64,000 bases of DNA from Ectothiorhodospiraceae bacterium WFHF3C12 (lineage in GTDB: Bacteria; Pseudomonadota; Gammaproteobacteria; Nitrococcales; Nitrococcaceae). The translations under genes were made by a program, and so were the position numbers. Of the stretch, positions 1-64,000 are shown in pieces. The DNA is taken from contig JACDUA010000017.1 in assembly GCA_013519935.1 (NCBI GenBank), positions 1 through 64,000 on the forward strand, written 5' to 3'. How positions within the stretch are numbered: position 1 is the stretch's first letter; the number at the start of each line of letters is the position of its first letter. The notes under the pieces are model-generated. The model was not told where the DNA came from. It saw nothing but the letters and a program-made list of their open reading frames with translations, and did no database searches.

Positions 1-20
1 CGTAGATACCGTCTCGCGGA

Positions 21-998
21 TCAAGCGATCTGCGGCGTATAGGGTGTCTGGTTTTTGATGACCCCGAAGCAGATGTGGACGAGCTTGCGCATGGCCGCCC
101 CCAGGGCGGCCATTTTGGCCTTGCCCCGGCTGCGTAAGCGCTGGTAGAAGGCGCGCACGTCGGGGTTGTGCTGGATGGCGCTGACGGCGGCCATGTAGAG
201 CTTGGCCCGGACGCGCCCGCTGCCCATCTTGCTCATACACGGGGGCAGCTCCTTGCTCGTGCCCGACTCAAAGACCTTCGGGTGTACGCCGACATAGGAA
301 GCCACCTGCTTGGCCCGGTCAAACGGATGCCGGTGGATGATGCTGAGCATCTCCCGGGAGCTCTTCGCGCTGATGCCCCGGATGGACTCGAGCAGCTCGC
401 GATCGCCCTTGAGCGGCGGATGCCGGTCGATATGCTCATCGATCATCCGCTCCAGGCGCCGTCTTTCGGCCTCGAGGAAGGCAAGACTGTTGCGAATGGA
501 GTCGATGACATCCTGCGGGGCTTGGGCCGTGAGCGCATGCTCGAGCCGGTTGGACTCGCGCTGAGCGTCCTTCTCCACCGCCTCAAGCCGTGCCAGCAGC
601 GCCCGCAAGGCCTTTACCTCCGGCGCCGGCGGGGTATAAGCCGCCAGCTCGCGGCTCTCGCCCATGCGCGCCAGCACGAACGCATCCTGGCGGTCGGCTT
701 TGGACTCAAAGCCTAGGCCCTCGGCAAACTTTTTGACCTGCTTGGGGTTGGGCGTGGCCACGCGCACGCCAAGCTCCACGAGCTCCTCCGCCAACGCCTC
801 GTGGTAGTGGGCCGTTGGCTCAAGAATCGCTTGCAGCGTATCGAGCCGCCCCTGGAGCTGGCGCTCCAGCCACTGGTACAGCGTGCGTCGACCGGCTGGC
901 GTATTCGCCACACTCTTGTTGCGCCGCTTGCCCTTAATCCAGATCAGGCAGGCCTGCAGCTTGTGCTTGCCAACATCGATCCCGCAGTGAAACTCCAT
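21..998 (-). CDS. IS110-family transposase (DEDD recombinase)
   Basis: 325-residue transposase of the IS110 family, which moves a circular element intermediate using an RNA guide. The N-terminal RuvC-like DEDD site is visible as D8 (in GIDVGKHK), E60 (in ILEPT), D102 and D105 (KADRQD). The C-terminal half carries the Transposase_20 region (LLESIRGIS, then YVGVHP). An ATG 20 codons upstream is also open, but the start at 998 is preceded by a perfect AGGAGGTGG ribosome site six bases away. The gene looks intact. The downstream end of the element lies at or before base 20, so that terminus is only partly inside the window. Confidence 0.93.
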   Translation of the reverse strand: MEFHCGIDVGKHKLQACLIWIKGKRRNKSVANTPAGRRTLYQWLERQLQGRLDTLQAILEPTAHYHEALAEELVELGVRVATPNPKQVKKFAEGLGFESKADRQDAFVLARMGESRELAAYTPPAPEVKALRALLARLEAVEKDAQRESNRLEHALTAQAPQDVIDSIRNSLAFLEAERRRLERMIDEHIDRHPPLKGDRELLESIRGISAKSSREMLSIIHRHPFDRAKQVASYVGVHPKVFESGTSKELPPCMSKMGSGRVRAKLYMAAVSAIQHNPDVRAFYQRLRSRGKAKMAALGAAMRKLVHICFGVIKNQTPYTPQIA

Positions 999-1019
999 CT
1001 CCACCTCCTGCTCTCGCGC

Positions 1020-1206
1020 TAACACCGACTGCCCTTGTACATGCAGGCTCACCGCCACGCGGGGCCTTGGATACCGTTCAGCCTACAAGGGCGAGAGCGG
1101 GCCTGGCGGGGCCTTATCTACAACACAGCCTACAACGCTGAGGTCGGATTCAGGCTCACCGCCAAGCCAGAGGGGCTAGCTAAACCCCTCAACCCGAAAA
1201 CATACA
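1020..1206 (-). ncRNA. Candidate IS110 bridge RNA region
   Basis: Non-coding stretch directly upstream of the transposase, where IS110-group elements encode the bridge RNA. It holds two tandem 47-bp units, 1059-1105 and 1106-1152. Both start with GCGGGGCCTT and both carry CAGCCTACAA 20 bases later; the 10-base segments between and after these are unrelated. The pair is flanked by two copies of CAGGCTCACCGCC (1044-1056 and 1151-1163), and GCCCTTGTA (1031-1039) is the reverse complement of 1084-1092. A hairpin GAGGGG/CCCCTC lies at 1170-1190. A fixed scaffold with two variable segments per unit is what two guide loops would look like. RNA ends are not determined. Confidence 0.45.
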
Positions 1207-1207
1207 A

Positions 1208-1505
1208 GGTCGGATACACCTGGCACCCGACGATCCGGCACCATCGGATAACGTCGATGCCCGCCGGCTGACAGGCTCGGGCCCGCGCCCGGCGGGTTCA
1301 GCCAGGGCGTAGGTCGGATGCACTTGGCATCCGACGATCCGGCACCGTGGGATAACGTCGGCGTCGGCCTGCGGCCGATGCCGACCTACTCGCGGCTTTC
1401 CAAAAGGCACGGGGCGTGGGTCGGATGCACCTGGCATCCGACGATCCGGCACCATCGGATAACGTCGATGCCGGCCGGCTGACAGGCTCGGGCCCGCGCC
1501 CGCGG
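1208..1505. repeat. Three tandem copies of a palindromic intergenic repeat
   Basis: Three near-identical units begin at 1208, 1312 and 1419, spaced 104 and 107 bp. Each opens with a stem-loop made of GTCGGATGC and GCATCCGAC around a five-base loop (copy 1 is slightly diverged), followed by GATCCGGCACC, GGATAACGTCG and, in copies 1 and 3, CCGGCTGACAGGCTCGGGCC. No coding potential is credible. The units sit between the IS110 element and the bacterioferritin gene. A related but degenerate sequence occurs near 49330-49400. Likely a REP/BIME-type chromosomal repeat. Confidence 0.8.
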
Positions 1506-1506
1506 G

Positions 1507-1974
1507 TCAGCCCATCTGGTATTGCTGGTAGTTCTGGATGCCCACCCGATCCACCAGCTCCAGCTGGGTTTCCAGGTAGTCGATATGCTCCTCCTCGTCA
1601 TCGAGGATCTCCTGGAGCAGGTCGCGGCTGACGAAATCCCGGACCGACTCGCAGTGGGCGATGGCCTCGCGCAGCAGCGGGCAGGCCTCGTTCTCCACTT
1701 TCAGGTCGCACTCGAGGATTTCCTTGACATCCTCGCCGATCAGAAGCTTGCCCAGATCCTGCAGGTTGGGCAGTCCCTCCAGGAACAGGATCCGCTCGAT
1801 GAGCCGGTCGGCGTGCTTCATCTCATCGATGGACTCTTCGTATTCCTTGTCGGCCAGCTTCGTCAGGCCCCAGTCCTTGAGCATGCGGGCATGCAGAAAA
1901 TACTGATTGATGGCGGTAAGCTCGTTGGTGAGCGCCTTGTTCAGGTACTTCAGGACCTGCTTGTCGCCTTTCAT
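1507..1974 (-). CDS. bfr: Bacterioferritin
   Basis: 155-residue heme-containing ferritin that oxidises Fe(II) and stores iron as a 24-mer shell. All ferroxidase ligands are in the standard places: E18, E51, H54, E94, E127 and H130. M52, the usual axial ligand of the inter-subunit heme, is also present. The start at 1974 has a GGGGAGA ribosome site and gives the family's usual length; the longer upstream open frame is not credible. It lies downstream of bfd on the same strand with a 154-bp gap. Together the pair handles iron storage and release. Confidence 0.97.
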
Positions 1975-2128
1975 CGACTTCTCCCCTGGCTGTATTCGCC
2001 GCAGCCGGCCACGGCCCAGCGGGCCGCGGCTGGAAGCACTGTCCACCGGGTGCCGCGCATGGCGGCGTCCTTTCCTGCGGGATTGTAGTACAGGGGCCGT
2101 AGCGCGGCGAAACGCCGGACCGGGGAGA

Positions 2129-2350
2129 TCAGACAGCGGGTTGGGGTGCGCCCATGGCCGGGAAGCCGAGCGCGGGCACGTCAGTCTCGGGAGCTGCCTC
2201 CTGAAGCAGGTCGCGCGCGCAGGGACCGCACTTGCCGCAATCCGTGCAGAGCCCGAGCTCCTCGCGCAGGTCCCGCAGCTTGCGGGCCCCGCGGTCAATG
2301 GCTTCACGAACCTGGCGATCGGTTATCCCGTGGCAGACGCAGACATACAT
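2129..2350 (-). CDS. bfd: Bacterioferritin-associated ferredoxin Bfd
   Basis: 73-residue [2Fe-2S] protein that docks on bacterioferritin and supplies electrons to mobilise stored iron. The cluster ligands form the Bfd pattern: C4-x-C6 near the N terminus and C35-x-x-C38. The C-terminal tail of about 25 residues is Pro/Ala-rich and looks unstructured. A GTG start three codons upstream (2359) is possible, but the ATG at 2350 sits six bases after GAGGTG. A probable Fur box lies 40-60 bp upstream, consistent with induction under iron limitation. Confidence 0.95.
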
Positions 2351-2390
2351 GGGCGGCACCTCGCTTCCGATGGATGAAAGCGTACCCGCG

Positions 2391-2410
2391 AATGAGAGTG
2401 ATTGTCAATT
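2391..2410 (-). promoter_or_regulatory. Candidate Fur box upstream of bfd
   Basis: AT-rich 20-bp dyad containing TGAGAGTGATTGTCA, close to the TGAGAAT/ATTCTCA core of gammaproteobacterial Fur sites. It stands out from the GC-rich surroundings and lies about 40 bp upstream of bfd, a gene commonly repressed by Fur. The regulator itself is not in the window, so assignment rests on sequence similarity and gene context. Confidence 0.55.
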
Positions 2411-2536
2411 ACGAGACGCTTTGAGAATCGATCGGCTGCGCGGGGGCATGGATATCAGGCGCCAGGTTGAATCGCTCGGCGGGGCCGAGCTCCTACGGTG
2501 CCGCATTGATGGCCGGGCGAAGCGGCCGGAGCAGGC

Positions 2537-4801
2537 CTATTTGCCCGCGCGGATCAGGCTGCCCAGACCGGCCTGCTCCAGGGCGTGGGCGATGAGCTCG
2601 CGGACATCGTCCGGGTACTCCATGGCCAGGGCCTGCTGCAGCAGCGACTGGGCCTCGGTGGAGCTGAAGCTGCGGATCACCCATTTCACCCGCAGCAGGT
2701 TGGCGGAGCTCATGGACAGCCCGTGGATACCCATGGCCATGAGCAGCAGCGCGGTGCCGGGGTCGCCGGCCATGGAGCCGCACACGCTCACCGGCTTGCG
2801 GTGCCTGAGCCCGGCCTTGGCGATGGCGTTGACCGCACGCAGCACCGCCGGATGCAGCTCGTCGTAGAGGGAGGCGACGCGGGGGTTGTTGCGGTCCACC
2901 GCGAGCAGGTACTGGGCCAGGTCGTTGCTGCCGATGGACAGGAAGTCCAGCCGCTTCGCCAGGCTGTCCACCTGGTACACGGCGGCGGGCACCTCGATCA
3001 TGACGCCCACCTTCGGCGCGTTGATCTCGAGCCCGTCCTCCTCCAGCTCCTGCTGGGCGCGCTTAAGCAGCTTCAGCGCCTCGTCGACCTCTTCCAGCCG
3101 GCTGACCATGGGGAACATCACCCGCAGATTGCCGAAGCCGATATCGGCACGGAGCATGGCGCGCAACTGGGTCAGGAAGATCTCCGGGTGGTCGAGGGTC
3201 ATGCGGATGCCCCGCCAGCCCAGGAACGGGTTGTCCTCCTTGATGGGGAAATAGGGCAACGCCTTGTCGCCACCGATGTCCAGGGTGCGCAATGTCACCG
3301 GCCGCGGCGCGAAGGCCGCGATGACCTCCCGGTAGAGCCGCGCCTGTTCCAGCTCGCCGGGGAAGTGCTCGCGGATCATGAACGGGAATTCGGTGCGGTG
3401 GAGCCCCACGCCGTCGCAGCCGCTCTCGATGGATGAGCCCACATCCGAAATCAGCCCCGTATTGGCGTACAGCCCGACCCGGTAGCCGTCGGTGGTCTCC
3501 GCCGGCAGCGGCTGCAGCTGCTTGAGCCCCTCGCTGAGCTCGGCCTCCTCGCGCATGAGCCGCTTGTACTCCCGCCGCACCGTTCGTGCGGGTTCGACGT
3601 AGACCCGTCCGATGTAACCGTCGGTAATGAGCTCACGGCCATCGAGCCGCGCCGGGTCCAGCTCCGTGACGCCCATGACCGCCGGAATGCCCAGCGCCCG
3701 CGCCAGGATGGCGACATGGGAATTGCGCGAGCCCCGCGCCGAGACCACGCCCGCCAGCCGCTCCTGGGGGATCTCGGCGAGCTGCGACGCATTGACCTCC
3801 TGACCCACCAGGATGGCGTGCTCCGGCACCTCCCGGGTATCGCTGCCCACCAGCTGCATGCGCATGAGGATGCGCCGGCCGATGTCCCGGATATCGGCGG
3901 CCCGCTCGCGCAGATAGGCGTCCTCCATCTCGTCGAAGGTACGCACGTGGGCGTTGATGGTCTCGCGTACCGCGCCGGCGGCCCAGCTGCCGGCACGAAT
4001 CCGCTCGAGGGTGTCCTGAATCAGGCTGTTGCTGTCGAGGATGCGCTGATAGGCCTCGAACACCGCCTGCTCCGCCGCCGGCAGGGCACCGTCGAGCCGG
4101 TCGGCGAGCTCCTTGATCTCCTCGCGGACCGCCTGTACCGCCGCCAGGAACACCTCTTCCTCGAAGTGCGGGTTTTCGGCCTTGCGGTCGGGAACCGCGT
4201 TGAGCTCCGTCGGCGCGTACACCACCCTGGCGGTACCGATGGCCACCCCCCGCGCGCCCGGCACGCCGCGCAGGGGCCGGCTCGCCCGGGAGGCACGCCG
4301 GTGCAGCCGCTCGATGTCGCCGCTGGCCTGGGCATGGGCGATGACTCCGGCCAGCTGCGCGCCCATGGTCACCAGGAAGGCGACGTCATCCTCCTCGAAG
4401 CGGCGGTGGGTCTGCTGCTGGACCACCAGCACGCCGAGCAGGTTGCGGTAGTGGATGATCGGCACGCCCAGGAAGGAGTGAAAGCGCTCCTCGCCGGTTT
4501 CCGGGAAATAACGGAACCGCGGGTGCCGATCGGCGTTCTCCAGGTTCATGGGTTCCGCGCGCTCGGCCACCAGGCCCACGAGGCCCTCGTCGGGCTTGAG
4601 GCGCACACGCCCCACCGCGGACTCCTTCAGGCCCACCGTGGCCATTAGCGCCAGGGTGCCGTCCTCGGGCGTGCGCAGGTAGACGGAGGCCACGTCGGCA
4701 CCCGTGGCCTCGGCCACGCGGTTGACGATGATGTTCAGGGCATGCGGCAGATCCGCGGCCGCGTTGACCTCCTGAACGATGCGATGCAGCGTCTCCAGCA
4801 T
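2537..4801 (-). CDS. ptsP: PtsP, enzyme I of the nitrogen phosphotransferase system
   Basis: 754-residue EI-Ntr that autophosphorylates from PEP and passes phosphate to NPr in the regulatory nitrogen PTS. An N-terminal GAF domain (about residues 1-155) is followed by the enzyme I N-domain, the phosphohistidine domain with H362 in SRNSHVAILAR, and the PEP-binding TIM barrel (TLDIGGDKALPYFP, then GSNDLAQYLLAVDRN). Length and domain order match E. coli PtsP. It lies 26 bp downstream of rppH on the same strand, the conserved rppH-ptsP pair. Confidence 0.96.
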   Translation of the reverse strand: MLETLHRIVQEVNAAADLPHALNIIVNRVAEATGADVASVYLRTPEDGTLALMATVGLKESAVGRVRLKPDEGLVGLVAERAEPMNLENADRHPRFRYFPETGEERFHSFLGVPIIHYRNLLGVLVVQQQTHRRFEEDDVAFLVTMGAQLAGVIAHAQASGDIERLHRRASRASRPLRGVPGARGVAIGTARVVYAPTELNAVPDRKAENPHFEEEVFLAAVQAVREEIKELADRLDGALPAAEQAVFEAYQRILDSNSLIQDTLERIRAGSWAAGAVRETINAHVRTFDEMEDAYLRERAADIRDIGRRILMRMQLVGSDTREVPEHAILVGQEVNASQLAEIPQERLAGVVSARGSRNSHVAILARALGIPAVMGVTELDPARLDGRELITDGYIGRVYVEPARTVRREYKRLMREEAELSEGLKQLQPLPAETTDGYRVGLYANTGLISDVGSSIESGCDGVGLHRTEFPFMIREHFPGELEQARLYREVIAAFAPRPVTLRTLDIGGDKALPYFPIKEDNPFLGWRGIRMTLDHPEIFLTQLRAMLRADIGFGNLRVMFPMVSRLEEVDEALKLLKRAQQELEEDGLEINAPKVGVMIEVPAAVYQVDSLAKRLDFLSIGSNDLAQYLLAVDRNNPRVASLYDELHPAVLRAVNAIAKAGLRHRKPVSVCGSMAGDPGTALLLMAMGIHGLSMSSANLLRVKWVIRSFSSTEAQSLLQQALAMEYPDDVRELIAHALEQAGLGSLIRAGK

Positions 4802-4827
4802 TCAGCGCGCGTCCGGCCGGCGCCCGG

Positions 4828-5364
4828 TCAACGCCGCCGGCGACCGGCGCCGGATTGGCGGCGGGCCATGGCCGGGGGCTCGGGGATGTCGAAGGGGAAT
4901 ATCAGCGGCGCGAGCTGGGTGAGCGCGCGCTGGTAGACGTTGCGCTTGAAGAACACCACCTGGCGCATGGGCTCCCAGTAATCCACCCAGCGCCAGTAGT
5001 CGAATTCCGGCTGATCGCAGAGATCCAGGCGGACGCTGTCCTCCGGCGCCGTCAGGCGCAGCATGAACCAAACCTGTTTCTGGCCGATACAGACCGGCTT
5101 GCGGTGATGGCGGATCAGCCTTCGAGGCAAGCGGTAGCGCAGCCACCCCTGGGTGCAGCCCAGGATCTCCACATCCGCGGGGGCGAGCCCCACTTCCTCC
5201 TCCAGCTCGCGGAACAGCGCCTCCTCCGGGCTCTCGTTCTTCTTGATGCCGCCCTGGGGAAACTGCCAGGCATCCTGACCGATGCGACGGGCCCAGAAGA
5301 CGCGCCCGACGTCATTGCAGAGAATTATCCCCACATTCGGCCTGAATCCGTCGGAATCAATCAC
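4828..5364 (-). CDS. rppH: RNA pyrophosphohydrolase RppH
   Basis: 178-residue Nudix hydrolase that removes pyrophosphate from 5'-triphosphorylated mRNA and so triggers RNase E-dependent decay. The Nudix box spans residues 38-60 in canonical form (G38, E44, R52-E53, E56-E57, G59). The N-terminal [15 protein letters not shown] and the later [13 protein letters not shown] are typical of RppH. The start is a GTG at 5364 with a weak AAGG ribosome site. The C-terminal tail ([11 protein letters not shown]) is basic, a feature that could aid RNA contact. It is followed by ptsP. Confidence 0.96.
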
Positions 5365-5479
5365 TTAAGGACCTTTTGGCAGCCATTCCCTGTTTCCGTA
5401 TTCTTCCACAACCCGGGGAAAAGCGGCAAACCGGTGATTGCGGCGGACCGCGCCGGACGCCGCCGGTTACTGCCCTTCC

Positions 5480-5577
5480 ACGCGGTATCGCCGGGTCCAG
5501 GGGACCGTCTGCGCCGCGGCGCCGTTGCGCCCGCCTGACGCGGCACGCACGCCCCCCTGGACCCGGCGATACCGCGT
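5480..5577. repeat. Perfect 24-bp inverted repeat with a 50-nt spacer
   Basis: Bases 5480-5503 are exactly complementary to 5554-5577; the arms read inward as ACGCGGTATCGCCGGGTCCA plus GGGG. The spacer is GC-rich with its own GCGCCGCGGCGCC palindrome. The whole 98-bp unit lies between divergent rppH and a HAD phosphatase gene, not at the end of an operon, and lacks a T tract, so a simple terminator role is unlikely. No second copy was seen in the window. The rest of the 289-bp gap (5365-5653) shows nothing recognisable. Confidence 0.85.
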
Positions 5578-5653
5578 AAAAGCCCAGTTAACGTATGCTG
5601 TGGCACCCTGACGCCCGCGAGGGCGGGCACCGACAGGAGAGCGTCGTCGATCC

Positions 5654-6343
5654 ATGAAACTGGCCATATTCGACCTGGACAATACCCTCATCGCCGGCGA
5701 CAGCGACCATCTCTGGGGGGCGTATCTGGTGGAGCGCGGCATCGTCGACCGCAGCGTCTACGAGGCGGCCAATGACCGCTTCTTCCGGCAGTACCGCGAC
5801 GGCACGCTGGACATCGACGCCTACCTGCGCTTCGCCCTGGCGCCGCTGGCGGACAACGACCCCGAGGACCTCTGGCGCTGGCGCCGTGAGTTCGTGGCGC
5901 GGCTGATCCAGCCCATCGTGCTGCCGGCCGCCCGGGGGCTGGTGGAGGACCATCGCGAACAGGGCCACTACACCCTCATCCTCACGGCCACCAACCGCTT
6001 CGTTACCGAGCCCATCGCCGGGATCTTCGGCGTCGACGCCCTGCTGGCGACCGAGCCGGAGTGGCGCGACGGGCGCTATACGGGCGCGGTGACCGGCCGG
6101 CCCACCTTTCGCGAGGGCAAGGTGGACGCGCTGATGGCCTGGATCGAGGACCGCGACGTGTCCCTGGACGACAGTGTCTTCTACAGCGATTCCCACAACG
6201 ACCTGCCGCTGCTGGAGCGCGTGCGCGAGCCCGTGGCCGTGGATCCGGATCCGCAGCTGCGCGAGGTCGCCGACCGCCGCGACTGGCCGGTGATCACGCT
6301 GCGCCAGGACGATACGGACACCCACGACCAGTCCTTTCACTGA
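5654..6343 (+). CDS. HAD-superfamily phosphatase, subfamily IB
   Basis: 229-residue cytosolic HAD hydrolase of the SerB-like IB subgroup (TIGR01490 type). Motif I is FDLDNT with nucleophile D7 and acid/base D9; motif II is the Thr/Ser in ILTATN; motif III/IV is YSDSHNDLPLL. Members act on small phosphomonoesters, and relatives in pseudomonads are often named histidinol-phosphatase, but the substrate cannot be told from sequence. An alpha/beta hydrolase gene follows four bases after its stop, suggesting cotranscription. Confidence 0.85.
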   Translation: MKLAIFDLDNTLIAGDSDHLWGAYLVERGIVDRSVYEAANDRFFRQYRDGTLDIDAYLRFALAPLADNDPEDLWRWRREFVARLIQPIVLPAARGLVEDHREQGHYTLILTATNRFVTEPIAGIFGVDALLATEPEWRDGRYTGAVTGRPTFREGKVDALMAWIEDRDVSLDDSVFYSDSHNDLPLLERVREPVAVDPDPQLREVADRRDWPVITLRQDDTDTHDQSFH

Positions 6344-6347
6344 GCCG

Positions 6348-7187
6348 ATGACCGAGCCGACCCGTCCCGTGCTGTTCTTCGCCCACGCCAACGGCTTTCC
6401 CGCCGGCAGCTACCGGCGCTTCCTGGCGCCGCTGGAATCGCGCTTCGACGTACGCGCCCCGGAAAAGCTCGGCCACCACCCGGACTACCCGCCTCATCCC
6501 AACTGGAGCGCCCTGGCCGACGAGCTCCTCGATGCACTGGCGGCGGAGACGGCCGAGCCGGCGGTCGGCGTTGGCCACTCCCTGGGCGGTGTGCTGACGC
6601 TGCTGGCCGCCATACGCCAGCCGCGACGCTTTCGCTGCTTCGTCATGCTGGACCCGCCGGTGGTATTCGGTCCCAGGGCCTGGATGACGGGACTGGCCAA
6701 GCGGCTGGGCTTCATCGACCGCGTCACGCCCGCCGGTCGAACCGCGGGAAGGCGGGACGTCTGGCCCGACCGTGAACGGGCCCTGGCCTACTTCCGCAGC
6801 AAGGGCCTGTTCGCCCGGTTCGACCCCCGCTGCCTGGAGGACTACGTGGATGCCGGCACGGTCACCACCGACGAAGGACTGCGCCTGGTCTATGAGCCGG
6901 AGCGGGAGGTGGAGAATTACCGCAACGTACCCCACGACCTGGCCGCCCAGCCGGCCCCGGTTCCGGTCCCCGGCGCCATCGTGCTCGGCCGTGAGTCCAT
7001 CGTCACGCGGCCCGGCGACACCCGCCGGCTGGCCCGGCGGCAGGAGTTGCGCATCAGCGAGCACGAAGGCGGTCACATGTTTCCGCTCGAGCACCCCGAG
7101 AGCGCGGCGGCACACGTCGAGCAGGTGGTCGAAAGCCTGCTCGCCGCCGCGCAGACGCAGGAGGAGGCGCCCCGGCGCCGTCAATGA
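6348..7187 (+). CDS. Alpha/beta-fold hydrolase
   Basis: 279-residue soluble serine hydrolase. The oxyanion region FFAHANGFPAGSY and the nucleophile elbow GHSLGG (S78) are clear, and H243 in GGHMFPLEHP is the likely catalytic histidine. It is of the broad alpha/beta hydrolase (Abhydrolase_6) class; esterase or thioesterase activity is possible, but the substrate is unknown. It follows the HAD phosphatase by four bases and probably shares its transcript. No signal peptide is evident. Confidence 0.8.
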   Translation: MTEPTRPVLFFAHANGFPAGSYRRFLAPLESRFDVRAPEKLGHHPDYPPHPNWSALADELLDALAAETAEPAVGVGHSLGGVLTLLAAIRQPRRFRCFVMLDPPVVFGPRAWMTGLAKRLGFIDRVTPAGRTAGRRDVWPDRERALAYFRSKGLFARFDPRCLEDYVDAGTVTTDEGLRLVYEPEREVENYRNVPHDLAAQPAPVPVPGAIVLGRESIVTRPGDTRRLARRQELRISEHEGGHMFPLEHPESAAAHVEQVVESLLAAAQTQEEAPRRRQ

Positions 7188-7210
7188 AGCGGCTGCCTTG
7201 CATGAGCCGG

Positions 7211-7229
7211 TATAATTGAATTCATTTCA
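7211..7229 (+). promoter_or_regulatory. metR promoter -10 and candidate MetR box
   Basis: TATAAT at 7211-7216 is followed at once by TGAA-N5-TTCA at 7217-7229, which fits the MetR operator pattern (TGAA, five bases, TTCA) except for the central base. It lies 22 bp upstream of metR, so the likely meaning is autoregulation. No good -35 hexamer was seen at the expected distance. Confidence 0.5.
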
Positions 7230-7250
7230 TCAACCCTGGACCGGCGAGCC

Positions 7251-8171
7251 ATGATCGAGATCCGCCACCTGGAGACCCTGCGGGCGCTGCGCGAACATGG
7301 CAGCCTCTCGGGCGCCGCCGCGCAACTGGGCTTCACGGCCTCCGCGCTGTCGCACCAGCTGCTTACCCTCGAGGAGCGCCTGGGCGCGGAGCTGTTCCTG
7401 CGCAAGACCCGCCCCGTCCAGTTCACCCGGGCGGGCAAGCGGCTGCTGGAGCTCGCCGAGCGGGTGCTGCCCCTGGTGGGCGAGGCCGAGCGGGACATAA
7501 GCCGGCTCAGCGGACGCCTGGCCGGACGGCTGCACATCGCCATCGAATGCCACAGCTGCTACCAGTGGCTGATGCCCACCCTCGACCGTTACCGCCAGGA
7601 CTGGCCGGAGGTTGAGCTGGACCTGACCGCCGGCTTCAATTTCGACGCCCTGCCCGCCCTGCGCCGCGGCGAGCTGGACCTGGTGGTGACCTCCGACCCG
7701 GAGGATTCCCGGGAGATCATTTACCACCCGCTGTTCCGGCACGAGGCGGTGTTCGCCGTCGGCCGCGCCCATCGCCTGGCCGGCCACCGCCGGATTCTGC
7801 CGGAGGACCTGCGCGGCGAGACCCTGGTGACCTACCCGGTGGAACGCTCGCGGCTCGACGTCTTCCGGGCCTTCCTGGAGCCGGCGGGCGTCGAGCCGGC
7901 CGAGGTGCGCACCGCCGAGCTCACCGTCATGATCCTGCAGCTGGTGGCCAGCGGCCGCGGTGTCGCCATGCTGCCCAACTGGGCCCTGACCGAGCTCGGG
8001 GGCAGCGACGCGGTGGTGGGTATCCCGGTGGGCCCGGAGCGCAAATACGGCACGCTCTATGCGGCGGTCCGGCGGGAGAATAACGACGCCCCGTACATCC
8101 AGGACTTCCTGGCCATGGCCCGGGAGGTCTCCTTCCAGACCCTGGAGGGCATCAGCCCGGCGACTGCCTAG
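7251..8171 (+). CDS. metR: LysR-type methionine regulator MetR
   Basis: 306-residue LysR-family activator. The winged HTH occupies residues 1-60 (HLETLRALREHGSLSGAAAQ, then ALSHQLLTLEERLG). The effector domain contains IAIECHSCYQWLMP and FDALPALRRGELDLVVTSD, closely resembling E. coli MetR, which senses homocysteine and controls metE, metH and glyA. None of those targets is in the window. Its own promoter carries a probable MetR site. Confidence 0.92.
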   Translation: MIEIRHLETLRALREHGSLSGAAAQLGFTASALSHQLLTLEERLGAELFLRKTRPVQFTRAGKRLLELAERVLPLVGEAERDISRLSGRLAGRLHIAIECHSCYQWLMPTLDRYRQDWPEVELDLTAGFNFDALPALRRGELDLVVTSDPEDSREIIYHPLFRHEAVFAVGRAHRLAGHRRILPEDLRGETLVTYPVERSRLDVFRAFLEPAGVEPAEVRTAELTVMILQLVASGRGVAMLPNWALTELGGSDAVVGIPVGPERKYGTLYAAVRRENNDAPYIQDFLAMAREVSFQTLEGISPATA

Positions 8172-8177
8172 TTTCCT

Positions 8178-8335
8178 TTTAGCCACAGATGAACACAGAT
8201 CAACACAGATATTGAGTTAGGGCCGGGGAACCGTAGGAGCGCCGCAAGGCGCGAACAGGCTGTTGAGACCAGCAGGGCAGTTGCGCGGCCTGCAAAGAAT
8301 CCGTGTTCATCCGTGTTCATCTGTGGCTAAAAACC
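8178..8335. repeat. AGCCACAGATG-bordered dispersed repeat, copy 1
   Basis: About 158 bp bounded by TTTTAGCCACAGATGAACAC on the left and its near reverse complement (8299-8335) on the right. Inside is GTAGGAGCGCCGCAAGGCGC, a REP-like hairpin. Two further copies with the same borders lie at 23253-23719 and 43584-43781. It separates convergent metR and copA and may also act in termination on both sides. Confidence 0.85.
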
Positions 8336-8339
8336 GCAC

Positions 8340-10817
8340 TCATCGAACCGCGGCCGCGCCCGCGGGGGCGGCCTGCTCCGCGGCCGCCTGATCGACACCG
8401 AAACGCCGCAGGCGCAGGGAGTTGCTCAGCACGAAGATGCTGGACAGGCTCATGGCGCCGGCGGCCAGCATGGGGTTGAGCAGGAAGCCGCTGAACGGGT
8501 AGAGCGCGCCGGCGGCCACCGGGATCAGCAGCACGTTGTAGCCGTAGGCCCACAGGAAGTTCAGCAGAATGGTCCGGCGGGTACGCCGGGACAGAGCCAC
8601 GGCGTCGACGATGCCACCGAGGTTGCCGCGCATGAGCACCACCTCGCCGGCCTCGATGGCGACATCCGTGCCCGTGCCGATGGCGATGCCCACGTCGGCC
8701 TGGGCGAGCGCCGGGGCATCGTTGATGCCGTCGCCGACGAAGGCGACCCGCAGGCCCTCCCCCTGGAGCCGCTTGATCTCCGCCGCCTTCTGGTCGGGCA
8801 GCACCTCGGCCAGCACCTGATCGATACCGGCCTGCCGGGCCACGGCCTCGGCGGTGCCCTGGTTGTCGCCGGTGAGCATGGCGACGCGCAGCCCCTGATC
8901 CTGCAGTGCGCGCACGGCGGCCGCCGAGCCCTCCTTGAGCGGATCGGCCACGGCGACCACCGCGAGCAGCTCACCGTCCACGGCGGCATATAGCGGCGTC
9001 TTGGCTTCACCCGCCAGGCGTTCGGCGATACCGTCCGTGTCCCCCAGGTCCACGCCCAGACGGCGCATGTAGCGGTCGGCGCCGATCTGGATATTGTGCC
9101 CCTCGACGGTGGCGGCGACGCCGTAGCCGGGCTCGGCGCTGAAGCCCTCGGCGGCGGGCAGGCGCAGGCCTTCGCCGCGGGCCGCGCGGACGATGGCCTC
9201 GGCCACCGGGTGCTCGCTGAGCTGTTCCACGGCGGCAATCAGGCGCAGGGCCTCGCCGCGCTCACCACTGAGCACCTGCAGGTCCGTGAGCCTGGGCTCG
9301 CCGACGGTAAGCGTGCCGGTCTTGTCCATGACCACCACGTCCGCCTTGGCCAGGCTTTCCAGGGCGGCACCGCGGCGGAAGAGCACGCCCATGTGCGCCC
9401 CGCGACCCGTTCCCACCATGATGGCTGTGGGCGTGGCCAGGCCCATGGCGCAGGGGCAGGCGATGAGCAGCACGCTCACACCGGCGACGAAGGCGAACGA
9501 TAGTGCCGGGTCGGGCCCCAACAACAGCCATACCGCGAAGGTGAGCGCGGCAATGGCGATCACGATGGGGACGAACACGCCGGCGATCCGGTCGGCGAGC
9601 AGCTGGATCGGCGGCTTCTCGGCCTGGGCTTCCTCCACCATGCGGATGATCTGGGAGAGCACCGTGTCGCCGCCCACGCGGGTGGCGCGATAGGTGAGCG
9701 AGCCGTTCTTGTTCACCGTGCCGCCCACCACCTCGTCGCCAGCCGCCTTGGCCACCGGCACGGGCTCGCCCGAGATCATGGACTCGTCCACGTAGGAGCT
9801 GCCCTCGGTGACCTCGCCGTCCACCGGCACCCGCTCGCCCGGGCGCACCTGAATCAGGTCGCCCGGCAGTACCGCTTCCACGGCGACATCGGCCGCCTCG
9901 CCGTCGCGGAGCACGCGGGCGGTCTTCGCCTGAAGCTGCATCAGCGACTTGATGGCCGCGGAGGTGCGTCCCCGGGCAATATGCTCAAGGTACCGCCCCA
10001 CCAGGATGAGCGTGACGATGACGCCGGCCGCCTCGAAGTAGGTCTGGGCGGTGCCCGAGGGAAAGATCCGGGGCGCCAGCAAGGCCAGCAGCGAATAGCA
10101 ATAGGCGGCGCTGGCGCCGATCATCACCAGGGTGTTCATGCCCGGGCTGGCGTGGCGGACCTCCGCCCAGCCGGTGGTGTAGAAGCGCCGGCCGGCGTAG
10201 AACAGCACTGGCGTGGCGAACACCAGCTCCAGCCACATCCAGCCCCGCTCCGGCATGAGCGTCGCCATGGCGTCGCCTATGCCGGGAAGCATCTTGCCCA
10301 TGCCGACGATGACCAGCGGCACGGTGAAAGCGACGGCCACCCACAGCAGCCGCCGCAGGGCCCGGCCTTCCGGATCGCTCTCCGCCGCCGCGGCGTCTTC
10401 CTCCAGGGGCGCCGGCTCGTAGCCGGCGTCGCGGATGGCCTGGTGGATGCGCCCCTCGTTCACGGACTCCGGCAGGAATTCCACCATGGCCTTCTCCGTG
10501 GCCAGGTTGACGCTTGCTTTCAGCACGCCCGGCAGCTTGCCGATGGCCCGCTCCACGCGGGACACACAGGCCGCGCAGCTCATGCCCTTGACGGCGATCT
10601 CGACACGGGCGCGGACCGGCTCGTAGCCGGCATCCGCCACTGCCTGCAGCACCTGCGAGACGTCGCCCTCATCCGTAAGGGCCACGGTAGCCCGTTCCGT
10701 GGCGAGATTCACCGCCGCGCTGGCAACGCCGGGCTGCTTCGCCAGCGAGCGCTCCACGCGGGAGACGCAGGCGGCGCAGCTCATACCCTTGACGCCGAAA
10801 GCGATGTCTTTGCTCAT
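8340..10817 (-). CDS. copA: Copper-exporting P1B-type ATPase CopA
   Basis: 825-residue inner-membrane Cu(I) exporter. Two N-terminal metal-binding domains carry GMSCAAC motifs (C14/C17 and C81/C84). The transmembrane metal site is CPC at 454-456, the phosphorylated Asp is D498 in DKTGTLT, and [10 protein letters not shown] marks the hinge. The start at 10817 lies nine bases after GGAGG; an ATG three codons upstream abuts the ribosome site directly and is less likely. It follows copZ by 51 bp on the same strand and probably shares its CsoR-like operator. Confidence 0.96.
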
Positions 10818-10868
10818 GAACTTCATCCTCCGGGCGGTTCGCCCCGGCCGGGCGGCCGGCGCCGCCGG

Positions 10869-11075
10869 TTACTGATCGAGTGGCGTCGCCGCGTAGCCCT
10901 CTTCCTCCACCGCGGCCACCAGGGACTCCACGGCGGGCTGCCCCTCGACCACGGCCTGCTGTTCCTCACGGCTGACCCCGACCACGCGCTGTACCCCGGG
11001 CACGGCCGCGAGAGCCTTTTCCACCGCCTTTTCGCAGTGCCCGCAGGTCATGCCTTCAACCTTCAATCTGATCAT
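10869..11075 (-). CDS. copZ: Copper chaperone CopZ-like protein
   Basis: 68-residue single HMA domain that carries Cu(I) in the cytosol and hands it to CopA. The ligand motif GMTCGHC spans residues 8-14; the extra His within the CxxC is typical of CopZ chaperones. The fold pattern (hydrophobic strands, VAAVEEEGYAATPL at the end) is complete. A GAGGAGG ribosome site precedes the ATG. It is the first gene of copZ-copA. Confidence 0.93.
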   Translation of the reverse strand: MIRLKVEGMTCGHCEKAVEKALAAVPGVQRVVGVSREEQQAVVEGQPAVESLVAAVEEEGYAATPLDQ

Positions 11076-11100
11076 GCTGCCTCCTCTGGCAAGATGGCTT

Positions 11101-11124
11101 ATCCCACCCCCCCAGGGGTGGTAT
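11101..11124 (-). promoter_or_regulatory. Candidate CsoR/RcnR-type operator before copZ
   Basis: Arms ATCCCACCCC (11101-11110) and GGGGTGGTAT (11115-11124) form an inverted repeat with one mismatch around a four-base spacer. C-tract/G-tract dyads of this kind with A/T-rich edges are the hallmark of CsoR and RcnR operators. The site is 26 bp upstream of the copZ start, so Cu(I) derepression is the natural reading. No csoR gene is in the window. Confidence 0.5.
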
Positions 11125-11530
11125 CAGGATGAGATGATGCGGCCTCGTTCCCGCGAATGCAACCGGCCCGGGTCGCGTCCGGCGATGGCGACCCCGGCCC
11201 CTCCGACGGCGTCCACCAGTGCGGTCCGCCCCTGCAGCGCACTGCCCGCGGGCCCGTCGCATACATGCCTAATTGCCGCTGGCCCAATCACTTATCGTTC
11301 CGCGTCGCCAGCATATCCATATACCAAGTTATTATTGGCTGCCATCGTTTTTATTGCGTTACGTTTTGCATCCCTGAAGAGCCCGACCGGATTTCCGACA
11401 TTCCCCGCCCGCCCTCACGGCATCGCCATCGCTCCACGGTCCCGAGCGGCCGGCGTCGGATATGTCGGCATCCAATGTCGCGGCAGCAGAGCAATTCACG
11501 CCTCGCGGAAATGAGGTTGGGTGAGCAGCC
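11125..11530 (+). other. Intergenic region between copZA and the sulfite reductase operon
   Basis: Divergent promoter region of about 400 bp. The half nearest the reductase gene (about 11310-11375) is distinctly AT-richer than its surroundings, including CATATACCAAGTTATTATTGG, and is the likely promoter/activator region for the + strand operon. No confident -35/-10 pair or CysB site could be assigned. No gene is supported here. Confidence 0.4.
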
Positions 11531-13846
<2,316 letters not shown>

Positions 13847-13857
13847 CGGAGCAGCCG

Positions 13858-14439
13858 ATGGACCTGCACAAGATTGGCGTCAAAGTCTACGCCGAGGAGC
13901 GCGAGCCCCTGGATCTGCTGGAGCTGATCCCGGTCTTCCACCGCTGGATTCAGACCGGCGCGGTGGATGATCTGCTCATCGACGTGGCCGACTACAGCCA
14001 CGTCCACGAGGGGCCGGGCATCATGCTCATCGCCCACGAGGGCAACTACGGCTATGACGAGGCCGGTGGCCGCCGGGGCATGCTCTACTACAGTAAGCAG
14101 CCCCTGGAGGGCGACCTGGAATACCGGCTCGGCACGGTGACGGCGAAGAGCCTCAAGGCATGCAGCCGCCTGCTGCAGGAGAAGGACATCAGCGCCGGCG
14201 TGGGCTTCCCCGTATCCGAGCTCGAGGTGTTCTCCAACGACCGTCTGGCCGCGCCCAACACCGAAGAGGCCTTCCAGGCCCTCCTGCCCACCCTCGAGGC
14301 CGTGGCCGGCAAGCTGTTCGGGGCGGGCGGCTACACCCTGGAGCGGGTCGACAACGATCCGCGGGAGCGGCTCACAGTGCGCATCACGGCCGATGAGGCG
14401 AGTTCCCCGGAGCTGTTGCTGGAGCGGCTGGCGGCCTGA
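13858..14439 (+). CDS. Conserved protein of unknown function, partner of the sulfite reductase
   Basis: 193-residue soluble acidic protein that I do not recognise. It has no signal peptide, no membrane segment and no metal-ligand motif; features include LIDVADYSHVHEGPG, LIAHEGNYGYDEAGG and VGFPVSELEVFSNDRL. A GTG start overlapping the reductase stop (13843) is possible, but the ATG at 13858 has GGAG seven bases before it. The tight linkage suggests a cofactor, electron-transfer or assembly role with the reductase; this is inference from position only. Confidence 0.8.
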   Translation: MDLHKIGVKVYAEEREPLDLLELIPVFHRWIQTGAVDDLLIDVADYSHVHEGPGIMLIAHEGNYGYDEAGGRRGMLYYSKQPLEGDLEYRLGTVTAKSLKACSRLLQEKDISAGVGFPVSELEVFSNDRLAAPNTEEAFQALLPTLEAVAGKLFGAGGYTLERVDNDPRERLTVRITADEASSPELLLERLAA

Positions 14440-14927
14440 GGACGGCTGCCCCACACCAAGGCGCGAAGGCGCGAAACAAAGGCCGGCCAGAGTGTCGGCC
14501 TTTGCTTTCACAGGAGCGGCCCACAGCCGCGAACATCACGTTAGAGGAATCGCGGCGGGGTCGCCGCTCCCACGCGGGTTTCGACTGAAGATCTGCCGCA
14601 AGCCATGTGGGAGCCCCGTCCTCGGGGCGATCTCGGGAAACGATTCGCGGCCAGGGGCCGCTCCTGCCTCCGCCCAGGAGCCGGGGGCGCAAGCACCCGC
14701 GCAGGCTGGATTAGGCGAAGCCGCAATCCACCATCCCGGTCGGCGCTGCCGCCCCGCCGGAGTACAGGCTCGCGACACGCGCGTCACCGGGCGGCAAGCG
14801 CCATCGGTGGAATACGCTTCGAGTCCGTGAAAGTATTCACTCGGAGAGCTCCCACAGGGGGGCCGGCGCAGCATGGCGGCTTTGGCATCTTTGCGCCTTC
14901 GCGCCTTGGCGTAAGGCAATCCTCCGT
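14440..14927. repeat. Compound REP-like repeat block with hairpin terminator
   Basis: A 488-bp gene-free gap. CCAAGGCGCGAAGGCGC (14456-14472) recurs as a perfect inverted copy at 14893-14909. AAAGGCCG/CGGCCTTT (14478-14503) is a probable terminator for the upstream operon. Between them are several REP-type hairpins of the GGAGCGGC...GCCGCGAA kind (near 14511, 14550, 14606 and 14642). The same hairpin family recurs near 49410 and 49880-50032. Confidence 0.7.
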
Positions 14928-17273
14928 CTACCGCACCTCGACCACGCGGCTGGCTTTCCGGTACTTCACCCGCCAGCCGGTCCAGGCCGGTAGCTCCCAG
15001 CGTTGCGGGTCGCGCTTGCGGATGCCTTCCACCTTCTCGGCGACAACCTCCTTGCGTCGGACGTCGTAGTGGATGCGCAGGCGCAGGTCCGGCAGGTTCA
15101 CCTCGCGGGGGTATCGCTCGTCGAACCGGGATCTTTCCCACTGGGGTATCCCCTCGAATCGCAGGTCTTCCGGCTCGATCAGCGCCAGGTCTTCCCCGCT
15201 TTCGACACCCAGCTCCCCCAGGCGCCGCGTCAGCCAGTCCTCTGGCTCGGGCACCGCCCCCTCCGCATGACCCAGCGCCACGTAGAGCGACCAGGCCGCC
15301 AGATCGTCGCGCAGGCGCTCGCCGGCCGGGCGCAGCAGCCTGTCAGCGAGGATCAATCGCGCCGCCGCCCAGCGTGCGGCCTCGCCCTCGACGGGCACGG
15401 TCTCCGCGGAAATCACGCGCCCGGCGTAGACCCACTGACGGTCCGCCACCAAGGCATTGTCCTCCCGGCGCGGATTGTCATGGACGGTGTGGCAGAGGCC
15501 GGCGTCAACGAGGGTCCTCAGCGATAGCGGGGCCAGGCAGCCGGCCACGGTCAGCGTCTGTTTCCTGCCCCGGCCGGGAATACTGTGATCGGCGAAGACC
15601 AGGGCGGCCTCCACGTCTTCGGCGAGCCGGCTTTCCTCGCCGATGAGCACCTCGTCGGCGCCGTTGCCCATGGCCTGGCGGCGCTTTTCACGCCGCAAGT
15701 AGACCATGCCGGGGAACGCCTCGGCGGCGTAGCCCATGATCCGCCCCACCTCGGCGGGCCAATCGGCCGCCAAAGCGGGCAGATCCAGCAGCTGCCGCAG
15801 CTGGCCGGCGAGCCGCCGGGCCTCGTCACGGCCCCGCGGTTCCACGCGGATACCGGGGACATCGTCGTAGCGCAGGGCCGCCACGAGCATGCTGGCGTCG
15901 CAGCGCCGGCCCAGCCACTCGTCCAGTCGATGCAGCTGCGCCTCGTCGCCGGCGGGCCGGGCCCAGCGACCGCCCACTGCCAGGGCGGCGACCAGGTCGG
16001 CCATGAAGGCCGCGCTCGCGGCGTCCGGCATGGCGACGACCAGGTGCGCCATCACCGGATCCACGGGCAGCGCGAACAGCCGCCGGCCACGGTCGGTGGC
16101 GTGACCCCCGGCGTCGACGGCGCCGATCCGCCGCAGCAGCGAAAGGGCCTGTTCCAGGGGCCGCTCGGGAAGCGGGTCCGGGAACACCAGGCCGGAAACG
16201 GGCACGCCGGCGCAGGCGGCCGCCAACGCAAGGTCGGTCAGGTCCTCGCGCTGCACCTCGGGCGGGGTCATCTCCGTCAGCGGCGCGGCATGCCCCCAGA
16301 GCCGCAGGCACAAACCGGGACGCACGCGGCCGGCGCGGCCCATGCGCTGATCCGCGCTCGACCGGGCCACGGCCTGCAGGGCAAGCACGGTGCGGCCATT
16401 GCGCCGGCCGGTACGCCGTTCCAGGCCGCTGTCCACCACGGCCGTCACGCCCGGCACGGTGAGGGAGGTCTCGGCCACGTTGGTCGCCAGCACCACCCGA
16501 CGGCGCTCCCCCGGGTTCAGTGCCCGGCGCTGCTCGACGAGTGGCGCCGAAGCGTGCAGAACAACCACTTCGGCCGGACAGTCCCCGAGCCTTGCCCGGC
16601 AGGCCTCGATTTCGCCGCGTCCGGGCAGGAACACCAGAACATCCCCCTCGGTTTCATCCAGCGCGCGGTTCACCGCGCCAGCAACGCCTTCCTCGAGACC
16701 GCGCCGCGCGGGCATGGCGCGTGGCTCATCGGCCAGGTACCGGACCTCGACCGGATGCAGACGCCCTTCCGAGGACAGCTCCTCGGCGCCCAGGTAAGCG
16801 GCAAGGGGCGACGCCTCGATGGTGGCGGAGGTCAGCACCAGGCGGTGGGCACCACGCCGGTGCAGCAGCGCCAGCAACAGGTCGGTGTCCCAGCGGCGTT
16901 CGTGGAACTCGTCCAGGATGATCGTGGCGAAGCGCGACAGGCCGTCCCCGGCGAGCCAGCGCAGGGCGATGCCCGGGGTCGCGTAGACGATGCCGGTGTC
17001 ATGCCGGTAGCGGGCGTCGAGGCGCACCGCGTATCCCACGGTCTCGCCGGTTTCCGTCCCGCATTGCCGGGCGACGTAGCCCGCCAGGCTGGTCGCGGCC
17101 AGGCGCCGGGGCTCGACCACCAGCACCGGTCCCAGGTCCATCGCCCAGACCGGCAACCGGGTCGACTTGCCCGAGCCCGTGGCGGCGCTCACGACCACGT
17201 GCCCCGCACCCAGGGCCTCATTGAATGCCGTCCCCAACGCGTCAACCGGCAGGTCGACCGAGGCGGTCCCCAT
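14928..17273 (-). CDS. hrpB: ATP-dependent RNA helicase HrpB
   Basis: 781-residue DEAH-family helicase. Walker A is ATGSGKST (K36), motif II is DEFH at 121-124 (as usual for HrpB), motif III is TSATIEASP, and motif VI is SADQRMGRAGRVRPG. HrpB C-terminal sequences follow, ending in WTGWRVKYRKASRVVEVR. The cellular role of HrpB in most bacteria is unclear. A longer frame runs upstream, but the ATG at 17273 is preceded by GGAGG at ten bases and gives the normal length of about 800 residues. The gene stands alone. Confidence 0.93.
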   Translation of the reverse strand: MGTASVDLPVDALGTAFNEALGAGHVVVSAATGSGKSTRLPVWAMDLGPVLVVEPRRLAATSLAGYVARQCGTETGETVGYAVRLDARYRHDTGIVYATPGIALRWLAGDGLSRFATIILDEFHERRWDTDLLLALLHRRGAHRLVLTSATIEASPLAAYLGAEELSSEGRLHPVEVRYLADEPRAMPARRGLEEGVAGAVNRALDETEGDVLVFLPGRGEIEACRARLGDCPAEVVVLHASAPLVEQRRALNPGERRRVVLATNVAETSLTVPGVTAVVDSGLERRTGRRNGRTVLALQAVARSSADQRMGRAGRVRPGLCLRLWGHAAPLTEMTPPEVQREDLTDLALAAACAGVPVSGLVFPDPLPERPLEQALSLLRRIGAVDAGGHATDRGRRLFALPVDPVMAHLVVAMPDAASAAFMADLVAALAVGGRWARPAGDEAQLHRLDEWLGRRCDASMLVAALRYDDVPGIRVEPRGRDEARRLAGQLRQLLDLPALAADWPAEVGRIMGYAAEAFPGMVYLRREKRRQAMGNGADEVLIGEESRLAEDVEAALVFADHSIPGRGRKQTLTVAGCLAPLSLRTLVDAGLCHTVHDNPRREDNALVADRQWVYAGRVISAETVPVEGEAARWAAARLILADRLLRPAGERLRDDLAAWSLYVALGHAEGAVPEPEDWLTRRLGELGVESGEDLALIEPEDLRFEGIPQWERSRFDERYPREVNLPDLRLRIHYDVRRKEVVAEKVEGIRKRDPQRWELPAWTGWRVKYRKASRVVEVR

Positions 17274-17414
17274 AGAGCTGCGTCCTCCACGTTCGAATGC
17301 CCGCATTCCCGGAAGTGTGGCATGATCGGCATGTATTCCGGCCCCGCTGCGACACGCTTGCGGTGTCCGGCAAGCGGCCATGCACAAGGGAACAGGGAAC
17401 GGAGGCGAACTGCA

Positions 17415-17849
17415 ATGAAGTATTTGCGTAACGCGCTCGTGGCGATCGGCCTGGCGCTGCCCGGCGCCGCACTCGCCGGCGGCACGCCGGCAACGCTCTA
17501 CAAGAGCCCCACCTGCGGGTGCTGTTCGGCGTACGCCGACTATCTCGAAGGGCACGGCTTTGATGTGGACGTCGTCGTGCGCGACGACATGGACGACATC
17601 AAGGCTCAGGCGGGCGTGCCGGACCGCCTGCGCAGCTGCCACACGACGATGGTCGGGCGTTACGCCGTCGAGGGCCATGTTCCGGTGGAGGCCATCAACA
17701 AGCTCATGGAGCAGAAGCCATTCTCACGAGGCATCGCCATGCCGGGCATGCCGGCGGGCTCACCGGGCATGGGTGGCAGCAAGCAGGGGCCCTTCGAAGT
17801 GTTCTACATCAGCGAGCAGAGCAACCCGCGACTGTTCCATAGCCAGTGA
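17415..17849 (+). CDS. DUF411 periplasmic metal-related protein
   Basis: 144-residue exported protein. A signal peptide ends at about residue 21 (ALPGAALA). The DUF411 core has YKSPTCGCCSAY with C34, C36 and C37, then HGFDVDVV and a conserved CHT/VEGHVP region. The C-terminal third is Met/Gly-rich (GMPAGSPGMGG). DUF411 proteins often sit beside copper and other metal-resistance genes and are thought to bind metal. GGAGG lies nine bases before the ATG. A strong hairpin terminator follows. Confidence 0.88.
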   Translation: MKYLRNALVAIGLALPGAALAGGTPATLYKSPTCGCCSAYADYLEGHGFDVDVVVRDDMDDIKAQAGVPDRLRSCHTTMVGRYAVEGHVPVEAINKLMEQKPFSRGIAMPGMPAGSPGMGGSKQGPFEVFYISEQSNPRLFHSQ

Positions 17850-17854
17850 CGGTC

Positions 17855-17886
17855 CGGGCGCGGCCGCCCGGCCGCGCCCGTGTTTT
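17855..17886 (+). terminator. Rho-independent terminator after the DUF411 gene
   Basis: Perfect 10-bp stem CGGGCGCGGC / GCCGCGCCCG around a six-base loop, followed by TGTTTTCTTC. It lies in the gap between the convergent DUF411 and DUF302 genes. The T-rich tail is on the + strand only. Confidence 0.8.
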
Positions 17887-17888
17887 CT

Positions 17889-18281
17889 TCAGAGGCTGTC
17901 CAGGGCCCGACGAAGGCGCTCCTCGGCCTCCTCGGCGATGGATTCCGCCGCCGGGTTGTCGACGATGCGGAACATGGCCCTCGGATCGGCAATGGAAACC
18001 ACCGTCCCCTCACCGTCCGGATTGTCCTGCACCAGCACGTTGCAGGGCAGCAGCAGCCCGATATGGGGCTCGGCCGATACCGCCTTGTGGGCGAGCTGCG
18101 GATTGCAGGCTCCCAGGATGGTGTAACGGCGATGGTCGAGGTCGAGCTTGTCGCGGAACGCCTGCTGCACGTCGATCTCACTGAGAATGCCGAAGCCCTC
18201 CGCGGCCAGTGCATCACGCACGCGCGCCTCGGCCTGGTCGAATGCTTCGGGAAGGACCTTCACGAAACCGTAGTCCACCAT
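17889..18281 (-). CDS. DUF302 family protein
   Basis: 130-residue cytosolic protein of the DUF302 family. Typical features are YGFVKVLPEAFDQAEARV, FGILSEIDV, LGACNPQLAHKAV and IGLLLPCNVLVQD. The single conserved Cys pair and small alpha/beta fold are shared by relatives that often occur near metal or redox genes, but no biochemical role is established. A strong GGAGG ribosome site precedes the ATG. It lies downstream of the Met-rich Spy-like gene on the same strand. Confidence 0.88.
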   Translation of the reverse strand: MVDYGFVKVLPEAFDQAEARVRDALAAEGFGILSEIDVQQAFRDKLDLDHRRYTILGACNPQLAHKAVSAEPHIGLLLPCNVLVQDNPDGEGTVVSIADPRAMFRIVDNPAAESIAEEAEERLRRALDSL

Positions 18282-18355
18282 GGCTGATTGCCTCCTTGAG
18301 ATGCACGGAGACCGTTGGGCCTCCGTGCGTGTATGGGTTGCCGGTACCGGGGCGG

Positions 18356-19027
18356 TTACTCGTCTTCACCGTAAGGGCCCCGGCCGCGGCGATATCCCTG
18401 CCGCAGCTGCTCCCGCTGCTCGTCGGTAAGCACGTCCATCATGGCGTTGTGGGCCTCCAGGCGCTGACGCATCATCGCCCGACCGGCGCTCATCATGGAC
18501 TCGTGGGCCTTCATGGCCTCGTCCACGTCGACCTTCTCGCCGCGGTAGGCCTGCCACATGTCGGGCATCTGCTGATGCATCGCCCGCATGTGGTCCCACA
18601 TGCCGTCGATGAGGTCCTGCTGGATGCCGGCGATCTTCTCACGCTGGGCGTCGGATAGATCGATGGGTGCTCCGTAGCCGCCCATCATGCCGGGGCCCAT
18701 CATCCCCGGCCCATAGCCGCCCATCATGCCGGGCCCCATCATCATGCCCGGTCCGTAGCCGCCCATCATGCCGGGCCCCATCATCATGCCGGGACCATAG
18801 CCCTGCATCATGCCGGGCCCGTATCCGCGCCCGTACTGCCCCATCATGCCCGGGCCGTATCCACGGCCGTAGCCCTGCATCATACCGGGGCCATAGCCCC
18901 CATCCTCGTCGGCGTAGTAGCCGCCCATCATGCCGCGGCCATGCATCTGGGCGCCGACGGTTACGGCGGCCGCGCCGAGGGCCAGCACGGCGGCGATGGT
19001 CAGATTGCGTATGGTGGTCTGTTTCAT
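18356..19027 (-). CDS. Met/Gly-rich Spy/CpxP-like periplasmic protein
   Basis: 223-residue exported protein. After a signal peptide (to about residue 26) comes a low-complexity region of roughly 90 residues with nine PGMM units, mostly in the form GYGPGMM. The C-terminal half is helical and charged (LSDAQREKIAGIQQDL, then LTDEQREQLRQGYRRG), matching the LTxxQ pattern of Spy/CpxP. Spy relatives are envelope-stress chaperones, and Met-rich stretches commonly bind Cu(I)/Ag(I), so a copper-linked envelope role is inferred. The internal DNA repeat makes length variation likely. Confidence 0.85.
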   Translation of the reverse strand: MKQTTIRNLTIAAVLALGAAAVTVGAQMHGRGMMGGYYADEDGGYGPGMMQGYGRGYGPGMMGQYGRGYGPGMMQGYGPGMMMGPGMMGGYGPGMMMGPGMMGGYGPGMMGPGMMGGYGAPIDLSDAQREKIAGIQQDLIDGMWDHMRAMHQQMPDMWQAYRGEKVDVDEAMKAHESMMSAGRAMMRQRLEAHNAMMDVLTDEQREQLRQGYRRGRGPYGEDE

Positions 19028-19076
19028 TTCCGCATCTCCTCTTGGAGCAAGGTGTCTTGGCGTTGCGGTCCGGCGG

Positions 19077-19334
19077 TCATTGCCGCCGCTGGAGCAGTTT
19101 CCGTTTCTCTTCGAACTCCTGCTCGTTGAGCTCGCCCCTGGCGTAGCGCTCTTCCAGGATTTCCAGGGCGCGGCTGGCGCCGCCGCTCTGGTTTTCCCCG
19201 CTGTTTCCGGCGATCGCCTTGACCAGAAAGATCACTGCGGCGATCACAAGGGCCCAGAACAACAGCATCCAGATGAGCCCGAGGCCATGAAGGCCCCAGC
19301 CACCGCCCATATGGTTCATGGTCTGATCGAACAC
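19077..19334 (-). CDS. Small membrane protein with C-terminal SHOCT domain
   Basis: 85-residue protein. One membrane segment (LIWMLLFWALVIAAVIFLV) is followed by a short linker and a SHOCT motif (LEILEERYARGELNEQEFEEKRKLL). SHOCT segments are thought to mediate oligomerisation. The preferred start is the GTG at 19334, seven bases after AGGAG; ATGs a few codons inside lack a ribosome site. It is upstream of the Spy-like gene on the same strand, probably in one operon. Such proteins are frequent in copper-resistance neighbourhoods. Confidence 0.82.
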   Translation of the reverse strand: MFDQTMNHMGGGWGLHGLGLIWMLLFWALVIAAVIFLVKAIAGNSGENQSGGASRALEILEERYARGELNEQEFEEKRKLLQRRQ

Positions 19335-19500
19335 GTGGCGACTCCTGATTCGTTGATTGGCTCGAGACGCCGATGGCGCCGGGCGCTGCCTACCGGCGCC
19401 GGGGCTCGAGGCACGGTGGAACGATTGCAGCGCACTCAACCGGCGGAGCACGGCCCGTCGATGCCGACGCGGGCCCTTCCGCCTGGCGAGGCAAGGGGAT

Positions 19501-19929
19501 TCAGAGCCGCAGGCGGGCGGTGGTCAGGATCAGCGGCGGCGGACGCCATGTGAACGGCCCGGCACCGCCCGGCCGTACGATACCCGCCGCGGAACCGACG
19601 TCGGCCCGGGGGAGGGCGAGGACGGCGACCGTGGGATCGGGATCGCCGGATTCCGGCGTGGGCGGCACCGCCCGGGCGTCGGCCAGATCGGAGAGAACCG
19701 ACCGGCAATGCGCCACGGGCTGTCCGAAGGCGTTGTCCCGCAGCCTGTGGCCGTGGGCCGGAGCATGGGCGGCGTGGGCGTGCGACGAGACCGTTCCGGC
19801 CACATACCCGGCTTCGGCCACGCCGGCACAGACGGCCGTGGAGAACACCACGGCCAGCAGCACCACCACCGCGCCGTAGAGACAGACCAAGCCCTGCCGC
19901 GTTGGCTGCCCAATGCCTGCCGTCGCCAT
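19501..19929 (-). CDS. Hypothetical small exported or membrane protein
   Basis: 142-residue protein with one N-terminal hydrophobic segment (VCLYGAVVVLLAVVFSTAVCAG), a His-rich patch just after it (SSHAHAAHAPAHGHRL) and a Pro-rich C terminus ending ILTTARLRL. GAGG lies before the ATG at 19929. The architecture resembles DUF2946-type small proteins found beside copper genes, but the match is not firm. An overlapping frame on the same strand (19530-19934) is judged a shadow. Confidence 0.5.
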   Translation of the reverse strand: MATAGIGQPTRQGLVCLYGAVVVLLAVVFSTAVCAGVAEAGYVAGTVSSHAHAAHAPAHGHRLRDNAFGQPVAHCRSVLSDLADARAVPPTPESGDPDPTVAVLALPRADVGSAAGIVRPGGAGPFTWRPPPLILTTARLRL

Positions 19930-20078
19930 CTCACGCCTCGCTCCGTCGGTGCACGACCGCGTCCCGTACCATAGTGATGCTAGTACGCCGGACGCCGGCC
20001 GTGTTGATCGGGGTCAATCCATCAACGCTCGCCCCGCCCGGACGGTTCCACGCATGGAACCCCGGGACCGGCACTACC

Positions 20079-20585
20079 CTAGCCCTGGCCCTGGCCCTGC
20101 ATGCGCTGCGCCCAAGCGTCATAAACCTTCTGGGGCCACATCGACTGCACGTAAGCCAGCACGGCCTCGATTTCGGCGTCGCTGAGCTTGTGCTCCCAGG
20201 CAGGCATATTGGCCGGGCCGCCTTCGCGTATGATCCGTTCCAGCACCGGCATCGGGTGATGCCAGGTGTGACCGGACCCGTTCAGGGGCGGCGCCGGGAA
20301 GTTGCCGTCGGGGCCGCGCTCGCGCCAGTCGCGTGCGCCCTGCCCCATGGCGCCGTGACAGGAGGCACAGTTGTTATTGTAAATGCCGCGCCCCTGGCGG
20401 ACCTGGGCCGTGGTATACCAGGTCTCGCCAGCCTGGATGGCCTTGGTCTCGGCGGTGCCGGCAGTAGTGCCGCTGCCCGATTGCCCGGTAGCGATGTCGC
20501 CGCCGGGGCCGTCCTCGCCGCAGCCAACAAGTGCGACGACGGCCAACACGACGCCGGCGACGGCGGTGGTTCTGTGGTTACTCAT
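20079..20585 (-). CDS. c-type cytochrome lipoprotein
   Basis: 168-residue single-heme cytochrome c anchored by lipid. The lipobox VALVGC gives Cys21. After a linker rich in Ser, Gly and Thr comes YNNNCASCHGAMGQG (heme attachment), and the distal Met lies in GPANMPAWEHKLS. The fold is that of small class I cytochromes (Cytochrome_CBB3 type). The start at 20585 follows AGGGGAT; a longer frame is open. It probably shuttles or receives electrons in the periplasm; the partner is unknown. Confidence 0.88.
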   Translation of the reverse strand: MSNHRTTAVAGVVLAVVALVGCGEDGPGGDIATGQSGSGTTAGTAETKAIQAGETWYTTAQVRQGRGIYNNNCASCHGAMGQGARDWRERGPDGNFPAPPLNGSGHTWHHPMPVLERIIREGGPANMPAWEHKLSDAEIEAVLAYVQSMWPQKVYDAWAQRMQGQGQG

Positions 20586-20666
20586 GGGATCGATCCCCTT
20601 TCGAATGCCTTGTCCTTTCAAGCGGCACCCGCACTTCCGGGCGCCAGCGCACGCGTTCGGTGGCGC

Positions 20667-20987
20667 TCAGGCAATCGGGGGTCTTAGCGGCGGGGCGGAG
20701 ACATGATTCGCCAGGGAAAAGGCCGGCGGCACCGTCCCGTCCGCCGAGGCGGGCGGCACGGCCGCCATCACCCCGGCCGTGATAGCAATAGCGCCACCGG
20801 CACAGTGATCGCCGCCACAGGCGTCCGCCGCCGTCCCGGTAACGGAGATACCGCTGCACGTAGCCGCGTGGCCGGCGTGCTCCACGCAGGCGGGGGCCGG
20901 CCCGGGCGGCTCGCAAGGCGCCGCGGCCGTCTGGGTCGACGGCCAGATGAGCGCCAGCAGTATCACGGCAGTCAGGAATCGGAACAC
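20667..20987 (-). CDS. Small exported Cys/His-containing protein, function unknown
   Basis: 106-residue protein with a signal peptide (LTAVILLALIWPSTQTAAA) and a mature region holding several Cys and His residues (CEPPGPAPACVEHAGHAATC, then CGGDHCAGG). The end, SAPPLRPPIA, is reminiscent of small periplasmic proteins linked to copper genes. The start is a GTG at 20987 preceded by TTGAGG. I do not recognise the family; metal binding is an inference from composition and neighbours. Confidence 0.6.
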   Translation of the reverse strand: MFRFLTAVILLALIWPSTQTAAAPCEPPGPAPACVEHAGHAATCSGISVTGTAADACGGDHCAGGAIAITAGVMAAVPPASADGTVPPAFSLANHVSAPPLRPPIA

Positions 20988-21017
20988 GTTCGCCTCAATC
21001 TGTACGCCGAACCCGGA

Positions 21018-21034
21018 GAATCCGGACCGGATTC
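21018..21034. promoter_or_regulatory. 17-bp perfect palindrome in a divergent promoter region
   Basis: GAATCCGG and CCGGATTC flank a single central A. The site lies between the start of the small Cys/His protein (- strand, 20987) and the lipoprotein transglycosylase (+ strand, 21102), where an operator would be expected. The cognate regulator is unknown. Confidence 0.35.
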
Positions 21035-21101
21035 GATTGTCTTAGGACCAACGCGGCCTGTCCAGGTTCCACGCCGCGTGGTCAACGAGGATACCGCCAA
21101 T

Positions 21102-21785
21102 ATGCCAGCATCCGGCTGCCTGCAGCGTCTCTGGCCCCCCATGGGCCCGGAAAGGAAGCCACCGGCCATCGCGGTGCTGGCCGTGTTGGTGGCGCTCGTG
21201 CTGACCGGCTGCCGGGATGACGTCCCGGTCTCCCAGGACAATATCTGCACGGTGCTGGAGCAGCGACCCAGCTGGTACCAGTACGCCCGCGAGAGCGAAG
21301 CGCGCTGGGGCACGCCGGTGCCGGTGCTGCTGGCCTTCGTGCAGTTCGAGTCTGGGTTTCGCGACACGGCCCGGCCGCCGCGGGAATACCTGCTGGGGGT
21401 GCTGCCCTGGCGCTGGCAGACCACCGCGTACGGCTACGCCCAGGCCAAGGATGGCACCTGGGAGGATTACCTCGCGGCCAATCCGGGCCCATTCCGCAAG
21501 CGCAGTGACATGGAAGACGCCCTGGACTTCATTGGCTGGTACAACCATCTCAGCGCCACACGGCTGGGATTCGACAAGACCGACGCCCGCCGCCTCTACC
21601 TGGCCTACCATCAGGGCCGGACCGGCTATCGACGGGGCGACTGGCGGGACGAACCGCATGTGCGCGGCTACGCCGATCGGGTGGCAACACTGGCGTCCCG
21701 CTACACCCGGCAGCTCGAGGGATGCGCGAAAGCGCTGGCCTGCGGCCGCTGGTACCAGTTCTGGCCGTTCTGCGGTGACGGCTAG
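21102..21785 (+). CDS. Transglycosylase SLT-like lipoprotein
   Basis: 227-residue lipoprotein. The lipobox LVLTGC lies near residue 33. The catalytic-domain pattern includes VLLAFVQFESGFRDTARPP with the expected Glu, AYGYAQAKDGTWEDY, and YLAYHQGRTGYRRGDW, matching single-domain lytic transglycosylase-like proteins that cleave peptidoglycan glycan strands. The ATG at 21102 has GAGG eleven bases before it; an internal ATG at 21141 lacks a ribosome site. It stands alone between the metal-linked genes and a TetR regulator. Confidence 0.85.
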   Translation: MPASGCLQRLWPPMGPERKPPAIAVLAVLVALVLTGCRDDVPVSQDNICTVLEQRPSWYQYARESEARWGTPVPVLLAFVQFESGFRDTARPPREYLLGVLPWRWQTTAYGYAQAKDGTWEDYLAANPGPFRKRSDMEDALDFIGWYNHLSATRLGFDKTDARRLYLAYHQGRTGYRRGDWRDEPHVRGYADRVATLASRYTRQLEGCAKALACGRWYQFWPFCGDG

Positions 21786-21800
21786 TCCGGTTTCCCGGCC

Positions 21801-22499
21801 CTAAGTCGGATCGCCAGCCCCGTCGCGGATATTCGGGCCGCACTCGGGCACGCCCAGGCAGTCGCTGTTCTCCCGCGTGAGCTCGGTCAGCCCGGTGATG
21901 AAGATCCTCGACAACGCCGTGACCAGCCGGCGCTGGGCCGACTCATCCTCCAGCCCCTGGAGCTTGTTGTCGATGAGCAGGTTGGCCATGCCGTGCACCA
22001 TGACCCACGAACCGATGGCGCCCAGGTTCACGTTGCAGCCCTCGGAATCCGGCTGTGAGAGCCGCTCCGCGACGGCCGACTGCAACAGCCGGTACGACTC
22101 CCGAGCGGCCTGCTGCAGCTCCGGATAGGCATCCTTGTCCTGGATGAAGTCACCGAACATCAGCCGGAAGCGGGCCGGGTGCTCGCGGGCGAAAGCCACG
22201 TAGTCCGCGGCGACGGCCTGCAGGCGCGCATCGGCGTCACCGCCGTCCGCCTCCGCGCGGCGCCAGCTCGCGGAGAGCTGGCGGAAACCCTCGGCCGCCA
22301 GGGCGGCCAGCAGCGCCTCCTTGTCCGGAAAATGCCGGTAGGGGGCGGTGCGTGACACGCCGGAACGGCGCGCCGCCTCGCGCAGGCTGAGCGCTGCCGC
22401 GCCGCCTTCCTCCAGCAGCGCACCGGCCGCCGACAGCAGCGCACGCCTGAGGTCGCCGTGATGATAACGCTCCCGGTTGGCCGCCGTGGTGGACGACAT
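21801..22499 (-). CDS. TetR-family transcriptional regulator
   Basis: 232-residue repressor. The N-terminal HTH spans about residues 10-58 (YHHGDLRRALLSAAGALLEE, then LREAARRSGVSRTAPYRHFPDKEALL). The C-terminal ligand domain is of the WHG/TetR_C type (AFAREHPARFRLMFGDFIQD, and SWVMVHGMANLLIDNKLQG). The ATG at 22499 follows GGGGGAG; an upstream ATG at 22517 has no ribosome site. It diverges from the small secreted protein at 22824, and dyads in the gap suggest it controls itself, that gene, or both. Confidence 0.9.
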   Translation of the reverse strand: MSSTTAANRERYHHGDLRRALLSAAGALLEEGGAAALSLREAARRSGVSRTAPYRHFPDKEALLAALAAEGFRQLSASWRRAEADGGDADARLQAVAADYVAFAREHPARFRLMFGDFIQDKDAYPELQQAARESYRLLQSAVAERLSQPDSEGCNVNLGAIGSWVMVHGMANLLIDNKLQGLEDESAQRRLVTALSRIFITGLTELTRENSDCLGVPECGPNIRDGAGDPT

Positions 22500-22635
22500 A
22501 CACTCCCCCTTTGCCATAGCACTGACCCGGTTCACGCCCGGCGGCGCGGACCCGGCCCCGATGATCTCAGCGTGCGTTGGTGGCGGCCGCCCGGTCCCGC
22601 TCTGCCGGGGTCGCCGGGTGGGCGGACATTGGCAC

Positions 22636-22657
22636 GTTACTGGAGCATGACAGTAAC
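22636..22657 (-). promoter_or_regulatory. Candidate TetR operator
   Basis: Inverted repeat GTTACTG (22636-22642) and CAGTAAC (22651-22657) with an eight-base spacer. It sits 137 bp upstream of the tetR start in the divergent gap. Its size and TTACTG/CAGTAA edges fit TetR-family operators. Which promoter it governs is not determined. Confidence 0.4.
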
Positions 22658-22720
22658 AGGGCTCACAGGTAACCGCCCGGTCTGCTCCAACTGCCTTGAA
22701 AACCACCACGCCAACCCAAT

Positions 22721-22763
22721 GTTGACATCAGCTACATTCACCCCTAATGTAGTCAGCGTCAAC
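22721..22763 (+). promoter_or_regulatory. Sigma-70 promoter inside a long dyad
   Basis: TTGACA (22722-22727), a 17-bp spacer and TAATGT (22745-22750) make a good promoter for the gene at 22824. It is wrapped in a two-part dyad: GTTGAC (22721-22726) pairs with GTCAAC (22758-22763), and CTACATT (22732-22738) with AATGTAG (22746-22752). This is distinct from the GTTACTG dyad further left, so two regulators may act here. Confidence 0.55.
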
Positions 22764-22823
22764 ATTTTCACTCCCCGGCAGGGAGCTTTGCAACGTCAAC
22801 GCATGCTATCGGAGGTTGAACTG

Positions 22824-23159
22824 ATGAAACTCAAGCGAATCGCGACCGTTCTCGCGGGTGGTGTCCTAATCGGTGCAACGGCGAACGCCGGCGCGGCCGA
22901 CGATGTCACGGCCTATCTCGTCGACAACGGCCTGCTCTCCAAGCCGGTGCAGCCGGATACGGTGCGAGTGGCCCCGGAGGCCCGTCCGCAGAACCCGGCA
23001 CAGGCCTACCTGGTGGCGTCGGGCCTGATGGAGCCGACCCGGGCAAGGCGGGACCGCGACACCGCGACGGCAATCGCCCTGGAGCCGGCCAAGCGCTATC
23101 TCCTGGAGATCGACAGCACCAACTACGTTGAGATCACGGAGCAGTTGCCGCGGGGATAA
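22824..23159 (+). CDS. Small secreted protein with internal duplication, function unknown
   Basis: 111-residue protein with a clear signal peptide (to about residue 24, ATANAGA). The mature part contains two related segments, AYLVDNGLLSKPVQPD and AYLVASGLMEPTRARR, then an ALEPAKRYLLEIDSTNYVEI end. GGAGG lies nine bases before the ATG. A strong terminator follows about 60 bp after the stop. I do not recognise the family. It is driven by the dyad-embedded promoter next to the TetR gene. Confidence 0.75.
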   Translation: MKLKRIATVLAGGVLIGATANAGAADDVTAYLVDNGLLSKPVQPDTVRVAPEARPQNPAQAYLVASGLMEPTRARRDRDTATAIALEPAKRYLLEIDSTNYVEITEQLPRG

Positions 23160-23215
23160 ACCTCTCCTCCTCCAAGGTGCACGGAGGCCCGCCCGGGCCT
23201 CCCCTTCCCCGCGTT

Positions 23216-23247
23216 GAGCGGCGCTTTCCGGCGCCGCTCTTTTTTTG
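23216..23247 (+). terminator. Rho-independent terminator
   Basis: Perfect 9-bp stem GAGCGGCGC / GCGCCGCTC with loop TTTCCG, then eight T residues (23240-23247). A second hairpin (GGAGGCCCG/CGGGCCTCC) lies just before it near 23183-23202. It ends the transcript of the small secreted protein. Confidence 0.9.
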
Positions 23248-23252
23248 TTTCT

Positions 23253-23719
23253 TTTAGCCACAGATGAACACCGATTAACACGGATTCCAATCGGATTCGC
23301 GGCTGGGCGTGATGTGGAATAGCGAAGGGTGGTGTTCCATCACCGTAGCCTGCCATCTAACGAACTCGCCCGTCGGAGCTTCCAGCTCTGCCACTGCGAG
23401 AGCCATTGGACAAATCGAAGTGTGTGTGGCGGAGCACTGACAACCCATGCCGGGACGCCACCGTTCAATGACCGGCGGCGGACCCGGCAATGGTGGATTA
23501 CGGCTAACGCCTAATCCACCCTACGCTCTCTGCGTTGTTACGTGTCTATCCTTGGCCGGGGAAGTTGCGAAATTGCCGCCTGTAGGAGCGCCACAAGGCG
23601 CAATTACATTCCTTCGGAGGGACAGCCAGCCATCGCGCCTTGCGGCGCTCCTACAGGTGACTCTGGCGCAGCACGTGAATCACATCCGTGTTCATCTGTG
23701 TCCATCTGTGGCTAAAAAC
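23253..23719. repeat. AGCCACAGATG-bordered dispersed repeat, copy 2
   Basis: Longest of three copies, about 467 bp. Borders are TTTTAGCCACAGATGAACAC on the left and its near reverse complement, ending GTGGCTAAAAA, on the right. It carries a GTAGGAGCGCC REP-type hairpin (near 23582) and its inverted partner GGCGCTCCTACAGG (near 23643). The extra 300 bp relative to copies 1 and 3 (about 23290-23570) contain no credible gene and may be an insertion into the repeat. Confidence 0.8.
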
Positions 23720-23732
23720 ATTCCCGCAGCCG

Positions 23733-24326
23733 TCACTGCACCAGCCGGCGCACGTCGGCCACCACGGCCTCCATGGGATCGCTGTCACGGATCAGGAGCC
23801 GGGCGTCGCCTTGGCGGTCGAAGGCGAACACGGCGCTGCTGTGGGAGACGGAGTAATTGCCGGAGGCGTCGGGCTCGCCGTAGCCGTAGGTCACCCGGTA
23901 GCGTTTCGTCAGCGTGTCCAGGGCCTGCCGGTCGCCGCGCAGCCCCACGAATTCCTCGCCGAAGGCCGAGGTGTACTGGCGCAGCGCCTTGAGATCGTCG
24001 CGCTTGGGATCGACGGTCACGAACAGCACGGTCACGTCCTCGGCGTCATCGTCGAGCTGGCCGAGCACGGCCTTGAGACGCCCCAGTGTGACCGGACAGA
24101 TGTCAGGGCAGTGGGTGAAGCCGAAGAACATGAGCACGACCTGGCCGCGATAACGCTCCGCCGTGACGGCCTCGCCCGTCTCGCTCGTCAGCTCGAATGC
24201 CAGAGATGGCATGAGGTTGGAGATGTCCTTGGTCCGCCACTCGGGCTCGCCGCAGGCCGTCAGCAGCAACACCACCGGGATCAGCCACAGCAGGACACGG
24301 CGTAGCCGTGATCGGGAATCTGTCAC
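23733..24326 (-). CDS. SCO1/SenC copper-insertion lipoprotein
   Basis: 197-residue thioredoxin-fold protein that delivers copper to the CuA site of cytochrome c oxidases. The Cu ligands are C73 and C77 in THCPDICPVT and H162 in YSVSHSS. An N-terminal lipobox LLLTAC (Cys25) anchors it outside the inner membrane. The start is a GTG at 24326, one base after the ctaG stop, so it is coupled to ctaG. No CuA-type oxidase genes are in the window, so its client must be elsewhere. Confidence 0.93.
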   Translation of the reverse strand: MTDSRSRLRRVLLWLIPVVLLLTACGEPEWRTKDISNLMPSLAFELTSETGEAVTAERYRGQVVLMFFGFTHCPDICPVTLGRLKAVLGQLDDDAEDVTVLFVTVDPKRDDLKALRQYTSAFGEEFVGLRGDRQALDTLTKRYRVTYGYGEPDASGNYSVSHSSAVFAFDRQGDARLLIRDSDPMEAVVADVRRLVQ

Positions 24327-24327
24327 C

Positions 24328-25191
24328 TCAAGCTCCTTCCGTTGTCGTCAAGCCGGCGGCCGGCGCGCGGTCGTCGCCGCGACCGGCCAGCCAGTAACCG
24401 ATCAGCACCAGGATGCCGAGCACGCTCATCATGGCCGCCGGTATCCAGGTCACCAGCCCCCCGATCTGCTGGTCGGTCAGCGGCGCCAGGGGCCAGGCCC
24501 GGCCGCACACGGCGTAGACGTCGAACAGCACCCGGTCGCTGAGGGCAATGTAGGCGCCCAGCGCGATCTGCGGCACCATGACGAGCCACAGGATCACCAG
24601 CCGCGCACCGAAGCCCAGCCGCGCCAGCCCGCCCTTGGTGGTGACCGGATCCAGCATCAGCCACCAGAACAGGATGCCGTCGATGACCATGGACCAGTTC
24701 ATGACGTCGTACAGCCAGCGGCTGAGCATGGCGTCGAAGTGCACCGACGGGATCAGCCAGAAGTAGATCAGGCCGACGAACAGCACCGGCGCCAGCACCG
24801 GGTTCTGCAGGACGCGGTACAGCCCCCGCAGGAGCGCCATGGCCGGTTTGCTCACGCCCGCCGGAACGCGCCATTCGGGCAGGCCGGACGCCAGCACCGG
24901 CCAGGGCACGGACAGCGCGATCAGAAACGGCGCGGCATGATGCATGACCAGGTGCTGGATGCGGTGGGTAAAGAACATGTACTGAGCGAGGTAATCGTAA
25001 TGGGTCTGGCTGACCGCGTAGATTCCCACCATGCCCACCGTGAACGCGAGCGGACGCCACACGCCCGGCGCAATGCCCCGGGCGCGCCGGCGCACCAGGC
25101 CGCGGTAGTACAGCCAGAGCCCGCCCACGCAGAACACCAGCCAGCTCAGCCCGAATTCCCAGGGCAGCAGGTAATAGAGATACTCGGTCAT
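24328..25191 (-). CDS. ctaG: Cytochrome c oxidase assembly protein, CtaG (caa3) type
   Basis: 287-residue integral membrane protein with about seven hydrophobic segments, of the caa3_CtaG family. Conserved features include THRIQHLVMHHAAPFLI, and histidines that may bind copper. It is not homologous to the Cox11-type CtaG. The ATG at 25191 overlaps the stop of the CDF transporter (ATGA), and sco follows at once, so arsR-CDF-ctaG-sco is one operon. Confidence 0.9.
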   Translation of the reverse strand: MTEYLYYLLPWEFGLSWLVFCVGGLWLYYRGLVRRRARGIAPGVWRPLAFTVGMVGIYAVSQTHYDYLAQYMFFTHRIQHLVMHHAAPFLIALSVPWPVLASGLPEWRVPAGVSKPAMALLRGLYRVLQNPVLAPVLFVGLIYFWLIPSVHFDAMLSRWLYDVMNWSMVIDGILFWWLMLDPVTTKGGLARLGFGARLVILWLVMVPQIALGAYIALSDRVLFDVYAVCGRAWPLAPLTDQQIGGLVTWIPAAMMSVLGILVLIGYWLAGRGDDRAPAAGLTTTEGA

Positions 25192-26132
25192 CGCTCTGAA
25201 GCATCCACGTCCCGGCCGGCGGCACCGCCGACGCGCCTGATCTCGGTGAAGGGCACCGCGCAGATCTCGGGGGCCAGCTCGGGCTGGACCGTGATGTGCT
25301 CGATACCGTACTCGCGCATCATAAGCTGCTCGATGGCGGCGAGCTGCGCCGGCCAGTTGGACAGCGAACACAGCCGGACGTGCGCCGAAAGCGAGTGACT
25401 GCCACTGGCCAGCGTCCAGATATGCAGATCGTGAACCTCCTCGATGCCTTCGATGGCCGCCAGACGGCGCCCCACCTCCGGCAGATCGATATGCCGCGGC
25501 ACGCCCTCCATGACCACGTGGACGCCCTCGGCCAGCAGCCGCATCGTCGAGAGCAGGATCAGCAGGCTGATGACCAGCGAGAGTATCGGATCGATGGGCG
25601 TCCAGCCGGTCAGGGCGATGGTCACGCCCGCCGCCAGGGCCGCCACCGACCCCAGTAGATCGCCCATGACGTGCAGCAGCGCGCCGCGGGTGTTCAGGGT
25701 CTGTTCGCCGCCATGGAGCACGCGCATGACCACCAGGTTGACCGCCAGCCCGACCGCCGCCACGACGATTACGCCCCAGGAGGAGACCGGCTGCGGCCGC
25801 TGCAACCGCTCCACCGCCTCGTAGACGATCCAGGCCACCACGGCGAGCATGAGCACGCCGTTGATCAGGGCACCAATGACCTCCGCCCGTTGCAGGCCGA
25901 AGGAGTGTCGGCGGCTCGGCGGCCTGCGGCTGATCCATGCCGCCAGAGCGCCCAGCGCCAGAGCGCTGCTGTCGGTGACCATGTGGCCCGCGTCGCCGAG
26001 CAGGGCGAGGGAATTGGCCAGGTATCCGGCCACGGCCTCGACGGCGGCGAAGCCGAGGGTCAGCGCCACCGCCGTGATCAGGGTCCGGCTGCTGGCGTGA
26101 CGCTTGTGGTCGTGGTCGTGTTCCGTCGCCAT
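25188..26132 (-). CDS. Cation diffusion facilitator (CzcD/ZitB-like) exporter
   Basis: 314-residue inner-membrane Zn2+/Co2+/Cd2+ antiporter. A His-rich N terminus (EHDHDHKRH) precedes six membrane segments. The metal site has HxxxD in helix II (H50, D54 in GDAGHMVTD) and HxxxD in helix V (LLHVMGDLLGS). The H/D pattern favours Zn or Cd. The C-terminal cytoplasmic domain contains HDLHIWTLASGSHSLSAHV. It begins 17 bp after the ArsR-type gene and is presumably repressed by it until zinc is in excess. Confidence 0.93.
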   Translation of the reverse strand: MATEHDHDHKRHASSRTLITAVALTLGFAAVEAVAGYLANSLALLGDAGHMVTDSSALALGALAAWISRRPPSRRHSFGLQRAEVIGALINGVLMLAVVAWIVYEAVERLQRPQPVSSWGVIVVAAVGLAVNLVVMRVLHGGEQTLNTRGALLHVMGDLLGSVAALAAGVTIALTGWTPIDPILSLVISLLILLSTMRLLAEGVHVVMEGVPRHIDLPEVGRRLAAIEGIEEVHDLHIWTLASGSHSLSAHVRLCSLSNWPAQLAAIEQLMMREYGIEHITVQPELAPEICAVPFTEIRRVGGAAGRDVDASER

Positions 26133-26149
26133 GAGGGCGCCCGAGAAGC

Positions 26150-26458
26150 CTATGCGGGTTCCAGCAGGTGTTCCACCATGTCCGCCAGCATGCGGCGCAC
26201 GTGCTCGTCGGCCGCCTGGTAGTAAACCTGCTTGCCTTCGCGATGGGCGCGCATCAGCCGCGCGGCCTTGAGCAGGCGCAGGTGGTGGCTGACCAGCGAT
26301 GCGGACAGGCCGAGGCGCTCGGCCAGGGCGTTTACGCTGACGGGCTCTTCCAGGCAGGCGAGCACCAGCCGCAGCCGGTTGCTATCCCCGAGCAGATGGA
26401 ATACCTCGGCCAGCTGCCGGGCATGGTCCTCGCCAAGCTCCTTTTCCATGGGCGGCAT
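26150..26458 (-). CDS. ArsR/SmtB-family metalloregulator
   Basis: 102-residue winged-helix repressor. The recognition helix region is LAERLGLSASLVSHHLRLLK, followed by the wing RAHREGKQVYYQA. C-terminal DEHVRRMLADMVEH resembles the alpha5 metal site of SmtB/CzrA zinc sensors. The start is uncertain: the ATG at 26458 lies only nine bases from the operator and has no ribosome site, and the ATG at 26449 is an alternative. It is the first gene of an operon with a CDF exporter, ctaG and sco. Confidence 0.9.
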   Translation of the reverse strand: MPPMEKELGEDHARQLAEVFHLLGDSNRLRLVLACLEEPVSVNALAERLGLSASLVSHHLRLLKAARLMRAHREGKQVYYQAADEHVRRMLADMVEHLLEPA

Positions 26459-26466
26459 GGTAGGAA

Positions 26467-26488
26467 CACTTGAACAGATGTTCAAGTG
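26467..26488 (-). promoter_or_regulatory. Perfect 22-bp ArsR/SmtB operator palindrome
   Basis: Arms CACTTGAACA (26467-26476) and TGTTCAAGTG (26479-26488) with a two-base centre. It contains TGAACA-N2-TGTTCA, the core of SmtB/CzrA-type zinc operators, and lies directly upstream of the regulator gene. Autoregulation of the arsR-CDF-ctaG-sco operon is the expected function. Confidence 0.8.
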
Positions 26489-26525
26489 TATGCCGGCCAA
26501 ACCCCGGCGGCACGGCCCGCGGGGA

Positions 26526-27920
26526 TCAGATCACCTTGGAAAACCGGCCCTGACGCGCCCGGTCCGGCGCCGCGTAGGCGTCGAAGACCATGCCGATATT
26601 GCGCAGCAGAAGCCTGCCGCGAGGCGTCACGTAGATACCGTCGGCGCGGATCTCCAGCAGCCCGTCCTCGATGAAGCCCTTCAGCCGCTCCAGCTCGCCG
26701 GCGAAGTACTGCCGGAAGACCACCTTGTGACGGCGTTCGATGTCGCCGAAGCGCACCTGGGAGTGGCACATCAGGGCCATGATGACATCGCGGCGCAGCA
26801 CATCTTCGGCGCTCAGCACCGCGCCGCGCGTCACGGCAAAGCCGCCGGCGTCGATGGCGGCCTGGTAGTCGTCCAGATCCTTGTGGTTCTGGAAATAGGC
26901 GTCGCCGATCTTGCTGATGGCCGACGCACCCACGCCTATCAGGTCGCATTCCGCGCGGGTGGAATAGCCCTGGAAGTTCCGGTGCAGGCCGCCCTCGCGC
27001 TGGGCACGAGCCAGCTCATCGTCCGGCAGGGCGAAGTGGTCCATACCGATGTAGACGTAGCCGGCGTCGAGCAGACGGCGGATGGTCATCTCCAGGATGG
27101 CCAGCTTCTGCTCGGGCCCGGGCAGGTCGCTGGCGCGGATCTGGCGCTGCACCTTGAACAGGTGCGGCATGTGCGCGTAGTTGTAGACCGCCAGCCGCTC
27201 CGGGCGCATCTCCAGCACCGTCTCCAGGGTCGCGGCGAAACTGTCGACGCTCTGCAGGGGCAGGCCGTAGATCAGGTCCAGGTTGGTCGAACGGAAGCCG
27301 GCCTCGCGCCCGGCATCGATGACCTCCCGGGTCTGCTCGACGCTTTGCTCGCGGTTGACGGCCTTCTGCACCTCCGGGTCGAAATCCTGCACGCCCAGGC
27401 TCATCCGGTTGAAGCCGAGTTGCGACAGCAACCGCATGCGCCCGGCATCGGTGGTCCGGGGGTCGATCTCGATGGAGAACTCCCGCTGCGGGCCCTTCAC
27501 CGCCGAGAACGCGGCGTTGATGGAGCCGAGCAGGGACACCAGGTCGTCGTCTTTGAGATAAGTCGGCGTGCCGCCGCCGAAGTGCAGCTGCTGGAGCCCG
27601 CGGTCGCCGGCAAAGAGCCGGCCCTGGCGCTGGATCTCCGCCTGCAGCCGCGCCAGGTAGCTCTCAGCGCGGCGATAGTTGGCGGTGATAACCTTGTTGC
27701 AGCCGCAGTAGAAACACACCTTGCGGCAGAAAGGGATATGCACGTAAAGGGACAGCGGCCGGGGGACAAAGTCCTCGTTGCCCGCGGCCACTGCCCCCAG
27801 GTAGCTGTCGACACCCACCGCGGGCGAAAACTGCAGTGCGGTGGGATACGAGGTGTAGCGTGGCCCGCTTACGTCATAACGACGCAGCAAGGACATGTCC
27901 AGCGCCAGACGCTGTTCCAT
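26526..27920 (-). CDS. hemN: Oxygen-independent coproporphyrinogen III oxidase HemN
   Basis: 464-residue radical SAM enzyme that converts coproporphyrinogen III to protoporphyrinogen IX without oxygen. The [4Fe-4S] ligands are C65, C69 and C72 in CRKVCFYCGC, and the HemN N-terminal RYDVSGPRYTSYPTA and LHFGGGTPT are present. Length matches E. coli HemN. The start at 27920 follows GGGAGGA. It diverges from the NO-response operon and suits a bacterium that makes heme under low oxygen. Confidence 0.96.
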   Translation of the reverse strand: MEQRLALDMSLLRRYDVSGPRYTSYPTALQFSPAVGVDSYLGAVAAGNEDFVPRPLSLYVHIPFCRKVCFYCGCNKVITANYRRAESYLARLQAEIQRQGRLFAGDRGLQQLHFGGGTPTYLKDDDLVSLLGSINAAFSAVKGPQREFSIEIDPRTTDAGRMRLLSQLGFNRMSLGVQDFDPEVQKAVNREQSVEQTREVIDAGREAGFRSTNLDLIYGLPLQSVDSFAATLETVLEMRPERLAVYNYAHMPHLFKVQRQIRASDLPGPEQKLAILEMTIRRLLDAGYVYIGMDHFALPDDELARAQREGGLHRNFQGYSTRAECDLIGVGASAISKIGDAYFQNHKDLDDYQAAIDAGGFAVTRGAVLSAEDVLRRDVIMALMCHSQVRFGDIERRHKVVFRQYFAGELERLKGFIEDGLLEIRADGIYVTPRGRLLLRNIGMVFDAYAAPDRARQGRFSKVI

Positions 27921-28059
27921 CGGCCCAATCCTCCCGGGACCCGTGTTTACCGTTGCGCACACCCTATCGCTCCCGGCGGTCGGAGTGCTTGACGCAGGTC
28001 ATTCCCGGACCGGCGCGGCATCGAGGCGCTGACCACTGGCGGCGGCCGGAATTAACGCA

Positions 28060-28076
28060 TATAATACATGCATGTT
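28060..28076 (+). promoter_or_regulatory. NnrS operon promoter -10 with candidate NsrR site
   Basis: TATAAT at 28060-28065 overlaps the region of the palindrome ACATGCATGT (28066-28075). Read on the - strand, 28066-28076 is AACATGCATGT, matching the 11-base NsrR half-motif AANATGCATTT at 10 positions. The site would cover the transcription start of the DUF454-nnrS-nsrR operon, a good position for repression by NsrR. Confidence 0.55.
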
Positions 28077-28092
28077 TAAGGGCGCGCACATC

Positions 28093-28491
28093 ATGCCGGA
28101 TCTGATCCCCCCAAAGCGGCGCATCCGGCCCGGCTATGCCACCCTGGCCTTCGTGTTCCTGGGCCTGGGGGGCGTCGGCGTGTTCGCCCCGCTGCTGCCG
28201 ACCACGCCTTTCGTGCTGCTCGCCGCGTGGGCGGCGGCCCGGGGACATCCGGGACTGCACGAGTGGCTTCACCGCCATCCGCGTTTCGGCCCGTTGTTGC
28301 GGCAGTGGTCCCGGGAGCGGGCCATACCCCGGGACGCCAAGATCCTCGCGGTGGCCATGATCGCGCTGAGCTGGCTGCTGTTGTGGTGGCTGGTGGACAA
28401 CCGCGTCGCGGTACTGGCGGCGGGGGCCGTCATGGCCAGCGTCTGCATCTATCTTCTGACCCGCCCGAATCCGAATTCCACCGATGAGTGA
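28093..28491 (+). CDS. DUF454 (YbaN-like) inner-membrane protein
   Basis: 132-residue membrane protein with about three hydrophobic segments. DUF454 signatures are visible: LGLGGVGVFAPLLPTTPFVLLAAW and WSRERAIPRDAKILAVAMI. The family's function is unknown. An in-frame ATG at 28072 lies inside the operator; the ATG at 28093, with AAGGG nine bases ahead, is preferred. Its stop overlaps the nnrS start by 8 bp, so it probably belongs to the NO-response operon. Confidence 0.85.
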   Translation: MPDLIPPKRRIRPGYATLAFVFLGLGGVGVFAPLLPTTPFVLLAAWAAARGHPGLHEWLHRHPRFGPLLRQWSRERAIPRDAKILAVAMIALSWLLLWWLVDNRVAVLAAGAVMASVCIYLLTRPNPNSTDE

Positions 28492-29695
28492 ACACGCGCT
28501 CAACAGCCCGGCCCGGGCCGCAGGCGTTCCAGTGCTGCTGGCCTACCCGTTCCGCCCGTTCTTCCTGCTCACGGCCGCCTATGCCGTGTTGCTGGTCCTG
28601 GGGTGGACGGGGTATCTGGCGCTGGGGCTGCCCCTGCCCCTCGACCTGCCGCCGCTGTACTGGCACGGCCATGAAATGCTCATCGGCCTGGTTCCCGCGG
28701 CGATCGCGGGGTTCCTGCTCACCGCCATGAGCAACTGGACCGGCGCGCCGCCTCTGCGGGGCGCGGCACTGGCCGGGCTGATCGCCGTGTGGCTGGCCGG
28801 GCGGGTGGTGATGTGGGTCCCGGGTTGGCTGCCCCACTGGCTGGTCGCGGCGGTGGACCTGGCCTTTCTGCCGGTGATGGCCATTTACGCGTTCACCGTG
28901 CTGGCGCGCCACGGCAATCGTCGCAACTACGGCCTGGCCGGCGTGCTCGGCGTACTCGCCGCGGCCAATGCGCTGATGCATGCCGGCATCGCCGGCGGCT
29001 CCGCGGCGGCGTTCTCCGTGGGGCAGGCCCTGGCGATGGGGCTCATCGCCGTGCTGATTGCGGTCATCGCCGGGCGCATCACGCCGGCGTTCACCCGCAA
29101 CTGGTTGCGGATGCACGGTGGCGCACCGGAGCGCGTGCATACCCGCGCCTGGCTGGATCGGAGCGCGATTGCCACGCTGGTTCTGGTTCTGGCGCTGGAC
29201 CTGGCTCTGCCGGGTTCGCAGTGGACCGCGTTCGCCGCCCTGGCGGCGGCCGTCGCCAACGGCGCCCGGCTCGCGGGCTGGGGCGGCTACCTGACGCTGC
29301 GAGAGCCGTTGCTGTGGGTTCTGCACCTGGGCTACCTCTGGCTGGTGGTGGCCATGGCCCTGAAGGGCCTCGCGCCGTGGCTGGGACTACCGGACAGCGC
29401 CTGGATTCACGCCCTGGGAACAGGCAGTATGAGTACCTTGATACTGGGTGTGATGGCCCGGGTCTCCCTGGGCCACACCGGCAGGCCGATGCGACTGCCG
29501 GCCGGGGCGGTGATGATGTTCTGGCTCATCTCCGGGGCCGCATTGCTGCGCGTCGGCCTCGCGGGTGGCGTGATTGGGGGGCACGGCAACGTTCTGGTCA
29601 CGGTGGCCATCTTCTGGGTACTGGCCTTCGGGCTGTTCTTCGCCTATTACTCACCGATACTCACCAAGCCACGGGCCGACGGGCGCCCGGGCTGA
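28484..29695 (+). CDS. nnrS: NnrS family heme/copper membrane protein
   Basis: 403-residue protein with about twelve membrane segments. The family signature PFRPFFLLTAAYAVL and WHGHEMLIGLVPAAIAGFLLT near the N terminus is clear, along with HARAWLDRSAIATL-like and SLGHTGRPM segments. NnrS proteins bind heme and copper and ease nitrosative stress when NO is present. The gene overlaps the DUF454 stop and is followed 24 bp later by nsrR, whose product is the likely repressor. Confidence 0.93.
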   Translation: MSEHALNSPARAAGVPVLLAYPFRPFFLLTAAYAVLLVLGWTGYLALGLPLPLDLPPLYWHGHEMLIGLVPAAIAGFLLTAMSNWTGAPPLRGAALAGLIAVWLAGRVVMWVPGWLPHWLVAAVDLAFLPVMAIYAFTVLARHGNRRNYGLAGVLGVLAAANALMHAGIAGGSAAAFSVGQALAMGLIAVLIAVIAGRITPAFTRNWLRMHGGAPERVHTRAWLDRSAIATLVLVLALDLALPGSQWTAFAALAAAVANGARLAGWGGYLTLREPLLWVLHLGYLWLVVAMALKGLAPWLGLPDSAWIHALGTGSMSTLILGVMARVSLGHTGRPMRLPAGAVMMFWLISGAALLRVGLAGGVIGGHGNVLVTVAIFWVLAFGLFFAYYSPILTKPRADGRPG

Positions 29696-29719
29696 GCATA
29701 ACCATGGGACACGGGCGTC

Positions 29720-30190
29720 ATGCGGCTAACGCGTTTTACCGACTACTCACTGCGCGTGCTGATCTTCCTCGGCATCAAGCAGGACGGGCTGTCGACGATC
29801 AAGGAGATCGCCGATCACTACGACATCTCGAAGAATCACCTGATGAAGGTGGTCTACGAGCTCAACCGGCTCGGTTACATCGAAACCGTGCGTGGCAAGA
29901 ACGGCGGCATGCGCCTTAACCAGGATCCCGACACCATCAATCTGGGCGCGCTGGTGCGACGCACGGAGAACGATCTGGACCTGGTGGAGTGCTTCTCCGA
30001 TGGCAACCGCTGCGTCATCACGCCCGCCTGCCGGCTTAAATCCATCCTCGGCGAGGCATTGAACGCCTTTATCGGCGTGCTCGATCAATACACGCTGACC
30101 GACCTGCTCGCCGAGCAGCAGGCCCTGGCGGAGCTGCTGAGAATCGAGAAGCCCGTGACGCTGAACGGACGACGCCCGGCACCGGGCTGA
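29720..30190 (+). CDS. nsrR: Rrf2-family NO-sensing repressor NsrR
   Basis: 156-residue winged-helix regulator. The HTH includes IKEIADHYDISKNHLMKVVYEL, and the three cluster cysteines sit at C91, C98 and C104 (CFSDGNRCVITPAC), as in [4Fe-4S] NsrR. NO damages the cluster and relieves repression. It is the third gene of the DUF454-nnrS-nsrR operon, whose promoter bears a matching half-site. Confidence 0.93.
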   Translation: MRLTRFTDYSLRVLIFLGIKQDGLSTIKEIADHYDISKNHLMKVVYELNRLGYIETVRGKNGGMRLNQDPDTINLGALVRRTENDLDLVECFSDGNRCVITPACRLKSILGEALNAFIGVLDQYTLTDLLAEQQALAELLRIEKPVTLNGRRPAPG

Positions 30191-30383
30191 ACGGCCACGA
30201 ACTGCCGATTTCGCACACGCCGTCACATTATCCCCGTGACGGCAACCGCATACAGGGCGTCGTCATTCTGCAACACTGAAGCTGAATCGCTTGGGATCAA
30301 CGGCTCTACGATCTTGAGTGGGTTCTCCTCCGACGTTGCTTGGCACGACCCAGCGTCATATCGGGTTGAGGATTGCGTGCAGA

Positions 30384-30410
30384 CCCCTGGAAGCCCCAGG
30401 GGTTTTTTTT
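30384..30410 (+). terminator. Rho-independent terminator
   Basis: 7-bp stem CCCCTGG / CCAGGGG with a five-base loop, followed by eight T residues. It separates upstream transcription (nsrR or an unannotated RNA) from the phasin promoter. Confidence 0.88.
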
Positions 30411-30429
30411 GCCCTGCGCGCCACCCATG

Positions 30430-30467
30430 TTGCATCGCACAATATGCTTTGCTATATTGCACCGCAA
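30430..30467 (+). promoter_or_regulatory. Phasin promoter with candidate PhaR sites
   Basis: TTGCAT (30430-30435), 17 bp, TATATT (30453-30458) form a sigma-70 promoter. CAATAT and ATATTG make a dyad across the spacer. TTGC-N3-GCAC (30430-30440) and TTGC-N3-GCAA (from 30457) flank it; PhaR repressors are known to bind TGC-N3-GCA-type sites near phasin genes. This suggests PHB-responsive control, by inference. Confidence 0.45.
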
Positions 30468-30500
30468 CATCGGAGCAGTCCATCGCAGGAGGTGGATAGC

Positions 30501-31004
30501 ATGCAGGTCGAATTCCTTCAGAACGCACTCAATCCGTTCGGCATCAACGAGCGCCTGGGCCGGCCGGGCCGCAAGCTCTCCGCCTTGATGGTCGACAACG
30601 CGGAGAAGCTGGTCAATCTGCACCTCGACGCCGCCCGCGTGTACACGGACATTGGACTGAGCCAGCTCCGCGCCGTGCTCTCCATTCACGATCCGGAGAG
30701 CCTGCAGCAGTACGTGGCCAACCAGGCCACTGTCGCCGAGAGCGTCGTCAAGCGGGCCACCGAAGACGCCGAAACCGTTGCCGGCATCGGCAACGACTTC
30801 GCCAACGATGCCTCCCGCATCGCCAGCGAGAACGTCAGCGCCATCCGCGATGCCGTCTCACCGGGCGAGGCGCCCAAGGCCGGCAAGCCGAAGACCACGG
30901 ACCGGCGCACGAACCGAGGCACGGCCAGCGCTGCCGGCAGCAGGGCCAAGGGCAGCACCCGGTCCAAGGCTGGCACGAGCAACGCCAAGACCACGTCTGC
31001 CTGA
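30501..31004 (+). CDS. Phasin family protein
   Basis: 167-residue protein of the phasin type that coats polyhydroxyalkanoate granules. Residues 1-115 are amphipathic helix (LMVDNAEKLVNLHLDAARVY, LQQYVANQATVAESVVKRA). The C terminus from about 120 is low-complexity and strongly basic (Lys, Arg, Ser, Thr, Ala), as in phasins that also contact DNA. A perfect AGGAGGTGG ribosome site precedes the ATG. No PHA synthase is in the window. Confidence 0.85.
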   Translation: MQVEFLQNALNPFGINERLGRPGRKLSALMVDNAEKLVNLHLDAARVYTDIGLSQLRAVLSIHDPESLQQYVANQATVAESVVKRATEDAETVAGIGNDFANDASRIASENVSAIRDAVSPGEAPKAGKPKTTDRRTNRGTASAAGSRAKGSTRSKAGTSNAKTTSA

Positions 31005-31023
31005 GGCCCGCCGCCAGCGACAC

Positions 31024-31058
31024 GACAATCACCGGGTACCCGCTACCCGGTGATTGTC
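31024..31058. terminator. Long perfect hairpin between convergent genes
   Basis: GACAATCACCGGGTA (31024-31038) pairs perfectly with 31044-31058 around loop CCCGC. There is no T tract on either strand, so intrinsic termination is uncertain, but the position between the convergent phasin and lipoprotein genes fits a bidirectional stop or a 3'-end stabiliser. Confidence 0.55.
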
Positions 31059-31104
31059 CCCGGCCCGGGGCGCCGCGTTGTCCCGGCAGCCGACCGCCAG
31101 AGCC

Positions 31105-31575
31105 TCACATGAGCTGAATCAGTGCCGTGGCGCTGACCCGCTCCCACCGGGCGTAGTGCGCCCGCCATTGCCCGCCAGCCCGCTCCAGCTCCACCCCAAT
31201 GCGGTAGACACCGGCACGATATCCCGTCAACACCTCGGCCGAATCGATGGGCCGGGCCGCCGTTCCGAGCAGCACGGTAGCGGACGCCAGATCCGCGCCG
31301 GCGACGTCGATGGACTCCACACGGGTGATCAGGTGCAGTCGCTGATGCTGAAGCAGGTAGAGCCGGATCCGATTGAGGACATCGTCCCGGTCGAGGCCGC
31401 TATCGGATCTGAAGGACGCGGCCAGCGCCGCCTGGAACGGATCGATCTCCCCGGCTTCGGCACCCGCCTCCAGGCCATCGATCAGGTCGCGTATCTGCTC
31501 CTCCGGCGTGCCCGGCTCGGGACCGCAGCCAAGGGTTATCAGCGCCAGGATCAACGCCAGGCAGAGTCGCCTCAC
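31105..31575 (-). CDS. Lipoprotein of unknown function
   Basis: 156-residue lipoprotein with lipobox LITLGC (Cys17). The mature region begins with an acidic helix (TPEEQIRDLIDGLEAGAEAG) and continues as mixed alpha/beta with GGQWRAHYARWERVSA near the end, a layout like NTF2-type domains, though this is not certain. The start is a GTG at 31575 overlapping the stop of the upstream MAPEG gene (GTGA), so the two are translationally coupled. Confidence 0.75.
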   Translation of the reverse strand: MRRLCLALILALITLGCGPEPGTPEEQIRDLIDGLEAGAEAGEIDPFQAALAASFRSDSGLDRDDVLNRIRLYLLQHQRLHLITRVESIDVAGADLASATVLLGTAARPIDSAEVLTGYRAGVYRIGVELERAGGQWRAHYARWERVSATALIQLM

Positions 31576-31949
31576 GCCAGCGCCCCGACGAGGAACAGGC
31601 CAACCACACAGGCGAACGCCACGGTCCAGACCAGGCTGCGGAGCGTGGGCCTGTCAGCGACATAGAAAGCACCGTAGAGCAGCCGGGACACCAGGAAGAT
31701 GACCGCCAGTGCGTCGATCCAGGCCTGGGTGCCACCGAGCTGGTGGGCGACGATGACACCGGCGGCGAAGGGCGGGTAGGCCTCGAAATGGTTCTGCTGC
31801 GCCCAGTGGGCGCGACGCCGCCAGCCACCGACGCTGTCGAGCCACGCCCTGGGGTTGGCATTGTCGTAACCACCCTGGGACTTCGCCAGCCCGGCGAAGA
31901 CGAACGGGTAGAACATGGCGGCGAACAGGCACCAGTAGGCAAGGGTCAT
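31572..31949 (-). CDS. MAPEG family membrane protein
   Basis: 125-residue protein with four membrane segments. Typical MAPEG features: an FAGLAKSQGGYDNANPRAW loop, then WAQQNHFEAYPPFAAGVIVAHQ (the conserved N-x-x-E-x-x-P pattern) and VFLVSRLLYGAFYVADRPTLRS. Eukaryotic relatives handle eicosanoids and glutathione; bacterial roles are unclear. It overlaps the next lipoprotein gene by four bases. Confidence 0.88.
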   Translation of the reverse strand: MTLAYWCLFAAMFYPFVFAGLAKSQGGYDNANPRAWLDSVGGWRRRAHWAQQNHFEAYPPFAAGVIVAHQLGGTQAWIDALAVIFLVSRLLYGAFYVADRPTLRSLVWTVAFACVVGLFLVGALA

Positions 31950-31985
31950 GGGTCATCCTGTGTGGCTGTGTGGTTGTTCGGGGGA

Positions 31986-32438
31986 TCAGCGCCCGCCCGT
32001 CTCTCGCTCGATGGCCCGATCGATGGTGCGGGTCCGTTGCTCGGCGTTCGTCGCCGCGTCCCGGGCCCGTTCGATTGGGCTGCCTGGACCCGCCTCGGGG
32101 TCCGTCTCGCCCTTCGCGTCCGGGTCCGGTTCGACCGCGGGCAGCACGTTCACGTCGCGATGGACCTTCACCGGCTCCGCCGCGACACCGGCGGGCGGGT
32201 TGTCACCGTAGTGCCAGGTGCCGTCCCGGTCGCGCCATTTGTAGACGGTGCGCGGCTGATCTTCGCCCATGGACGGCAGCTCAACGCCATCCAGGCCGGG
32301 CACCGAGACGCCCGGATCGGGCCAGGACAGCTCGCTCCAGGAAAACAGCCGCCCCCCGTACCCATCGGGCAGCACGAACGGTGCGAGGCTCGCGATCACG
32401 GCCACGGCGATGAAATATTTCAGGGCCCGAATGAGCAC
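31986..32438 (-). CDS. DUF4124 domain protein
   Basis: 150-residue protein with an N-terminal membrane segment or signal anchor (YFIAVAVIASLAPFVLP). The DUF4124 motif is VYKWRDRDGTWHYGDNPPAG, followed by an acidic Pro-rich linker and a charged C terminus. DUF4124 proteins are envelope-associated and of unknown function. The start is a GTG at 32438, four bases after the stop of the M48 protease gene, so it is probably in the lemA-M48 operon. Confidence 0.82.
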   Translation of the reverse strand: MLIRALKYFIAVAVIASLAPFVLPDGYGGRLFSWSELSWPDPGVSVPGLDGVELPSMGEDQPRTVYKWRDRDGTWHYGDNPPAGVAAEPVKVHRDVNVLPAVEPDPDAKGETDPEAGPGSPIERARDAATNAEQRTRTIDRAIERETGGR

Positions 32439-32442
32439 CAGG

Positions 32443-33516
32443 TCAATTCCCCAGATTGCGCAGGCGGTGAATCCGCCGCTCTATGGGCGGATGGGTCGCC
32501 CACAAGCGGCTGGCCCGCTCGGTGAAGTTGCGAAGCGGGTTGACGATGTAAAGATGCTGGGTCGCCCGGTTCACGCCATCAAGGGGGGTCTGGCTCGCGC
32601 CCAGCTTCTCGAGGGCGCCGATAAGGCCCTGGGGGTTGCGCGTCAGCCGCACGCTGGTGGCGTCGGCCAGGAATTCGCGCTGGCGGGAAACCGCCATCTG
32701 CACCAGCCGGGCGAATACGGGGGCGAGCACGGCAAAGACCAGCATGATGACGCCAACCCAGACCCCGGCGCCCCGGCTCCGCCGCCCGCCGCCGAAGATG
32801 GCCAGACGCGCGACCAGGTCCGCCACCAGGGCCACCAATCCCACCGTGACCCCCACGGCCGTCGCATAGCGCATGTCCAGGTTCACGATATGGCCCATCT
32901 CGTGGCCCACCACGCCCTGAAGCTCCTCACGGCTGAGGGTCTCCAGCAGACCCCGCGTGACCACGATGGCCGCACGGCGCCGGCTGAGCCCGGTGGCGAA
33001 GGCATTGAGCGCCGGCGTCTCGATGACGTAGACGGCGGGTCTGGCCAGACCGGCGGCGATAGCCATTTCCTCCACAACGTTGTGGAGCTGCGGAGCCTGT
33101 TCGCGGGTCACCGGCCGGGCCCCGCTGATGCGCAATACCAGCCGGTCGCCGGTGGACAGCGCCAGCGCCGACCAGCCCAGGCTGAGCAGCAGCAGCCCCA
33201 GGCCGCCGAGCACGCCCCACCGGCTGAGGAACCATACGGCCGGGGCCTCCGGCGGCGGACCCCGGAAGCTCAACTCCACGCTCCACCCCACCAGGTAGCC
33301 GAGCAGCACGGCGATAGCGGCCAGGACCAGCAATAGCCACCGCGTGGCACGCTGATTGGCACGGGAGGCGGCGATGAAGTCGGTGCGCCGGAGTATCTTG
33401 CGCTGCACCCGACGGGACGTCCGCCGCCCGGCGGCGAGGAGATCGCCGCACATGCGGCAGGTTGTGCTGCCACCCCGATTGGCGGCACCGCAGTGCGGGC
33501 ATTCGACCCGTTCCAT
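32443..33516 (-). CDS. M48-family zinc metalloprotease with N-terminal zinc ribbon
   Basis: 357-residue membrane protease related to HtpX. The active site HEMGH has H205 and H209. Two membrane segments precede it (about 60-82 and 101-120) and more hydrophobic stretches follow. Unusually, the N terminus is a zinc ribbon with C6, C9, C20 and C23 (CPHC, CRMC). The ATG at 33516 has only a weak ribosome site; a longer frame is open. It follows lemA by 40 bp, a recurrent LemA-M48 pairing. Confidence 0.88.
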   Translation of the reverse strand: MERVECPHCGAANRGGSTTCRMCGDLLAAGRRTSRRVQRKILRRTDFIAASRANQRATRWLLLVLAAIAVLLGYLVGWSVELSFRGPPPEAPAVWFLSRWGVLGGLGLLLLSLGWSALALSTGDRLVLRISGARPVTREQAPQLHNVVEEMAIAAGLARPAVYVIETPALNAFATGLSRRRAAIVVTRGLLETLSREELQGVVGHEMGHIVNLDMRYATAVGVTVGLVALVADLVARLAIFGGGRRSRGAGVWVGVIMLVFAVLAPVFARLVQMAVSRQREFLADATSVRLTRNPQGLIGALEKLGASQTPLDGVNRATQHLYIVNPLRNFTERASRLWATHPPIERRIHRLRNLGN

Positions 33517-33556
33517 TGCCACGTCTGCGCAGCCCCGCGGATCGATGCCCCGCGCT

Positions 33557-34120
33557 TCAGCGCAGATCCACGCTGGGCACATCCCGCTCCCGGGTTTCGA
33601 TCTCGAAGTAGCTGCCCTGCTTGAACCCGAACAGGGAGGCGACGATGTTGGAGGGGAAGGTTTCCACGGCGTTGTTCTTCGCCATCACCGAGTCGTTGTA
33701 GAACTGCCGGGCGAAGGCGATGCGGTTCTCCGTGGCGGCGAGCTCCTCGGTGAGGTCCGCGATGTTCCGGTTCGCCTTGAGGTCCGGGTAGTTCTCCATG
33801 AGCGCGAACAGCCGGCCCAGCGCGCCACTCAGCGCCTGTTCGGCTCCCATGGCCGCATCCGGGCCCTGGCCCTCGGTCTGGACCGCTCGTCCCCGGGCCT
33901 CGATCACCTGCTGCAGCGTCTCCTGCTCGTACCCCATGTAGTCCTTGACGGTCTCCACCAGGTTGGGGATGAGATCGTGCCGGCGCTTGAGCTGCACGTC
34001 GATCTGCCGCCAGGCGTTCCTCACCTGGTTTCGCAACTGGACCAGGCGGTTGTAGAGGGCGACGACACCGCCGACCAGCGCGAGCAGGATCACCAGCAGG
34101 ATGATGGTACCGATGTCCAT
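33557..34120 (-). CDS. lemA: LemA family protein
   Basis: 187-residue protein with one N-terminal membrane helix (IILLVILLALVGGVVALYN) and a helical-bundle domain. The family hallmark RRHDLIPNLVETVKDYMGYE and the NIADLTEELAATENRIAFARQFYNDSV segment are clear. Function is poorly defined; LemA is often encoded with an HtpX-like protease, as here. Confidence 0.94.
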   Translation of the reverse strand: MDIGTIILLVILLALVGGVVALYNRLVQLRNQVRNAWRQIDVQLKRRHDLIPNLVETVKDYMGYEQETLQQVIEARGRAVQTEGQGPDAAMGAEQALSGALGRLFALMENYPDLKANRNIADLTEELAATENRIAFARQFYNDSVMAKNNAVETFPSNIVASLFGFKQGSYFEIETRERDVPSVDLR

Positions 34121-34270
34121 GAAGTCGTTTTCCTTATCGTGTGGACGCCGCCGAACCCGGCACCATTGCCGTGCGCTTCGCGATTGTACCGGAGCCTCGG
34201 TGCAAGACTGCCCCAGTGGCCTCGCAACCGCAATCGAGGCCCGGCGTCCACGGAAACGCTGAACGATTCC

Positions 34271-35563
34271 CTAAGCGCTGGACTCGCGGGCCACGGCGCG
34301 GTGGCCGATATCCCGGCGGCAGAAGGCCCCTTCCCAGCTGATGCGGTCCACCCAGGCGTAGGCCCGCTGCTGGGCCTCGGCCACCGTCTCCCCCAGGGCG
34401 CAGACGCTGAGCACGCGCCCGCCATTGGTCACCGGCCGGCCGTGCTCATCCTGGGTGGTGCCGGCGTGGAAGACCTTGACGCCTTCAGGCGGGGTCTCGT
34501 CCAGGCCCGCGATGGGATGGCCCTTGCCGTAGGGCCCGGGGTAACCGCCGGCGGCCATGACCACGCCGAGACACGCGCGCGGGTCCCACTCCGCCTGGTG
34601 CGCGGCCAGCTGGCCGTCCACCGCCGCCTCGCAGAGGGTCACCAGGTCGCTGCGCAGGCGCATGAGCAGGGGCTGGGCTTCGGGGTCGCCGAGCCGGCAG
34701 TTGTACTCCAGCACCCGCGGGGTGCCGGCCTCGTCGATCATCAATCCGGCGTAGAGAAAACCGGTGTAGCGCCGGCCGTCGGCGCTCAGCCCCCGAACCG
34801 TGGGATGGATGATCTCGTCCATGATCCGCCGGTGCATGGCCTCGGTGATGACCGGCGCCGGGGAATAGGCCCCCATGCCCCCGGTATTGGGCCCCCGGTC
34901 TCCGTCGTCCCGGGCCTTGTGGTCCTGGCTGGATGCCAGCGACAGGACGTCCTCGCCGTCGACCAGGGCGATGAAGCTCGCCTCCTCGCCCTGCAGGAAA
35001 TCCTCGACGACGATCCGGTCGCCGGCGCCGCCGAAGGTATCGCCGCCCAGCATGTCCTCGGCCGCCGCCAGCGCCTCGTCGATGGTGGCCGCCACGGTGA
35101 CGCCCTTGCCCGCGGCCAGGCCGTCGGCCTTGACCACGATGGGCGCGCCGCGCTCGCGGATGTAATGACGTGCCTCCTCCAGGTCGGAGAAGCTGCGGTA
35201 GTCCGCCGTGGGGATGCCGTGCCGCGCCAGGAAGCTCTTGGTGAAGGCCTTGGAGCCCTCCAGCTCGGCGGCGGCGCGGGTGGGCCCGAAGCATTTCAGC
35301 CCGGCGTCGCGGAAGGCATCGACGATGCCAATGACCAGCGGCGCCTCCGGTCCGACGATGGTCAGGCCGACCTCGTGCTGCCGCGCGAAATCCACCAGCG
35401 CCGGCACGTCCTCGGCGCCCACCTGGGCGTTGGCGACCTTGTGCTCGGCGGCGGTGCCGGCATTGCCGGGCGCCACGAAAACACGCTCCACGCGTTGCGA
35501 CTGCGCCACCTTCCATGCCAGCGCGTGCTCGCGCCCTCCGGCGCCGACAATCAGGACATTCAT
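34271..35563 (-). CDS. purD: Phosphoribosylamine-glycine ligase PurD
   Basis: 430-residue ATP-grasp enzyme that makes glycinamide ribonucleotide, the second step of purine synthesis. It starts with [18 protein letters not shown] and shows [33 protein letters not shown] and [12 protein letters not shown], all diagnostic. Length matches E. coli PurD. It lies 21 bp after purH on the same strand. Confidence 0.98.
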
Positions 35564-35584
35564 GCTCTGCTCCAGGCTCGGCCT

Positions 35585-37162
<1,578 letters not shown>

Positions 37163-37298
37163 GATGCGGTGGGTTCCCCTTTACCGTGTTTGGATCCGGT
37201 GTGATGAGCGCCCGCCTGACACGGAGGGCAGTGAGAGCTGGTACCTGAATCCGGACGCGTCCGGCCCGGGGTGCCGGCCACCGCGCGGTCCCGGCCAG

Positions 37299-37604
37299 TC
37301 AGTCCTCAAGGCCGTACTGGCGAAGCTTCTTGCGCAGCGTGCCGCGGTTGATGCCGAGCATACGCGCCGCCTTGGACTGGTTGCCCCCGGATTCGGCCAT
37401 GACCACCTGCAGCAACGGCAGCTCCACTTCCTCGAGCACCATGCGGTAGAGATCGAGGCATTCGTAGCCGTTGAGCCTGGCGAAGTAGTCCACCAGCGTC
37501 TCGCGCACGCACGCCTGAATCGGTCCGACGCCGGCGGATTCGCTCTCCGACGGCTGCGCTGATCCAGAACGGTCGGACTGTGCAGCGATGGCTCGACTCT
37601 CCAT
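37299..37604 (-). CDS. fis: DNA-binding protein Fis
   Basis: 101-residue nucleoid protein. The C-terminal HTH is GGNQSKAARMLGINRGTLRK followed by KLRQYGLED, nearly identical to other Fis proteins, and the dimer helices (ETLVDYFARLNGYECLDLYR) precede it. The N-terminal 30 residues are variable and Ser-rich. No clear ribosome site precedes the ATG. Unlike E. coli, dusB is not directly upstream; purH follows. Confidence 0.95.
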   Translation of the reverse strand: MESRAIAAQSDRSGSAQPSESESAGVGPIQACVRETLVDYFARLNGYECLDLYRMVLEEVELPLLQVVMAESGGNQSKAARMLGINRGTLRKKLRQYGLED

Positions 37605-37957
37605 TTCTAGGTTTCAGCTATGCAGTACCAGCGACGTGGAACGTGCCTGCTACATCGGCGCTCATTGCGCCGGACAACCGCGAGCGCGCAGCGCTGTTCG
37701 GAGACCGGCACTTACCCCATGATCGGCAACCGCAGGGTCGAACCGGCGACCCCAAATCGGCTTGGAATAATAAACCCAAAGGCCGCGGCGTTTAAAGCAC
37801 GCCATCGACGGGCCATGCCCGGCCGGCAAGCCGGGCCCGCCTGCGGAACGCCGATACGGGTACCTCAGCAGCTTAGATCATCATCCTCGCCCATGCCGCG
37901 ACCGTGTGTCGGCTACCACGCCGCCATTCAGGGCCCGCCAGGGCGCGAAAGAGAACG
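37605..37957. other. Gap between the DUF3426 gene and fis
   Basis: 353 bp without a credible gene. It must hold the fis promoter, but no confident hexamers were seen. A hairpin GGGTCG/CGACCC (about 37736-37754) resembles the T arm of a tRNA but does not fold as one. A second stem GCCCGGC/GCCGGGC lies at 37817-37836. Confidence 0.4.
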
Positions 37958-38746
37958 TCAACGGAAGGCGAATTCGAACCCCTGGGCGCCCGCCGGCGGC
38001 TCGCGCACCTCCAGGTGCAGCCGTGCCGCCTCGCCCGGGGGCAGCAATGCATCCGGCATTCCGAGCTCGGGCTGCCCGGCAGCGAGATACTGCTCGGGCA
38101 AGAACCAGCGCTGACCGCTCACCTGCCCGTTTACGGCGCGCAGTTTGAGCCGCACCTGGGGCAGCGGCTGGGCGAATCCCGCCCGGTTGACGAGAAGCGC
38201 CTCGACCAGCAGCGCACCGGCGACATCGGGATGGGCGCGCACGGTTCGCTCGGCAATGGCGATCTCGTCGGGGGCCCGCCGCGGCGGCACGGGGCAGCCG
38301 GTGACGGCACAAAGCGCGGCCACATAGGGCCGCCAGGTGGCCTCTGCCGCCAGCGAGCCGCTATTGAAATGGCCGTACTGGGCCAGCGCCAGCAGGACCA
38401 GCAACACGGCGGCGACGCCCTGCAGCCATGGCCGGCCACGCCGGCCCGGGGCGTCCCCCGCCTCGCCCTCCAGGCCGAGCACGCGCTCCATCCAGTCCAC
38501 CGCCGTTCGGGCGGCACCTTCTCCGGCACCCCTCGGGGGCTCCGGCATGGGCTCGGCCGCCGCCGGAGCGGAATCCACGTCCTCGGCAAAGGCATCCGGG
38601 CGGGGCGCGGGCAGCTCGTGGGCCAGGCTATCGACAGCCTGGAACACCTCGTTGCACAACCCGCAGCGGGCCTCGCCCTCGGCCAGCTGTAGCTGCTCGG
38701 ATGTAACGACGAAGACCGTGGCGCAGTTCGGACACTGGGTATACAC
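37958..38746 (-). CDS. Zinc-ribbon plus DUF3426 membrane protein
   Basis: 262-residue protein. An N-terminal MJ0042-type zinc ribbon (C5, C8, C28, C31) is followed by an acidic Pro-rich linker, one membrane helix (LQGVAAVLLVLLALAQYGH) and a C-terminal DUF3426 beta domain (LLVEALLVNRAGFAQPLPQV, then AARLHLEVREPPAGAQGFEF). The function is unknown, but the gene is commonly found beside prmA, as here (18-bp gap). The start is a GTG at 38746. Confidence 0.88.
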   Translation of the reverse strand: MYTQCPNCATVFVVTSEQLQLAEGEARCGLCNEVFQAVDSLAHELPAPRPDAFAEDVDSAPAAAEPMPEPPRGAGEGAARTAVDWMERVLGLEGEAGDAPGRRGRPWLQGVAAVLLVLLALAQYGHFNSGSLAAEATWRPYVAALCAVTGCPVPPRRAPDEIAIAERTVRAHPDVAGALLVEALLVNRAGFAQPLPQVRLKLRAVNGQVSGQRWFLPEQYLAAGQPELGMPDALLPPGEAARLHLEVREPPAGAQGFEFAFR

Positions 38747-38764
38747 GGCTACCCGCCCCCGCCT

Positions 38765-39661
38765 CTAGGACCGGCCATGCCGACGGCCCTGAACCAGGAT
38801 CCAGTCCCCGCGGCGCAGGGTCTCACCCATTTCCGCGTACGGCTGGTAGGCGGCGGCGACCGTATCGCCCTGCTCGGCGAGGATGCCCGAAAGGGCGAAC
38901 GGACCTGCCGGCAGGAGCGCCTTCATGAGCCGGGGCGCCAGCGTTCGGAGCGTACCCGAGAGGATGTTCGCCACGAGGACGTCGGCCGGCTCCAGTGTGT
39001 CGGCCTCGTCGGCGTGCAACACGCTCAGCCGCTCGCCCACCTCATTGCGCCGGGCGTTCTCCCGGGTCGCGCGCAGCGCCTGGGGATCGTTGTCCACGGC
39101 CACGCAATGGGCGGCGCCGAGCTTCAGGGCGGCGATGGCCAGGATGCCGGAGCCGCAGCCGTAGTCCACGACCGTCCGCCCCGCCAGCGGCGTCTGGTCC
39201 AGCCAGGCCAGGCATAACGCCGTGGTGGGGTGGGTTCCCGTACCAAAGGCCAAGCCCGGGTCGAGCCAGATGACCGCCGCCTGTTCGTCGGCGGGAGCGC
39301 TGGCGGTGGTGGGGCAGATCCAGACACGCTCGCCGAAACGCATGGGCCGGAAATCATCCAGCCAGGCCCGTTCCCAGGCCCGCTCGGGCAGCGTCTCTAC
39401 AGCGAAACCCGGCAGGGTATCCCAGCCGGTGGCCTCGAGCAGGGCCTGGTGGAGGCTGTCGGGGTCATGCCTGGCGGCGTCGAACAGCGCGGTGGCCCGG
39501 AGCTGGCCCCATAGCGGCACCTCGCCGGGGCCGGGCTCGAGAATGGGTTCGTCGCCCCGGTCGGAGAAGGTGATGGACTGGGCACCCAGTGCCTCCAGAC
39601 AGGCCTCGAGCCGGTCCACGAACTCGGCGTCGACGTCGATACGCAACTGGAAAAAGGACAT
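38765..39661 (-). CDS. prmA: Ribosomal protein L11 methyltransferase PrmA
   Basis: 298-residue SAM-dependent enzyme that trimethylates ribosomal protein L11. The N-terminal substrate-binding domain starts FFQLRIDVDAEFVDRLE; the catalytic domain has FGTGTHPTTALCLAWL, DYGCGSGILAIAALKLGA and ANILSGTLRTLAPRL. The ATG at 39661 gives the E. coli-like length, although no good ribosome site precedes it. Confidence 0.96.
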   Translation of the reverse strand: MSFFQLRIDVDAEFVDRLEACLEALGAQSITFSDRGDEPILEPGPGEVPLWGQLRATALFDAARHDPDSLHQALLEATGWDTLPGFAVETLPERAWERAWLDDFRPMRFGERVWICPTTASAPADEQAAVIWLDPGLAFGTGTHPTTALCLAWLDQTPLAGRTVVDYGCGSGILAIAALKLGAAHCVAVDNDPQALRATRENARRNEVGERLSVLHADEADTLEPADVLVANILSGTLRTLAPRLMKALLPAGPFALSGILAEQGDTVAAAYQPYAEMGETLRRGDWILVQGRRHGRS

Positions 39662-39731
39662 GGCGGGGAGGATACCGGAAAAGCCGGCACAGCCGAACTG
39701 GCTGGGGCCCGGCCCCGCGCCGGGCACGATT

Positions 39732-40058
39732 TCAGTGGTCGCCCTCGACGATCCGGGCGGCCTCGTCCCGGGTGAAGAAACGCCCGTTACGCTGGAAACC
39801 GGCGACCACGCTGCCCTTGATGGCCTCGACCCGACCGTCTGAGCGGCGGCTCACCACCAGCGCCTCGGGCAGGGTATCAATGCGGTGACAGGGAGCGTCG
39901 GACCCATCCGGATTGCGCGAGGCATAGACGATCCCCGATTCCAGGTCCATGAATGCCGGGCGGAAGCCCTCCTGGCGGTTGCATTCACTGACACCGCCGG
40001 TGTTGCGGTATGCGGCCTTCTCGCTGACCAGCTGGTCAGGCGTCATCGCCCTCGCCAT
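39732..40058 (-). CDS. Conserved small protein of unknown function
   Basis: 108-residue soluble protein, with LVSEKAAYRNTGGVSECNRQ, FRPAFMDLESGIVYASRNPDG and CHRIDTLPEALVVSRRSDGR. No signal peptide or membrane segment. The ATG at 40058 has a perfect GGGAGGT ribosome site seven bases ahead; the longer frame (GTG at 40124) is unlikely. Close relatives with the same pattern seem familiar from other gammaproteobacteria, but no function is known to me. Confidence 0.72.
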   Translation of the reverse strand: MARAMTPDQLVSEKAAYRNTGGVSECNRQEGFRPAFMDLESGIVYASRNPDGSDAPCHRIDTLPEALVVSRRSDGRVEAIKGSVVAGFQRNGRFFTRDEAARIVEGDH

Positions 40059-40490
40059 ATGGCGTACCTCCCACGTCGGGGCCGGATCTCCGGCCGCCTC
40101 GGTGGCGCCGCTTGACGGCGTCACTCGGTAGTCAGGGAGCCCTCAGGCCTGCTCCCCCACACTGCACCCGCCTCGGGGTGCCGCGATTATAGGGCGTTCC
40201 ATGCACCGTTCCAACAATACCATCGGTCCCGGCCGTGAGACAGGTCTCATTATTCGACCACGGCTCGCCGCTGAGGTTCGACGGCGTCGCCCGGCCCCCG
40301 GGCCACATGGGCGTTCCTTTTCAACTGTAGCAAAAACTTAACAAATTACTTTAAGTCGAACCGTGAACCCGCTCGCGAATCGACTGCCCGGGTATCCCGT
40401 TCGACCCGGGCACCCGGCATTCCGCGCCGCGGATCGCGGCGCGGCGGTGCTCCGTCCCCGGACAGGCTGCAGGTTACGCGGAACCGGACC
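40059..40490. other. Intergenic region with an AT-rich pocket and two perfect hairpins
   Basis: 432 bp without a gene. GCCCGGGT/ACCCGGGC (40386-40411) and CCGCGCCGC/GCGGCGCGG (40422-40444) are perfect stems just beyond the ppa stop and may end its transcript, though no T run follows. At about 40326-40358 there is a sharply AT-rich stretch with CTTAA and TTAAG arms, unlike the surrounding DNA. Confidence 0.5.
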
Positions 40491-41039
40491 CTAGAAATTC
40501 GGCTTGACCGCGGCGTTCTGGTAACGCTCCACCGCCTCCAGAATCTCCTTCTTGGCGGCGTCGGAGTCGCGCCAGCCATTGATTTTCACCCACTTGCCCG
40601 GCTCCAGGTCCTTGTAGTGCTCGAAGAAGTGGCTGATCTGGTCGAGCATGACCTGGGGCAGATCTTCCGGATTGGCGACGTCCTCGTACATGCTGGAGAG
40701 CTTGCTGATGGGCACCGCCAGCAGCTTGGCGTCGCCCCCGGCCTCGTCGGCCATGTCCAGCACGCCCACCGGGCGGCAGCGCACCACAGAGCCGGTGATT
40801 AGCGGCACCGGGGTTATGACCAGCACGTCGGCCGGATCGTCGTCCTCGCACAGGGTGTGCGGGATATAGCCGTAGTTGCAGGGATAGTGCATGGCCGTGG
40901 CCATGAAGCGGTCCACCATCATGGCGCCGGTGTCCTTGTCCATCTCGTACTTCACCGGCTCGCCGCGCAGCGGAATCTCGATAATGACGTTAACGTCATC
41001 CGGCACGGACTTGCCCGGATTCACCCGGTCCAGGTTCAT
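40491..41039 (-). CDS. ppa: Soluble inorganic pyrophosphatase
   Basis: 182-residue family I PPase that hydrolyses PPi to phosphate. Active-site signatures: [34 protein letters not shown], and the metal-binding DDDPADVLV plus [12 protein letters not shown]. Length fits bacterial hexameric PPases. AGGAGGT precedes the ATG at 41039. It diverges from the membrane PPase gene 458 bp away. Confidence 0.97.
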
Positions 41040-41497
41040 GGGCTGACCTCCTGTTGATTTCCTGATTGGATTTCCTGAAACACCGCGCGCCCCGGCCGGC
41101 GCCGCGGTGACGAGTGTTCCATCGAGGTTGGCGCCGCATCGACGGCCCCGGGCAACGACGAACGGTCCCCGGGATGGGTTGCGGCACACCCCCATCACGG
41201 CTCACCTTGGGCAACGCAAGCAATGTCGTCGTGATGAGCTATGTTGTTAGTGGACCTGGCCCGGATATGGGCAGGTCCGAACGGCGGCCGCGATTATATA
41301 GCAATTGAAAACAATCTGCTGCGGTCGCGGGGCACTGGGAAGCGTCGACCGATACCCGTCCGAAGGCGGCCCTAACGCGGCCGGTTCCCGCTGCGCGGCG
41401 CGACCGGCCACGGGGCACGTCACGGCCGGCGGCGCGGTTCCCGGCACAACGCAACACGTCCTATGCGTGAACAATAACGGACAGGAGGATGACCCGC
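41040..41497. other. Divergent promoter region between ppa and hppA
   Basis: 458 bp with no credible gene. The centre (about 41290-41330) is AT-rich with ATTATATAGCAATTGAAAAC; on the - strand it offers TATAAT at 41293-41298, but without a matching -35. No regulator site is recognised. Confidence 0.4.
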
Positions 41498-43525
41498 ATG
41501 TCCCTACTTTATGCGCCCCCCATTCTGGGGCTGATCGGTCTCATAGCCGCATTTCTGATCTACGGCATGATCAAGCGATACCCGGCCGGCGAGCCCAACG
41601 TGGTCGCCATCGGCGAGAAGATCCATCTCGGCGCCATGGTATTCATGCGCCGGGAGTACTCCATTCTCTCCATCGTCGCCGTGATACTGATCGTCCTGCT
41701 GTGGATCTTCCTGGGGTGGGAAACGGCACTGGCCTACCTCTTCGGGGCCGTGGCCTCGGCGCTTGCAGGCTTTATCGGCATGTACACGGCCACCCGCTCC
41801 AACTATCGGACCACGACCGCCGCGCACACCAAGGGCGCTGCCGACGCGCTCACGGTGGCCTTCTTCGGCGGCTCCATCATGGGCCTGTGCGTGGCCGCGT
41901 TCGGCCTGCTGGGACTGGGCACCCTCTATCTGATCTACGGCGGTGACCCGGAAACGGCGCACCACATTCACGGCTTCGGCATGGGCGCGTCCACGGTGGC
42001 GCTGTTCTCCCGTGTGGGCGGCGGCATTTTCACCAAGAGCGCCGACGTGGGCGCCGACCTGGTGGGCAAGGTTGAGGCTGGCATCCCCGAGGACGACCCC
42101 CGCAACCCGGGCGTTATCGCGGACAACGTGGGCGACAACGTCGGCGACGTGGCCGGCATGGGCTCGGACATCTTCGAGTCCTACTGCGGCGCCATGATCG
42201 CCACCATCGCCATGGCGGCGACCCTGCCCTTTGCCGATATCGAAGCCATGGGCAGCGACCGCCAGACCCTGATGTTCCTGCCCCTGGGGCTCGCCTCGGT
42301 GGGCCTGATCTGCTCCATTCTGGGCATCGGCGTAGTCCGCGCGTTCTCCAATCAGGCGCCGGAGAAGGCGTTGCGGATGGGCACCATCGGCTCGGCGGTC
42401 ATCTTCATCATCGCCGCCTTCTTCACCATTCAGGCCGTGGGCGTGGACGTCAATGTCTGGCTGGCGGTGCTGTTCGGTACCCTGGGCGGCATCGTCGTCG
42501 GCTTGAGCACCGAGTACTACACCGGCGGCAAGCCCGTGCGGCACATCGCCCAGTCCGGCGAGACCGGTCCGGCCACCGTGATGATCGCCGGCTTCGCGGT
42601 CGGGATGCAGTCGGTGGTGATCCCGCTGCTGACCATCTGCGCCATAATCGGCGTTTCCACCTACCTGGTGGGCCTCTACGGCGTCGGCATCGCCGCGGTG
42701 GGCATGCTGGCCACCGTGGGCATCACCATGGCCATCGACGCCTACGGCCCGGTGGCGGACAACGCCGGCGGCATCGCCGAGATGGCCGAGCTGGGCGAGG
42801 ACACCCGCAAGATCACCGATTCGCTGGACGAGCTGGGCAACACCACGGCCGCCATCGGCAAGGGCTTCGCGATTTCGGCGGCGGCTCTGGCAGCGCTGTC
42901 CATCATTACGGCCTTCGTGGCCACGGTGAACAGTCACTGGGCAGACATCGGCCACCTGGACAACCTGGTACTGCATCTGGGTGAGCCCATGGTGCTGGTG
43001 GGCCTGTTCATCGGCGGCATCTTCCCGTTCCTGGTGGCCTCCATCACCATGACGGCGGTGGGCGACGCCGCGTTCGCCATGATCCACGAGATCCGCAGGC
43101 AGTTTAAGGAGATCCCCGGGCTCATGGAGGGCAAGGCGGACCCGGACACCGCCCGCTGCGTGGACATCGCCACGACCGCCGCGCTGCAGAAGATGGTCCT
43201 GCCCGGCGTGCTGGCCGTGGCCGCACCCCCGGTGGTGGGCTTCATACTCGGCGCCCAGGCCCTGGGCGGCATGCTCGGCGGCGCCCTGCTAGGCTGTGTG
43301 CTGCTGGCGCTGACCATGTCCAACTCCGGCGGTGCCTGGGATAACGCCAAGAAGCACGTGGAGGCCGGCAACTTCGGCGGCAAGGGCTCGGACGTGCACA
43401 AGGCGGCCGTGGTGGGCGACACCGTCGGCGATCCCTTCAAGGACACGTCGGGCCCGTCGATGAACATCCTCATCAACGTCATGGCCATCGTCAGCCTGGT
43501 CATCGCCCCGCTGCTGACGCACTGA
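41498..43525 (+). CDS. hppA: Membrane-bound ion-pumping pyrophosphatase
   Basis: 675-residue integral membrane PPase (about 16 helices) that couples PPi hydrolysis to H+ or Na+ export. Substrate-site motifs: [36 protein letters not shown] and [15 protein letters not shown]. The K+-dependence position has Ala ([10 protein letters not shown]), which marks the K+-dependent class. Whether it pumps H+ or Na+ cannot be told here. The ATG at 41498 is nine bases from GGAGG; an ATG three codons upstream touches the ribosome site. A terminator follows. Confidence 0.95.
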
Positions 43526-43552
43526 GCCCGACTTACCCACCCGAAAGACTGA

Positions 43553-43580
43553 AGAGCCGGCAACGCCGGCTCTTTTTTTT
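43553..43580 (+). terminator. Rho-independent terminator after hppA
   Basis: 8-bp stem AGAGCCGG / CCGGCTCT with a five-base loop and a run of eight T residues, about 30 bp after the hppA stop. Confidence 0.92.
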
Positions 43581-43583
43581 GTT

Positions 43584-43781
43584 AAGCCACAGATGGACAC
43601 AGATAAACACAGATTGAATGTGGTTGACGCGGCCATGCCAACGTAGGAGCGCCGCAAGGCGCGATTCACTTCGCGTTGCCGGCAGGCCCGGCAATTGCGC
43701 CTTGCGGCGCTCCTACAAGGTCTTCATGACAGCGCGGGATTTACATCTGTGTTTATCTGTGTCCATCTGCGGCTAAAAAAC
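43584..43781. repeat. AGCCACAGATG-bordered dispersed repeat, copy 3
   Basis: About 198 bp bounded by AAGCCACAGATGGACACAG and its near reverse complement ending GCGGCTAAAAAA. Inside are GTAGGAGCGCCGCAAGGCGC (near 43643) and its inverted partner GCGCCTTGCGGCGCTCCTAC (near 43696). It sits between convergent hppA and pfp. Confidence 0.85.
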
Positions 43782-43785
43782 ACGA

Positions 43786-45048
43786 TTAGCCCGCCTTGAA
43801 CGGCGGCAGGCGCTTTTCCACCAGCTGATTCTGGAGCTTGACGTACTGGGGCAGTCCGTCCCGGTAGGGCGGGTAGTCCTCGCCCTGGATCAGGGGACGG
43901 AGGTAGCGCTTGCAGGCGCCGGTAATGTGCATACCGTCCTCGCTGATGAACTCCGGCGGCATCTTGGCCTCCACGTTGGCCACCTCGGCGAGGGGCGCCT
44001 CGCCGATCTCCCATTCGTAGGGCGAGTCGTTCTTGCGGACGATGCTGGCCATCACGGCGTTCCGGCCGGCCAGCGCGAACTCCACGGCGGCGCGGCCCAC
44101 GGCGTAGGCCTGCTCCACGTCGGTGGCCGAGGCCAGGTGCCTGGCGGCGCGCTGCAGATAGTCGGCGACCGCATAGTGGTACTTGTAACCGAGATTGTCC
44201 TTGATCGTCTGGGCCACCACCTGGGCGACGCCGCCGAGCTGGACGTGGCCGAAGGCGTCCTTGCTGCCCTGGTCGGCCAGGAAGGTCCCGTCGGCCAGCC
44301 GCGTCCCCTCCGAGACGACGATGACGCAGTAACCCTGCTCCTCCACGGTCTGCTTGACCCGGTCGAGGAAGCGCTGCTGATCGAAGGGCACCTCCGGCAA
44401 CAGGATGATGTGCGGCGCGTCGCCGTCGTGGGCCTGGGCAAGGCCGCCGGAGGCGGCGATCCAGCCGGCATGGCGTCCCATGGCCTCCAGCACGAACACC
44501 TTGGTGGAGGTCTCCGCCATGGAAGCCACGTCCAGGGCCGCTTCCCGCGTGGATACGGCGATGTACTTGGCCACCGAGCCGAAGCCGGGACAGGTGTCCG
44601 TATGCGGCAGGTCGTTGTCCACGGTCTTGGGGACGTGGATGGCCTGGATGGGGTAGCCCATGGTCTCGGAGAGCTGGGAGACCTTCAGGCAGGTATCCGC
44701 CGAGTCCCCGCCGCCGTTGTAGAAGAAATAGCCGATGTCGTGGGCGGCGAAGACCTCGATCAGGCGCTCGTACTCGGCCCGGTTCTCCTCCAGGCCCTTG
44801 AGCTTGTAGCGGCAGGAACCGAAAGCGCCCGCCGGCGTATGCCGCAGTGCCGCGATGGCGGAATCCGGCTCCAGTCCCGTGTCGATCAGCTCCTCGTTCA
44901 GGGCGCCGAGTATGCCGTTGCGTCCGGCGTAGACCGTGCCGATCCGCTCCGGGTATTGCCGCGCGGTCTCGATGACGCCGCAGGCGGAGGCGTTGATTAC
45001 CGCGGTGACGCCGCCGGACTGGGCATAGAAGGCGTTCTTGGTGGCCAT
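43786..45048 (-). CDS. pfp: Pyrophosphate-dependent phosphofructokinase
   Basis: 420-residue PFK using PPi instead of ATP to phosphorylate fructose 6-phosphate reversibly. The donor-specificity positions are diagnostic: Asp115 in NGGGDSADT and Lys141 in VPKTVDNDL, whereas ATP enzymes have Gly at both. Other conserved parts are YAQSGGVTAVINA and EAMGRHAGWIAA. The residue before D115 is Gly instead of the usual Asn or Asp, a small oddity. It sits in a group of PPi enzymes with hppA and ppa. Confidence 0.93.
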   Translation of the reverse strand: MATKNAFYAQSGGVTAVINASACGVIETARQYPERIGTVYAGRNGILGALNEELIDTGLEPDSAIAALRHTPAGAFGSCRYKLKGLEENRAEYERLIEVFAAHDIGYFFYNGGGDSADTCLKVSQLSETMGYPIQAIHVPKTVDNDLPHTDTCPGFGSVAKYIAVSTREAALDVASMAETSTKVFVLEAMGRHAGWIAASGGLAQAHDGDAPHIILLPEVPFDQQRFLDRVKQTVEEQGYCVIVVSEGTRLADGTFLADQGSKDAFGHVQLGGVAQVVAQTIKDNLGYKYHYAVADYLQRAARHLASATDVEQAYAVGRAAVEFALAGRNAVMASIVRKNDSPYEWEIGEAPLAEVANVEAKMPPEFISEDGMHITGACKRYLRPLIQGEDYPPYRDGLPQYVKLQNQLVEKRLPPFKAG

Positions 45049-45164
45049 GTCTTCCCCCTGACGTTTTCCGTATTACGCGCGCTGTCCCGGGTGCCGCCCG
45101 GGGCGGGGGAAGGATAGCTCACCAACCGCCCGGTGGGTAAGCGGGACGGATGACCGTGCCCGGT

Positions 45165-46403
45165 TCAGGCACCGGCGGAGCGCTGGTCCTCCCCGACAGG
45201 CTGGCCCATCGGCAGGCCCTCTACCGGTGTCTCGTAGATGTAGTCCCGCTGCAGGTGTACGGCGTCCACCGAGCGGGCAAGCTGGAAGTGGAACACCACC
45301 AGCTGGCGCCAGCGGAAGGAAGCCTCGCTGATCGTGAGGTAGAACTCCCACATGCGGCAGAAGCGCTCCCCGAGCCTGTCGGCGAAGACCGCCCGATCGC
45401 GCTGGAAACGCCGCTGCCATTCCCGGAGGGTCTTGGCGTAGTGCAGTCGCAGCACCTCCACGTCGGCGCTGTACAGGCCCTGGCGCTCCACCGCCGCCAT
45501 GGTCTCCGACATTGCCGGGACGTAGCCGCCCGGGAAGATGTAGCGGTGAATCCACGGATTGGTCCCGCCCGGCGGGGTGGTCCGGCCAATGGTGTGGATC
45601 AGCGCGACGCCGTCGGCCGTGAGGCGGTCGCGGACCACGCCGAAGAAGGTGTCGTAAAACTTGGCGCCCACATGCTCGAACATGCCCACGCTGACCACCC
45701 GGTCGAAGCTGCCGCCGCAGCGGCGGTAGTCCTCCAGACGGATTTCCACGCGGTCCTCCAGGCCCATGGCCCGGTTGCGCTCGTCGGCGAGCTGCTTCTG
45801 CTCCTCGGAGAGGGTCAACCCGACCACCTGCACACCGGCGTGTTCGGCGAGGTAGCGGGCGAGACTGCCCCAGCCGCAACCGATATCCAGCACCCGCTGG
45901 CCCGGTTCCAGGCAGAGCTTGCGCCGGATCAGCTCGCATTTCGACAGCTGGGCCTCTTCCAGGCTCATGTCGTCCCGGGCGAAATAGGCACAGGAATAGT
46001 GCATTTCCTCGTCCAGGAAGCGCTGGAAGAGCGCCGGGTCCAGGTCGTAGTGATGGGACACGTTGCGACGCGCGGCGGATTCCCGGTTCCACTGGCGAAT
46101 GGGCTGGAGCAGGCGCTGGGCGAGCATCTGCCAGGCCCCGTACTGCTCCTCCGGGAAATTGAGCATCAGCACCTCGATCAGATCGATGAGCGAGCCGTCC
46201 GCAACGTCCCACTGAGCGTCCATGTAGGTCTGGCCGAGCATGAACTCCGGGTCCGAGGCAATACGGCGCAGCGCCCGTCGGTCCTTGATGCGCCAGCGCA
46301 CGTGGGGCTCGCCGCGCCCATAATGCTTCTCGGTGCCGTCGGGCATCTCCACGGTGAGGGAGCCGATCGTGATTCGACCGGCGAGCACGCTGTCGAGCAT
46401 CAT
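45165..46403 (-). CDS. cfa: Cyclopropane-fatty-acyl-phospholipid synthase
   Basis: 412-residue SAM-dependent enzyme that adds a methylene bridge to unsaturated acyl chains of membrane lipids. Features: NVSHHYDLDPALFQRFLDEE, YSCAYFARDDMSLEEAQ, VLDIGCGWGSLARYLAE and GMFEHVGAKFYDTFF. The ATG at 46403 lies nine bases from GGAGG; one three codons upstream touches it. The gene is monocistronic. Confidence 0.95.
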   Translation of the reverse strand: MMLDSVLAGRITIGSLTVEMPDGTEKHYGRGEPHVRWRIKDRRALRRIASDPEFMLGQTYMDAQWDVADGSLIDLIEVLMLNFPEEQYGAWQMLAQRLLQPIRQWNRESAARRNVSHHYDLDPALFQRFLDEEMHYSCAYFARDDMSLEEAQLSKCELIRRKLCLEPGQRVLDIGCGWGSLARYLAEHAGVQVVGLTLSEEQKQLADERNRAMGLEDRVEIRLEDYRRCGGSFDRVVSVGMFEHVGAKFYDTFFGVVRDRLTADGVALIHTIGRTTPPGGTNPWIHRYIFPGGYVPAMSETMAAVERQGLYSADVEVLRLHYAKTLREWQRRFQRDRAVFADRLGERFCRMWEFYLTISEASFRWRQLVVFHFQLARSVDAVHLQRDYIYETPVEGLPMGQPVGEDQRSAGA

Positions 46404-46730
46404 CGAATGCATCCTCCGTCTACTGCGCCCGCGCTGGCTGCTACCGGCTGCGGATGGCATGTGGCACCATTGCCCTGCCCCGGCGCGCCCCGTCTCGTTG
46501 ACTGGTGTCGTTGCCGCGCTTGCGGGTCGGGCGGGCCTCATCGATCTAACGCAGGCTCGCCGGCCCTGGCTGCCCTCACGGCAGGACCCGCATACGGCAT
46601 CACGGCGCTGCGCGGGCAGCGGTGTCCTGGGCGGCATACTGCCCATAATTAGCCAGATGCAGGGTTATTTTCAAATCGGCCACCGCGGGCGGCTGCGAGC
46701 GCACCGCGGGGCAAACACGGCGGGAGGCCC
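46404..46730. other. Divergent gap between cfa and a membrane protein gene
   Basis: 327 bp without a credible gene. Most is GC-rich and featureless to me; 46645-46678 (CATAATTAGCCAGATGCAGG then TTATTTTCAAATC) is AT-rich and is the likely promoter area for the + strand gene. No repeats or hairpins of note. Confidence 0.35.
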
Positions 46731-47231
46731 ATGTTCGAGGTAGTTCAGCGGCTGGTCGGAATATGCCTGTTCCAGAACGGACCGCAGGACCTGCCGGCGT
46801 CCTGGAACCTGTTGATCGTGGCCCTGGCGGTGGATATCGCCCTGGGCTATCCGGCCGCGATGGCCTATTCCCCGGGCGATTACGCCGGACTGCAGATCCT
46901 GGTCGCCACGGCGGTTACCGCGGTATTCGTCTACGGCGCCGTCAATGCCATCGGCCAGGGACGGCGGTTCGTGCAGACGGCCACCGCCGTATTCGGCACC
47001 GATGCCATCATTACGCTCATGGCCCTGCCCATTGCCCTGACCATGGCGCCGGGCCCTCGCACGGCGGTGACCCTGGGCGATCTGGGCCTGTTGGCCATGG
47101 GGGTATGGAACATCGCCATCCTCGGTCACATCCTGCGCCATGCCCTTTCGGTCACCCTCGGTATCGGCGTCATGGTGGCCCTCGGCTATACCCTCGCCGT
47201 CGTGCTGATTACCGGCGCCATAACCGGCTAG
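46731..47231 (+). CDS. Inner-membrane protein of unknown function
   Basis: 166-residue protein with about five membrane segments (LLIVALAVDIALGYPAAMAY, LVATAVTAVFVYGAVNAIG, ITLMALPIALTMAPG, LLAMGVWNIAILGHILRHAL, LGIGVMVALGYTLAVVLIT). I do not recognise the family. GGGAGG precedes the ATG. It lies 66 bp upstream of mpl on the same strand and may be cotranscribed. Confidence 0.75.
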   Translation: MFEVVQRLVGICLFQNGPQDLPASWNLLIVALAVDIALGYPAAMAYSPGDYAGLQILVATAVTAVFVYGAVNAIGQGRRFVQTATAVFGTDAIITLMALPIALTMAPGPRTAVTLGDLGLLAMGVWNIAILGHILRHALSVTLGIGVMVALGYTLAVVLITGAITG

Positions 47232-47297
47232 GGGCGTACCGGAAGGCGTCACGGGGATCCGCAGGCGTTCCCCCGAGCGGCGTGGTAGCATCCGGGC

Positions 47298-48689
47298 ATG
47301 GTCAGCGGCGCCCCCTCGAAACTGCACATCCTCGGCATCTGCGGGACCTTCATGGGCGGCATCGCCGTGCTGGCGCGCCAGGCCGGTTACGCGGTCAGCG
47401 GCAGCGACCAGGGCGTCTATCCGCCCATGAGCGACATGCTGCGGGACCAGGGCATCACCCTGCACGAGGGCTACGATCCCGGGACGCTCGGCGACGACCC
47501 CGGCGAGGTGGTCATCGGCAACGCCCTTTCGCGGGGTAACCCCGCGGTCGAATGCGTGCTCCGCCGGCGCTGGCGCTACAGCTCTGGCCCGGCCTGGCTG
47601 GCGGAGCACGTGCTGCGCGGCCAGTGGGTACTCGCCGTCAGCGGTACCCACGGCAAGACCACCACCGCCAGTCTGCTGGCGTGGATCCTGGAATACGCCG
47701 GAGTGGAACCGGGCTTTCTCATCGGTGGCGTACCCGGCAACTTCGGCGTCTCGGCCCGGCTGGGCGGCGGCAACTTTTTCGTGCTGGAGGCCGACGAGTA
47801 CGACACGGCCTTCTTCGACAAGCGCTCCAAGTTCGTTCACTTCCATCCGGACACGCTGGTCATCAACAACATCGAATACGACCACGCGGACATCTTCCCG
47901 GACCTCGCCGCCATACAGCGCCAGTTCCACCACCTGGTGCGCACCGTGCCCGACAACGGCCTGATCGTGGCCAACGGCGACGACGCCAACGTGGCCGAGA
48001 CGCTGAAGCTGGGCTGCTGGACCCCGGTTGAGACCTTCGGCACTGGCGAGACGACGCAGTGGCGGCTGGCCGGCAATGAGACCGACGGCTACGAGATCCG
48101 CCACGCCGGCACGGCCACGGCCATGACCAGCCCGCTGGCCGGCGAGCACAATGCCCGCAACGCCCTGGCGGCCGTGCTCGCGGCCCGCCACGCCGGCGTC
48201 CCGGTCGGCACCAGCCTGGAGGCGCTCGCCGCTTTCCGGGGCGTGAAGCGGCGCATGGAGCCGCGCGGAGAGGCCGCCGGCGTGCAGGTCATCGACGACT
48301 TCGCCCACCATCCGACGGCCATCGCGGCCACCCTGGCGGCCATGCCCAGTGATGGCCACCGCGTGATCGCCGTGCTGGAGCCACGCTCCAACACCATGCG
48401 TCTGGGCGTTCACCGTGACGCCCTGGCCGAATCGCTGGACCGGGCTGACGACTGCTTCCTGCTCCAGCCCGAGGGCATCGACTGGGACGTGGCCGCCGCC
48501 GTGCACGCGCATCGGCCGGACGCCGTTGTCGCACACGCCGTGACCGAACTGGCCGATCGGGTCGTCGCGGCGGCCCGGCCCGGCGACCGGATAGTGGTCA
48601 TGAGCAACGGCGGCTTCGGCGGCATCCATGAGCTGATCCTGGACGGCCTGCGTCAAAGGGCCTCGACCGGGGAGGCGGCCGGAGAATGA
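47298..48689 (+). CDS. mpl: UDP-MurNAc:L-Ala-gamma-D-Glu-meso-DAP ligase Mpl
   Basis: 463-residue Mur-ligase-family enzyme that re-attaches recycled tripeptide to UDP-MurNAc. The N-terminal [20 protein letters not shown] is the Mpl signature; the ATP loop is GTHGKTTT (116-123); later come [28 protein letters not shown] and [12 protein letters not shown]. Length is typical. It overlaps ubiX by four bases (ATGA). Confidence 0.96.
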
Positions 48690-49294
48690 GCGAGCAGACT
48701 CCCGTCACCGTCGCCCTGACCGGCGCATCCGGTGCCCTTTACGGCCTGCGGCTCATCGACTGCCTGCTCGGCGCCGGTGTCCCCGTCTACCTGCTGATCT
48801 CCGAAGCCGGCCGGCTGGTGCTGAAGATGGAACACGACATCGCCCTGCCGAGCCGACCCGGCGACATCCAGGCGACCCTGTGCGAACGCTTCGGCGCGCC
48901 GGCCGAGCGGCTGCGGGTTTTCGGGCCGAAGGAATGGACCTCGCCGGTGGCCTCCGGCTCCGGTGCCCCCAAACGCATGGCGGTCTGCCCCTGCACCACC
49001 GGGACGCTGGCAGCCATCGCCAACGGCACCAGCGACAACCTGATCGACCGCGCCGCGGACGTGGTGCTCAAGGAGCGTGGCCAGCTGATCCTGGTACCCC
49101 GCGAGACGCCCTTCTCCGAGATTCACCTGGAGAACATGCTGCGCCTGACCCGGATCGGTGCCGTCGTCCTCCCCGCCAACCCCGGCTTCTACCACCGCCC
49201 CACCAGTATCGACGGCGTCGTCGACTTCGTGGTGGCGCGGGTGCTGGATCATCTCGGGGTCGAGCACGGGCTGATGCAGCGGTGGGGGGAGTAG
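48686..49294 (+). CDS. ubiX: Flavin prenyltransferase UbiX
   Basis: 202-residue enzyme that makes prenylated FMN for UbiD-type decarboxylases, serving ubiquinone synthesis. It begins [15 protein letters not shown] and has [40 protein letters not shown] and [15 protein letters not shown], all diagnostic. The ATG overlaps the mpl stop, so the two are coupled. Confidence 0.96.
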
Positions 49295-50055
49295 CGGCCT
49301 GCGGCCGCCGCCCGCTTGGCGTGCCTTTCGGATGGGCGTGCCATCCGACATCCTCGCGCGGGTTGTCGGCGCCGGCTTGCGCCGGTGCCGACCTACAACC
49401 TCTGCTGGTGTGGGAGCGCCGACCACGGCGCGATCGCCCCGCCGAACCCCATCGCGGCTTCTTGCTGATAACTGCGATGCTCGGCCAGCAAAGAGCGAAG
49501 GGCGGGCAGCGGCGAGCTTAGAGGCCGCTCCCCCAAACCACTCCGAAGACGAACGTTTTCCATTCGTCGCATCGGCCTGCCGGAGGGCCTCTCCCCCTTT
49601 GCCGCGCCGAGCATCGCAGCGATTTGTGGCTTCCGGCCTGGAGCGTTAGCGGAAGGGCGCCGCACGGATGCGGCGCGTCGGCTGTCAGGCCAGGGATGGC
49701 CTGTCAGCCGACCCCCACAAATCGTGAGAAGCACAGGGGCCCGGTAGCTGGCGAAGCCAGTTACCGGCGCGGCAACGGGGTGGCTTCTTTGGTTCGTTTC
49801 TTGTCCATACAAGAAATGAACTCGGCCGCCGCCAGGCGGACGAAACCGAGTTTGGCGCTGGACGCCGGCACAAGCCCGTTCGCGGCCAGGGGCCGCTCCT
49901 ACACGGGCCACGACACCCGTAGGAGCGGCGCAAGCCGCGATCCCCCACGCATAGCCCCGCCGGCCCCGGCGCGAACGCGCCGCACGCCGCGGCCCACGGT
50001 CCGGATCGCGCCTGGCGGCGCTCCTACAGGTGCCACCAGCGGACGACGCGGACGC
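49295..50055. repeat. Large compound intergenic repeat region
   Basis: 761 bp without a credible gene. Two adjacent strong hairpins: GCGCCGCA/TGCGGCGC (49657-49676) and one at 49677-49712 whose 15-bp arms GTCGGCTGTCAGGCC and GGCCTGTCAGCCGAC have one mismatch. Around them are REP-type hairpins of the GTAGGAGCGGC kind (near 49410, 49879, 49919 and 50007). The 172-codon - strand frame here (49393-49911) translates to Arg/Pro-rich sequence with APGRKPQIAAMLGAAKG, a string I associate with repeat-derived spurious proteins. Confidence 0.7.
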
Positions 50056-51333
50056 TCAGAGGCGGGCGAAGACCCGCTCTGCCGCCTCCAGGGTCGCGTC
50101 GATCGCCGCGTCGTCATGGGCCGTGGAGACGAACCCGGCTTCGAAGGCCGACGGCGCGAGGTAGACGCCTTCCTCCAGCATGCCGTGGAAGAATCGTTTG
50201 AACCGCTCCACGTCGCTGGCCTGGACCTGATCGAAGCGCGTCACCTGCTCGTCGGTGAAGAAAACACCGAACATGGTGCCGGCCTGGTTGGCGGTCAGCG
50301 GAATCCCGGCGGCACGGGCGCGCTCCACCATGCCTTCCGCCAGTCGGCGGGTCTGGGCGACTGCCGTGTCGTAGGCTTCGCCGGCGGTGAGTTGCTCCAG
50401 GGTGGCCAGGCCCGCGGCCATGGCTACCGGGTTCCCGGAGAGGGTACCGGCCTGGTAAACCGGCCCCAACGGCGCCAGGTGCTCCATGATCGAGCGTCTG
50501 CCACCCAGGACGCCCACCGGCATGCCACCTCCGATGACCTTGCCGAGGCAGGTGATGTCCGGCGTGACGCCATAGTGCCCCTGGGCCCCGCCCAGGCCGA
50601 CGCGAAAGCCGGTCATGACCTCGTCGAAGATCAGCAGGCTGCCGGCTTTGTCGCAGCATTCCCGCAGCGTCTCCAGGAAACCCGGCACCGGCGGGATGCA
50701 GTTCATGTTGCCGGCCACCGGCTCGACCATGACGGCGGCGATGTCGTCGCCGTATTGCTCGAAGGCGGCCCGGACCGCCTCGGCGTCGTTGAAAGGCAGG
50801 GTCAGCGTTCCCGCCACCACGGAGTCCGGAACGCCCGGGGAGCCGGGGATGCCCAGGGTCAGTGCGCCGGAGCCGGCCTGCACCAGCAATGCGTCCACGT
50901 GACCGTGATAGCACCCCTGGAACTTGATGACCTTGTCCCGGCCGGTGGCGCCGCGGGCCAGACGCAGCGCGCTCATGGTCGCCTCGGTTCCGGAGTTGAC
51001 CATGCGTACCAGATCCATGGACGGCACCAGCTCCTTGAGCCGCCGCGCCAGCTGGGTTTCGGCCTCGGTTGGCGCACCGAAGCTCAGCCCGCGGGCCGCG
51101 GCCTGCTGGACCGCCTCGACGACTGCCGGGTGGGCGTGCCCCACCGCCAGCGGCCCGAAGGACAGCACGTAATCCACGTAGTGCTTGCCGTCCACATCGA
51201 CGATGCGTGGACCCTCGCCCCGGGCCATGAACACGGGATCGCCCCCCACGCCGGTGAAGGCGCGCACGGCGGAGTTGACGCCGCCGACCAGATGCTCCCG
51301 GGCCTGGCTGAACAGCTGCTGGGACTGGCTCAT
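50056..51333 (-). CDS. hemL: Glutamate-1-semialdehyde 2,1-aminomutase HemL
   Basis: 425-residue PLP enzyme that makes 5-aminolevulinate for heme in the C5 pathway. The Schiff-base lysine is K265 in [13 protein letters not shown]; other signatures are [11 protein letters not shown]-like residues near 17-26, [17 protein letters not shown] and [14 protein letters not shown]. Length is typical. It lies 106 bp downstream of thiE on the same strand. Confidence 0.98.
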
Positions 51334-51439
51334 GGCTGAAGATCCTCTGCTTTGAACCGGCGCCGCTCGGGGCCGCGCCGCTTGATTGACGGGTCTCCGC
51401 GGATACTACTGATGACCGCGGAGCTGGAAAAGACGCCGC

Positions 51440-52081
51440 TCAGTCACGCCCGCCGAAGGCGGCGGCGATGGCGGCGGCGGCCACAGCCGGGTCGGGCATG
51501 GCAAAGACGGCCCGGATAACCGCCAGCGCGTCCACGCCGGCGTCCACCGCCTCGGCGGCGTTGCCCGCATCGACCCCGCCGATGCCGACAATGGGCAGGG
51601 TCGGGAAACGTCGGCGGGCCGCCCGGATGAGCGACAGCGGGGCATGGACCGCGCCCGGCTTGGTGGAGGAGGTGAACAGGCTGCCGAACGCCAGATAGTC
51701 CGCCCCCGCCTCGGCCAGTGTCTCCGCGCGATGCATCTCGTTGTAGCAGGAGACGCCAATCAGCGCGTCGCGGCCGAGCCGACGGCGGGCCTGCCGGAGC
51801 TCGGTGTCATCCCGGCCCAGATGCACGCCGTCGGCCCCGCAGGCGGCAGCAAGCTCGATGTCGTCATTGACGATGAAAACGGCGTCGTGCTGATCGCAGA
51901 GCCGGCGCAGTGCCGCCGCCTCCTGCGAACGCCGGACGCGGTCGCCGGATTTGTCCCGGTACTGAATCACGCGCGCGCCGCCGGCCAGCGCGCGCTCGAC
52001 GCGCGCCGGTAGCTGCCCGGCAGCCTGTAGCGCCGGGTCGGTGATGGCGTAAAGCCCTCGGATATCGCTGCGGATCGCCAT
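51440..52081 (-). CDS. thiE: Thiamine-phosphate synthase ThiE
   Basis: 213-residue TIM-barrel enzyme joining HMP-PP and HET-P to thiamine phosphate. Signatures: GLYAITDPAL, VIQYRDKSGD, FIVNDDIELAAACGADGVHL, GRDALIGVSCYN, DYLAFGSLFTSSTKPGA and VGIGGVDAGNA. No TPP riboswitch was found in the leader (52082-52292). It diverges from the rubredoxin gene, an arrangement common in gammaproteobacteria with hemL. Confidence 0.96.
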   Translation of the reverse strand: MAIRSDIRGLYAITDPALQAAGQLPARVERALAGGARVIQYRDKSGDRVRRSQEAAALRRLCDQHDAVFIVNDDIELAAACGADGVHLGRDDTELRQARRRLGRDALIGVSCYNEMHRAETLAEAGADYLAFGSLFTSSTKPGAVHAPLSLIRAARRRFPTLPIVGIGGVDAGNAAEAVDAGVDALAVIRAVFAMPDPAVAAAAIAAAFGGRD

Positions 52082-52292
52082 GTTACCGGTATCGGTGATA
52101 GCCCATTGCGGGTCGTTCCCGCCCGTTCGGCCGCCGAATGCGCGAAGGGCTGGCCTTACGGCTGAGCGGCTTAGTAGAGTAACGCCCCTGTCAACTGACG
52201 GGAAATCAGTGCCTGCGGCAGGATGTCCGCCTCATGCCGCGGCGCCAGGCCGCGCAATCCACCCCGGCGTTCGAGCGAGAGACCAGGAGACG

Positions 52293-52463
52293 ATGGAATA
52301 CAAGGCGTACATGTGCGTGATCTGTGGCTGGATCTACGAGGAGGAACAGGGCCTGCCGGAGGCCGGTATCGCCCCCGGGACTCGCTGGGAAGACATTCCG
52401 GAGACGTTTACCTGCCCCGAATGCGGCGCGGGCAAGGAAGACTTCGAAATGATCGAGATCTGA
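52293..52463 (+). CDS. Rubredoxin
   Basis: 56-residue electron carrier with one iron bound by C8, C11, C41 and C44 (CVICGW and CPECGAG). Length and motif spacing are classical. CAGGAG precedes the ATG at 52293; the longer open frame upstream is non-coding. The partner reductase is not in the window. Confidence 0.96.
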   Translation: MEYKAYMCVICGWIYEEEQGLPEAGIAPGTRWEDIPETFTCPECGAGKEDFEMIEI

Positions 52464-52490
52464 TCCTCGCCGACCGGCGGCGCTCTGCCG

Positions 52491-53720
52491 TCAACCGATG
52501 AGCAGGTAGGCCGCGCCGCCCAGCACGGCCACCGCCACCACCGCGGCCGCGATGGCATACCATCGCAGCCGCCCGCCTCCGCCGAACTCCCCGCCCATTT
52601 CCCGCTCGGGTGCGCTGTCGGCCCTGGTCTCGGGCCCGGCCGCCGCTGCTGCGGGCTGGGGCTTGCGCGCAGGCGGCTCGGCAGCACTGGCTCGGGGCTG
52701 CGGCTCGGCGGGTTTCTCCGCCGGTGTCTCGGCGGGCTTGTCCGCCGCGGGCTGATCGGTCTCGATGACGAACTCGGAGCTCTCCACGGCTGCGACGCTG
52801 CCCTTGCCGGCGCCCTTTTCCGACCCGTACATGGAGTCGTCGCTGGGCAGCAGCATGAACTCCTCCGAGAGCTCGCCCTTGAGGGCCGAGCCCAGGTCGA
52901 TGTTCGCCAGGTCCACGTAGACGGTGTTGTCGGAATCGGGCAGCCGCTTGCCGGCCGCCTCGTCACCGCGGTCGGTGTGCTGGAGCGATGCGTACACGGC
53001 CCGCAGCTGCTCCTCGGAACGCTCCATCGCCGCCTGCTGCGCGGCGCTGGTCTGCTGGGCGACACCCGCCGCCTTCTGCGCCTCGAGGTTGCGGTCGAGC
53101 TGCTTGCGCCGCTGCTCGGACGCCTTCAGGGCGCGGCGTAGCTTGTCGATCGCCTGGCGCGCCGAGAGCTGGGCCTGCTTGCGCTTTTCGCGCTCCTGGT
53201 CGACGTTGGTCTTTTCCCGCTTGAGAGACTCCTCCACCTGCCGCCGCTGCTCCTGCTCGCGGGCGAGCTTGCGCTCGGCCTCCGACAGCTCGGCGTCGAG
53301 CCTCTCCACTTCCTCTTCGGCGCTCTTCCAGGCGGTGCTGGCGGCGGAACGGGCCTTGTCCACTTCCTCGCGGGCCTGCTGCTCGGCGCTGCGCTCCATC
53401 TCCTCGAGGTGATGGGAGAGCTCCTGGTAACGGCGCTTGGCATGCTCCGCCTCGGACTGAGCGGCCTTCAGCTCGCCCTTTAGATATGCCACCTGCTCTT
53501 CGGCGCGACGCCGGCGTGCCACCTCGTTGGCCTGGGAACGCACGGCATCCTGCTGGAAGCGCTGCTGGCTCGATTCGAGCTCGCCGCGGTAGTAGGAGGT
53601 CACCTCCTCGAGGCGTGCCTGAAGCTCCTCGAGCTCCTGTTCGAGGCGGGCGATCTGCGCGTCCTTGTTGCCCGAGCCGCGTATCAGTCGCATCTTCCTG
53701 GCACTGCTCTCCGTGGACAT
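52491..53720 (-). CDS. Tail-anchored coiled-coil protein of unknown function
   Basis: 409-residue protein. Residues 20-235 are almost continuous charged coiled coil (ARLEQELEELQARLEEV, EEEVERLDAELSEAERKLA). A middle segment (about 245-300: NTVYVDLANIDLGSALKGEL, then SEEFMLLPSDDSMYG) looks conserved and could be a docking motif. A Pro/Ala/Glu linker leads to a single C-terminal membrane helix (YAIAAAVVAVAVLGGAAYLLIG). This gives a long rod projecting into the cytoplasm. I do not recognise the family. It is convergent with the rubredoxin gene. Confidence 0.85.
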   Translation of the reverse strand: MSTESSARKMRLIRGSGNKDAQIARLEQELEELQARLEEVTSYYRGELESSQQRFQQDAVRSQANEVARRRRAEEQVAYLKGELKAAQSEAEHAKRRYQELSHHLEEMERSAEQQAREEVDKARSAASTAWKSAEEEVERLDAELSEAERKLAREQEQRRQVEESLKREKTNVDQEREKRKQAQLSARQAIDKLRRALKASEQRRKQLDRNLEAQKAAGVAQQTSAAQQAAMERSEEQLRAVYASLQHTDRGDEAAGKRLPDSDNTVYVDLANIDLGSALKGELSEEFMLLPSDDSMYGSEKGAGKGSVAAVESSEFVIETDQPAADKPAETPAEKPAEPQPRASAAEPPARKPQPAAAAAGPETRADSAPEREMGGEFGGGGRLRWYAIAAAVVAVAVLGGAAYLLIG

Positions 53721-53785
53721 TGGCCTATCTCCTTAGCCGAGGCCGATACGTCAGTCAATGCCGACGATCCCGAGAATGAGCCGGG

Positions 53786-54631
53786 TCAATAGCCGCCACA
53801 ACCGATATCCAGCTGGCCGGGCGGCTCCTCCAGGCGCTCCACCGCGCTCTCCAGGCGCCCATCACGGTAGAGCCGGAACCAGCGGTAGCCGGGCGGCGCC
53901 TCGTCGATGGCGAATTCTTCCTCTTCGGGCTTGAATTGAATACAGGTCGACGGCGACGCGAACAGCTCCACGCTGCCGCGGCGCCGGTGCAAATCCTGAT
54001 GAACGTGCCCCCAGACGACGGCCCGCACATCCGGATGACGGTCGATGACCGCCCAGAAGTCGTCGGCATTGTCCACGCCGATCCGATCGATCCACTCACT
54101 GCCCATATCGACCGGATGATGATGCAGGCAGACCACGGTATGCAGGCCGCGATTGTCGGCCAGGCAACGCTCCAGCAGCTGCAGCTGGTCGGAGCCAAGC
54201 CGGCCGCCGTCGGCGCCGGGCAGGACGCTGTCGAGCATGACGAACTGCCAGCCGCCGAGAATGGCGTTCTCCGAGCAGGTCACCCGGCCGCCCTGCATCA
54301 CCTGCCGAAGCGCGTCCGGATCGTCGTGGTTGCCGGGAATGACCAGCGTGCGCACGGCGAGGTCCTCGAACTGCCCCTTGAAGCGGCGATACCCGGCCAC
54401 CGAGCCGTCGTGCACGATATCTCCCGTCGCCAGGATCAGGTCCACGGGCCAGTGGTCCCGCAGCACCTTCTCCATGACCTCGCAGTAGCTGCGCTCGGTG
54501 TTGAGACCGCCCAGCTCTCCCTGCGGATCGGCATACAGATGCGTATCGGTGATCTGCAACACCTTCAGGCAGTCCTGCGAGCTGCGGGTGTATTCATGCA
54601 TCGCCGACACATTATCCGAGGACTTCGCCAT
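53786..54631 (-). CDS. cpdA: 3',5'-cyclic-AMP phosphodiesterase CpdA
   Basis: 281-residue class III phosphodiesterase with a binuclear metal centre. Motifs in order: QITDTHLYADP, ATGDIVHDGS, IPGNHDDPDALR, VCLHHHPVDMGS and VVWGHVHQDLHR, as in CpdA/Icc, which lowers cAMP. The start is uncertain: the ATG at 54631 is used, with an alternative at 54601; neither has a strong ribosome site. The gene lies downstream of no obvious operon partner. Confidence 0.92.
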   Translation of the reverse strand: MAKSSDNVSAMHEYTRSSQDCLKVLQITDTHLYADPQGELGGLNTERSYCEVMEKVLRDHWPVDLILATGDIVHDGSVAGYRRFKGQFEDLAVRTLVIPGNHDDPDALRQVMQGGRVTCSENAILGGWQFVMLDSVLPGADGGRLGSDQLQLLERCLADNRGLHTVVCLHHHPVDMGSEWIDRIGVDNADDFWAVIDRHPDVRAVVWGHVHQDLHRRRGSVELFASPSTCIQFKPEEEEFAIDEAPPGYRWFRLYRDGRLESAVERLEEPPGQLDIGCGGY

Positions 54632-54831
54632 CCGACCCCCAAACCCGGTGCGACATTCGCGCTCCCGATCGTTAGAAAACACGACTCACCGGGCTGGTTC
54701 GCCGTGGCCGCCGGGGCGGCGCTGGAGCATGCCCCGCGGCCATGGTTCAGCGCTGCCCTTGAGTTCGACTAGTATAGGGAGCGCCGATCGGACTGTTCTG
54801 TAGGAGAGTTCACAACTTCCCCGGTGGTCCC

Positions 54832-55494
54832 ATGAGCAACAAGACGCTGCAACTGCCCGACTATCTCCACGAGTACCTCGTCGCCCACGGCCCGGCCGAG
54901 ACACCCGAGCTGCGCCGGCTGCGCGAGGAGACCGCCCGCCTGCCCATGGCCGGCATGCAGATCGCCCCCGAGCAGGGCCAGTTCCTGGCCTTTCTGGTAC
55001 GTCTAATCGGTGCCCGGCGGGTCGTCGAGGTGGGCGTGTTCACCGGCTACAGTGCGCTCTGGCAGGCCCTGGCGCTGCCGGAAGCCGGCCGGCTCGTGGG
55101 CTGCGACATCAATGCCGAGTGGACGCGCATCGCCGAGGAATACTGGGCGGCGGCGGGCGTGGACGATCGCATCGAACTGCGCCTGGGACCGGCGAAGGAC
55201 ACCCTCGACACGCTGCTCGACGAGTCGGGTGAAGGCAGTTTCGACTTTGCCTTCATCGACGCCGACAAGGAGAACTACGAGGCCTATTACGAGCGCTGCC
55301 TGCGACTTTTGCGCCCCGGCGGTGTCTGTGCCATCGACAACGTGCTATGGTCCGGACGCGTGGCCAAGCCCCGCTGCCGCGACGCCGATACCCTGGCGCT
55401 GCGCGCGTTCAACGAGCGCCTGAGCCGGGATGAGCGCGTGCACATGGCGATGGTGCCCATCGCCGACGGTGTATCGCTGGCCATCAAGCGCTGA
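54832..55494 (+). CDS. SAM-dependent O-methyltransferase
   Basis: 220-residue enzyme of the Methyltransf_3 (caffeoyl-CoA/catechol O-methyltransferase-like) family. Signatures: VEVGVFTGYSALWQALALP (SAM site), FDFAFIDADKENYEAYYERC (metal ligand Asp) and LRPGGVCAIDNVLWSGRVA. The natural acceptor in bacteria is usually unknown. The gene appears monocistronic. Confidence 0.9.
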   Translation: MSNKTLQLPDYLHEYLVAHGPAETPELRRLREETARLPMAGMQIAPEQGQFLAFLVRLIGARRVVEVGVFTGYSALWQALALPEAGRLVGCDINAEWTRIAEEYWAAAGVDDRIELRLGPAKDTLDTLLDESGEGSFDFAFIDADKENYEAYYERCLRLLRPGGVCAIDNVLWSGRVAKPRCRDADTLALRAFNERLSRDERVHMAMVPIADGVSLAIKR

Positions 55495-55586
55495 GCCGTC
55501 GCTGGCGCCGGTCAAGCGCCGGTATCAATCCGGCCGGCTCACGGACGCCCGCCGGATCAAGAGAGCGAACTAGGGAGTTGGGATTG

Positions 55587-55973
55587 GTGTTACGTGTGAG
55601 TTTGCGGCTGATACTGTGTGCCTCTCTGGCGATGGTTCTGCTGGGCTGTGCCACCGCGCCGGAGCTCAAGAATGCCGGGCCCGATTTCGAATCCGCACGG
55701 GAAGCCTACGTCGCCGGCGACTACCAGCGCGCCCTGCCCCTGATGACCGCCGAGGCCGAGCGCGGCACGCCCCGCGCCCAGTACGCCCTGGGCTACATGT
55801 ACTTCAACGGCCTGGGGGTGGACAGCGATCGGGACCAGGCCGTGGCGTGGATTCGCCGGGCCGCCAACAACGGCGATCCGCTGGCGGTGGAGGCCCTCAG
55901 CCGCATGGCGGTCACCATGACCCGTCAGACGCCGGCAACGCGGCAACCCGCGCCCGCCGACGAGGCACGGTAA
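55587..55973 (+). CDS. Sel1-repeat lipoprotein
   Basis: 128-residue lipoprotein (lipobox VLLGC). The mature part has TPR-like Sel1 repeats: DYQRALPLMTAEAERGTPRA, QYALGYMYFNGLGVDSDRDQ and AVAWIRRAANNGDPLAVEAL. The start is ambiguous: AGGGAG lies directly before a TTG (55578), six bases before a TTG at 55584 and nine before the GTG at 55587, which is preferred. Likely a periplasmic interaction scaffold; the partner is unknown. Confidence 0.82.
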   Translation: MLRVSLRLILCASLAMVLLGCATAPELKNAGPDFESAREAYVAGDYQRALPLMTAEAERGTPRAQYALGYMYFNGLGVDSDRDQAVAWIRRAANNGDPLAVEALSRMAVTMTRQTPATRQPAPADEAR

Positions 55974-55982
55974 CCCCCCTCC

Positions 55983-57032
55983 TCAGGGAATGATCCAGAG
56001 ATGGCTGTACCAGCGGAACCGGCCCTCGGCGGGTACCGTGCAGTTATAGCGGCTGCGTCCCTGCGAAAGGGCTTCGCGGGAGCGCACCCGGAACCGTAAC
56101 CCCGGCTCCTGCCACGCGATTTCCATGGGCTCGCCGCCAACGTAGCAGCGCAGGTCCCGCCAGCGCTCCGGTTGTTCGGCGAGCACCACTTCCAGCGCCG
56201 GCGGGTTATCCGCCTCGACCACCGGGTCGAAGGGCCGCTCCCGCGCCACCGGCAGGGGCAGCGAAGCGACCTTGCGGGCGAAACCGTCCATCTCGGCATA
56301 ACGCTCGTTGATCGGGAAGCGCGGTGCCGCGCGCCAGTCGGTATGCGCCCCCAGCGCCCCGGAGTGCTGACCGAAGGCCACATACCCGTTGTCCGCCACC
56401 CACTGCGCCAACGCCGCGTTGTACTCGCCGAAAGGGTAGGCAAGCAGCCTGGGGTCGAGGGTCACGGATTCCGGCAGCTGCCCCTCCAGCGCCGCCTGAG
56501 CCCGGTCGATGTCGGCGCCTACCCGCTCAAGCCAGGCCTGACGGTCCTCGCCGCTGCGCCGGCGGATCAGGTAGTCATGGCTGGCCGAGTGGTTGCCGAA
56601 CTCCGCGCCGTCGCGGGCCATCTCGCGCATCTGCGCCCAGTCCATGAAGTTGCCGCCGCCCACCGAATCGGTGTTGACGAAGACGGTGAACGGCCAGCCC
56701 CGGGCCTGCAGGCGCGGGTAGGCCCGGGTGTAGACGGAGAGATAGGCGTCGTCGAAGGTAATGGCCACCGTCCGGGGTGGCAGGGACTCGCCGGCGCGCA
56801 GGGCGCGCACGATCCGGGACAACGGCAGCACCCGGTAATCGTGCTCGGCGAGATACTCCAGGTGCCGTTCGAACTGCTCGACGGTGACGTTGGTGGAGGG
56901 GTATTCGCCCACGCCCACGTGGTGATACATCAGCGCGACGGCCTGGGCCTGGGCCAGGGCGGGCACCAGGCACGCGGCAGCGCCCAGCCAGGCCGCGAAA
57001 CGCCGTGCCATTCGTGCCGCACCCCGTCTCAT
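55983..57032 (-). CDS. Exported polysaccharide deacetylase family protein
   Basis: 349-residue exported protein with a signal peptide (AAWLGAAACLVPALAQAQA). The NodB-type catalytic domain has VALMYHHVG, VAITFDDAYLSVYTRAYP (catalytic Asp and metal Asp) and FGNHSASHDYL (metal His pair), then LAYPFGEYNAALAQW. The C-terminal 100 residues form a separate beta-rich part ending RFRWYSHLWIIP. Similar to PgaB-type deacetylases acting on envelope polysaccharide. It follows the YfaZ-like gene by three bases. Confidence 0.88.
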   Translation of the reverse strand: MRRGAARMARRFAAWLGAAACLVPALAQAQAVALMYHHVGVGEYPSTNVTVEQFERHLEYLAEHDYRVLPLSRIVRALRAGESLPPRTVAITFDDAYLSVYTRAYPRLQARGWPFTVFVNTDSVGGGNFMDWAQMREMARDGAEFGNHSASHDYLIRRRSGEDRQAWLERVGADIDRAQAALEGQLPESVTLDPRLLAYPFGEYNAALAQWVADNGYVAFGQHSGALGAHTDWRAAPRFPINERYAEMDGFARKVASLPLPVARERPFDPVVEADNPPALEVVLAEQPERWRDLRCYVGGEPMEIAWQEPGLRFRVRSREALSQGRSRYNCTVPAEGRFRWYSHLWIIP

Positions 57033-57035
57033 GGC

Positions 57036-57605
57036 CTAGAACTCCAGGCGGAAGCCTACATTGGCGCCGCTGTCGAAGGTCTCGTCGTCGCCGTTCTCCA
57101 GCTCGACTTCCAGGTGGCGATAGCCGACATAGACGCCGGCCCGCCGCAATACCAGGTATTCCAGCCGCACCCCGGCGTCCACGAGGCTGTCGATATCGTC
57201 GAAGGCGACCACCGGCGGCGCGTAGTAGACGAAGCCACCGAAACCGATGCGATTGTGGGTCGGCCACGTCCAGCGGAACTTTCCGCCGACGCCCATACCG
57301 CCACCGTCGGCCTCGTCGTCGTCACCGTCGTAGAGATAGCCACGGGCGCCCACGCCCACGTCCAGGGCCCCGCGGCCCGGGGCGGCGTCGTCAACCAGGT
57401 GCAGCTCGAGGCCGCCGACGTTGCCGTTGTCCTGGTGATGGAGGAAATGCGCGCCCGCCTCCAGCCCGGTGGGTGTGAGCTGCTGGGACAGGCCCAGGCG
57501 CACCGTGTCGTTGCTCAGGTTGATATCCAGCTCACCGGCTGCGGCGGCGGTCACGGCCAGGCACAGGGGTGCGGCCGTGAGCAGGCGGACCAGGCGCATG
57601 CGCAT
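57036..57605 (-). CDS. YfaZ-like outer-membrane protein
   Basis: 189-residue exported beta-barrel candidate. A signal peptide ends near residue 23 (AVTAAAAG). The rest alternates polar and hydrophobic residues in beta-strand fashion with Gly turns and ends in aromatic FRLEF, typical of outer-membrane barrels and of the YfaZ family. The ATG at 57605 and one two codons later (57599) are both possible; the second is better spaced from GGAG. Cotranscribed with the deacetylase. Confidence 0.85.
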   Translation of the reverse strand: MRMRLVRLLTAAPLCLAVTAAAAGELDINLSNDTVRLGLSQQLTPTGLEAGAHFLHHQDNGNVGGLELHLVDDAAPGRGALDVGVGARGYLYDGDDDEADGGGMGVGGKFRWTWPTHNRIGFGGFVYYAPPVVAFDDIDSLVDAGVRLEYLVLRRAGVYVGYRHLEVELENGDDETFDSGANVGFRLEF

Positions 57606-58013
57606 TATCTCCTTTGTTCGTCACACAGAGCGTTCAGGGAAGCGCGTCATCATTCCCTGGAGCTGGCATCTTACTAGCCTTCCCCCCGGCAAGACCACGC
57701 ACGCGACGCCCCGGCCGACGATTCGACAGGCAGACACGCCCGGAGTTCTTTGCCATTCTGATCCGACGGGGTAAATTGACGCCCGATGCGGATTGCCGCT
57801 CGGCTTGACACACATCAAGAACGCGGCGGTCCGTAGCCGGGAAAATCCGTTTCGGCGGGACCATGGGCGGGCTGGCACCGGCCCTGGTCGACGCCCGACC
57901 GCAACCGGGACGCCGCCGCGAGCGTCCCGCATCCGCGACGTCTTCATCTGCCGGGGGCTGGCGTAGCGGAGGCGGGCGCATCGAGGCCCATCCAAACCTA
58001 CGGAAAGAGTTCT
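57606..58013 (+). other. Upstream region of the cbb3 oxidase operon
   Basis: 408-bp divergent region between the YfaZ-like gene and ccoN. Apart from the FNR/ANR site at 57805-57818 no element is firmly assigned. The distance from that site to the ccoN start (about 195 bp) implies a long 5' leader if the site is proximal to the promoter. Confidence 0.45.
57805..57818 (+). promoter_or_regulatory. FNR/ANR-type operator before ccoN
   Basis: TTGACACACATCAA matches the FNR consensus TTGAT-N4-ATCAA with one difference. Low-oxygen activation of ccoNOQP by FNR/ANR is well known, so this is a likely activator site. Confidence 0.75.
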
Positions 58014-59438
58014 ATGGCTGACACTCCGAACTACAACGACACCGTTGTCCGACAGTTCACGATCATGACCGTGATCTGGGGCATTGTCGGCATGACCGTG
58101 GGCGTGTTCATCGCCGCCCAGCTCTACTGGCCGGCCCTGAACTTCGATCTGCCGTGGCTGACGTTCTCCCGGCTGCGGCCGTTGCACACCAACGCGGTCA
58201 TCTTCGCCTTCGGCGGAAGCGCGCTGATAGGCACCTCCTACTATGTGGTGCAGCGAACCTGCGGCGTGCGGCTGTTCAGCGAAACCCTGACGAAATTCAC
58301 GTTCTGGGGCTGGCAGATCGTGATCGTGGCGGTGGCCATCACCCTGCCCCTGGGCATCACCCAGAGCAAGGAGTACGCCGAGCCGGAGTGGCCCATCGAC
58401 ATCCTCATCGCCGCGGTGTGGATCGCCTACGCGATCGTGTTCTTCGGCACCATCGCCAAGCGCAAGGTCAAGCACATCTACGTGGCGAACTGGTTCTATG
58501 GCGCCTTCATCATCGCCGTGGCCCTGCTGCACATCGTCAACAACATCGCCATCCCGGTGTCGCTGTGGAAGTCCTACCCGGTCTACTCCGGCGCCGTGGA
58601 CGCCATGGTGCAGTGGTGGTACGGCCATAATGCCGTCGGCTTCTTCCTCACCGCCGGCTTCCTGGGCATGATGTATTACTACGTGCCCAAGCAGGTCCAC
58701 CGGCCGATCTTCTCCTACCGGCTGTCGGTGGTGCACTTCTGGGCGCTGATCTCCATCTACATGTGGGCCGGCCCCCACCACCTGCACTGGACGGCGCTGC
58801 CGGAGTGGGCGCAGTCGCTGGGCATGGTGTTCTCCCTGATCCTGCTCGCGCCGTCCTGGGGCGGCATGATCAACGGCATCATGACGCTTTCGGGCGCCTG
58901 GCATAAGCTGCGCGACGACCCGATCCTGCGTTTCCTGATCGTCTCCCTGTCCTTCTACGGCATGTCGACCTTCGAGGGCCCGATGATGTCGGTGAAGACG
59001 GTCAACGCGCTGTCCCACTACACCGACTGGACCATCGGCCACGTCCACTCCGGCGCCCTGGGCTGGGTGGCGTTCATCACCATCGGCTCGATCTACGCCA
59101 TGCTGCCGAAGCTCTACGGCAAGAAGGAGATGTACAGCGTGCCGGCCATCAACACCCACTTCTGGGTGAGCACCATCGGCGTGGTGCTGTACATCGCCTC
59201 CATGTGGATCGCCGGCGTCATGCAGGGCCTGATGTGGCGCGCCACCAACCCGGATGGCACGCTGACGTACACCTTCATCGAGGCCCTCGCCGCCACCTAT
59301 CCGTACTACGCCGTGCGCCTGCTCGGGGGCGTGCTGTTCCTGACCGGCATGGTGATCATGGCCTGGAACGTGGTCATGACGATCCGCACCGAGCCCGGCA
59401 CGGCGAAGGCCGCCGCCGCTGAGCCGAAGACCGCCTGA
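58014..59438 (+). CDS. ccoN: cbb3-type cytochrome c oxidase subunit I CcoN
   Basis: 474-residue catalytic subunit with 12 membrane helices carrying the low-spin heme b and the heme b3-CuB centre. Key sequences: [19 protein letters not shown] (heme His), [18 protein letters not shown] (CuB His and the crosslinked Tyr nearby), [17 protein letters not shown] (CuB His pair) and [12 protein letters not shown] (heme ligands). GGAAAGAG precedes the ATG. First gene of the operon for a high-affinity oxidase. Confidence 0.98.
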
Positions 59439-59452
59439 AGGAGCGCGCAAGC

Positions 59453-60064
59453 ATGTCCCATGAAGTAGTCGAGAAGAACGTCGGGCTGATGGGCATCCTC
59501 ATCGCCATCGTGGTGAGCATCGGCGGCATCGTCGAGATCGTGCCCCTGCTGTTCGCAAGCCAGACGACGGAACCGGCACCGGGCGTCGAGCCCTATGGCG
59601 CGGTGGAATTCGCCGGGCGGGACGTCTATGTCCGCGAGGGCTGCTACAACTGCCATTCCCAGATGGTGCGTCCGTTCCGGGCCGAGACCGAGCGCTACGG
59701 CCACTACTCGGTGGCCGGCGAGTTCGTCTACGATCGGCCCTTCCAGTGGGGGTCCAAGCGCACCGGGCCGGACCTGGCCCGCGTGGGCGGACGCTACACC
59801 GACGAATGGCACCGGGTGCATCTGATCAACCCGCGCAACGTGGTGCCGGAATCCAACATGCCCGGCTTCCCGTGGCTCGCCGAGCGCACGGTGGACGGTG
59901 CAGAGATCGCCGAGCGCATGCGCATGCACAAGCAGCTCTTCGGCACGCCTTACAGCGACGAGCAACTCGCCAATGCCGAGGAGAAGCTCCAGGGCGTGAC
60001 CGAGATGCAGGCCATCATCGCCTATCTGCAGGGCCTTGGCACGGAACTCGAGGGGCAGCGCTGA
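59453..60064 (+). CDS. ccoO: cbb3 oxidase monoheme subunit CcoO
   Basis: 203-residue subunit with one N-terminal membrane helix ([18 protein letters not shown]) and a periplasmic heme c domain. The heme site is [12 protein letters not shown] (C64, C67, H68), and the distal Met is in [10 protein letters not shown]. It begins 14 bp after the ccoN stop and ends overlapping the ccoQ start by one base (TGATG). Confidence 0.98.
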
Positions 60065-60246
60065 TGGATCTCGGCACGCTCAGCGGCCTGGTCACCCTGG
60101 CGCTGATGATCATTTTCATCGGCATCGTGATCTGGGCGTACAGCAGCAAGCGCAAAAAGGATTTCGACGAGGCGGCGCGGCTTCCCCTGGATGCCGAGCA
60201 GAACAACACGTCCGAATCAGAACGGGAAGGCAAGGGGCATGAGTAG
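60064..60246 (+). CDS. ccoQ: cbb3 oxidase small subunit CcoQ
   Basis: 60-residue protein with one membrane helix (LVTLALMIIFIGIVIWAYSS) followed by KRKKDFDEAARLPLD, the standard CcoQ pattern. It stabilises the oxidase complex. The ATG overlaps the ccoO stop and its end overlaps the ccoP start by 8 bp. Confidence 0.94.
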   Translation: MDLGTLSGLVTLALMIIFIGIVIWAYSSKRKKDFDEAARLPLDAEQNNTSESEREGKGHE

Positions 60247-61144
60247 TTTCTGGAGCTGGTTCATCATCATTATCACCATTGCCAACATACTGGCGTGCTT
60301 CTGGCTGATCCGCTGGACGGCCAAGCCGCGTCCGAATGAAGGCGCCGCGACGGATACCACCGGCCACGTTTGGGATGAGGATCTCACCGAGTACAACAAA
60401 CCCATGCCCCGGTGGTGGCTGAATCTGTTCTACATCACCATCGTCTTTGCGCTGGTTTACCTGGTGCTGTTCCCGGGCCTGGGCAATTTCGACGGCGTGC
60501 TCGGCTGGAGCCAGGTCTCGGCCTACGAGGAGGAGGTCCAGGAGGCCCGGGCCGAGTACTCGGAAGTCTATGAGCAGTACGCCCAGACGCCGATCCCGGA
60601 ACTGGCGAAGAACGCCTCGGCCATGGCGACCGGGCAGCGTATCTTCGCCAACAACTGCGCCGTCTGCCACGGTTCCGACGCCCGCGGCGCGACGGGCTTC
60701 CCCAACCTGGCCGACGGTGCCTGGCTCTACGGCGGCAGCCCCGACGCCATCAAGCAGAGCATCCTCCACGGGCGCAAGGGCGTCATGCCGTCCTTTGGCG
60801 CGGCGCTGGGGACCCGCGGCGTGGAGGAAGTCGCCGCCTATGTCTATAGCCTCAACGGACGGGAGGCGCCACGGGCCTTCGTCGAGGCCGGGGCGGCCAA
60901 GTACCAGCAGCTGTGCGTGAGCTGCCACGGCCAGGACGGTGAGGGCAACACCGCCATCGGCGCGCCGGACCTGACCGACGACGCATGGCTCTATGGCGGC
61001 TCCCTGGAATCCATCAAGAACACCCTGGTCAACGGCCGCCAGGGCCGCATGCCGGCGCAGCAGGAACTGCTGGGCGAGGAACGGGTCCATGTGGTGTCGG
61101 CCTATGTCTACAGTCTGTCCGCGATGGAGGACGGCGCGCAGTGA
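60239..61144 (+). CDS. ccoP: cbb3 oxidase diheme subunit CcoP
   Basis: 301-residue diheme cytochrome c that brings electrons into the oxidase. Two N-terminal membrane helices (FIIIITIANILACFWLIRW and NLFYITIVFALVYLVLFPG) precede heme sites CAVCHG (C140, C143, H144) and CVSCHG (C226, C229, H230). The linker EYNKPMPRWW is a CcoP signature. It starts inside the end of ccoQ; its stop overlaps the next start (GTGA). Confidence 0.98.
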   Translation: MSSFWSWFIIIITIANILACFWLIRWTAKPRPNEGAATDTTGHVWDEDLTEYNKPMPRWWLNLFYITIVFALVYLVLFPGLGNFDGVLGWSQVSAYEEEVQEARAEYSEVYEQYAQTPIPELAKNASAMATGQRIFANNCAVCHGSDARGATGFPNLADGAWLYGGSPDAIKQSILHGRKGVMPSFGAALGTRGVEEVAAYVYSLNGREAPRAFVEAGAAKYQQLCVSCHGQDGEGNTAIGAPDLTDDAWLYGGSLESIKNTLVNGRQGRMPAQQELLGEERVHVVSAYVYSLSAMEDGAQ

Positions 61145-61434
61145 GCGAGGCAATCAAGCTCCCGGAGAATAGCCTCGGGCGCCTGCTCGCCGCCGTTCTG
61201 TGGCCGTCGTTCCTGGCGGCGGCCGTGGCCACCTTCGTGTTCTTCGCCAACATCGATCCCGAGTCCCTGCGTGCGGCCACGTTCCCGGAATGGGAGATCG
61301 GCCGGCGCACGGGCTACACGATCGGGTTCTTCATGTTCTGGGCCGTCACGGCCTTTTCCAGTGCCCTGACGCTGTTTCTGTTCAGGCCAGTCGCGCCAGC
61401 CAGGCGCAGGAACGTCGCCGCCAATGACCAGTAG
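61141..61434 (+). CDS. Small membrane protein between ccoP and ccoG
   Basis: 97-residue protein with two membrane helices (AAVLWPSFLAAAVATFVFFA and GFFMFWAVTAFSSALTLFLF) joined by a short loop with IDPESLRAATFPEWEIGRRTGY. The start is a GTG overlapping the ccoP stop, and the end overlaps ccoG by 11 bp, so it is firmly within the operon. Similar small proteins occur at this place in other gammaproteobacteria; the function is unknown, perhaps oxidase assembly. Confidence 0.85.
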   Translation: MSEAIKLPENSLGRLLAAVLWPSFLAAAVATFVFFANIDPESLRAATFPEWEIGRRTGYTIGFFMFWAVTAFSSALTLFLFRPVAPARRRNVAANDQ

Positions 61435-62854
61435 TGCCAAAACCCGCCGCCGGGGCCGCCAGACCGACCAGGCCGAGACGGAGGCCGTCGTCCAGTCGAT
61501 GTACCAGTCCCGGGAGAAGGTCTATCCCCGGGAGATCAAGGGCCGCTTTCAGAGCCTGCGCAAGATCTGCATCTTCGCGCTGCTGGGCCTGTTCTACCTG
61601 CTCCCCTGGGTGCCGTGGAACGGGCGCCAGGCCGTGCTGTTCGACCTGCCCGCCCGGCAGTTCCACCTCTTCGGCATCACCCTGTGGCCGCAGGACTTCT
61701 TCTACCTGGCGCTGCTGCTGATAATCAGCGCCCTGGGCCTGTTCTGGGTCACCGCCATCGCCGGCCGTGTGTGGTGTGGCTACGCCTGCCCCCAGACGGT
61801 GTGGACCGAGGTGTTCATGTGGATGGAGCGCTGGACGGAGGGCGACCGGGCCAAGCGCATGAAGCTGGACAAGGCACCCTGGACCCGGGACAAGCTCCTG
61901 CGCAAGGGGGCCAAGCATACGCTCTGGGTGGTTTTCGCGGCGTGGACGGGCTTTACCTTCGTCGGCTTCTTCACGCCCATCACCGAGCTCGGCGCCCGGC
62001 TGCTGACTTTCGAGCTGGGCCCATGGGAGACCTTCTGGGCACTGTTCTACGGTTTCGCCACCTGGGGCAACGCCGGCTTCATGCGCGAGAACGTATGCCT
62101 TTACATGTGCCCGTACGCGCGCTTTCAGAGCGCGATGTTCGACCGCAACACGCTGATCATTTCCTACGACGAGGCCCGGGGCGAGCCGCGTGGCGGCCGC
62201 AGCCGCAACGCCGATCCCCGGGAGCTGGGACTGGGCGACTGCATCGACTGCAACCTCTGCGTGCAGGTCTGTCCGACGGGCATCGATATCCGCGACGGTC
62301 TGCAATATGAATGCATCGCCTGCGGCGCCTGCATCGACGCCTGCGACCAGGTGATGGACAAGATGAACTATCCCCGGGGCCTGATCCGTTACACCACGGA
62401 GAACGCCCTGGAGGGACAGCCCACCCGGGTGATGCGCCCGCGGGTGATCATCTACGGGGTGCTGCTGGCGGCCGTGGGCGTGGCGCTGCTGGCGTCGCTG
62501 ATCCTCCGCGAGCCGATCCGCATGGATATCGTGCCGGACCGCAACGCCCTGTACAGGCTGGTCCAGTCCGATCAGGTGGTCGAGAACGTCTATACCCTCA
62601 AGGTCATGAACATGGACAATGAGGGGCATACCTACCGGGTCACCGCCGAGGGGCTGCCCGGCATCCGCGTGGAAACCCAGCCGGAGCGTTTCGACGTGGC
62701 GCCGGGCGAGGTGCGCAACGTACCGGCCCGCGTGCAGGTCGACCGGAGCGATGTCACCGGGGTCGGCGCCGACATCACCCTGCAGCTGCAGACGGTGGAC
62801 GGCTCCGAGCTGCGCACGCGGGAAGAGACCCGCTTCCACGCACCCATGGAGTAA
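61424..62854 (+). CDS. ccoG: Cytochrome oxidase accessory protein CcoG
   Basis: 476-residue membrane ferredoxin-like protein with cupric reductase activity supporting CuB insertion. Several membrane helices surround GRVWCGYACPQTVWTEVF; two [4Fe-4S] motifs follow (CIDCNLCVQVCPTG and CIACGACIDACDQ); the C-terminal periplasmic domain is immunoglobulin-like (KVMNMDNEGHTYRVTAEG). Length and order are typical of RdxA/CcoG. Confidence 0.97.
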   Translation: MTSSAKTRRRGRQTDQAETEAVVQSMYQSREKVYPREIKGRFQSLRKICIFALLGLFYLLPWVPWNGRQAVLFDLPARQFHLFGITLWPQDFFYLALLLIISALGLFWVTAIAGRVWCGYACPQTVWTEVFMWMERWTEGDRAKRMKLDKAPWTRDKLLRKGAKHTLWVVFAAWTGFTFVGFFTPITELGARLLTFELGPWETFWALFYGFATWGNAGFMRENVCLYMCPYARFQSAMFDRNTLIISYDEARGEPRGGRSRNADPRELGLGDCIDCNLCVQVCPTGIDIRDGLQYECIACGACIDACDQVMDKMNYPRGLIRYTTENALEGQPTRVMRPRVIIYGVLLAAVGVALLASLILREPIRMDIVPDRNALYRLVQSDQVVENVYTLKVMNMDNEGHTYRVTAEGLPGIRVETQPERFDVAPGEVRNVPARVQVDRSDVTGVGADITLQLQTVDGSELRTREETRFHAPME

Positions 62855-62856
62855 CG

Positions 62857-63363
62857 ATGGCCACTGGCACGACACGCCCCTGGTACCGGGAACCCTGGCT
62901 GTGGTTTCTGGCGGTTCCGCCGCTGGCGACGGTGGTGTTCTGGACCGTCATCCTGACCACGACGGCCGAGCGCCCCTCTCTGGTCATGGACGACTACTCG
63001 AAAGTGGGCCTGACCATGGAACAGACCCGTGCCCGCGACGCCACGGCCAGCCGGCTGGGCCTCAGCGGGCGGCTGCACGTCCAGCGGGACGGCGGCCGCG
63101 TGGCGGTGGCGCTGGTGGGACTGGAAGAGCTGCCGCAGCAGCTCAAGCTGCGGCTGGCGCATCCCACCGATGCGCGTCGTGACGTGACGGTGGAGCTGAA
63201 CCGTGACGAGGCCGGCCTGTACCGTGCCGAGATCCGGCAGCTCGCAGCCGGACGGCGCTATGTGCAGCTGGAGCCGCTGAACCGCGACTGGCGCCTCGCC
63301 GGCGAGCTGAGCCACGGGGGCGAAGAACTGGAGTTGACGCCGCCGCCCGCGTCCGGCAGCTAG
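62857..63363 (+). CDS. ccoH: FixH/CcoH family protein
   Basis: 168-residue protein with one N-terminal membrane helix (LWFLAVPPLATVVFWTVIL) and a periplasmic beta domain. VMDDYSKVGLTMEQTRARDA and GGRRYVQLEPLNRDWRLAGE-like elements fit FixH, an assembly factor for cbb3 oxidase. It begins two bases after the ccoG stop and is followed by ccoI. Confidence 0.92.
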   Translation: MATGTTRPWYREPWLWFLAVPPLATVVFWTVILTTTAERPSLVMDDYSKVGLTMEQTRARDATASRLGLSGRLHVQRDGGRVAVALVGLEELPQQLKLRLAHPTDARRDVTVELNRDEAGLYRAEIRQLAAGRRYVQLEPLNRDWRLAGELSHGGEELELTPPPASGS

Positions 63364-63372
63364 TGCCCTGGA

Positions 63373-64000
63373 ATGACCGACTCCCCCACCATCTGCTTTC
63401 ACTGCGGCGAGCCCGTCCCGCGGGGCGAACGGCGCACCGTGACCGTCGACGGCGCCGAGCACCCGGTGTGCTGCGCCGGCTGCGAGGCCGTGGCCACCCT
63501 GATCGCGGGCACCGGCCTGACCGATTTCTATCGCTTCCGCACCGCCACCAGCGGCCAGCCCCTGGATGAGCCGCCGGAGGAATGGCAGGCCTACGACCGG
63601 CCGGAGAACCAGCGCGAGTTCGTCCGGCAGCTTGATCAGACCCGGCGTGAAGCGGTCCTGCTGGTGGAGGGCCTGACCTGCGCGGCCTGCGGCTGGCTGA
63701 TCGAACACGTGCTCTCGCGGGTCGATGGGGTGGCGGAGATCCGCGTCAATCCGGCCACGGGCCGCGCCCATGTCCGCTGGGACGTCTCGCGGGTGCCGCT
63801 CAGCAGCATCTTCCGCAACATTGCCGAGCTCGGCTATCGCCCGCATCCGCTGACGCCGGAGGAAGCGGTTCCGGCGGCCCTGCGCGAGCGCCGGCGCGCA
63901 CTGAAGCGCATCGGCGTCGCGGGCCTGGCGATGATGCAGGTGATGATGTACGCGGTGGCCCTCTATGCCGGAGCCTTTCAGGGCATCGAGCCGGTCTACG
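63373..64000 (+). CDS. ccoI: Copper-translocating P-type ATPase CcoI, N-terminal part
   Basis: First 209 codons of a P1B-type ATPase that supplies copper for cbb3 oxidase assembly; the frame is open to the end of the window. The N terminus has a cysteine-rich zinc/copper-like segment (CFHCGEPV, CCAGCEAV) typical of CcoI/FixI, then an HMA domain with GLTCAACGW, and the first membrane helix begins near residue 180 (GVAGLAMMQVMMYAVALYAG). Truncated only by the window edge. Confidence 0.93.
   Translation, partial: MTDSPTICFHCGEPVPRGERRTVTVDGAEHPVCCAGCEAVATLIAGTGLTDFYRFRTATSGQPLDEPPEEWQAYDRPENQREFVRQLDQTRREAVLLVEGLTCAACGWLIEHVLSRVDGVAEIRVNPATGRAHVRWDVSRVPLSSIFRNIAELGYRPHPLTPEEAVPAALRERRRALKRIGVAGLAMMQVMMYAVALYAGAFQGIEPVY

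What the first reader, a model, noticed from the sequence alone, without database searches (positions are those of the whole stretch)
1..1206. Duplicated 47-bp guide-like units upstream of an IS110 transposase that match the far end of the element
Seen: two tandem 47-bp units (1059-1105, 1106-1152) share GCGGGGCCTT and CAGCCTACAA at equal spacing while the intervening 10-mers differ. In unit 1 one variable segment contains GATACCGT (1070-1077), which recurs at bases 5-12, and the other contains GCGAGA (1091-1096), the reverse complement of bases 12-17. So both variable segments match one continuous 13-bp site (5-17) just past the transposase stop, on opposite strands. Known: IS110 bridge RNAs have two loops, each with two guides pairing to opposite strands flanking a core. 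Inference: 5-17 is a recombination junction and this region encodes the bridge RNA. The left junction was not resolved, and some short matches could be chance.
Basis: partly seen in the sequence, partly recalled or inferred. Interest (0 to 1): 0.8.

Follow-up and report, generated by a model that had tools for sequence, protein, structure and literature searches.

The report
Bridge-RNA jumping gene targeting repeats
The first 1.2 kb of the window is a complete IS110-type jumping gene whose own small RNA carries short guides matching both its insertion site (a repeated palindrome in this genome) and its own ends: a clear new relative of the known E. coli element IS621, but an ordinary one.

Summary
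The repeated units and both short matches are real. The region is a complete 1,203-bp IS110-group insertion sequence (window 6-1208, gene on the minus strand; four copies in the genome, identical where assembled). It inserts at the CT core of a REP-like palindrome (TGTCGGATGGCAAGCCCATCCGACCTACG) and carries an IS621-type bridge RNA on the minus strand (about 1190-1005). A covariance model built from 17 relatives without this element finds it once in the window, at 1166-1022 (E 3.7e-28). All four guides are located: LTG 1149-1141, RTG 1121-1118, LDG 1077-1070, RDG 1042-1034. Across 20 elements the LTG matches its own flank at 123/140 positions (shuffled mean 60, maximum 91 in 100,000). The two 47-bp units are not the two loops: they pair the right half of the target loop with the left half of the donor loop. 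GCGAGA is not a guide but fits a stem at the base of the donor loop. The main target guide was missed. The near-identity of the two units is absent from relatives. Evidence is comparative; expression and transposition were not tested. New member of a known kind.

The parts
6..1208 (-). Complete IS110-group element, 1,203 bp counting one core dinucleotide
   Evidence: Flanks diverge outside 1-1215 among four copies; target and donor cores read at both ends
24..998 (-). Recombinase gene, 325 codons from ATG at 998 (stop at 21-23); the longer ORF from GTG 1058 would overlap the bridge RNA
   Evidence: PF01548, PF02371, NF033542; D8, E60, D102, D105, S245 align to IS621 catalytic residues
1..5 (-). 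Right junction: core CT (5-4) and retained target ACG (3-1)
1207..1215 (-). Left junction: retained target ATCCGAC (1215-1209) and core CT (1208-1207)
1005..1190 (-). Bridge RNA region; core with both loops at 1166-1022, approximate outer limits
   Evidence: Model from relatives without this element, 102.6 bits, E 3.7e-28; folds
1170..1190 (-). 5' stem-loop GAGGGGTTTAGCTAGCCCCTC
1141..1149 (-). Left target guide ATCCGACCT
   Evidence: Identical to the left target; covariation over 20 elements
1118..1121 (-).
   Evidence: Register of IS621
1070..1077 (-).
   Evidence: Matches element end 5-12; covaries
1034..1042 (-).
   Evidence: Register of IS621; covaries in L017 and L096
1090..1097 (-).
   Evidence: Linker-tail pairing exceeds all 20,000 shuffles over 19 elements
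19..24 (-). TTGATC, candidate -35 of the promoter formed only in the circle
   Evidence: 17-bp spacing to TATGTT once RE is joined to LE
1199..1204 (-). TATGTT, candidate -10 of the circle-junction promoter

Best explanation
Window 6-1208 is a complete IS110-group insertion sequence that works like IS621. The excised circle joins the two ends at the CT core, which assembles a promoter that transcribes the bridge RNA from the left end. The target loop pairs with ATCCGAC-CT-AC, one foot of a REP-like palindrome; the donor loop pairs with the element's own ACGGTAT-CT-TGTAT junction; the recombinase (DEDD plus serine) exchanges strands at the shared CT and inserts the element. Shown here by sequence: ends, core, target family, four guides with covariation, RNA structure, catalytic residues, promoter geometry. 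Inferred from IS621: circle formation, transcription, strand exchange and present activity.
For: Recombinase families and catalytic residues. Ends and CT core. 33 exact target sites against 1 control, mostly in one palindrome. LTG matches own flank 123/140 against a shuffled maximum of 91 in 100,000; compensatory variants for RTG, LDG and RDG. Model from 17 relatives, 16 of 20 pairs with compensatory change, finds the window copy at E 3.7e-28 and IS621 at 1.9e-8.
Against: Three of 20 elements have poor LTG pairing (L045 4/7, L047 1/7, L092 5/7), perhaps moved or retargeted copies. The right half of the donor-loop handshake guide pairs at only one of two positions. The assembly breaks at every copy, so no copy is seen with both flanks on one contig. 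No expression data.
Confidence: 0.95

Rival explanations
1. One reading: the two 47-bp units are the two guide loops and both variable segments of unit 1 bind the site 5-17 on opposite strands.
For: The repeats and both matches exist; GATACCGT is indeed a donor guide.
Against: Folds, the covariance model and the IS621 register put the loops elsewhere. The GCGAGA segment pairs with element ends no better than shuffled pairings. Relatives lack the unit repeat.
Confidence: 0.03
2. The same element and RNA, but a decayed lineage that no longer moves.
For: Remnants of related copies exist at C105 and C80.
Against: Copies identical where assembled, intact reading frame, catalytic residues and guides.
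Confidence: 0.1

Closest known systems
IS621 of E. coli, IS110 group (PMC11208160, PMC11208158)
   Same: Recombinase domains and catalytic residues; bridge RNA in the left end; guide register; CT core; donor ACAGTAT-CT-TGTAT against ACGGTAT-CT-TGTAT here; insertion in a REP palindrome; promoter across the circle junction at the same offset
   Different: Target guide ATCCGACCT against ATCGGGCCT, so a different palindrome; different stem sequences; arms of the two loops nearly identical to each other here
IS110-group element at C7 of the same genome (L012, L034)
   Same: 48% identical recombinase, same donor ACGGTAT-CT-TGTAT
   Different: LTG GGCGCTCCT and target GCCGCTCCT; no decamer repeats
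IS1111 group / seekRNA elements (PMC11187229)
   Same: RNA-guided DEDD transposases
   Different: PMC11208160 places their RNA in a long right end with longer subterminal inverted repeats; here the RNA is in the left end and the right end is about 18 bp

Membership tests
IS110 family | RuvC-like DEDD domain and Tnp domain with conserved serine | tested here: met
IS110 group (not IS1111) | Bridge RNA in a long left end, short right end | tested here: met
   About 210 bp left end with the RNA, about 18 bp right end
IS110 group | CT core at both ends and in the target, no longer target duplication | tested here: met
   from separate left and right flanks and a paralogous empty site
IS621-type bridge RNA | Two loops with LTG/RTG and LDG/RDG matching target and donor | tested here: met
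IS621-type bridge RNA | Short subterminal inverted repeat flanking the donor | not tested
   Not examined
IS621-type bridge RNA | sigma70-like promoter across the RE-LE junction | tested here: inconclusive
   TTGATC-17-TATGTT, 8 of 12, best of the positions scanned; same offset as IS621
IS621-type bridge RNA | RNA is expressed and required for recombination | not testable with these tools
   Needs RNA sequencing and a recombination assay

The most novel reading that the evidence does not exclude
The near-identity of arms between the two loops in this element (12/13, 9/10 and 9/9 positions), in circularly permuted order, is a trace of half-loop modules being copied between target and donor loops, hinting at how two-loop bridge RNAs arose.
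Probability: 0.1. Interest if true: 0.5.

Novelty: new member of a known kind. Interest (0 to 1): 0.3.

Why it matters
It adds a clean, repeat-targeting bridge-RNA element with all four guides readable from sequence, and a set of relatives in which guide and target vary together. That enlarges the natural guide/target collection useful for programmable recombination, but does not change what is known of the mechanism.

Tried and rejected
Rfam 15 at E up to 1 gives no match in 1-2000. GCGAGA as a guide: rejected by shuffle test. Internal duplication as a family feature: rejected. IS621 inside the model alignment misplaced its LTG, so it was dropped and used as a test case. Elements left out of the guide test, after looking at the sequences: L018 and L019 (LTG one base off in the alignment), L050 and L100 (no clean left end or broken gene), L020, L036 and L038 (a distinct group). 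The poorly pairing L045, L047 and L092 were kept. Left ends were located with a pattern chosen after reading the sequences; guides were then read at fixed columns, not by searching for matches. The order-wide search added no closer relatives; plasmids gave only 44% relatives. A promoter scan of the linear element found none.

Full report
Observation. The units agree at 30 of 47 positions. A third repeated block, CAGGCTCACCGCCA, occurs at 1044-1057 and 1151-1164. The repeat AGGTCGGAT at 1141-1149 and 1207-1215, not mentioned, turned out to be the target guide and its target.

Ends. The window starts at the end of contig C78. The element also lies on C125, C167 and C98, identical wherever it is assembled. 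C167 and C98 give the sequence left of base 1, which differs at once; C78 and C125 differ right after 1215. All four contigs break at the element, so no copy has both flanks on one contig. In the direction of the gene (minus strand) the junctions read ATCCGAC-CT-TGTATG and ACGGTAT-CT-ACG. The intact target is therefore ATCCGAC-CT-ACG and the donor junction ACGGTAT-CT-TGTATG. A paralogous empty site agrees: the C98 left flank ...AAGGCACGGGGCGTAG matches the window's ...AAGGCACGGGGCGTGGGTCGGATGC.

Target family. ATCCGACCTAC occurs 33 times in the genome against 1 for the reversed control. Most of 30 sites inspected lie in the palindrome TGTCGGATGGCAAGCCCATCCGACCTACG, a REP-like repeat.

Recombinase. 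Family matches are PF01548, PF02371 and NF033542. D8, E60, D102, D105 and S245 align to D11, E60, D102, D105 and S241 of IS621 (PMC11208158). Alignment supports the ATG at 998 as start.

Guides. Left ends of 22 elements were aligned and guides read at fixed columns. In 20 of them the seven non-core LTG positions match the element's own flank at 123 of 140 positions; shuffled pairings average 59.6 and never exceed 91 in 100,000. Three pair poorly (L045, L047, L092). Other guides vary with their partners too: L099 has RTG TCAG with target CTGA where others have GTAG and CTAC; LDG variants ACG, ATG and ACA follow the donor end; L017 and L096 change CTTGT to CTTAT together with the RDG. The register equals the published IS621 positions.

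Independent model. A covariance model from 17 relatives without this element, 16 of 20 pairs with compensatory change, hits window 1166-1022 minus at 102.6 bits, E 3.7e-28, its only hit in 64 kb. In the genome it hits only the four copies and the C7 relative. IS621 scores 1.9e-8.

What the units are. The target loop reads X1-LTG-Y1-RTG-Z1 and the donor loop Y2-LDG-Z2-X2-RDG. Here X1/X2, Y1/Y2 and Z1/Z2 are nearly identical (12/13, 9/10, 9/9); in relatives within-element similarity does not exceed between-element similarity. What all share is a short motif, an A and a pyrimidine-rich triplet ending in G, before each guide, which corresponds to the conserved A and G reported for IS621. Why this element has the extra identity is not explained.

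GCGAGA. Its segment pairs with the RNA's own 3' tail (GCTCTCGC with GCGAGAGC). Over 19 elements this linker-tail pairing exceeds all 20,000 shuffles; linker-RE pairing is at the shuffled mean.

Promoter. RE joined to LE gives TTGATC-17-TATGTT, the best of the positions scanned, at the same offset as in IS621 and several relatives.

Self-targeting. The LTG in the DNA is followed by CA, not AC, so the element's own guide is not a full target; that this protects it is an inference.

Conclusion. The mechanism is the published bridge-RNA mechanism (PMC11208160, PMC11208158). This is a new member of that kind. Circle formation, expression and activity are inferred.

Noticed in passing
L132 (E. coli NN5), upstream of the IS621 gene: The left end is duplicated: the end of IS621 (CT-TGTATTATCC) is joined directly to its own target-guide DNA (ATCGGGC), as if IS621 had inserted into its own guide. 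The other top hits (H9-H12) are also split in two pieces.
   Followed up: no
L012 (C7:7035-8190): A second, 48% identical IS110 element with a different target guide; its target pattern GSCGCTCCTAC occurs 248 times in the genome against 65 for the control.
   Followed up: partly
L036, L038 and C13, C20, C96, C106, C129, C142, C163: A third IS110 group with nine copies, 31% identical; model R1 does not find its RNA. At C129 an exact ATCCGACCTACG site abuts one copy (L128).
   Followed up: no
L014 (C80:43930-43959) and L013 (C105:9088-9176): Short remnants of the element's left end and right end beside REP-like repeats.
   Followed up: partly
window 1207-1505: Tandem REP-like repeats beside the element; an exact unoccupied target lies at 1309-1319.
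   Followed up: partly
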